A stretch of DNA of 33,319 nt from a bacterium (GTDB lineage Bacteria; Vulcanimicrobiota; Vulcanimicrobiia; Eremiobacterales; Eremiobacteraceae), in contig CADDZI010000027.1 in NCBI GenBank assembly GCA_902812405.1, forward strand, positions 1 through 33,319, read 5' to 3'. Below are positions 1 to 33,319 of this stretch, one piece after another (the first letter of the stretch is position 1; each line of letters begins with the position of its first letter). The notes under the pieces are model-generated. The model made no database searches and was not told the DNA's origin. It saw nothing but the letters and a program-made list of their open reading frames with translations. The translations under genes and the position numbers were made by a program.

Positions 1-244
1 GCGCCTGGGTCTCATCGGCGGCGGGCCGACCTTCGTCGGAACGATCGTCGGGTACCGTTTTGTCTCACCCCTGCTGTCGGTACTCTTTTTGACGCTGGCC
101 GCCGGGGCCATCATCTACGTCATTACGGAGATGACGAAAGCCGGAGGTCGCCTCGGGTTCAAGGAGCTGACGGCGGTCGGGGTATTCATCGGCTTCGCCG
201 CGGGTCTGGGAACCGATCTCATCCTCAGTGCCGCCGGGGCCTAA
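1..244 (+). CDS. ZIP-family metal transporter, C-terminal fragment
   Basis: The reading frame is open from base 2 to the TAA at 242-244, giving 80 residues; the 5' part lies outside the window. The fragment opens with GLIGGGPTFVGTIVGY, which resembles the glycine-rich stretch leading into the last helices of bacterial ZIP (ZupT/GufA-like) zinc/iron permeases. Two hydrophobic segments follow (about residues 17-37 and 56-78), separated by a short polar loop (MTKAGGRLGFKE). ZIP proteins bring divalent metal ions into the cytoplasm across the inner membrane. The metal-binding helices IV and V are not in view, so the substrate cannot be judged. The stop codon interlocks with that of the convergent acs gene. 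The family call rests on one motif and on topology. Confidence 0.72.
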   Translation, partial: RLGLIGGGPTFVGTIVGYRFVSPLLSVLFLTLAAGAIIYVITEMTKAGGRLGFKELTAVGVFIGFAAGLGTDLILSAAGA

Positions 245-2220
245 GCGTCCTCCTCGCTTGTCAGCGCGCGGGCAGCGTCGGCCAAGTTCTTGACGACCGC
301 GGCATCTGCCAGCGTGGTCGTGTCGCCCAGGGGGCGCTGCTCCATGACGTCGCGCAGCAGGCGGCGCATGATCTTGCCGGAGCGCGTCTTGGGCAGTTCC
401 GGCGTAAAAGTGATGAATTTGGGACGTGCAAAAGCGCCGATCTTGGCAGCGACGTGACGGCGTAACTCATCCGCATCCGCCTCCGACCCGATACCGCCGC
501 CCTTGAGCGTGACGAAGGCCGCAATGGCTTCTCCCGTGATGGGGTCCTTCTTGGAGACGACGGCGGCTTCTGCAACCTGGGGGTGATCGACGAACGCGCT
601 CTCCACCTCGGTGGTCGAGATGCGGTGGCCGGAGACGTTCATGACGTCATCCACCCTGCCCAAGAGCCAGTAGTAGCCGTCGGCGTCCCGTTTGCACCCG
701 TCGGCGGGAAAATAGTAGCCCTGTGCGGCGAACTTGCTCCAGTACGTCTCGAGGTACCGGTCGTGGGCTTTCCACAGCGTCCGCAGCATTGCCGGCCACG
801 GTTTGGTGATGACAATGTACCCGCCGCCGCCCAGCGGTACGGACACGCCGTGATCGTCCACGACGTCGGCAAAGACGCCTGGGTACGGGAAAGTGGCGGA
901 GCCGGGCTTGGTGGCGGTGATGCCAGGCAGGGGCGAGAGCATGATCATGCCTGTCTCCGTCTGCCACCACGTGTCCAGGATCGGGCAGCGCCCGCCCCCG
1001 ATGTGGGTTTGGTACCAGATCCAGGCCTCGGGATTGATAGGCTCGCCGACCGATCCTAAAAGCCGCAACGACGACAGGTTGCGCCGCGCGGGGTACTCGG
1101 GGCCCCACTTCATGAACGTGCGAATGGCGGTGGGTGCCGTGTACAGGATGCTGACTCCGTACTTCTCCACGACGGCCCAGAAGCGGTCCTTGTCCGGATA
1201 GTCGGGCGTCCCTTCGTAGATGACGCTTGTCGTGCGGTTGGCCAGCGGGCCATAGACGATGTAGGAGTGACCGGTGACCCAGCCGATATCGGCCGTGCAC
1301 CAATAGACGTCGTTGTCCTCCCGGATATCGAAGACGTTGCGATGGGTTGAGGCGACGCCGGTCAAGTAGCCGCCGGTCGTGTGCACGATGCCCTTGGGCT
1401 TGGCGGTCGTACCGCTCGAGTACAGGATGTAGAGAATGTCCTCGGCATCCATGTGTTCGGGAGGGCATTCATCGCTCTGTCCCTCGACGAGCTCGTGGTA
1501 CCACGTGTCGCGTGCCGCATCCCAGGGTACCGGATCTCCCACCCGCCGCAGCACGATCGTGTGCTCCACGCTCGGCGCACCCCGCAGCGCTTCGTCGGCA
1601 ATCTGCTTGAGGGGAATCTTGCCGCCCCGCCGCCAGGCCTGATCCTGCGTGATGAGTACCTTGCATTCGCCGTCCACCATCCGGTCGCGCAGACTGTCGG
1701 CGGAAAATCCGCCGAAGACGACGGAGTGAATGGCGCCGATGCGGGCGCAGGCCAAGAGCGCCGCAGGCAGCTGGGGAAGCATCCCCATGTAGATGCCGAC
1801 GCGGTCGCCGCGGCGCACGCCCAGCTCCTTAAGCGCGTTAGCCAGACGGCACGTTTCGCGCAGCAGGCCGGCGTACGTGATCCGAGCGGTGTCGCCCGGT
1901 TCACCTTCCCAAAAGTACGCGACCTGGTCGCCGTGCCCCGCGGCAACGTGGCGATCCAGGCAGTTGAAAGACGCGTTGATCGTTCCGCCGTCGAACCAGC
2001 GCGCGACTTTGGAGGTCTCATCCCATACCAAAACCTTACGCCAGGGCTCGAACCAACTGAGCGCCTGGGCTTCGCCCTCCCAGAATCTCTCGGCGTCAGC
2101 CGCGGCACGCGCATAGATCTCAGGGTCACGCACCCGCGCCCGGGAGGCGAAGCCCGGCGGCGGCGGAAACGTACGCCGCTCGTCCAGCAGAGCTTCGATG
2201 GCTTGGCGATGTTCGATCAT
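241..2220 (-). CDS. acs: Acetyl-CoA synthetase (AMP-forming)
   Basis: 659 residues, a full-length Acs. It activates acetate to acetyl-AMP and then acetyl-CoA in the cytoplasm. Seen: the AMP-binding P-loop YSSGTTAKPKGIVH, the WWQTETG adenylate motif, the hinge segment GRVDDVMNVSGHR, and the C-terminal KTRSGKIMRR, whose Lys (about residue 616) is the one acetylated in characterised Acs enzymes. The TTAKPKG form of the P-loop (Ala where most have Gly) and the segment TADIGWVTGHSYIVYGPL are, from memory, like actinobacterial Acs. The ATG start is at 2220, with a GGAGGAGA-type ribosome site just upstream on the minus strand. No partner gene is adjacent. Its stop overlaps the stop of the convergent ZIP gene. 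Confidence 0.96.
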   Translation of the reverse strand: MIEHRQAIEALLDERRTFPPPPGFASRARVRDPEIYARAAADAERFWEGEAQALSWFEPWRKVLVWDETSKVARWFDGGTINASFNCLDRHVAAGHGDQVAYFWEGEPGDTARITYAGLLRETCRLANALKELGVRRGDRVGIYMGMLPQLPAALLACARIGAIHSVVFGGFSADSLRDRMVDGECKVLITQDQAWRRGGKIPLKQIADEALRGAPSVEHTIVLRRVGDPVPWDAARDTWYHELVEGQSDECPPEHMDAEDILYILYSSGTTAKPKGIVHTTGGYLTGVASTHRNVFDIREDNDVYWCTADIGWVTGHSYIVYGPLANRTTSVIYEGTPDYPDKDRFWAVVEKYGVSILYTAPTAIRTFMKWGPEYPARRNLSSLRLLGSVGEPINPEAWIWYQTHIGGGRCPILDTWWQTETGMIMLSPLPGITATKPGSATFPYPGVFADVVDDHGVSVPLGGGGYIVITKPWPAMLRTLWKAHDRYLETYWSKFAAQGYYFPADGCKRDADGYYWLLGRVDDVMNVSGHRISTTEVESAFVDHPQVAEAAVVSKKDPITGEAIAAFVTLKGGGIGSEADADELRRHVAAKIGAFARPKFITFTPELPKTRSGKIMRRLLRDVMEQRPLGDTTTLADAAVVKNLADAARALTSEEDA

Positions 2221-2571
2221 GAACTCTCCTCCCGCCCGCGCTCGCTGCAGGCACGCCCCGGGGCACGGGCCGCACGGAACTTTTGCGCCTTACCCAAAAG
2301 CGGCCTGCCCCAGGTTCGGGATGGGTAGGTCCGGATTGGGCACCTCGGCACCGGTAACCCCAATGACAGGGACCGCCCCGGCGGCTCCGCCCGAGGTGTT
2401 CGATTCACCGCGCGCCCCGATCACGTGGGCTGTTTGGATGACACGCATGCGGCGCCGCGCCGGGTGTGCGCACTTCGAGCCCCGCTGCAGCCGCCGAGAC
2501 AGAGGGTGACGTAGGCGGCGCCGCGCGGCGTGCAGAAGACAGAGCGGCCGCCCGCTCCGAGAGGACATCCC
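2221..2571. other. Divergent intergenic region, acs / M48 protease
   Basis: 351 bases between two divergently transcribed genes, so it must hold the promoters of both. I could not assign -35/-10 boxes with confidence. A small hairpin is visible (CTTTTG at 2280-2285 pairing with CAAAAG at 2295-2300). A minus-strand frame at 2290-2448 could encode a 52-residue peptide ending in GAEVPNPDLPIPNLGQAAFG; it has no clear ribosome-binding site and no recognised relative, so it is not listed as a gene. Confidence 0.5.
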
Positions 2572-4470
2572 ATGCGCAGCCTAGTCTTCTGTCTCGCCCT
2601 CACTCTGCTCCTCAGCGCGGCACTGCCGCCCGCGCCGGCCCGCGCGATGTCGACCGCCAAGGAAGTCGCCATCGGCGAAGCGCAGAACAAGCAGATTGAT
2701 GCTGAGAACAACATCATCACCGATCCCTTCCTGACGGATTGGGTCAACGGCATCGGGGCCAAGCTGGCGGCCAACCGGTACCGCAGCGACATCACGTATC
2801 GCTTCGAAATCCTCGGGGTCGATGACATCAACGCGTTTGCCCTGCCCGGCGGCTTCATGCACGCCGACCTTGGATTGTTGAACTTCGTGGGCTCGGACGA
2901 CGAATTGGCTGCCGTGCTGGGGCACGAGATGGGGCACGTGGAACGTCGCCACGTCATTACCCTCAACGCGAAAGCCAACATCCTCAGCGTGCTGATCGGC
3001 GTCCTATCGATTCTCTCGCCCATCGCCTACCTGTTTGGCGGCTATGGCGGGGAGCTGGCGATCAACAAGTTATCGCGCGAGGACGAGTTGCAGGCGGATC
3101 AGTACGGTCTGCTGCTCATGCGCCGCGCCGGATACGATCCCCAGGGTGCGGTGGACCTCATGGCGCACCTTGCCAAACTCAGCGAAGGCGGACCGCAAGA
3201 GAGTCGAACCGACGTGTGGCTGGAAGATCACCCCCAACCCAAAGATCGCATTGCGCACTTGGAAGGCTATCCGGGTCTCAATAATCCGTCCGCAGCCCAG
3301 ATCACGGCGTATGCGATTCACGACCAAGATGAGGGACGGTACTCCTACGCACGGGTTCGTTTGCAGCAGGCTTTGGCCAAGGATCCCGGCAACGCGCTGG
3401 CTCGGGCACACGCGACGGAGGTGGCCGTGGCCCTGACCGACGCTCCCGGGCCGGCTCTTCGAGCGGTGGCCTCGGTACAAGCGCAGGACGTGTATGGGTT
3501 GGGCGAGATCGCGGCCGCCGTGGCGCGGGCCGAGGCGCTGACCAAGGCAGACGCCCAGCTAGCGGCGCAACGCGCCAAGAGTTCGCGCACCGATCTGGAA
3601 ACGTTGTTCAATCTCCTGCAGGGTCAGACGAATGGAGCTCCCAACCTCGGGTCCCCCAAGAAGGCCGGGAACAACTTGGCGCAGGCGATTGACGGATTAC
3701 ACCACATTGCGCGGGCCATCAACGGTACGCTATCGATGACGCAGGACGTGTTGAGCAACGCCGGCAGCCTGGCGGCGCAGAACATGGAACCTCTGCACAA
3801 CATGGCCGGGTCGCTGGCGGCCGCGTCACTGTCGGACACGACACGCGTTCTGTTGCCGTCCTATCCGTTGCTGGCGTCGCGTTTGTCGGCGGCCGGAGAC
3901 CACTTCGTGCGTGCCGTGGACGATGCGCGTGCCGCGATCGCCATGAGTAACGATGCGGTCAAGCAGCTGGGGACCTTCCTCGCCGCCCTCAATGCGGTGG
4001 ATACGACGGGCGGCGACATTTCAGCAAAGGACATGCCTCCGATTGCCCAGGCGATGACGGCGGCGCGCACCTCATGGGATGCGGCCCAGCAAATGGCGCA
4101 ACGCGCCTCCGACCTCATGTATGCCGCTCAGACGGCCACGCTGTCGGCTAACCTGAGCCTGCTCGACCTCTACTCCTCGCCCGCGCGCTACGACGCCTAC
4201 CGCAAGGCCGTTGCGTTTCGTTTCCCGGACGTGACGTTGCCCGGTTACGACGCCGTGGCCGGTTCTGCGGTGACGCCGGGTGAATTGGGGTGCGACGCCT
4301 GGCTGAGTTACGAAACCAAGGAGCCGGTGGAGCGCTTTATCGCAGACGAAACCGCTTCAGGTATCTCATGTCCGGACATCGCACTGGCGCGCCACCTGTT
4401 CGGCGAATCTATGGAGATTGCCGAAGGGCTGCTTTACGAGGACTACATCGAGGTCCCCGAGCGACCGTAG
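2572..4470 (+). CDS. Secreted M48-family metalloprotease with long helical C-terminal region
   Basis: 632 residues from the ATG at 2572. That start has a good ribosome site (GAGAGGA) and directly gives a signal peptide (MRSLVFCLALTLLLSAALPP, cleavage near ARA-M). An upstream in-frame GTG at 2530 would bury the signal and is rejected. The zinc site is HEMGH at residues 118-122, with the third ligand Glu172 in ELQAD, as in M48 peptidases of the BepA/YfgC and LoiP type. Between them lies a hydrophobic hairpin (ANILSVLIGVLSILSPIAYL). After about residue 240 there is a short TPR-like stretch (YSYARVRLQQALAKDPGNAL), then about 200 residues of Ala-rich predicted helix and a small C-terminal region with two Cys. 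Likely a periplasmic quality-control protease; the function of the extension is unknown. Confidence 0.88.
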   Translation: MRSLVFCLALTLLLSAALPPAPARAMSTAKEVAIGEAQNKQIDAENNIITDPFLTDWVNGIGAKLAANRYRSDITYRFEILGVDDINAFALPGGFMHADLGLLNFVGSDDELAAVLGHEMGHVERRHVITLNAKANILSVLIGVLSILSPIAYLFGGYGGELAINKLSREDELQADQYGLLLMRRAGYDPQGAVDLMAHLAKLSEGGPQESRTDVWLEDHPQPKDRIAHLEGYPGLNNPSAAQITAYAIHDQDEGRYSYARVRLQQALAKDPGNALARAHATEVAVALTDAPGPALRAVASVQAQDVYGLGEIAAAVARAEALTKADAQLAAQRAKSSRTDLETLFNLLQGQTNGAPNLGSPKKAGNNLAQAIDGLHHIARAINGTLSMTQDVLSNAGSLAAQNMEPLHNMAGSLAAASLSDTTRVLLPSYPLLASRLSAAGDHFVRAVDDARAAIAMSNDAVKQLGTFLAALNAVDTTGGDISAKDMPPIAQAMTAARTSWDAAQQMAQRASDLMYAAQTATLSANLSLLDLYSSPARYDAYRKAVAFRFPDVTLPGYDAVAGSAVTPGELGCDAWLSYETKEPVERFIADETASGISCPDIALARHLFGESMEIAEGLLYEDYIEVPERP

Positions 4471-4579
4471 CGGTCGCGCTTGCGCGACCGCGAGTAGCGA
4501 TCGACCTTGGCCGGCAGTCGCACCTGCGCAACCGAGTGAGTGTGTGCCTGCATCGTCACGCTTGCGCGACCGCGAGAAC
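4470..4579. repeat. REP-like repeat cluster with a hairpin at the 3' end of the M48 gene
   Basis: A 10-bp perfect inverted repeat (4470-4479 with 4482-4491) starts on the last base of the M48 stop codon. The unit GTCGCGCTTGCGCGACCG (4473-4490) recurs at 4517-4534 with 3 mismatches in 18. It recurs again at 4555-4576, where 21 of 22 bases match the longer first copy. There is no T-tract, so it is not a classical intrinsic terminator. Its place between convergent genes suggests a REP-type mRNA-stabilising or termination element. Confidence 0.7.
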
Positions 4580-4620
4580 CTTACACCTTGGGAAAGCGCA
4601 TGTACGGCCGTCAACGTGCC

Positions 4621-5796
4621 TTATGGCGCGGCAATCTCGGACGCGGTCCTCATTCCCTTCCGCTGCGCGTTGAGGCCCATGAGCAGCGCAAGGAGGGCGA
4701 AGATCGCGGAGACCGCGCCGGCCCACGGCGCGCCGTACCGGCCCAGGACCGCCGTGGAGACCGGTGGCATCACCACCCCCGAGAGGTTGTCGAGAGCTGA
4801 ACTGACGCCCAGAATGGTTCCTCGCTGGTTCTCGGGTGTATGCTCGGTGAGAATGGAGGCCAATGCCGGCCGTGCCACGGCCATGCTGAAGGCAAAGAGC
4901 GTGAAGGTCGGGAGCATGCTGGCAATCGTGTGGATGAATGGAACGAGAGCAAAAGCCGCCAGCGCCGCCGCGATGCCGATCGTGCTGCTGAGGCGTGACC
5001 GCAGCCGCTCGATCAATCGCGGCCCGGGTCCCACCTGGATCACGACGCTGAGGGCGCCGAAGCCGGCAAAGAAGAAGCTGGTTTGGCTGGCGGTGAAGCC
5101 CAGGGCCGCCTGCAGGAGCAAAGCGTACACGCCAAACCAGGCATACAGGGACAAGGAGAAAGCCCATAATTGGAGCAGGACCGGTCCGATCCGAGGGTCG
5201 GTGAGCGAGCTCCAAATCTGACGCAAGCTGGCGGCTTGACTGTCGCCCCCGGTGCGCGATTCGGGCAGCATGAAGACGGTCAACCCCAGCGTCAGGACCT
5301 GAAGGGCTGCGGCCGCGAGAAAGGGAGCGCTGAAACCATAGCGCTCCAACAGCACCCCTCCGAGGACCGGGCCGAAAACAATCCCGGCGCTGAACGATGC
5401 GCCCAGGTACGAGAAGGCGCGTCCGCGTTGGGCCGGTTCCACCAGGTCGGCGATGTAAGCCTGCGTGACGCTGATGTTGCCTCCCGACAGACCCTCAATG
5501 ATGCGCGCCCCGAAAACGGCGCCGATCGTGTGCGCAAACGCTAGCATGAACCACCCGGCGCTGGCGCCGATCTGGCTGACGATCAGCACCTTCTTGCGGC
5601 CGACACGATCGCTGACGTTGCCCCACACCGGGCCGGCGATGAATTGGCAGGCGGCGAACGTGGAGAAGAGAGCGCCGACGACGATGTCCGACGCCCCAAA
5701 ACTCTTGACGAAGTACGGCAGAATGGGCAGCAGAATGCTGAAGCCCAGGATGTCGATGAACGTGACGCCGAGGATGGGGAGAATGCGCGTCAACAT
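4621..5796 (-). CDS. MFS transporter (drug:H+ antiporter-1 / TetA-like)
   Basis: 391 residues from the ATG at 5796 (MLTRILPILGVTFIDILGF). Longer in-frame starts add only low-complexity, Arg-rich sequence and are rejected. About twelve hydrophobic helices are visible. MFS motif A, GNVSDRVGRKKVLI, lies in the loop between helices 2 and 3, and a motif C-like glycine-rich helix 5 (SAGIVFGPVLGGVLL) marks antiporter-type exporters. The N-terminal D-x-x-G-F-S-I-x-x-P pattern is typical of the TetA/MdtG branch. Expected to be an inner-membrane proton-driven exporter; the substrate is not predictable. It is convergent with the M48 protease and stands alone on its strand. The ribosome-binding site is weak. 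Confidence 0.88.
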   Translation of the reverse strand: MLTRILPILGVTFIDILGFSILLPILPYFVKSFGASDIVVGALFSTFAACQFIAGPVWGNVSDRVGRKKVLIVSQIGASAGWFMLAFAHTIGAVFGARIIEGLSGGNISVTQAYIADLVEPAQRGRAFSYLGASFSAGIVFGPVLGGVLLERYGFSAPFLAAAALQVLTLGLTVFMLPESRTGGDSQAASLRQIWSSLTDPRIGPVLLQLWAFSLSLYAWFGVYALLLQAALGFTASQTSFFFAGFGALSVVIQVGPGPRLIERLRSRLSSTIGIAAALAAFALVPFIHTIASMLPTFTLFAFSMAVARPALASILTEHTPENQRGTILGVSSALDNLSGVVMPPVSTAVLGRYGAPWAGAVSAIFALLALLMGLNAQRKGMRTASEIAAP

Positions 5797-5907
5797 GTCG
5801 GATTCATATGAGTTGGCAGCCCCCGACGCGGGCACCTCGTGTTGAGGCTTGTCACAAGTGGCGAACAATGCCTTCTGCGGTGCGCCGCACCCGTAACAGG
5901 GAGCCGC

Positions 5908-6013
5908 TGCGTCGGTCGTACCGATGCGGAGCCGGCTCGACCTCCTGACTCCCGCAGACATCGCATCCGGAGCAGACGTTGCGCCGGCCGTACGAATGCA
6001 GAGCCCGCTCGAC
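5908..6013. repeat. Pair of 34-bp imperfect direct repeats, 72-bp period
   Basis: Copy 1 at 5908-5941 (starting TGCGTCGGTCGTACC) and copy 2 at 5980-6013 (starting TGCGCCGGCCGTACG) match at 28 of 34 bases. Copy 1 contains the 10-bp palindrome GAGCCGGCTC (5929-5938). They lie in the divergent spacer upstream of the MFS gene (minus) and a small membrane protein gene (plus). This could be a repeated regulator site or a remnant of a dispersed repeat. The rest of 5797-6068 holds no gene that I can support. Confidence 0.6.
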
Positions 6014-6068
6014 GGCTCTGCAGACCAATCCTCCCTTCTCCCGAGGCCGCCAAGGAGGCGAAGAAGAC

Positions 6069-6305
6069 GTGAAAGTTGCAGTCTGTGCGTGTGCATCGCT
6101 GGTTGCTGCAGTCTACCTGACCTTCGGCCCGCTTGACGCGACGATCGCATCCGCGGCTTGTTCGGCACTTCTGCTTACGGCGTTGAAGTTGGCGGAACGC
6201 CGTGATGCCGAATCCTTGGAACCTTGCAGCTCGCGTCTGGAGGTCGTTGAAGGGTCGTCCGGGGCGACTCGCAGCTTTTCGAGCTCCGGGCAGAGCGTGT
6301 CGTAA
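6069..6305 (+). CDS. Small putative membrane protein, unknown function
   Basis: 78 residues from a GTG at 6069, chosen because an AAGGAGG ribosome site (6052-6058) stands exactly 10 bases upstream. Two short hydrophobic stretches are seen (AVCACASLVAAVYLTF near residue 4 and TIASAACSALLLTALKLA near residue 25), followed by a polar, Ser-rich tail. This suggests a two-pass or hairpin inner-membrane peptide. I do not recognise a family. It ends 87 bases before the GH125 gene on the same strand, so the two may be co-transcribed. Support rests on the ribosome site and the hydrophobic pattern only. Confidence 0.45.
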   Translation: MKVAVCACASLVAAVYLTFGPLDATIASAACSALLLTALKLAERRDAESLEPCSSRLEVVEGSSGATRSFSSSGQSVS

Positions 6306-6392
6306 GCCCAGTCGTGCCCTATCGTCCTGCCGGCAGGCCACGTCTTGCCGGCAGCGCAGGAACGCGCCGCGCCATCGCGTGAACTGCGTCGG

Positions 6393-7829
6393 GTGACGTT
6401 CGCGCGCCGCAGTCTCGTTGCCGCCGCCGCGGCGGGCTGGATATGTCTAGGCGGGGCAACCCAGGATGTCGTTTCGGCGGCGCCACCGCCGGCCGCAGGG
6501 ACTGCAAAGACGATCGCGCTGACTTTACCCGGGATGCGGGCGCGGACGATCGACGTCGACGCCGATACGCTCTTCCACACCCTGGTTTTCGACTTTGCGC
6601 GGGCAGACGACGAGACGACGTACGTGGCGACCGGTGACATTCCGGCGATGTGGTTGCGGGACTCATCGGCGCAGACGCTGCCCTATGTCCGGTTTGTGCC
6701 ACGCTACCCGCGGCTTGCTGCCACCGTGCGCGGCGTCATCCAGCGTAACGCGCGCAACATTCTGACCGATCCGTACGCCAACGCCTTCACGCAGAGTTAC
6801 AAGGTCTGGGAAGAGAAGTGGGAGGTTGATTCGTTCGCCTACACGATTTTACTGGACACCGTCTACTGGGAGACGACCCACGACCGCGCCATGTTTACCC
6901 CTCGCCTGCATTGGGCGTGGGAGCACATCCTCGCCACCTATCGCTGCGAGCAGCGCCACGACGTCTGTTCCGGATACCGTTCGCCGTTTTTAGGCAACCA
7001 CGGCCGGGGAGCGCCGTTCGCCCCGACCGGCATGCTGTGGTGTGCCTTCCGGCCCTCGGATGACCCGGTGCGCTACCCGTTCAACATCCCCCAAAATCTG
7101 TTTGCGGCGGAGCAACTGGAGAATCTGGCCGACCTTGCGGTCATCGGCTACGACGATCCGGGTCTGGCACGGGAAGCCCGCTCGCTTGCCGCGGCAATCC
7201 TGTCCGGCGTCGCGACCTACGGCGTCATTGACGACTTTCGCTATGGGTGGACCTTCGCCTACGAGGTGGATGGCCTCGGCAATGCGCTGCTCATGGACGA
7301 TGCCAACATGCCGAACCTCCTGACCCTCCCGTACTTGGGACTCGTCGGCCGTGACGAACCCGTCTACCTGGCGACGCGGCGCTTCTCGCTGTCGCCGGAC
7401 AATCCGTATTGGTATCGAGGACGCTACGGTGCCGGCCTAGGAAGCCCGCACACGCCGACCGGCTGGGTGTGGCCCCTGGGTCTCATCGGGCAGGCTCTCA
7501 CGGCGGATAGCGCGGATGAGATTGAGGAAATCTTCGCCCAGCTGCGCGCCTTGGACGGCCGCAGCGGGCTCCTCTACGAGAGCATTGATCCGGATCGGCC
7601 CTGGCACTTTACGCGCAGTGAATTCGGCTGGGCCAATGCTCTCTACGCGGAGTTGTTCTTTCGCACGGTGGCCGGCTTCCAGCCCTATCGCCCGCGTTTG
7701 GGCTGGGAAAACGTGTCCGATCCCTTCGCGGAGAAGGTGTTCACACCGCCCAGGCTGACGGGCCCCCTGCAGGCGTTGCAAGCATCCGCAGCCATCTACG
7801 ATGCATTGGACCGGGTTCTTTCGCACTAA
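6393..7829 (+). CDS. Glycoside hydrolase family 125 exo-alpha-mannosidase
   Basis: GH125 enzymes are metal-independent, inverting exo-alpha-1,6-mannosidases with an (alpha/alpha)6 barrel. Seen in order: TGDIPAMWLRDSSAQ, YEVDGLGNALLMDDANMPNL, PHTPTGWVWPLGLIGQAL and FTRSEFGWANALYAELF, all hallmark blocks of the family. The acidic residues in the second block and near the C terminus are the likely catalytic pair. The GTG at 6393 gives 478 residues and a Tat-like leader (FARRSLVAAAAAGWICLGG), suggesting export as a folded enzyme. A TTG at 6345 in the same frame would add 16 residues; neither start has a strong ribosome site. The stop codon interlocks with that of the convergent sigma gene. Probable role: trimming alpha-mannosides of glycans taken up or turned over at the cell envelope. 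Confidence 0.9.
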   Translation: MTFARRSLVAAAAAGWICLGGATQDVVSAAPPPAAGTAKTIALTLPGMRARTIDVDADTLFHTLVFDFARADDETTYVATGDIPAMWLRDSSAQTLPYVRFVPRYPRLAATVRGVIQRNARNILTDPYANAFTQSYKVWEEKWEVDSFAYTILLDTVYWETTHDRAMFTPRLHWAWEHILATYRCEQRHDVCSGYRSPFLGNHGRGAPFAPTGMLWCAFRPSDDPVRYPFNIPQNLFAAEQLENLADLAVIGYDDPGLAREARSLAAAILSGVATYGVIDDFRYGWTFAYEVDGLGNALLMDDANMPNLLTLPYLGLVGRDEPVYLATRRFSLSPDNPYWYRGRYGAGLGSPHTPTGWVWPLGLIGQALTADSADEIEEIFAQLRALDGRSGLLYESIDPDRPWHFTRSEFGWANALYAELFFRTVAGFQPYRPRLGWENVSDPFAEKVFTPPRLTGPLQALQASAAIYDALDRVLSH

Positions 7830-8656
7830 CCCGACGCTGCAGTCACTTTTGCGTCGCTCTGGCGGGACGTCCGGCCCCCCGATGTCTGCAATGTCGCGCG
7901 TAACTTCTCGAGCGCCCGGCGCTGGAGGCGTGATACGGACATCTGCGAGATGCCGAGGCGGCGCGCAACATCGGACTGAGACAGCTGCTCGTAGAAACGC
8001 AGATACATGACCGTCCGTTCTTGCGCGTCCAGCACCCGAAATGCGGCCCGCAGGCAGGCGCGGTCCTCCAAGCGTGCCAGGTTGGCGTCGAGCTGTCCCA
8101 AGCCGTCGCTCAATGCGAGGCCCGCAGTGTCATCGCCGCGCGTACGCTCGGCATCCAAGGACAGGGCTGAGTACGCGCTGCCCAGTTCGTGGGCCTCGAT
8201 GATCTCCTCACTGGTGGCGCCCAGACAGCCGGCAATGTCGTCGACCGTCGGGGCGCGACCCAGCTTTGCGGGCAGAGTCTCGGACAGACGGTGGATAGCC
8301 AGGCTCAACTCCTGAAGCCGGCGCGGAACGCGCAGCGCCCAGGACCTGTCGCGGAAGTGACGCTTGATTTCGCCCAAAATTGTGGGGATAGCGTAGGTGA
8401 CGAACTCGACGCCGCGCGCCGGGTCGAAGCGATCGATGGCTTTGAGCAGGCCGATCGAACCGGCTTGGAGGAGGTCGTCCAGCGGCTCGCCACGCCCGGC
8501 AAAGCGCGACGCCAAGTACTGGATGAGGTGCAGGTGGGCTAGAACGAGCTGCTCGCGAATTGCAGGGTCTTTGGTGCGGGCGTAGTCTGCAAAGGTGCGC
8601 CGCAACCGCTTGCGGTCGGCGCCGTCGGCCGCGACGTCACGTTCCACCGTCAGCAC
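7826..8656 (-). CDS. RNA polymerase sigma factor, SigB/SigF/SigG family
   Basis: 276 residues from a GTG at 8656. Region 2 is seen in LVLAHLHLIQYLASRF and DDLLQAGSIGLLKAIDRFDP, with the promoter-melting segment GVEFVTYAIPTILGEIKRHF. Region 3 follows (LGRAPTVDDIAGCLG). Region 4 ends in a helix-turn-helix (LSQSDVARRLGISQMSVSRL). The FxTYAxPxIxGEIKRHFRD signature is that of the general-stress and sporulation sigma group (SigB, SigF, SigG), not of ECF or housekeeping factors. The start lies 5 bases after the stop of the RsbW-like gene, so the two are surely co-transcribed and probably translationally coupled. This anti-sigma/sigma order matches rsbW-sigB of Bacillus, but no RsbV-type antagonist is present. 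Confidence 0.94.
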   Translation of the reverse strand: MLTVERDVAADGADRKRLRRTFADYARTKDPAIREQLVLAHLHLIQYLASRFAGRGEPLDDLLQAGSIGLLKAIDRFDPARGVEFVTYAIPTILGEIKRHFRDRSWALRVPRRLQELSLAIHRLSETLPAKLGRAPTVDDIAGCLGATSEEIIEAHELGSAYSALSLDAERTRGDDTAGLALSDGLGQLDANLARLEDRACLRAAFRVLDAQERTVMYLRFYEQLSQSDVARRLGISQMSVSRLQRRALEKLRATLQTSGGRTSRQSDAKVTAASG

Positions 8657-8661
8657 GTGCT

Positions 8662-9093
8662 CTAGCGGCGGACCCGGCGAGCGGTCAGCATGATGCCGCC
8701 GCCCGGCAGAAGATGGTACGTCATGTCGTCGGCCAAACCGCGAATCATGAACAGCTCGTCGGGCTCCTCAGGGCTGGTTGACGACACGCCCGCACCCACA
8801 TAGGGTTGCACGATGCGGAAGGTGCGATCGACAACCGTCAACACCACATCATCGCCGTCGGCTTCCAAGGAAATCTCCAAGCAGCCCTCGGGGGTACCGC
8901 GGCGGATGCAGTACGTGCAGGCCTCGGCGAGCATAACCTTGAGGTCTTCAATCGCCTCGAAGGAGGCACCGGCGCGCACGCCCACCCCGGCTGCAGTGAG
9001 CCGCACGGTGGCCAAGAGCGCCGGATCCTTCGGCAGGCGTAAGGTCACGGGACCCACGCGCGCCGGGCGGGGCACAGCCGGTGCGCCGGACAT
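8662..9093 (-). CDS. RsbW/SpoIIAB-like anti-sigma protein with degenerate ATP site
   Basis: 143 residues from the ATG at 9093. It aligns by eye with RsbW: the segment LAEACTYCIRRG matches the N-box helix of RsbW (SEACTNAV), followed by a strand, VVLTVVDRTF, matching the D-x-G box. RsbW/SpoIIAB proteins bind SigB/SigF and phosphorylate the antagonist RsbV/SpoIIAA using a GHKL ATPase fold. Here the N-box Asn is Tyr, the Gly after the second-box Asp is missing, and the usual GLGL box reads FMIRGLADD. Kinase activity is therefore doubtful. The position directly before the sigma gene supports an anti-sigma role. A longer upstream reading (to 9216) is rejected because it would overlap the preceding small gene. 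Confidence 0.78.
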   Translation of the reverse strand: MSGAPAVPRPARVGPVTLRLPKDPALLATVRLTAAGVGVRAGASFEAIEDLKVMLAEACTYCIRRGTPEGCLEISLEADGDDVVLTVVDRTFRIVQPYVGAGVSSTSPEEPDELFMIRGLADDMTYHLLPGGGIMLTARRVRR

Positions 9094-9110
9094 CGCCGCC
9101 ACCACGTTTC

Positions 9111-9380
9111 TCAGCGTTGACGCTTGCGGCGAGTGCGGCGAGGAGGTTTCTTCGGCGCGACCCGTGCGCCGGAGTGCCGCGCCTCGGCCAGCCCGATCGC
9201 CAAGGCCTGTTTGCAACTCCGAACCTTGGCACCCGAGCGGCCTGTGTGGAGCGAGCCGCGCTTGAACGTATGCAGTGCCTGTGCAACCTTGCGCCGCCCT
9301 CGTTGCCGCGTGGTCGCGTCCGCGCGGGCGCTGCGCATGTTGCGAGATGTCCGTCTTCGGTGTGGCATCCTGTCAATCAC
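9111..9380 (-). CDS. Small, highly basic DUF6496-like protein
   Basis: 89 residues from a GTG at 9380, or 85 from the ATG at 9368. A GGGGAGGA ribosome site lies just upstream of the GTG and about 13 bases before the ATG, so the ATG is slightly favoured. The core FKRGSLHTGRSGAKV followed by CKQALAIGLAEARHSG resembles the small DUF6496 proteins found across many bacteria (from memory). The C-terminal tail is almost pure Lys/Arg/Pro, as in histone H1-like nucleoid proteins. It sits 17 bases before the RsbW-like gene on the same strand, making it the likely first gene of a three-gene stress operon. DNA binding is inferred from charge only. Confidence 0.66.
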   Translation of the reverse strand: MIDRMPHRRRTSRNMRSARADATTRQRGRRKVAQALHTFKRGSLHTGRSGAKVRSCKQALAIGLAEARHSGARVAPKKPPRRTRRKRQR

Positions 9381-9491
9381 ATCCTCCCCGCCATGTGTAC
9401 CCGGCCCGGCCCGGCGTCAATCATGTCCGCCGTACCGCAGGCTGCGCCGTCGCAGGTTTGAAACCGGCGGCGGCTGGGTAGCCCGCGCACA

Positions 9492-9997
9492 TCACGCGGC
9501 CTGCAGGGCGGGAACATGATGCCGGCGACGGTGCGGCCCGCACGCTGTGAGCGCAACTGTGAGGTGGACTCGCGGCTCTACCGCCCGCCGCCGGCAACCG
9601 TACGCGCTGTCCGGTGATGACCGGCGAGCCGCGGTCGAGAGATTGGCTTGGTTGGCGACCTGCAGCGGCTGGTTGATCGCAGCAATCACCTGGACGAACG
9701 ATGAGCTCCCGGTCGCAGCGTCCTCCACGGTAAACGAGTAGGGCATGCTGACCGAGAGTTTTAGGCTGCCGCTGAACAGGGTCGTGGACGGAGCGCCGGC
9801 CTGTGTCACCGTGATGGTGTACGTGCCGGCCGGTAAGGACGTCATTGATCCTTGCGGAGGAATGTAGGCGTTGCCGGGTGGCGTCGGCATTGATCCGGAA
9901 TCGTTTGCGCCGGGATGAGGTTACCGACCGAGGCGCTGGTGCAGCCGCCCAAAGTGATGAGCAGCCCCAGGGCGATCACCGGCCGCTAGATGGTCAC
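9492..9997 (-). pseudogene. Decayed DUF4397-like lipoprotein gene
   Basis: A good ribosome site (AAGGAGG, 10017-10011 on the minus strand) precedes a GTG at 9997. Reading from there gives three codons, an amber TAG (9988-9986), and then a lipoprotein signal, RPVIALGLLITLGGC, with the lipobox Cys at 9943-9941. That frame ends at a TGA near 9843. The rest of the protein, from HPGANDSGSMPTPPGNAYIP onward, continues in another frame that is open only below 9921. Its part LPAGTYTITVTQAGAPSTT followed by a strand-rich segment resembles the repeat of DUF4397 surface proteins. After about 9660 the product becomes Arg-rich and loses this character. One stop plus one frameshift suggest a pseudogene; sequencing errors are the alternative. 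Confidence 0.55.
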
Positions 9998-10188
9998 ATG
10001 CAGGAGATTCCCTCCTTGACGACGTGGGCGACTGGCAGGCCGCCGAGGGCCGCAGCCCGCTGCGCACAGACAACGTACGTTGTGCCCCGCGAGTTCCCTG
10101 ACAAATCAACGAGAGGGCCGTTGCCCGGAGGGGGGCGTCATCCGCTCGGCGCCCCAAACGGCTGTCGGCACGAAACATCAGTATGTGT

Positions 10189-10214
10189 GTTTACGTTTTC
10201 CCGGTGGCGGGAAA
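10189..10214 (+). promoter_or_regulatory. Possible SigB/SigF-type promoter, also a perfect 7-bp hairpin
   Basis: GTTT at 10189-10192 is followed, after a 16-base spacer, by GGGAAA (10209-10214). This resembles the GTTT-N15-17-GGGTA pattern of SigB/SigF-type promoters, with a weak match at the -10 box. Transcription would begin about 40 bases before the ATG at 10262. The same bases also form a perfect hairpin (TTTCCCG 10197-10203 with CGGGAAA 10208-10214, four-base loop), so the match could be fortuitous. Confidence 0.35.
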
Positions 10215-10261
10215 GCCATCCCCAAAGACGGAGATCATCCCCCGACACAAAGGAGAAGAGT

Positions 10262-10615
10262 ATGGGGCGCCTGAGTCGCAAGGAATACGTCGCGTTCTGT
10301 GCCGCGCTGCTCGCGCTGGCTATGGGGCTATCCGGCAAACCGGCACTGGCGGTCAACAAAGTCTGGACTGGACGTGTCCTTCACGTCTCCACGGACAACA
10401 TTAAGGTCGTCAATCCGAAGGGTCACGTGACGTTGAGTTTTCTGATCGTGCCGAGGTTCAAGCAGATTTTTTCATCGGACGGCAAGACGACGTACCAAAT
10501 GGCTGACATCAAGCCCGGCATGTGGGTGACCATCTACTACGACCAGAACGCACTGGGCGCACGACATGCGGACAAAATCATTCTTTTGAAGAACGGCAAG
10601 GTCATCAAGTCGTAG
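10262..10615 (+). CDS. Small secreted protein, unknown function (DUF5666-like fold suspected)
   Basis: 117 residues from the ATG at 10262, which has a strong ribosome site (AAAGGAGAAG). Residues 1-30 are a signal peptide (basic MGRLSRKEY, then FCAALLALAMGLSG, cleavage near ALA-V). The mature part (about 87 residues) is strand-rich, starting VNKVWTGRVLHVSTDNIKV, with DIKPGMWVTIYYD and a final KIILLKNGKV. The pattern of a strand-rich core plus a 'GMWV' turn recalls small OB/DUF5666-type periplasmic domains, but I do not recognise a defined family. It stands alone, 225 bases before the formate dehydrogenase operon; that spacer shows no gene. Confidence 0.75.
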   Translation: MGRLSRKEYVAFCAALLALAMGLSGKPALAVNKVWTGRVLHVSTDNIKVVNPKGHVTLSFLIVPRFKQIFSSDGKTTYQMADIKPGMWVTIYYDQNALGARHADKIILLKNGKVIKS

Positions 10616-10840
10616 GCCGGAGCCCGCGTCCGCGCTGCGTTGCGCCATACCCACCCCGTGGGCGCTCGCCGGGGCCAGGCAGTCGTCATGGCAGTATCTG
10701 GCCCGGCCCTTGCCGTTCGTAGCCGGACGGTGGAAGTTCGGAGCCGCGGCGCAGCCGCAGGATAGGTCAAACGCCCAGCGAAGCACGCGCCCCACAGCGT
10801 GACCCAAGGCCACGCATGGCCGTAGGTGGGGGCAGAGCGG

Positions 10841-13800
10841 ATGGCGACGACACTAACCCGCCAAGAATTTCTCAAGCTCGGCGCTTTCGGCGCCGGGGTG
10901 CTTGGCTTTTCCGGGCTGGGATTTGACATGGCGGCTGCGACCGCCGTGAAGCGTGAGTTGCGGATTGCGGGTGCGACGGAGTCGCACTCCGTGTGTCCCT
11001 ACTGCGCTGTGGGCTGCTCGCTGATAGCCTACACGCGCCGCACGCCAGACGGACAAACCTCGCTCCTGCAGATCGAGGGTGATCCCGACAGCCCGATCAA
11101 CGAAGGTCGTCTCTGTCCAAAAGGCGCCACCGCTCTCGACCTGGCCGTGTCCCAACGCCGCGTCGAAAAGCCGCTCTACCGGGCGCCCGGCTCCACGCAG
11201 TGGCAGGAGATCTCGTGGGATGACGTTCTGGATCGCGTCGCCCGGCACATGAAAGAGTCACGGGACCGCACCTTCGTGCGCACAGATGCCAAAGGCAACG
11301 TTGTTAACCGCTGCGAGGGCATCGCATTTGCCGGGGGTGCCGCTTTTTCCAGCGAAGAGGGTTACTTCGCGACGAAGGTGATGCGTGGGCTGGGTCTCAC
11401 GCATTTGGAACAGCAGGCCAGGGTCTGACACGGCCCCACGGTCGTCAGTTTGGCGGCCACGTTCGGGCGAGGTGCCATGACCAATCACTGGCGCGACATT
11501 AAGAACGCCGACCTCATCCTCATCAACGGCGCGAATCCGGCGGAAGCGCACCCCGTCGGTTTCCAATGGTTCATGCACGCCAAGCTGGATCCGACCAAGG
11601 GTCCGGGACGCGGCGGAGGCGCCAAGATCATTCACTGCGACCCCCGCTTCTCCCGTACCTCGGCGGTGGCCGACATCTACGTCCGCATTCGGACCGGGAC
11701 GGATGTGGCGTACTTCGGCGGGCTTATCAACTACGTGCTGCAGCATAATCTGCAGCATGCGACCTACGTCGCCCACTACACCAACGCATCCTTCGTTGTC
11801 AAGGAAGGTTACGGATTCCACGACGGTCTGTTCAGCGGATATGATCCGGCCACGCGTACGTACAACCCGGCCTCCTGGGCGTACGAGAAAGGACCGGACG
11901 GTTTTGCCCTGCGCGATATGTCGCTACAACACCCGCGATGCGTCTTCCAGCTGCTCAAAGCGCACTACGCGCGCTACACGCCGGAGGTTGTGTCGGAGAT
12001 TACCGGCATCCCGGTGGAGGATTTCCTCAAGATCGCGGCCGTGGTGGGCGAGATGGGCCGGCCGGACAAGGTCATGACGATCGTCTATGCCGTCGGCCTC
12101 ACGCACCACACGACGGGTTCGCAGCTCATCCGGTCAGGTGCTGTCCTGCAGCTGTTGCTCGGGAACATGGGCCGTCCGGGCGGCGGCATGAACGCCGAGC
12201 GAGGCCACGCCAACATTCAGGGCAACACCGACCACGCCATTTCGTGGGAAATCCTGCCCGGCTATTTGGCGGTTCCCCTTCCAGGCGACGACACCATCGA
12301 CGCCTACATTGCCAAACACGCGCCGAAGAAACTGGATCCCCACGCCTGGAATTTCTTCGGAACCAACTACAAGAAGTTTCTCGTCAGCCTGCTCAAGGCG
12401 TGGTATGGCGATCACGCAACGCCGGCCAACGATTTTGCCTACGCCTACCTGCCCAAGCCGGAAGGCAACTGCTCGTGGCTTTCCATCTACGACGCGGCGC
12501 TGCGCGGCAAGATGGAGGGCATCATCCTCTCGGGCATGACCGCGACGAGCATCGGGCCGGACAGCAATCAGGTCCTGCAGGCGCTGGCCAGATTGAAGTG
12601 GCTGGTCGTCATGGACGCCTTCCCGACGACCAGCTCCGAATTTTGGCATGCGCCAGGAATGGACCCCACCGCCGTCCAGACCGAGGTCTTCCTGCTGCCC
12701 ACCACCCACTGGATCGAGAAGGACGGCTCGTTCACCAACAGCGGCCGCTGGGTGCAGTGGAAAGAGCAGGTTTTGCCGCCGCAGGGTCAGGCGCGGCATG
12801 ACCATTGGATTTTGGCCGACCTCCTGCACCGCGTGCGGGACCTGTACCAGCGCGAGGGTGGCGCTTTTGCGGATCCGGTCCTGAAGCTGACGCTGGACTA
12901 CAAGGATCCCCTGCACCCAACGCTCGACGAACTGGCACAGGAAATCAACGGCAAGGATCTGACGACCGGCAAGCGCTTGGCGACGTTCGCAAAACTCAAG
13001 GACGACGGGACGACGTCCGCGGGGGACTGGATCTACACCGGCAGCTATCCCGAGAAGGGCAACCTCGCCAAGCGTCGTAACGGCGTTCAGGACCCGGCTG
13101 CCAACGACCCCACCGGAATGGGATTCTATCCGGAGTGGGCGTGGAGTTGGCCGCTCAACCGGCGGGTCATGTACAACCGCGCCTCGGCCGACTTGGACGG
13201 CAGACCCTGGGATCCTAAGCGCCCGGGCATCGTATGGAACGGCGAGCGCTGGGTCGGCGATGTGCCGGATTACCCGCCGACGATGAGCCCGCACGATCCC
13301 AACGCGTGGCTGCCCTTTATCATGACCGGCGAAGGCGTCGGACGCTTGTTCTCCAACTCGCTCCTGGACGGTCCGCTGCCCGAGCACTACGAACCCATGG
13401 AGTCGCCGATCGTCAATCCGCTCCACCCGGCCGTCTCGGCGTCGCCGGTTGCCTTTCTCTACGACCGCGCCGCAGGCCGGTTGGATCGCTTTGGGACGCC
13501 GGACGAGTATCCCATCGTCGCGACGACCTACCGCCTGACCGAGCACGAACACTACGTGACGATGCAGATTCCGCGCCTCGTGCAGCTGCAACCCGAACCC
13601 TTCGTCGAGATGCCGGCCGGGCTGGCGCGAGAACGCGGCATTGCCAACGGCGACTGGGTGCGCGTGCGCTCCAAGCGCGGCATGATCGAGGTGCGGGCGC
13701 TTGTCACCAACCGCGCCGGGCAGCTGGACCTGGGCGGCAAAAAGGTGTGGCAGGTCGGCATCCCGATACACTGGGGATTCATCGGCGTGGCCGCCGAGAA

Positions 13801-13918
13801 GCATCCCGACCGCGCCCAGCACTGGCTGGCCAACGCCCTGACGCCCTTCGTCGGCGATGCGAATGCTCGAACGCCGGAGTTCAAATCCTTCCTCGTGCAG
13901 ATCGAGAAGGTCTCATGA
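10841..13918 (+). CDS. fdnG: Selenocysteine-containing formate dehydrogenase, catalytic subunit (FdnG/FdoG type)
   Basis: 1025 residues when the in-frame TGA at 11426-11428 is read as selenocysteine; otherwise the gene seems split (10841-11428 and 11450-13918). The Sec codon is residue 196 in the context QARV-U-HGPTV, the position of Sec196 in E. coli FdnG. An N-terminal [4Fe-4S] site is formed by Cys52, Cys55, Cys59 and Cys92. Then come ATFGRGAMTNHWRDIKNAD and the molybdopterin domains (AEAHPVGFQW, LLLGNMGRPGGGMNAERGH, NSGRWVQW) and the C-terminal cofactor domain (TYRLTEHEHY, PIHWGF, LTPFVGDANARTPEFKSFLV). It oxidises formate to CO2 at a Mo/W-bis-MGD site on the outer face of the membrane. 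The leader reads TRQEFLK, with Gln where the second Tat Arg is expected. The ATG at 10841 is preferred to a GTG at 10826. The stop overlaps fdhE (ATGA). Confidence 0.95.
11426..11458 (+). promoter_or_regulatory. SECIS element following the Sec UGA codon
   Basis: The UGA (11426-11428) is followed by an 11-base spacer, then a 7-bp stem (11440-11446 with 11452-11458, two G-U pairs) closing a five-base loop AGUUU. E. coli fdhF has the same arrangement: UGA, an 11-base spacer beginning CACGGCCC, and a stem-loop with a G-U in the loop that SelB recognises. The base sequence just after the UGA (CACGGCCC) is identical to fdhF as I recall it. selA, selB, selC and selD are not in the window. Confidence 0.85.
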
Positions 13919-14826
13919 ACGGCGCAGTTGCGGCGGCCACGCCCTTCGAGACGCGGCGAACCCGGACGCTTGCGCTGCGCGACCGCTGGCCCTTCGCTGC
14001 GGAGCTGGCGAATTTCGTGCTGCACGTGCTGGCAGCCCAAGAACGGGCCTTTGTCGCTGCTGCCGAGGCACACATCGACACCGGAGCCGCCGCGTTACGC
14101 TATGCGGCGAGCGAGATTTTCCCTGAGATGGCGCGCGTGGCTGCGGCGCACGGACCGCACGCCATGGCCCTCGGGGTGCAGAACGTTCTCGAAGCGCGGC
14201 CCGATCCGGAGCAGATCCTTGCGGCATGGCTGCGCGGCGAACAGGTGTCCGCCGTCGAGCACTTCCTGGCCCGAGCCGCTGCTGGGCCCGTGCTCGAAGT
14301 CATGGGACGGCGAGCCGCTGACGTCTGCGCTGCGGCCGGGGCGGTTCGCCCGGGTGAGGATGCGGCACGCCGGCACTGTCCACAGTGCTGGGGGCCGCCG
14401 CAGGTCAGCGTCTTCGACGCATCACCGGACGCGCTTGTGACGGGCCGACGCTCTTTGGAGTGCGCGCGGTGCGCCGCCCGCTGGCCCTTTGCCCGTCTGA
14501 CGTGCGCCGCGTGCGGCGAGACGGGCAATCGGATGCTCGAGATCTTCGCCGAGGAGGGCACGCTGGAGAGCGAGATGACGGGCCACCGGGTCAGGGGACG
14601 GGCCACACCTGAGGCTGCGGCAGCCTCTGTGGCGGCACCCCAGGCCCGGTTTGGGCACGTCAGGATCGACGCCTGCCACGCGTGCCGTTACTACATTCTC
14701 ACCGTCGATGCCGGACGCGACCCGCAGGCCGTGCCGGCCATCGACGACCTGCTGGCCTTGCCGCTGCATCTGTATGCGGCCGACGGCGGCTGGCGTCGCA
14801 TTGCACCAAACCTGATGGGGTTGTGA
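13915..14826 (+). CDS. fdhE: Formate dehydrogenase accessory protein FdhE
   Basis: 303 residues from the ATG at 13915, whose first bases overlap the catalytic-subunit stop (ATGA), so translation is coupled. The second half carries the rubredoxin-like CxxC pairs of FdhE: CPQC, CARC, CAAC and CHAC, each in a short beta-hairpin context (HCPQCWGPPQVSVF, LECARCAARWPFARLTCAAC). The N-terminal half is helical. FdhE binds iron and interacts with the catalytic subunit of respiratory formate dehydrogenases during maturation; in E. coli it follows fdoGHI. Here it lies between the catalytic and Fe-S subunit genes. About 30 residues between CAAC and CHAC (ESEMTGHRVRGRATPEAAAA) look like a family-variable insertion. 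Confidence 0.88.
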   Translation: MNGAVAAATPFETRRTRTLALRDRWPFAAELANFVLHVLAAQERAFVAAAEAHIDTGAAALRYAASEIFPEMARVAAAHGPHAMALGVQNVLEARPDPEQILAAWLRGEQVSAVEHFLARAAAGPVLEVMGRRAADVCAAAGAVRPGEDAARRHCPQCWGPPQVSVFDASPDALVTGRRSLECARCAARWPFARLTCAACGETGNRMLEIFAEEGTLESEMTGHRVRGRATPEAAAASVAAPQARFGHVRIDACHACRYYILTVDAGRDPQAVPAIDDLLALPLHLYAADGGWRRIAPNLMGL

Positions 14827-14829
14827 CAG

Positions 14830-15648
14830 ATGGCGGAACCGCTTGGTATGTTCACCGACACGAGCATCTGCATCGGCTGCAAGGCCTGTGAGGTGGCGTG
14901 TAAGGAATGGAACCAGTTGCCCGGCAACGAGCCGGAGTACCGCAACGACAGCTTCGACAATACGGGCGAGCTGGATGCCCAGAACTGGCGTCACGTCAAG
15001 TTCATCGACCGGGTTCCCGAGGCTCCCATGACCACGGGCAACGGTCAGGCCTGGCTGCTCATGTCCGATATTTGCAAGCACTGCCAGCATGCAAGTTGCA
15101 TGGAGGTCTGCCCGACCAACGCGATCATTCGGACGGAATTCGATACCGTGTACATCCAGCCGGACGTCTGCAACGGTTGCCGTGACTGCATCGCCGCCTG
15201 TCCCTACGGCGCCATCGGGTTCAATCCGAAAGACGGGCTGGCCCACAAATGCACCTTTTGCTACGACCGGCTGCAGGCCAACATGCCGCCGGCCTGCGCC
15301 AAAGCCTGCCCCACGCAATCCATCACCTTCGGCCCGCTGCGCGAGCTGCACAAGAAGGCGGATGAACGTGTGGCGACGCTGCGGGCTCAAGGGTACGACC
15401 AGGCCCAATTGTACGGACGGGACGCCTCGGTGTACGGCGGTCTCAACGCCTTCTTTCTCCTCATGGCCGAACCCGAGGTGTACGGATTGCCCAACGCGCG
15501 CAATGCCGTGTTGCCTCGGCGCAATAACCGGGGCGGTTACCTCGGTGTCCTTGTGAGCGCCGCGCTGGCGATGGTCGCCGGGATCGTCGCCTTGCGTCGC
15601 CGGGGATCCGACACTTTGCAGGACACAACGCCGGGCGAGGGTTCGTGA
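14830..15648 (+). CDS. fdnH: Formate dehydrogenase iron-sulfur (beta) subunit
   Basis: 272 residues; the ATG at 14830 follows the fdhE stop by three bases. Four [4Fe-4S] sites are visible: CIGCKACEVACKEW (Cys14-Cys24), CKHCQHASCMEVCP, CNGCRDCIAACPYG, and CTFCYDRLQANMPPACAKAC. This is the 16-Cys arrangement of FdnH/FdoH, which wires the Sec/Mo site to the membrane. A C-terminal transmembrane helix (YLGVLVSAALAMVAGIVAL) after an Arg-rich stretch should anchor it, as in E. coli FdnH. The segment AFFLLMAEPEVYGLP is the conserved loop just before this helix. Electrons would pass to the NrfD-type protein encoded next. Confidence 0.94.
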   Translation: MAEPLGMFTDTSICIGCKACEVACKEWNQLPGNEPEYRNDSFDNTGELDAQNWRHVKFIDRVPEAPMTTGNGQAWLLMSDICKHCQHASCMEVCPTNAIIRTEFDTVYIQPDVCNGCRDCIAACPYGAIGFNPKDGLAHKCTFCYDRLQANMPPACAKACPTQSITFGPLRELHKKADERVATLRAQGYDQAQLYGRDASVYGGLNAFFLLMAEPEVYGLPNARNAVLPRRNNRGGYLGVLVSAALAMVAGIVALRRRGSDTLQDTTPGEGS

Positions 15649-16526
15649 TGGCCGAACACTTCGTTCACCCGCCGCACTGGGAGGCCTACATCGTCACCTA
15701 CTTCTTCGCAGCCGGGCTGGCCGGCGGGTGTTATGTCCTGGCGACCCTGTTGTCGTTGACGGGGTATCCCGAAGACCGCGAGCCGGCGCGTCTCGGCTTT
15801 CTCGTGCCCTTCCCGCTCGTGCTCCTGTGCGCCCTCGTGCTCACCTTGGACTTGGGCCGCCCATGGCTTTTTTGGCACATGCTCGTCAACGCAACGCCGG
15901 GTGCCGGCGGCCTGAACTTCAAGTACTGGTCGCCCATGTCGGTCGGTGCTTGGGCCCTCTTGCTGTTTGGGGTTTTCTCGTTTGTCTCATTCCTCGGTGC
16001 GCTGCCGTGGGCGCGCCGGCCCGGGCCGTTGGCGGGCACAGCCGGACGTGCGTGGATGATCGCGGGTGCGCTGCTCGGACTGTACATCGCCTCCTATACC
16101 GGCGTGCTGTTGAGCGTCTCCAATCAGCCGGTGTGGAGCGATACCTGGACGTTGGGAGGCTTGTTCTTGGCATCCGGTTTGAGCGGATCGGCGGCGCTCT
16201 TGGCCTGGCTTGTGCGGCGGCGCGCCGCGGCGGGCAGCCCGGCGACGAGCTGGCAGCGCCTGCTGACGGCCGACGGATACTTTGCCCTCATCGAACTGCT
16301 CTTCATCGTTCTCTTCTTCGTCAGCGTCGGGTTTGCAGGGACGCTGGGTGTGGCGGTGCGCGGTGCATGGCTTGTGGCATGGATCCTCGTGCTTGCCAGT
16401 TTGGTGCCGGCATTGGCCGAGTTGGGCGGCCGCCGGGGTCTTGTGCATGCCGGCAGCGGGCCGCTCCTGGTCCTGGCCGGGGTTCTCCTCATGCGCATTG
16501 CGGTGGTGATCAGCGCGCAGATGTAA
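15648..16526 (+). CDS. nrfD: NrfD/PsrC-type membrane subunit of formate dehydrogenase
   Basis: 292 residues from the ATG at 15648, which shares one base with the fdnH stop (TGATG); a GTG one codon earlier is the alternative. It is very hydrophobic, with eight to nine predicted helices. The start HWEAYIVTYFFAAGLAGGCY, the LDLGRPWLFWHML motif and SPMSVGAWALLLFG are typical of NrfD/PsrC quinone-interacting subunits. This replaces the di-heme cytochrome b (FdnI) of the E. coli enzyme: there is no His-rich heme-b helix set and no fdnI gene. It probably transfers electrons from the Fe-S subunit to (mena)quinone. Last gene of the operon. Confidence 0.9.
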   Translation: MAEHFVHPPHWEAYIVTYFFAAGLAGGCYVLATLLSLTGYPEDREPARLGFLVPFPLVLLCALVLTLDLGRPWLFWHMLVNATPGAGGLNFKYWSPMSVGAWALLLFGVFSFVSFLGALPWARRPGPLAGTAGRAWMIAGALLGLYIASYTGVLLSVSNQPVWSDTWTLGGLFLASGLSGSAALLAWLVRRRAAAGSPATSWQRLLTADGYFALIELLFIVLFFVSVGFAGTLGVAVRGAWLVAWILVLASLVPALAELGGRRGLVHAGSGPLLVLAGVLLMRIAVVISAQM

Positions 16527-16617
16527 TGTAACCGGTCCTGCGGCGCGGTGTTCTCTCGGTCACGCACGGGCGCCGGTCGGCCAAGGTTAACCGCGACACG
16601 ATGTCACGCCAGCGCAA

Positions 16618-16639
16618 CGGCCGGCTACAAAACCGGCCG
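16618..16639. terminator. Hairpin between convergent fdn operon and kbl
   Basis: A perfect 7-bp inverted repeat (CGGCCGG 16618-16624, CCGGCCG 16633-16639) with an 8-base loop lies in the 143-base gap between the formate dehydrogenase operon and the convergent kbl gene. There is no T-tract on either strand, so termination is inferred from position only. Confidence 0.4.
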
Positions 16640-16669
16640 CGACTGGGAGTCGTGGAGGCGCGATCGCGA

Positions 16670-17869
16670 TCAGACTTTGGATGGAATGATCCCCAGCGCC
16701 GTTCCTACCTTCTCAAAGGCGGCCAGAGCCTTATCCAAATGGGGCCGCTCCAGGGCGGCGCTCATCTGAACACGGATGCGCGCCGTGCCCTCGGGGACGA
16801 CCGGGTAGCCGAAACCGGTCACGAAGACACCCTCCGCAAGGAGCAGTTCGCTCATGCGAATGGCAAACGCGGTGTCGCCGACGATGATCGGAATAATGGC
16901 GCTCTCACCCTCCAGAGGCTTGTATCCGATCTCCACCAGGCGCCTGCGGAAGTACGCGGTATTCGCTCGCTGCTTGGCCAAGAGTTCGGGATGCTGTTCC
17001 AGCTCCTCGATGGCGGCCAGCGCGCTGCAGGCAACGGTGGGCGGCAAGGCGTTGCTGAAGAGTTGGGTGCGCGATTTCTGTACCAGGGTCTGAATGACGT
17101 TGGCGGATGCGGCGACAAACCCGCCGGCGGCTCCGCCCAATGCCTTGCCCAGTGTGCCCGTGATGACGTCAACGCGGCCGGTAAGGCCATAGTGTTCGAC
17201 GGTCCCTCGTCCGGTCGCGCCCATGACGCCGGTGCCGTGACTGTCATCGACGATGACTACCCCGTTGTGCCGCTCGGCCAAAGCGACGATCTCGGGTAGC
17301 TTGGCCAGATCGCCCTCCATGGAGAAGACGCCGTCGGTGATGATGAACTTCGTCATGTCCGGCGCCAGCGAGGCCAGCTTCGCTTCCAGGTCGGCCATGT
17401 CGGAGTGTTTGTAACGCAGACGCTGCGCCTGCGCCAGCCGGCAGCCGTCGATGATCGAGGCATGGTTGAGCTCGTCGGAGAGAATGGCTGTGCCCGCGAC
17501 GGCCAGGGTTGGAATGAGACCCTCGTTGGCCGTCCAGCACGATACGTACGTCAAGGCTGCCGGCATGCCCAGAAAAGACGCAATCTTCTCCTCCAGGGCG
17601 CGGTGAATGTCGAACGTACCGCAGATGAAGCGGACGCTGGCCGTGCCGGCGCCGTAGGTCCGTAAGCCGCGGATGCCGGCCTCGATGACCCGCGGATTGT
17701 CCGCCAATCCGAGGTAGTTGTTGCTGGAGAGGACAATGACGTCGCCCGCCTCTTCCATGTGCACCGCGGCAGCCATGGGAGTGGTCAGATGACGCAAGGT
17801 CTTGAAGGTCCCGGCGGCACGCAGCGCCTCCAGCTCGCCGCCCAAGCGCCGGTCGTATGCCGTGTTCAC
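16670..17869 (-). CDS. kbl: 2-amino-3-ketobutyrate CoA ligase (glycine C-acetyltransferase)
   Basis: 399 residues from a GTG at 17869; E. coli Kbl has 398. A longer in-frame reading adds only Arg/Gly-rich sequence and is rejected. A PLP enzyme of the alpha-oxoamine synthase family: it cleaves 2-amino-3-oxobutyrate with CoA to glycine and acetyl-CoA. Seen: NNYLGLADNPRV, GAGTASVRFICGTFDIHRAL, the cofactor motifs HASIIDG and VDDSHGTGVMG, and the PLP lysine in TGTLGKALGG (Lys242; E. coli Lys244). The RICGT-type segment and the C-terminal FGYPVVPEGTARIRVQMSA favour Kbl over BioF or HemA. Divergent from tdh, which supplies its substrate, so the pair forms the threonine-to-glycine pathway. Confidence 0.95.
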   Translation of the reverse strand: MNTAYDRRLGGELEALRAAGTFKTLRHLTTPMAAAVHMEEAGDVIVLSSNNYLGLADNPRVIEAGIRGLRTYGAGTASVRFICGTFDIHRALEEKIASFLGMPAALTYVSCWTANEGLIPTLAVAGTAILSDELNHASIIDGCRLAQAQRLRYKHSDMADLEAKLASLAPDMTKFIITDGVFSMEGDLAKLPEIVALAERHNGVVIVDDSHGTGVMGATGRGTVEHYGLTGRVDVITGTLGKALGGAAGGFVAASANVIQTLVQKSRTQLFSNALPPTVACSALAAIEELEQHPELLAKQRANTAYFRRRLVEIGYKPLEGESAIIPIIVGDTAFAIRMSELLLAEGVFVTGFGYPVVPEGTARIRVQMSAALERPHLDKALAAFEKVGTALGIIPSKV

Positions 17870-17953
17870 GATGCCGGAGTTCCGGATGCCGCCCCCAGCG
17901 GACCTTTTTGACGCTGCACGAGGCTCGGCCTCAACGCAGAGCGCACGACCGGG

Positions 17954-17989
17954 GCGCCGCGAGCCTCCCGACTGGGGGGATCGCGGCGC
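17954..17989. promoter_or_regulatory. Long hairpin in the kbl/tdh divergent spacer
   Basis: A 36-base near-perfect stem-loop: GCGCCGCGA (17954-17962) pairs with TCGCGGCGC (17981-17989), then a G-A mismatch, then CCTCCC (17964-17969) pairs with GGGGGG (17974-17979), with loop GACT. That is 15 pairs, one of them a wobble. It lies 85 bases upstream of kbl, in the untranslated leader region shared with tdh. It may be an operator, a transcript structure or a dispersed repeat. Confidence 0.65.
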
Positions 17990-17996
17990 GCGAACA

Positions 17997-18096
17997 GTCC
18001 GCCGCCCGCAGGCGCCGCAACGCACAACCAGGCCCATCCAGCCACGGTCGCGGCGTGCCGTGCGGCAAAAGGTCCGCCGCCCGCCTGCGCCGCAAC
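17997..18096. repeat. 25-bp direct repeats, 75-bp period, upstream of tdh
   Basis: GTCCGCCGCCCGC-(AG)-GCGCCGCAAC-type units at 17997-18021 and 18072-18096 agree at 23 of 25 bases. The second copy ends 20 bases before the tdh start. With the adjacent hairpin they fill most of the divergent promoter region. They could be paired regulator sites controlling threonine catabolism, or a mobile intergenic repeat. Confidence 0.6.
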
Positions 18097-18116
18097 TGGC
18101 GGTGATGGCGAGGACG

Positions 18117-19157
18117 ATGCGCGCCCTGGTCAAGAGCGCACCGGGGCCCGGTCTTGACCTGCTCGAGGTTCCGCTGCCGGCCATTGGTCCGACAGACGTG
18201 CTTATCAGAGTCCGCATGGCCGGCATCTGCGGCACGGACGGTCACATCTGGGAGTGGGACCGGTGGTCGCAAAGCCGCATCCATCCGCCGCTCATCGTCG
18301 GGCACGAATTCGTCGGTACGGTTGCCGCGGTCGGAGATGCCGTTCACCGCGTCAACCTCGGCGACCGGGTGGCGGCCGAGAGCCACATTTCCTGTCAGAA
18401 CTGCCTCTTGTGCCGGACGGGGCAAGAGTACATTTGCGAGCGCGTGCAGATTCTCGGCGTGGATCGCGACGGCGCGTTCGCAGACTACGTCGCGGTGCCC
18501 GAACACAACGTCTGGCAGCTGGATCCGGCCGTGCCGGATGCGTGGGCGGCTGTGTTCGATCCGCTGGGCAATGCCGTCCACACGGTTATGGCCGCCGGCG
18601 TCAGCGCCAAGAGTGTCGTCATCACCGGTGTCGGCTCGATCGGACTGATGGCTATTCCCGTCGCCCGGGCGGCGGGCGCGGCGCGCGTCATCGCCATCGA
18701 CGTCAACCCAAAGAAGTTGGAGATTGCCCAATCCTTGGGCGCAGATGCCGCCTTCGACGCCACGACCCCCGACCTGCGCCAGCGCGTGCTGGACCTGACT
18801 GGGGGGCACGGTACCGACGTGCTCTTGGAAATGAGCGGCAGCGGCGCCGCAATCAACCTGGGCTTAAGTCTTGTGCGCAACGGTGGCCGCGCGGCTCTGC
18901 TGGGTCTCCCGGCTGACAATGTCAGCCTCAACCTTGCGGAGAACATCATCTTCAAGGGGTTGACCGTTTTGGGCATCAACGGCCGCAGTATGTTTGCAAC
19001 CTGGTACCAAATGCAAACCCTCGTGACCGCCCGGCGCATCGACCTCGATCCGATCATCACCCACATCTTGCCGCTGGCGCGGTACCGGGATGCCTTCACG
19101 CTGCTCAATGGGGGGTCGGCGGTGAAGATCGTGCTTGACCTGACGGCAGCCGATTAG
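18117..19157 (+). CDS. tdh: L-threonine 3-dehydrogenase
   Basis: 346 residues from the ATG at 18117 (MRALVK), chosen because it aligns with E. coli Tdh (MKALSK) and puts the catalytic zinc Cys of AGICGTDGH at residue 38, as in E. coli. An ATG at 18105 would add four residues; neither has a clear ribosome site. A zinc-dependent medium-chain dehydrogenase: L-threonine plus NAD+ to 2-amino-3-oxobutyrate. Seen: GHEFVG, the structural-zinc segment HISCQNCLLCRTGQEYIC, FDPLGNAVHT (typical of Tdh) and the nucleotide-binding GVGSIGLMA. The C-terminal half has NIIFKGLTVLGINGRSMFATWY, again Tdh-like rather than sorbitol dehydrogenase. Next to kbl, confirming the pathway; 10 bases precede the helicase gene. 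Confidence 0.93.
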   Translation: MRALVKSAPGPGLDLLEVPLPAIGPTDVLIRVRMAGICGTDGHIWEWDRWSQSRIHPPLIVGHEFVGTVAAVGDAVHRVNLGDRVAAESHISCQNCLLCRTGQEYICERVQILGVDRDGAFADYVAVPEHNVWQLDPAVPDAWAAVFDPLGNAVHTVMAAGVSAKSVVITGVGSIGLMAIPVARAAGAARVIAIDVNPKKLEIAQSLGADAAFDATTPDLRQRVLDLTGGHGTDVLLEMSGSGAAINLGLSLVRNGGRAALLGLPADNVSLNLAENIIFKGLTVLGINGRSMFATWYQMQTLVTARRIDLDPIITHILPLARYRDAFTLLNGGSAVKIVLDLTAAD

Positions 19158-19167
19158 CACCCGCAGC

Positions 19168-21087
19168 ATGCCGTTCGTCGAGGAGGTTCTGGGGCCTCAC
19201 GGCCCGTTGGCGGCGACGCTGCCGGGTTACGAAGCCCGGCCCGGGCAAATCGCGATGGCCCAGGCAATCCAGCGCGGCTTTGCCGAGAACGTCCACCTGC
19301 TGGTGGAAGCCGGCACCGGAATCGGGAAATCCTTTGGCTACCTGGTGCCGGCCCTCACGTGCGGCCGGCGCGTCGTCATTTCCACCGCGACCCATGCGCT
19401 CCAGGAGCAACTGCTGACCAAGGATATCCCGCGGGTCGTCGCGGCGCTGGGGCTCCCGTCACGAGTCGTCCTCCTCAAAGGCCGCAACAATTACCTGTGC
19501 ATGGAGAAACTTGATCAGATGCGCTCGCGTCTGGTGCTCGCGCGCACGCGTGAGGAACGCGATCTGCTGGCCTGGGCCACTGCGACGGCCGGCGGAGATC
19601 GGGCCGAGCTGAATTTCGTTCCGAGTTCCCGCCTCTGGGATGAGCTCGACGCGGATGCCGACGACTGCCTCATGGAGGCCTGCCGCTTCTTCGGGCCCGA
19701 GCGCTGTCACCTGATGCGGGCACGGGAAGCGGCGCGGCACGCCGACATCATCGTCGTCAATCACGCGCTCTTCTTCAGCGACCTGGCGGCCGGGGGCGGT
19801 ATCATTCCGGCCTACGACTGTGCCATCCTGGATGAAGCACATCAGGTCGAGGAGTGGGCAACCGCGGCATTCACCACGACGATCTCCCGCGGCAGCGTCG
19901 GGCGTCTGGTTCGCAAGCTGCATCGCTCTCTCAGCCTCGATCCGCTTCTGGAGGAAGAGCTGGTGAGGGCGGCAGATGCCTTTACTCGCGCCCTGGCTGC
20001 CCCTGCAGCCCCGCGCTACGCCTTCGGCGACAACCCTGCGGCGTGGGAGACGCTCGAACCCCTGCAGCGCGCCCTGTACCGTCTCGAAGACTGGGTGATC
20101 CGCTGCTGGGCCAGCGCCTCGCGTTTACCTCGGGCTACCGAGGAAGTGTGCGTGCGGCGCCGGGACGCTCTGTTGAAGCTGATCGTCGGGCACACCCAGA
20201 CCATCGAACGCTTGCGGCGCGCCGGCGAGGAGTGGATGTGCTGGGTCGAGCCTGTCTCCGACGACGACGCTGCTCGTGCCGCATACTGCGCTCCCGCTTC
20301 GATCGCGGCAGCCTTGCGAGAGCTGCTGTTCGATAGGGTGCCCAGCGTCGTGCTCACCTCGGCCACCATCGCCGACGCGGGCGACTTCTCATACGTGCGA
20401 CGGCAGGTTGGGTTGGAGAGCGCGAGGGTCGAGGAGCTGGTTGTGCCGTCGCCCTTCGACTATCCGCGACAGGCGTTGCTGTACTTGCCGCGTCCCTCTC
20501 TCAACCCCAAGGATCCGCGTTTTGCCGAACGCGCCGCCCCAATACTCACCGCCCTGCTGCATGCCACCCGCGGCCGGGCGTTTGTCTTGTGCACGTCGCT
20601 GGCGATGATGCATGCTTTGGCGTCGCACGTTGGGCCCGGGTTGCCCTTCCCATGGGCCGTCCAAGGCGACCGCCCCAAAGGCGCCCTTTTGCGCTGGTTT
20701 CGCGAGAACCGGCACGCGGTTCTCTTTGCCACGGCATCCTTTTGGGAAGGCGTCGATGTCATCGGCAGCGCACTGTCATGCGTCGTCATCGACCGCCTGC
20801 CGTTCCCGCCGCCCGACGATCCCGTCATCGCCGCACGCTCGCGCAGCCTGGCTGCAGAGGGGGCAGACCCTTTCGGCGATCTCATGTTGCCGGTCGCGAT
20901 CACGAAGTTGAAGCAAGGCCTGGGCCGTCTCATTCGCAGCACAAGCGACCGGGGCATCATGTGCATCTTGGACGGCCGCCTGGAACACATGCCGTACGGT
21001 CGCCGCATTCTGGCCGCGCTGCCGCCTGCCCGCCGCACGCACGGCCTGGACGACGTACGAGCCTTCCTGGCAGAGCAGCCGGCTTAG
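19168..21087 (+). CDS. dinG: ATP-dependent DNA helicase, DinG/XPD (SF2) family
   Basis: 639 residues. The Walker A motif EAGTGIGKS (Lys54), motif Ia STATHALQEQLL and the DEAH box LDEAHQVE (222-225) are present. Four Cys (111, 167, 172, 180) lie between motifs Ia and II at the spacing of the XPD/DinG [4Fe-4S] cluster. Helicase domain 2 has VVLTSATI, the segment ATASFWEGVDVIG, and motif VI KLKQGLGRLIRS. These 5'-3' helicases unwind D-loops, R-loops and G-quadruplexes in repair. The protein has no N-terminal exonuclease domain, so it is the short type (DinG/YoaA-like). The start follows tdh by 10 bases, suggesting read-through from tdh. Its stop interlocks with the convergent gene at 21084. Confidence 0.93.
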   Translation: MPFVEEVLGPHGPLAATLPGYEARPGQIAMAQAIQRGFAENVHLLVEAGTGIGKSFGYLVPALTCGRRVVISTATHALQEQLLTKDIPRVVAALGLPSRVVLLKGRNNYLCMEKLDQMRSRLVLARTREERDLLAWATATAGGDRAELNFVPSSRLWDELDADADDCLMEACRFFGPERCHLMRAREAARHADIIVVNHALFFSDLAAGGGIIPAYDCAILDEAHQVEEWATAAFTTTISRGSVGRLVRKLHRSLSLDPLLEEELVRAADAFTRALAAPAAPRYAFGDNPAAWETLEPLQRALYRLEDWVIRCWASASRLPRATEEVCVRRRDALLKLIVGHTQTIERLRRAGEEWMCWVEPVSDDDAARAAYCAPASIAAALRELLFDRVPSVVLTSATIADAGDFSYVRRQVGLESARVEELVVPSPFDYPRQALLYLPRPSLNPKDPRFAERAAPILTALLHATRGRAFVLCTSLAMMHALASHVGPGLPFPWAVQGDRPKGALLRWFRENRHAVLFATASFWEGVDVIGSALSCVVIDRLPFPPPDDPVIAARSRSLAAEGADPFGDLMLPVAITKLKQGLGRLIRSTSDRGIMCILDGRLEHMPYGRRILAALPPARRTHGLDDVRAFLAEQPA

Positions 21088-21554
21088 TGCGGGTCCTGCT
21101 CGGCGTCCTTGACGCCGGCTTCCGAGAACCACAAGATCCGGTGTTTCGTTCCGAATTGGTCGGCGGCGATGACGCGCGGCGAACCTTCCGTGTCGGAAAC
21201 GACGCCAAAACGCACCTGCTGCTTGTCGTCCAAGAACAAGATGCGCGGACTGCCGTCCGCACGCGACAGCGCGACGCCCATGCGCAGGTCGCCGTTTTGG
21301 TCGCGGAAGAACAAGGCCGGGGTGCCGTTGACGGATCCGAGTTCGATACGGACGTTTCCGTGACTATCCCGCATGTCGATGACCGGCCAGTTGTTGGCGA
21401 TCTGGACGACGAGCCGGACGCTGCTCGTGTCGTCCAAGAATTCGAGGATCGGATTGTCGTTGACGGTCTTCATGAGGCCGCGCAACTCCCCGTTGTCGTT
21501 CACCAAGCGGAAACGCTCCGCCGTGACGGTGTGTGCCGTGACGTTTTCTTTCAC
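21084..21554 (-). CDS. Short-repeat beta-rich protein, unknown function
   Basis: 156 residues from an ATG at 21554. There is no signal peptide or membrane segment. From residue 17 on it is built of about five tandem units of 21-24 residues, each of the form V-R-hydrophobic strand, then G-x-P-hydrophobic strand, then D-x-x-G. Examples are GNVRIELGSVNGTPALFFRD, GDLRMGVALSRADGSPRILF and QQVRFGVVSDTEGSPRVIA. This suggests a beta-solenoid or stacked hairpin fold. Similar 'uncharacterised' repeat proteins exist in several bacterial phyla, but I know of no function. It lies 72 bases from the SDR gene upstream on the same strand, so the two may be co-transcribed. The stop overlaps the helicase stop. 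Confidence 0.75.
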   Translation of the reverse strand: MKENVTAHTVTAERFRLVNDNGELRGLMKTVNDNPILEFLDDTSSVRLVVQIANNWPVIDMRDSHGNVRIELGSVNGTPALFFRDQNGDLRMGVALSRADGSPRILFLDDKQQVRFGVVSDTEGSPRVIAADQFGTKHRILWFSEAGVKDAEQDPH

Positions 21555-21626
21555 GCCATGCCTCCTTCCCGAGAGACGAGATACCCGTTTTCTGCGCCCG
21601 GCAAACGCCCGGCGTGCGGCATGATG

Positions 21627-22394
21627 CTACGGCCAGCGGGCATGCTCAGGCAGGAAGCCCTGCCACCCGCCGCCGACGTGGAGGACGGCTCCCGTGATGA
21701 ACGAGGATTCATCGCGGGCAAAAAACGCAACCGCGTCCGCGACGTCTTCCCAGCTTCCGGGGCGGCAGACCGGGTTGCTCTCGTCGCGGCGTTGGGCAGC
21801 CTGTACCCGGTCAGCCGACTTGTCGCGGATATCGCCAATGGCGACCGTGTTGCAGGTGATGCCGTACGGGCCTTCCTCGAGGGCCAGCGAGCGCGTGAAC
21901 GCGACGACCGCGGCTTTTGCCGCGGCATGGGCGGCCATGTGGCGAACGCCCATCGTGACGTCGCTGCCGATCATGCTGAAGGTGATGATGCGTCCGAAGC
22001 GCTGGGCACGCATGATGGGCAACGCGGCGCGCGCGCAGTAGTAGACGGAGGCGACGTTGCCGTCCATCATCTCGCGAAATTCGGCCGGGGTCGTCTCGAT
22101 CACGTCCTTGACGACGAGCGGACCGGCACCCGCAACCAGGACGTCAAGACGACCGAACGTCTGCTGGGTGTCTGCGACGAGCGACGCCGCCTGTTCGCAG
22201 TCGGAGACGTCGGCGGCGAAGGCGGCGATCTCGCCGCCGGCTGCGCGGACCGCGGCAACCGTTTCGTCGGCGTGCCCGCGCGCCGGGCGGTAGTTGGCGG
22301 CGATCCCATAGCCCCGCCGAGCCAAGGCGACGCACACGCCCCGCATGAGACCAGCGGCGCTCCCCGTTACCAAGGCGACGCGACGCGGCGTCAT
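21627..22394 (-). CDS. Short-chain dehydrogenase/reductase-like protein with altered active site
   Basis: 255 residues from the ATG at 22394; a TTG at 22433 is possible but adds a non-family leader. FabG-like SDR fold: VALVTGSAAGLMRGVCVALA (nucleotide loop), DVSDCEQAASLV, VLVAGAGP (the NAG-type motif), GNVASVYYC, and HAAAKAAVVAFTRSLALEEGPYGITCN. The catalytic Y-x-x-x-K motif reads His156-A-A-A-Lys160; CAT stands where TAT would be expected, a one-base change. The glycine loop (TGSAAGLMRG) also departs from TGxxxGIG. Enzymatic oxidoreductase activity is therefore doubtful. It starts only 111 bases from hrcA, divergently, so the CIRCE element could affect it too. Confidence 0.85.
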   Translation of the reverse strand: MTPRRVALVTGSAAGLMRGVCVALARRGYGIAANYRPARGHADETVAAVRAAGGEIAAFAADVSDCEQAASLVADTQQTFGRLDVLVAGAGPLVVKDVIETTPAEFREMMDGNVASVYYCARAALPIMRAQRFGRIITFSMIGSDVTMGVRHMAAHAAAKAAVVAFTRSLALEEGPYGITCNTVAIGDIRDKSADRVQAAQRRDESNPVCRPGSWEDVADAVAFFARDESSFITGAVLHVGGGWQGFLPEHARWP

Positions 22395-22464
22395 AGGCGC
22401 CGATACCTCATGATGCAGGTCCTTTCGAGACAAGGGACGCGCCGCCCATCCGGCGTACCCTGGA

Positions 22465-22491
22465 TTAGCACTCTCACGTGCCGATTGCTAA
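22465..22491. promoter_or_regulatory. CIRCE operator (HrcA binding site)
   Basis: TTAGCACTC (22465-22473), exactly nine spacer bases, then GATTGCTAA (22483-22491). The consensus is TTAGCACTC-N9-GAGTGCTAA, so only one arm base differs. It lies 15 bases upstream of the hrcA start, as expected for heat-inducible self-repression by HrcA. Confidence 0.95.
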
Positions 22492-22505
22492 CATCATAGG
22501 AACCA

Positions 22506-23597
22506 ATGCCCAAGAAAAACGCCGCGCGACCGAAAGACGGGACACGGACCGAACCCGTTCTGGATGAGAGGAAGACCTCCATCCTGGGCACGGTGGTGTA
22601 TGAGTACCTGGCGACTGGCGAACCGGTCGGTTCCGCCACTCTGACGCAGAAGTACAATCTGGGCATCAGTCCGGCCACGGTTCGCGCCGAGCTCGCCAGT
22701 TTGGACCAGGAAGGATACCTGGACCAGCCGCACACCTCGGCCGGCCGGGTGCCGTCCGACCTGGGGTATCGCTACTACATCGACCACCTCATGCTTCCCG
22801 AGACTCTCACCCAGGAGGAGCGCGAGCGCATCCACGCCGAGGTGCGCCGGGCAAGCCATCAACTGGATGCCGTCATCGACCACGCCTCGCACGTCCTCTC
22901 CAACCTGACCCGCAGCATCGCCTTCGCCATCACGCCCCGTCTGCGCAGTCAGGTCTTTCGCCACCTGGAATTGATTCGCGTCGCTGCCCGCGCGACGCAT
23001 GCGGTCTTGGTGACAAACCTGGGGCTCGCCGCACAGCTGACGATTGAAAGCAAGCAGGAAGTGGATGACGAGCAGTTGCTGCGCGCGGCCCAAAACATCA
23101 ACCGCCAGTTCGCGGATCGCCCGCTGGCCGGCATCGGCTTGGACGACCTCACCAGCCTGACCCGCGACACACCTCTCCCCGACGACCTCGTGCGCGCGAT
23201 TGCCGGCATGCTGGCGGAAAACAGCGAGGCCGATGTCGAGCGGCGGCTGTTTGCCGGTGGGGCGCACAATCTACTGGACCAGCCGGAATTTCGCGATCTT
23301 CGTACATTGCGGGCGATTTTGGATCTGTTGGAGGAACAGCAGACACTCTACACGCTTCTGCGCAACACGCTGCAGGCACCCGGTCCGACGGTCGCCATCG
23401 GACGCGAGCTGCCCAGCGCGGACATGAGCGAATGCAGCGTCGTCACGGTCCCGTACCGCATCGGCAACCGCAACGCAGGCGCCGTCGGCATTCTCGGACC
23501 GCGCCGTATGCAGTACGCCCGGCTCATTGCGCTCTTGGACTGCATGGCGGAAGGCCTCAACGAGCTGTTCCAGGGCGAGACGCGCCGGGACGCGTAG
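22506..23597 (+). CDS. hrcA: Heat-inducible transcription repressor HrcA
   Basis: 363 residues from the ATG at 22506 with an AGGA ribosome site four bases before it. The N-terminal winged helix is clear: LDERKTSILGTVVYEYLATG, GEPVGSATLTQKYNLGISPA, TVRAELASLDQEGYLDQPHT and SAGRVPSDLGYRYYID. These blocks are nearly identical to HrcA of Bacillota. The remaining part has the GAF-like dimerisation region and ends with a conserved C-terminal tail (VVTVPYRIGNRNAGAVGILG; RRMQYARLIALLDCMAEGLN). HrcA represses class I heat-shock genes by binding CIRCE; its folding depends on GroEL. It is the first gene of the long plus-strand gene string. An N-terminal extension of about 17 basic residues precedes the usual start of the family. 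Confidence 0.96.
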   Translation: MPKKNAARPKDGTRTEPVLDERKTSILGTVVYEYLATGEPVGSATLTQKYNLGISPATVRAELASLDQEGYLDQPHTSAGRVPSDLGYRYYIDHLMLPETLTQEERERIHAEVRRASHQLDAVIDHASHVLSNLTRSIAFAITPRLRSQVFRHLELIRVAARATHAVLVTNLGLAAQLTIESKQEVDDEQLLRAAQNINRQFADRPLAGIGLDDLTSLTRDTPLPDDLVRAIAGMLAENSEADVERRLFAGGAHNLLDQPEFRDLRTLRAILDLLEEQQTLYTLLRNTLQAPGPTVAIGRELPSADMSECSVVTVPYRIGNRNAGAVGILGPRRMQYARLIALLDCMAEGLNELFQGETRRDA

Positions 23598-23627
23598 ACG
23601 GCGCGCGCAGGAGGATTCGCCGCAACC

Positions 23628-24740
23628 GTGCCGGTGCAACAGGACTATTACGAAATCTTGGGAGTGCCGCGCACCGCGAGCGAGGCCGAGATCAAGCGTG
23701 CGTACCGCGATCTCGCGCGGCGGATGCATCCCGACGTCGTCCGGGACGAGGCCGAGCGCAAGAAGGCCGAGGCACGCTTCAAAGAGATCAACGAAGCCTA
23801 CGCCGTGCTCTCGGATCCCGAAAAGCGCGCCCACTACGACCGCTACGGCACGGCTGACGGCGTCCCGGGCGGCTTCGGCGACGTTGTCGGCGGCGTCGGC
23901 GACATCTTCGATTTCTTCTTCGGCGGGGGCACCTCATCACGGCCGCACGGGCCGGCTCGCGGCTCCGACCTGCGCTATGACCTCGAGGTGACGCTGGACG
24001 AGGTGATCAAGGGCTGCCGCAAGGAGATTTCTTTCGCGGCGCTGGCTCGCTGTTCGACATGCGGCGGGTCGGGATCGGCCGATGGTCGACCGCCCGTTGC
24101 CTGCCCACAGTGCCGGGGGACGGGGCAGATACGCCAAACCCGCAGCACCTTGCTCGGTCAGCTCGTCACCGCCGTGCCCTGTGCGCGCTGCGCGGGCAGC
24201 GGCCGCGTGATTGCCGCGCCGTGTCCTGTCTGTCATGCCACCGGGCGCAGCGAGCAGCCGCGCACGATGACGGTGGACGTGCCGGCCGGTGCCGAGGACG
24301 GCATGCGGATCCGCTACAAGGGCATGGGGGAGGCGGGGGAGCGCGGCGGACCGCCGGGCGACCTGTACGTGTACCTCAGTGTCGCACCGCATGAGGTCTA
24401 CCAGCGCGATGGTGCCGACCTGCGTTGCGAGACGGGCGTCTCCTTCACGCAGGCCGCCTTGGGCGCCACGCTGGAGATCGAAGGTCTGGATGGCAGGGTG
24501 ACCGTGACGATTCCGCCGGGCACGCAGACCGGTACGGTCTTTCGCATTCCCGGACGCGGACTGCCAAGGCTGCGCGGACAAGGTCGCGGCGATCTCCTCG
24601 TCTCGGTGAGAGTCGTCGTGCCGACGAAGCTGACGCGGCGTCAGCGCGACATTCTGGAAGAGTTTGCCCGAGCTGGCGGCGAGAAGGTCGAGGACAACGA
24701 CCTCATCAGCAAGGTCCGTAAGGCCTTTGGTGCCGAGTAA
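23628..24740 (+). CDS. dnaJ: Chaperone protein DnaJ
   Basis: 370 residues from a GTG at 23628 (ribosome site AGGAGGA, 12 bases upstream), 30 bases after hrcA. Order of domains: J-domain with HPD at residues 34-36; a short Gly/Phe region ([21 protein letters not shown]); zinc region with [24 protein letters not shown] and CPVCHATG; then the C-terminal substrate domain ([37 protein letters not shown]). A complete type I DnaJ, cochaperone of DnaK. The usual neighbours grpE and dnaK are missing from this cluster and must be elsewhere, or this DnaJ is a paralogue. Its end overlaps the start of prmA. Confidence 0.97.
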
Positions 24741-25650
24741 GCCGACAGGCGGCCGCTGGCGGCGATTGTCGGTATTCGTCTCGGGCTCGCAAACGGTTGC
24801 GGCGGCTGCGCTGGTGGAAGCCGCAACCGGCGTCTTGCCGGTCATCGAATGGCCGACCCGGCATGCCGGGCGGCGCTCGGGCGACAGTGAGTGGGTTGTC
24901 AGCGCGTTTGTGCCGGCCAGCCGAGCACGACAGGCACGCACCCGATTGTCGCTCCTCTTGCACCGCGCGCACACCCAAGGTATCATGCCCCAACCGCGCG
25001 TGCGAGCCGCTGGCGTGGACGAAGAGAATTGGGCCAATGCCTGGAAGCGCTTCTACCGGCCATCTCGCGTCTGCCGCGGGCTCTGGGTGGCGCCTGCATG
25101 GGAGCGAGAATTTCGGCGCCCGGCCGGATCCCGGGTGTTGTTCATCGATCCGGGAATGGCATTCGGCACCGGCACTCACCCGTCGACCCGATTAACCTTG
25201 CGTCTCCTGGAGGACGTTGTGCGGCCGGGGGCCGTTGTCTTCGACATCGGCTGCGGCTCGGGCATCCTCGGCATCGCGGCGGCCGGCAGAGGGGCTTGGG
25301 TCTATGCGAGCGACGCCGATCCGGAGGCTGTCCGTGCGGCACGGGAAAATTTTGCCCGCAACGGGGTGGTGGCGCAGGTCATCCTATGCCGCCGCGGTGT
25401 GCCCAAGGAGTGGCCGCGTGCGGATGTCATCGCGGCGAACATCAGCGCCCGCGTTTTAACCCCCCTCCTGCCGGGGATTGCGCGGCACCTGCGCTCGGGC
25501 GGCGTGTTCGCGGCCGGTGGCGTCACAAGCGGCACGGAGTCGGACTTCGTCACGGCCTGCGTCCGGGAAGGCTTGGCGACCATCGCGCGGCTGCGCAGCG
25601 GCGAGTGGATCGCGTTGCTGTGCCGCAAAAGGATTCGACGACACTCGTGA
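24730..25650 (+). CDS. prmA: Ribosomal protein L11 methyltransferase
   Basis: 306 residues from a GTG at 24730, overlapping dnaJ by 11 bases; a TTG about 13 codons later is an alternative. The N-terminal half is the small PrmA substrate domain ([20 protein letters not shown]). The catalytic domain has the signature [20 protein letters not shown], the SAM motif [15 protein letters not shown], an acidic residue after ASDAD, and [13 protein letters not shown], the N-I/PL-type motif of PrmA. It trimethylates several positions of ribosomal protein L11. Gene order dnaJ-prmA-rsmE is widely conserved. The overlap with rsmE (GTGA) indicates coupled translation. Confidence 0.93.
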
Positions 25651-26375
25651 CGGCACGTATCTTTCTCGATCGCGCGTGCACGCCGGGGGATCAGGTCACG
25701 GTATCCGGCGAGGATGCGCACCACCTGGTGCGCGTCTTGCGCCTGCGGCCCGGGGACGAGCTCATCGTCGTGGGAGCCGGCATGGCGTGGTCTGCGGATC
25801 TCGTCATGGGAGACGGGCACGTGTGCACGGTCTCCATCCGAGAGCGCTTGCACAACGGCGGGCGTGAACTGCCGGCCGATGTGACAATCCTCCAAGCCCT
25901 GCCCAAATCCGCCAAGATGGATGTCATCGTGGAGAAGGTCACCGAACTTGGCGCGGCGGCCATTGTGGGCGTGCGCTGCGAACGTTCCTACGGCGGCTCT
26001 TCGGAACACAAGGTCGAACGCTGGCGGCGGATTGCCCGCTCGGCGGCGGCGCAGGCGCAGCGGCTGCGGGTGCCGCGCGTTGACGGACCATGTGATTTCG
26101 CGGACGCTCTCCAACGCCAGGCGCGAGATACGTACGTCCTTTTGGCTTCGGAGCAGGCTCCGCGGGGCAGTTTGGCGCCGGCTCTCGCCGCCATCCCCGA
26201 GAATGCTCCCCTTGCAGTGGCGATTGGCCCTGAAGGGAGCTTCAGCCCTCAGGAGTTGGCGCTCGCTCGTGTTGCGGGCGCCCGCATCGTGTCGTTGGGG
26301 CCGACGATTCTGAGAACCGAGAGCGCCGCCCCGGCTGCGCTGGCCGCCATCGCGGCTCTCCGCGGGTGGTGGTAG
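25647..26375 (+). CDS. rsmE: 16S rRNA (uracil1498-N3)-methyltransferase
   Basis: 242 residues from a GTG at 25647 overlapping the prmA stop. The N-terminal PUA-like part (GEDAHHLVRVLRLRPGDELIV) binds rRNA. The SPOUT knot contains QALPKSAKMDVIVEKVTELG, the conserved AIGPEGSFSPQELALA and the final LGPTILRTESAAPAALAAI, which forms the SAM pocket. This set defines RsmE, which methylates U1498 in helix 44 of the small subunit. It follows prmA as in many genomes. The next gene starts 76 bases on, and the gap holds an 8-bp inverted repeat (26398-26405 with 26428-26435) of uncertain meaning. Confidence 0.95.
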   Translation: MTARIFLDRACTPGDQVTVSGEDAHHLVRVLRLRPGDELIVVGAGMAWSADLVMGDGHVCTVSIRERLHNGGRELPADVTILQALPKSAKMDVIVEKVTELGAAAIVGVRCERSYGGSSEHKVERWRRIARSAAAQAQRLRVPRVDGPCDFADALQRQARDTYVLLASEQAPRGSLAPALAAIPENAPLAVAIGPEGSFSPQELALARVAGARIVSLGPTILRTESAAPAALAAIAALRGWW

Positions 26376-26451
26376 GAATGCGAGTCCGCCGTGCCGACCC
26401 CGCCCGTCGCCTACAGGGTCTGCGGCTGGGCGGGGGAAAGATGCCCGCCCG

Positions 26452-27207
26452 GTGAGTACGTCGAGCGACTACGAGGTCGCGGTCGTCATTCCTACCTACA
26501 ACGAGGCCGCGGGCATCGAGAGTCTCATCGCGACCCTCAGTGACGTGTTTGCCGGCGCCGCCATCCGCGGTGAAATCGTCGTGGTTGACGACAACTCGCC
26601 TGACGGCACCGGCGCACTCGTGGACTCCCTGCGGTCGCGCTATCCCGTGCGCTGCGTGCACCGTGCCGGCAAGCTGGGGCTGGCGTCGGCGGTTATCGAC
26701 GGCTGGGCGACCTGCGATGCACCGATCCTGGGCGTCATGGATGCGGACTTCAGTCACGATCCGCGGATCGTGCCGGATCTCGTCAACGCCGTGCGCAGCG
26801 GCGAGTGCGACTTGGCCATCGGCAGCCGCTACGTGCCCGGTGGGGGCATCACCAACTGGCCGTGGCGGCGGCGGGTGACGTCGCGGGTTGCGATCTTGTT
26901 GGCTGCGCCGCTGACGCGGGTGAAGGATATCACGTCGGGGTACTTTTTCTGCCGGCGTGAGGTGATCGAGGGGGTGAACCTGGACCCGATCGGGTTCAAA
27001 ATCGGCCTCGAAGTCATCATGAAAGGGAAGTACCGGCAAGCGAAGGAAGTGCCGTACGTCTTCACCGACCGCCGGCACGGTGCGAGCAAGCTCAACGCAG
27101 GCGAGATCGTCAATTACCTCAAGCAGTTGGCCAAGATGTACGCCGGTGCCGGCCGGCGGCCGCGCGACGGCGCGGCGCGCGCGATCGTCTCGCAGCGGCA
27201 GGAGTAG
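26452..27207 (+). CDS. GT2 polyprenol-phosphate mannosyltransferase (DPM1-like)
   Basis: 251 residues from a GTG at 26452. The GT-A fold motifs are VVIPTYNEAAGIESLI, the DDNSPDGTG segment, and the metal-binding MDADFSHDP, followed by AIGSRYVPGG and the late SGYFFCRREVI, all in the order of DPM1 / polyprenol monophosphomannose synthases. There is no C-terminal membrane domain, so it is the short soluble type acting at the inner leaflet. It transfers a sugar (probably mannose from GDP-mannose) to a polyprenyl phosphate for later use in envelope glycans. The sugar specificity cannot be told from sequence. It stands between rsmE and accD (7 bases to accD), in the same transcription unit. Confidence 0.9.
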   Translation: MSTSSDYEVAVVIPTYNEAAGIESLIATLSDVFAGAAIRGEIVVVDDNSPDGTGALVDSLRSRYPVRCVHRAGKLGLASAVIDGWATCDAPILGVMDADFSHDPRIVPDLVNAVRSGECDLAIGSRYVPGGGITNWPWRRRVTSRVAILLAAPLTRVKDITSGYFFCRREVIEGVNLDPIGFKIGLEVIMKGKYRQAKEVPYVFTDRRHGASKLNAGEIVNYLKQLAKMYAGAGRRPRDGAARAIVSQRQE

Positions 27208-27214
27208 TCGAGGC

Positions 27215-28063
27215 ATGGCCCCCACCCCGCAGTGGCTCCGGCGCAGAACCGTCAAACCCGAACCGGCGGGCGACGTGTTGTGGGAAATCTGCCGTTCGTG
27301 CGGGGAGCGCCTCTACAAAAAGGATCTGGCGGAGAAGTTGTGGGTGTGCCCGCGCTGTGGGTACCACTTCCGGCTGCACGCTCTCGACCGGATCGCGCTG
27401 CTCGCCGACGGTGACTTCCAGGAACTGGCGGCACTCTTGGCCACCGGCGATCCGTTGCAGTGGTCGGATCGCATGCCGTATGCGGAGAAAATCGCGGGCG
27501 ACCGCAAAAAGTCGGGTCTGTTGGAGGCTATTGTCGTCGGCCTGTGCCGCATCGACGGCGTGCGCGTCGGCCTGGGCGTCATGGACTTTTTCTTCCGCGG
27601 CGGCACGATGGGCAGCGTGGTGGGCGAGAAGGTCACCTTGCTCATCGAGGAGGCGGCGCGGCAGCGCCTCCCGGTCGTCCTTGTGACGGCCTCGGGAGGC
27701 GCGCGTATGGAGGAGGGCGTCATCGCCCTCATGCAGCTGGCGAAGACGACCGCCGCCGTCGAACGCTTCTCGGAGCTGGGGTTACCCCTCATCACCGTCC
27801 TCACCGACCCCACGACCGGCGGTGTTTCGGCCTCGTTCGGCTTTCAGGGAGACATCATCATTGCCGAGGCCGGAGCGGCCATCGGATTTGCCGGCCGGCG
27901 GGTCATCGATCAGACCATCCGCCAGAAGTTGCCGGAAGGGTTCCAGTCGGCGGAATTCCTCTTGGAGCACGGTCAAGTGGACATGGTCGTGCGGCGCAGT
28001 GAGCTCAAGGGCGTGTTAGGCAAGGTTTTGCGTTTTCTCGCGGCGCAGGCGGTACCGGCATGA
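27215..28063 (+). CDS. accD: Acetyl-CoA carboxylase, carboxyltransferase beta subunit
   Basis: 282 residues from the ATG at 27215. A four-Cys zinc ribbon (Cys26, Cys29, Cys45, Cys48) opens the protein, as in bacterial AccD. The crotonase-fold part has MDFFFRGGTMGSVVGEK, TASGGARMEEGVIALMQLAK and TDPTTGGVSASFGFQGDI, typical oxyanion-loop and CoA-site blocks. With AccA it transfers the carboxyl group from carboxybiotin to acetyl-CoA, giving malonyl-CoA. It overlaps accA by four bases (ATGA), so the two subunits are translationally coupled. Confidence 0.97.
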   Translation: MAPTPQWLRRRTVKPEPAGDVLWEICRSCGERLYKKDLAEKLWVCPRCGYHFRLHALDRIALLADGDFQELAALLATGDPLQWSDRMPYAEKIAGDRKKSGLLEAIVVGLCRIDGVRVGLGVMDFFFRGGTMGSVVGEKVTLLIEEAARQRLPVVLVTASGGARMEEGVIALMQLAKTTAAVERFSELGLPLITVLTDPTTGGVSASFGFQGDIIIAEAGAAIGFAGRRVIDQTIRQKLPEGFQSAEFLLEHGQVDMVVRRSELKGVLGKVLRFLAAQAVPA

Positions 28064-29034
28064 ACGTCATCATCGAACTCGAGAAACCGCTCTTGGAGTT
28101 GGAAGCCAAGATTGCGGACCTCAAAAAGCTCAACGAAACCCAGCGGGTGGACTTCTCGGAAGAGATCGCGGCCCTCGAGGACAAGGCCCGCCAGCTCAAA
28201 CAGGAGATTTTCGGCAACCTCACGCCGTGGCAGCGCGTCCATCTGGCCCGTCATCCGCGCCGCCCGCTGGCGTTGGACTACATCAGCGCCTTGAGCGGTT
28301 TCACCGAGCTGCACGGCGACCGTCTGTACCGTGACGATCCAGCAATCGTGGCCGGCTACGCGTACCTGGGGGATCTGCCGATATTCGTCATTGGTGAGCA
28401 AAAGGGCCGCGATACGAAGGATAACCTGTACCGGAACTTCGGCATGCCCCACCCGGAGGGCTACCGCAAGGCGCAGCGCATCATGCGGCTGGCCGAAAAA
28501 TTCCACCGGCCGCTCGTGACGTTCATCGACACGCCGGGAGCGTATCCCGGCATCGGGGCGGAAGAGCGGGGCCAGTCCGAGGCCATCGCCTCCGCGCTGA
28601 AGGTGGCGGCCGGTCTGCGCACGCCCATCGTCGTCAACGTCATCGGGGAAGGCGGCAGCGGCGGAGCGCTGGCCATCGGCATCGGCGACCACATCATCAT
28701 GCTCCAGCATGCGATCTACTCGGTAGCCTCCCCCGAGGCCGCGGCATCCATCCTGTGGCGGGATGCCGGCCGTGCGGAAGAAGCCGCCCAGCGTTTGCGC
28801 CTGACGTCGGACGAACTCTTCGAGTTTGGCATCATCGACGAGATCGTTCCCGAACCGCTGGGCGGAGCGCACCGGGACCCGGAGCGGATCATCGCCGATA
28901 CCCTGGGTGCTACGCGGCGCGCACTCGAGCGGCTCGTGCGCCTGGCACCCGAGGAGCTGGTGGACCGCCGGTATGAGAAATTCCGCCGCATCGGTTCGCA
29001 TGTCGAGCTGGCGCATGACAGCGCCGCGCGCTGA
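28060..29034 (+). CDS. accA: Acetyl-CoA carboxylase, carboxyltransferase alpha subunit
   Basis: 324 residues, the usual length of AccA. An N-terminal coiled-coil-like helix (LEKPLLELEAKIADLKKLNE) precedes the catalytic domain with GDRLYRDDPAIVAGYAYLGD, NFGMPHPEGYRKAQRIMRLA, FIDTPGAYPGIGAEERGQSE and GEGGSGGALAIG, all family signatures. Together with AccD it forms the heterotetramer that makes malonyl-CoA in the cytoplasm. Its last 20 bases overlap the start of the divIC/ftsB-like gene. The biotin carboxylase and BCCP genes are not nearby. Confidence 0.97.
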   Translation: MNVIIELEKPLLELEAKIADLKKLNETQRVDFSEEIAALEDKARQLKQEIFGNLTPWQRVHLARHPRRPLALDYISALSGFTELHGDRLYRDDPAIVAGYAYLGDLPIFVIGEQKGRDTKDNLYRNFGMPHPEGYRKAQRIMRLAEKFHRPLVTFIDTPGAYPGIGAEERGQSEAIASALKVAAGLRTPIVVNVIGEGGSGGALAIGIGDHIIMLQHAIYSVASPEAAASILWRDAGRAEEAAQRLRLTSDELFEFGIIDEIVPEPLGGAHRDPERIIADTLGATRRALERLVRLAPEELVDRRYEKFRRIGSHVELAHDSAAR

Positions 29035-29410
29035 GCGCCACGGGGTCGTGCGCCTGGCCCGGGCACGCCGGCGGCGGGAGCGCCCGCATCACCGGCGGAC
29101 GATCCGACTGGCGTTGCTCGTTGCAGGCCGCGCGGTGTCGGTCGCGGCGGTTCTCTTCGTGTCTACCACCGTCGGCATCCAGGTGTGGCACGTCGGGAAC
29201 CGCAATATCGACCTGCGCGCCCAGATCGCGCGCGTTGAGAGTGACAACCGGGCGCTGGCGGACGAGAACGAACGGCTGGCGGTACAGGCGCAGCGGATGC
29301 GCGACCCGGAGTACCTGGTGCCCTTTATCCACCAGCAGTTGGGTCTCGTCAAGCCCAACGAGGTTTTCATTCAGGTGACCCCCGCGGGGCCACGCTCCGC
29401 ACGCCCCTAG
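29015..29410 (+). CDS. Septum formation initiator, DivIC/FtsB family
   Basis: 131 residues from the ATG at 29015, inside the end of accA. An Arg-rich cytoplasmic N terminus (ARARRRRERPHHRR) is followed by one transmembrane helix (ALLVAGRAVSVAAVLFVSTT), then a coiled coil with heptads (LRAQIARVESDNRALADENE) and the short motif DPEYLVPFIHQQLGLVKPNE. This last segment (ending 'lGlV.pnE') is diagnostic of the DivIC/FtsB/FtsL septum formation initiator family, which joins FtsL and FtsQ/DivIB at the division site. It is followed at once by an S1-like gene, the same order as divIC-yabR of Bacillus subtilis. Confidence 0.9.
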   Translation: MTAPRAERHGVVRLARARRRRERPHHRRTIRLALLVAGRAVSVAAVLFVSTTVGIQVWHVGNRNIDLRAQIARVESDNRALADENERLAVQAQRMRDPEYLVPFIHQQLGLVKPNEVFIQVTPAGPRSARP

Positions 29411-29412
29411 TG

Positions 29413-29850
29413 ATGGAACGCCGGCGCGGCCGGGTGCTGCAGTGCGGCCGTTTCGGGTGCGTCGTGCGCCTGGAGGACGGACGGTTGGCGCTCTTGCCGG
29501 CGGATGCCCCCGGGATGGATGCGATTCGATCGGCGCTGCGGGAGCAAGCGCAGCCTGAGTTTGAGTTTGCCGTCGCCGACGCGCGGGGGCGGCATCTGCG
29601 GTTGGCGCTCATGTCGCCTAATAAAGAAACGGTCCAGGTGGAGAGACCCAGCCGACAACCCGATGTTTCTTCGTCGCTAGAAGAGAAGATCATCAATTTT
29701 TGGCGTCAGGTTGCGGAGTGGGATCGATCGGCCGGCGAAAACGAAAGCCGCGAACAGCCGCTGAAAAAAGCGGAGAGACTGCGCCCGTTCGACGAAAGAG
29801 CGCCGCAACGCTACCGCGATCTGCCGGAGCGCCGCCGCAAACGCCGCTGA
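29413..29850 (+). CDS. Small S1-like RNA-binding domain protein
   Basis: 145 residues from the ATG at 29413; a GTG one codon earlier, overlapping the preceding stop, is the alternative. The first 60 residues (RGRVLQCGRFGCVVRLEDGR, then LALLPADAP) have the strand order and the glycine/phenylalanine pattern of an S1/OB domain. The rest is a highly charged, probably unstructured tail ending in PERRRKRR. The family call is by pattern and by context: in Bacillus, an S1-domain gene (yabR) follows divIC. RNA binding is therefore plausible but not shown. It is the last gene of the long operon; 99 bases separate it from the TonB receptor gene. Confidence 0.6.
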   Translation: MERRRGRVLQCGRFGCVVRLEDGRLALLPADAPGMDAIRSALREQAQPEFEFAVADARGRHLRLALMSPNKETVQVERPSRQPDVSSSLEEKIINFWRQVAEWDRSAGENESREQPLKKAERLRPFDERAPQRYRDLPERRRKRR

Positions 29851-29949
29851 GGTTGCCGGGCGCGCACCGCGTGGGAAGTGGTGCGTCTCTTGGGAGTGAG
29901 CATGTGGCTGCGGCCGGTGGATGAGGCCGCCGAACGGGAGACAATGCGG

Positions 29950-32900
29950 ATGACCCGAAAGTTCTTGTATCGGATAGCCCTTGTCGTCGTGCTGGGGTGC
30001 GTGCTGCCGGTGCATCCGGCATGGGCCGGTGTCACGGGCAACATCTCTGGGCACGTCGTGGACGAGGGTGGTGCGCCCATCGCGGGTGCCAAAGTGACCG
30101 CGGCATCGGCATCCCAGGCCGCATCCTCGGCCACCGACGCACACGGGTTTTTCTCAATTCTCAATTTGTCCCCGGATACGTATGTCGTCACGGCCAGCAA
30201 GGACGGCTATGAGACGGCATCCGTGGCCGGCATCACGGTGCAGGCCGACCAGACGGCCACCGCGACGCTGACGCTGCATCCGGTCGTGCGGTCTCTGGGC
30301 CGCGTCGTGACGACGGCGACGGCAAGCGTCGTCAGCAAGACGATTACCGGCGACCTGTATGCTGTCAGCGCCCAGACGATCAACCAGTACCAAGGAAGCG
30401 CGGGCGGTGCGGAGACGTTGTACAGCCAGAACGGCATCGTCGGCTCCCTACCCGGCGTTGTCCGGACATTGGGGACCGGCGGAGGATATGCCGGCAACGG
30501 CAGCTTGAGCTTCCGAGGCGGGTCGAACGACCAGATCGGTTTTGAATTGGAAGGCATCCCGCTGAACCGCGGGTTTGACGCCGCCAATGCAACCTCGTTC
30601 GTCACCAACGGCTTGGCCAGTCTGGAAGTCTACACCGGCGGAGAACCCGCTGATGCGGGCCGCTCGATGTCGGGGTTTATCAACGAGGTGATCCAGCGCG
30701 GGCGCTACCCCGGGGGCGCAGATATTACCGGTGTGATTGGTGCCCCCAGCTTTAACCACACCATCAGCATGGACGTGTACGGCGGTACGCCCGGCAATCG
30801 CTTCACCTACTACATCTCGACGCTGGGTCAAAATCAAGACTACAACTTCGTCAATCGATCCAACCTGGACAACACGAGCATCGTCGTGCCGGCGAATGAC
30901 CCCGGCTGCGGTGCCTTCAACACGGAGCTTGCCTTGAACACCGGGGTGCCGGTCGATCCGGCTCCGTTTACCATCGACTGTTCGGTGCGGCACGTGTTCA
31001 ATCTGCCGATTTCCCAAGCCGCATGGCAGGCGTTCGTCAATCCCTCGGCCGCCATTCGGGATACGGTCGCCAATCTGCACTGGGCGATTCCGCATGGCAA
31101 CCTGGTGGACGACCTGCAGGCGCTGTACGTCGTCGGCGGAACAGGCAATCCGTTCTTGTATGCCGGCACCGGCATCGACCCGGCGTTGTACTTCGAGGGA
31201 ACCGGCGGCAGCATCGACGCGCAAGGTAACCTCTTGTGGCCGACGGGGTTTCCGTACATCGGCGCCGTCAACCAGCCGTATACGGGTGCGTTTGGGAGGT
31301 ACACCTGGCCCTCGTCGGGAGGCTCGACCGGTCCCATTCCCAAGTGGTACGTCGACAGTCAGTCCACCCAGGAGTCGGTGGAAAAACTGAGCTACACGCG
31401 CTCGCTGACGGACACCTCGTTCCTACGCTTCTACGTCTATGGTTTGTACTCGGCCTGGAATTTCGACCAAGCGACCAACGGTTTTCTCGGAGACTCATTT
31501 TACCAGCTCCACGACAACGCCAGCGGGGCGACGCTGAACTACCAAAATCAGCTTAGCGAGGAACACCTGCTGCGCTTTGACGTCGACTGGACAAAGGACG
31601 TCACGCTGCGCTACAATTATGCGGCCAATTTCTTCCCCGACGACTCGTCGGCGCAAGTCATTGCGCCGTTTCCGGCCTTCTTGAGCGTCGCCTGCGCGCT
31701 GCCGGGCATGTCCTTGGCAGACGGCCCGCAAGCCTGGGATCCCAATGGCTGCGGGTCACAACCCGGCGAGAACGCAACGACGATCGGTGCGCCGTTTGCC
31801 TACTGGAACGACATCAATCCGGTCAACACCGATGCCGCGCTGGCCGACACGTGGCGTCCGGGCGAGAAGTGGGTGTTCGACCTGGGGCTTCGCTGGGATC
31901 ACTTTGCCGTCCCGCTCATGCCCTTGCAGATCACCGGCCCCAACGGTTTGGCGGAGGCCGGTCAAAACAAGTACGGCTACTGCCTGGATGGCTATTCGTA
32001 CGCGCCCAGTGAACCGTGCTACGGTTTTCTGACCAACCTCCAGTTGCTGAATACGAGCAATTTCAGCGTCGCGCCGGGCGCGGCGCATTGGACCAACGTC
32101 TCAGGCTCGCAAGACTTCTACTACCTCAGTCCGCGATTCGGCGCAACGTACAGCTTCTCGCCCCAGCAGGTGCTGCGCTTTTCGGTGGGCCGGTACGTTC
32201 AGCAACCCGAGACGTTTGCCAACGAGTACATCGGAGCGCCGTGGTTTGGTGCGCCGGCGACCATTCAGATTCTCAATCGCTTCTACGTACCGCTCGGTTT
32301 TACGGCGGTTCACAACGTGACACCCCAGGACAGCACCAATTACGATCTGTCGTTTGAGCAGGATTTTAACCACGGTCTGTCCGCCAAGATTACACCCTAC
32401 TATCGGGTGACGCGAGGACAGATCCTAAGCATCCCGGTCAATCCGCTCCAGCCCACGTTCGTCACCGGGTACAACTTTGGTGCCGCCCGCATCAAAGGGG
32501 CGGAGTTCTTGGTTCGTCAAAACCGCCTGCACGAGAATGGTCTCTCCGCGACGCTGGCAGCAACCTACACCGACTCAAAGATCCGCTTTGAGCGAACGCT
32601 GGGCCATAATGTGATCGATGTCATCAACCAAAGCATCGCAGCGTACAACAGCTATTATGGAACTCACTATCCTCTCGAGGACCCCAACGGATACTATTCG
32701 CCCTCGCTGACCCAGGCGCCGGGTTCGACGGGACCGTCGTACGACGTCCACGTGGTTGCCAACCTCAACCTGGATGAGCGCCTAAACGGCTGGGACTTCA
32801 GCCCCGACTTCACGTATCAGTCAGGCAATCCGTTTGGCGACCCGCAGGCCTTCCCTGATGCACACTGCCCCGTCCCCGGACCGCCCTCCGCATCCGGCAA

Positions 32901-33309
32901 CTACCCGGGCTGTATTCCACTGCCTCCCGGAGTGACGGCGCCTCTGGGAGGGTACGGTCCCGACCCATACACGGGGAAATTTGATCAGCTTGGATCACTT
33001 CTCGGACCGGCATGGGTGACGATGAACTTTGCAATCTCGCGTGACATCGGGCATAACGTCAAAGCCGGGTTCCTGTGGACCAACGTCTTCACCCACGTGT
33101 GGAATCGCGGCTATCCATGGGAGTTCCCGGCCAACGATCAAGTCTTGGCGTATGGGGACAACTCGTTTTACACGTTCCCGTTGGGGGCGGGCTTAGACAC
33201 CGGGGTACCGACAAAACCCGCCTACTTCGGTGACAATTACTACGCGTATGCGCCCCTGCAGCTGATGCCGATGCGAGAGTTCGTCTTTACGTTGTCCACC
33301 AAGCTGTGA
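29950..33309 (+). CDS. TonB-dependent outer-membrane receptor with regulatory-like N-terminal domain
   Basis: 1119 residues from the ATG at 29950, chosen for the GGGAG site nine bases upstream and a signal peptide (MTRKFLYRIALVVVLGC, then cleavage near AWA-G). Residues 27-107 form a carboxypeptidase-regulatory-like beta-sandwich (GNISGHVVDEGGAPIAGAKV, then FSILNLSPDTYVVTASKDGY). The plug follows (GSLPGVVRTLGTGGGYAGNG, LSFRGGSNDQIGFELEGIPL). The remaining part is a long beta-barrel with alternating aromatic strands, such as YYLSPRFGATYSFSPQQVLRFSVG. The last residue is Leu rather than the usual Phe. It takes up a large ligand (sugars, siderophores or peptides) with TonB-ExbBD energy. No periplasmic partner gene is visible; the substrate is unknown. 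Confidence 0.92.
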   Translation: MTRKFLYRIALVVVLGCVLPVHPAWAGVTGNISGHVVDEGGAPIAGAKVTAASASQAASSATDAHGFFSILNLSPDTYVVTASKDGYETASVAGITVQADQTATATLTLHPVVRSLGRVVTTATASVVSKTITGDLYAVSAQTINQYQGSAGGAETLYSQNGIVGSLPGVVRTLGTGGGYAGNGSLSFRGGSNDQIGFELEGIPLNRGFDAANATSFVTNGLASLEVYTGGEPADAGRSMSGFINEVIQRGRYPGGADITGVIGAPSFNHTISMDVYGGTPGNRFTYYISTLGQNQDYNFVNRSNLDNTSIVVPANDPGCGAFNTELALNTGVPVDPAPFTIDCSVRHVFNLPISQAAWQAFVNPSAAIRDTVANLHWAIPHGNLVDDLQALYVVGGTGNPFLYAGTGIDPALYFEGTGGSIDAQGNLLWPTGFPYIGAVNQPYTGAFGRYTWPSSGGSTGPIPKWYVDSQSTQESVEKLSYTRSLTDTSFLRFYVYGLYSAWNFDQATNGFLGDSFYQLHDNASGATLNYQNQLSEEHLLRFDVDWTKDVTLRYNYAANFFPDDSSAQVIAPFPAFLSVACALPGMSLADGPQAWDPNGCGSQPGENATTIGAPFAYWNDINPVNTDAALADTWRPGEKWVFDLGLRWDHFAVPLMPLQITGPNGLAEAGQNKYGYCLDGYSYAPSEPCYGFLTNLQLLNTSNFSVAPGAAHWTNVSGSQDFYYLSPRFGATYSFSPQQVLRFSVGRYVQQPETFANEYIGAPWFGAPATIQILNRFYVPLGFTAVHNVTPQDSTNYDLSFEQDFNHGLSAKITPYYRVTRGQILSIPVNPLQPTFVTGYNFGAARIKGAEFLVRQNRLHENGLSATLAATYTDSKIRFERTLGHNVIDVINQSIAAYNSYYGTHYPLEDPNGYYSPSLTQAPGSTGPSYDVHVVANLNLDERLNGWDFSPDFTYQSGNPFGDPQAFPDAHCPVPGPPSASGNYPGCIPLPPGVTAPLGGYGPDPYTGKFDQLGSLLGPAWVTMNFAISRDIGHNVKAGFLWTNVFTHVWNRGYPWEFPANDQVLAYGDNSFYTFPLGAGLDTGVPTKPAYFGDNYYAYAPLQLMPMREFVFTLSTKL

Positions 33310-33319
33310 GTCGCCGGGG

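Follow-up and report, generated by a model that had tools for sequence, protein, structure and literature searches.

Does the formate dehydrogenase (FDH) gene in this stretch of DNA, whose frame is interrupted by a TGA, represent a broken gene, or is the codon read as selenocysteine (Sec)? A preliminary description of the locus had proposed a selenocysteine formate dehydrogenase with a bacterial SECIS element, and with a covarying hairpin and a full Sec gene set this is the best reading. The product of the gene is almost certainly an FdnG-type respiratory formate dehydrogenase, associated with the membrane and with Sec as metal ligand, the UGA being recoded via SelB and the hairpin. Here we refer to the whole stretch analysed, 33,319 nucleotides from an Eremiobacterota (Vulcanimicrobiota) draft genome, as the window.

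A formate dehydrogenase frame with a single internal TGA

Direct reading of the fdnG-like frame on the plus strand (10841-13918) showed that its sole internal stop is the TGA at 11426-11428, codon 196, in the context QARV-U-HGPTV, and that the frame is otherwise intact over 1025 residues including the predicted Sec196, as had been claimed. The true stop of this frame is also TGA. The product, a formate dehydrogenase-N alpha subunit, matched TIGR01553 with 1305.2 bits (cut-off 814.2) over positions 2-1009 of the 1009 in the profile, and PF04879, PF00384 and PF01568 were each above cut-off, corresponding to the Fe4S4 (residues 48-100), molybdopterin (107-662) and dinucleotide-binding (894-1017) domains. 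Its best match among solved structures was E. coli FdnG (PDB 1KQF, 995 bits); codon 196 aligns with the modified Sec residue, an X in the 1KQF chain, confirming the earlier assignment of this codon to the Sec residue of E. coli FdnG. A Tat-like signal lies within 10841-10900 and reads TRQEFLK, which is not a strict twin arginine; relatives carry SRRDFLK, TRRGFL, SRQDFLK and TRGDFF. Several Eremiobacterota FDH copies have TRQ, SRQ or TRG in place of the strict twin arginine.

Taken alone, one stop codon in one draft assembly looks like an error, and the TGA could be a nonsense mutation or a sequencing error, the gene then being a pseudogene or a cysteine FDH that was wrongly assembled. We give this explanation practically no credence and, judging from the homologs, regard it as refuted: the same TGA occupies the Sec site in 21/21 aligned homologs, which come from independent genomes of Eremiobacterota, Actinomycetota, Chloroflexota and Acidobacteriota; in addition, the reading frame continues unbroken past the TGA, the SECIS shows covariation and the genome carries the Sec decoding genes. 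The TGA is retained in the close FDH homologs read, cysteine being found only in a distant Selenomonadales sequence (L053) and in one Eremiobacterota genome (G131). The latter homolog (L108:638-640), at 38% identity, has TGC at the Sec site within QGRACHAATT.

A covarying hairpin downstream of the TGA

Recoding of UGA as Sec would call for a SECIS element, and a candidate hairpin is present at 11440-11458 (plus strand), separated from the TGA by an 11-nt spacer, CACGGCCCCAC (11429-11439). Its 7-bp stem, which includes two G-U pairs, is formed by GGTCGTC (11440-11446) and GGCGGCC (11452-11458) and encloses a 5-nt loop, AGTTT (AGUUU in the RNA, 11447-11451), with a G in the apical loop. The whole element thus reads UGA-CACGGCCCCAC-GGUCGUC-AGUUU-GGCGGCC, and the spacer, stem and loop are exactly as first described. 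Among the 378 plus-strand TGAs in the window, only the one at 11426-11428 is followed by this exact 11-7-5-7 geometry, for which the background rate is ~0.16% of positions.

Because the sequence is GC-rich, the folding energy of the hairpin is ordinary (z = -0.23); we dropped this measure as uninformative, and support for the hairpin is therefore evolutionary. No Rfam model matched the window or the sel and FDH loci. Across 20 relatives, 98.6% of the hairpin pair cells are formed, with both sides changed in 14 cells, and the covariation score was reached by 0/500 shuffles. When the partners were slid by 1-3 columns as a control, pairing fell to 24-59%. Pair 18-30 is seen as GC, CG, AU and UA and pair 19-29 as GC and CG, while many of the stem changes are silent in the protein, with valine written GTG, GTC or GTA and alanine GCC, GCG or GCT. 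The loop codons vary little: serine is AGT in 21/21 homologs, compared with 67 of 1113 Ser codons (~6%) alignment-wide, and leucine is TTG in 19/21, compared with 197 of 1619 Leu codons (~12%). Covariation and loop codon conservation together give the predicted SECIS hairpin strong evolutionary support.

Selenocysteine decoding genes and a second selenocysteine formate dehydrogenase

The genome that contains the window (2.32 Mb in 110 contigs, 96.65% complete) was searched for the Sec decoding genes. The preliminary description had named selA, selB, selC and selD as the genes to look for and had made its reading depend on selB and selC; all four are present. The tRNA-Sec has the anticodon TCA (UCA) and scores 75.7 bits. 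SelA (533 bits) and SelB (332 bits) are tandem neighbours on contig C43, and SelB comprises a GTPase and a C-terminal winged helix (SelB-wing_3). SelD (370 bits) has an in-frame TGA of its own in the N-terminal active-site region, SCAGU. This SelD (contig C16, L018:1532-1534) is itself a predicted selenoprotein; a hairpin, CGCGAG-CGUG-CUCGCG, can be seen by eye ~14 nt past its UGA, though it is not the minimum-energy fold.

At least three genes of the genome contain an in-frame TGA, as might be expected if UGA had been reassigned to Trp or Cys, genome-wide or at codon 196, instead of encoding Sec. Such a reassignment is extremely improbable, as each of the three TGAs stands where a known selenoprotein family has Sec, the fdnG-like gene itself terminates in TGA, and tRNA-Sec with anticodon TCA, SelA and SelB are present.

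A second Sec-FDH is encoded on the minus strand of contig C45 (L107/L127), with the identical 11-7-5-7 hairpin geometry and a catalytic subunit that does not include the N-terminal Fe4S4 domain. Read by eye, the missing Fe4S4 stretch (CPYCGVGC...GHLCIKGRFGWQF) has a gene of its own, which follows a NuoE/NuoF-like fusion. We considered this locus as an oddity and rejected that view, as it is a split NAD-linked FDH with the Fe4S4 stretch encoded separately. Similar arrangements were observed in four other genomes (G017, G024, G026 and G048).

The operon and its proposed function

Three genes follow the alpha subunit on the plus strand. An fdhE-like accessory gene (13915-14826) matches TIGR01562 weakly (36.8 bits) and PF24860 above cut-off, and is placed by operon synteny. 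It is followed by an fdnH-like beta subunit (14830-15648), with ferredoxin-type Fe-S clusters and a hydrophobic C-terminal segment, and by an NrfD-type membrane subunit (15645-16526), which from family match and synteny is likely the quinone-side gamma subunit, replacing the cytochrome b FdnI. The order FDHalpha-FdhE-FdhB-NrfD is conserved in Eremiobacterota, Actinomycetota and Chloroflexota.

The sequence data show directly the gene with its UGA, a hairpin that is conserved and covaries, all the genes for Sec decoding and an operon of four genes in conserved order. From known homologs, we infer recoding in vivo, catalytic activity, the direction of electron flow and export. In the proposed mechanism, tRNA-Sec would be charged with serine, which SelA would convert using selenophosphate from SelD. 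SelB carrying Sec-tRNA-Sec would then bind the hairpin 11 nt downstream of UGA 196, so that selenocysteine would be delivered there instead of termination. Formate would be oxidised at a Mo/W-bisPGD centre with Sec as metal ligand, and electrons would travel via Fe-S clusters in both alpha and beta to the NrfD-type membrane subunit and on to the quinone pool.

Absence of detectable fdhD

In E. coli, FDH activity depends strictly on FdhD, which sulfurates the cofactor (PMC10609526). No FdhD (TIGR00129/PF02634) was found at E<=10 in the genome of the window, where Sec-FDHs are present, nor at E<=10 in the closed genome of Vulcanimicrobium alpinus (G118), despite its Sec-FDH; none was above cut-off in 12/13 other genomes of the same family (f1). 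Genomes outside the family that have the window-type FDH do carry fdhD, several of them directly beside the FDH gene.

Given these absences and the E. coli requirement, the Sec protein might be made and yet be inactive as a formate dehydrogenase, with no FdhD to sulfurate its molybdenum cofactor. This is very unlikely, since the whole operon and the SECIS are conserved and the role could be filled by a highly divergent FdhD or a different sulfurtransferase. FDH-expressing organisms without FdhD are noted in the same review (PMC10609526). We tentatively suggest, with more doubt than confidence, that the Sec-FDHs of this Eremiobacterota family and of V. alpinus may mature without FdhD. If so, Sec-FDH is not strictly FdhD-dependent, or an unrelated protein substitutes. 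The apparent absence of fdhD is the single aspect of this locus that deserves specialist attention.

Distribution in Eremiobacterota

SelA was above cut-off in 121/149 Eremiobacterota genomes. The phylum's full-length FDH homologs above 40% identity, among the matches listed, carry the TGA, and it was found at the Sec site in the phylum FDH loci read. The V. alpinus FDH has the UGA together with a perfect 7-bp hairpin; the published description of this organism (PMC9758169) does not mention "selen" or "formate". Judged from these genomes, Sec-FdnG is the rule in Eremiobacterota, and across bacteria it ranks among the most widespread selenoproteins (PMC5029168). Our searches of the open-access literature turned up no paper that mentions selenocysteine together with the phylum (as Eremiobacterota, Eremiobacteraeota or Vulcanimicrobiota). 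Our results document selenocysteine use as the norm across Eremiobacterota, a useful but modest record. As V. alpinus is cultured and encodes a Sec-FDH, it offers a direct test of recoding and of maturation without FdhD. Two phylum members show further stops, which probably reflect damage or errors in the drafts: an in-frame TGA in a SelA gene (G134, C21:69523-70815) and an additional TAG in an FDH gene (G104, C24:5731-8634).

Comparison with known systems

Within the phylum, the window-type FDH is the less common type, found in about 11 further genomes. In the FDH tree it groups with Actinomycetota and Chloroflexota members in a starred clade of 14 rows, far from the phylum-typical type; the copy from one genome of the same family is paired with one from Chloroflexota, and the partner row of the window belongs to another family. 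The phylum-typical Eremiobacterota Sec-FdnG, present in V. alpinus, forms a separate starred clade and is ~45% identical to that of the window, but has the same Sec site and an 11-7-5-7 hairpin, with the loop GGUCU. The FDHs of Nonomuraea solani (L021), a Thermoleophilaceae genome (L025) and Chloroflexi CF_28 (L026) are 70-71% identical to the window's and share its UGA, SECIS and four-gene order, even though these operons belong to other phyla, Actinomycetota and Chloroflexota. Since the housekeeping protein AccA is only 46-55% identical between these genomes and ours (for Nonomuraea, 46% against 71% for FDH), the whole selenoprotein operon, SECIS included, probably moved between phyla by horizontal transfer. 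Sec-FDH genes are documented to have moved between groups of bacteria (PMC1794560, PMC5029168).

With E. coli FdnG (1KQF, Sec196), the product shares an alignment over 5-1023 at 995 bits, the Sec site and HGPTV, as well as the combination of an alpha with an Fe-S beta subunit. The suggestion that the hairpin copies an E. coli SECIS holds for geometry and loop, as the fdnG stem of E. coli likewise begins after an 11-nt spacer and its loop, AGUCU, shares the pattern AGUYU with that of the window. It is not a copy, however: the fdnG hairpin has a different stem with an unpaired U, which the window hairpin pairs. The preliminary description had expected automated annotation to yield two truncated genes; in RefSeq, E. 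coli fdnG is annotated as one gene spanning its UGA. The operons also differ, in that no fdhD was detected in the genome of the window, the fdhE-like gene lies inside the operon, and the gamma subunit is NrfD-type, whereas that of E. coli FDH-N is the cytochrome b FdnI. Both the enzyme and the recoding mechanism are of a well-known kind, and what is new is only the wide use of both in Eremiobacterota.
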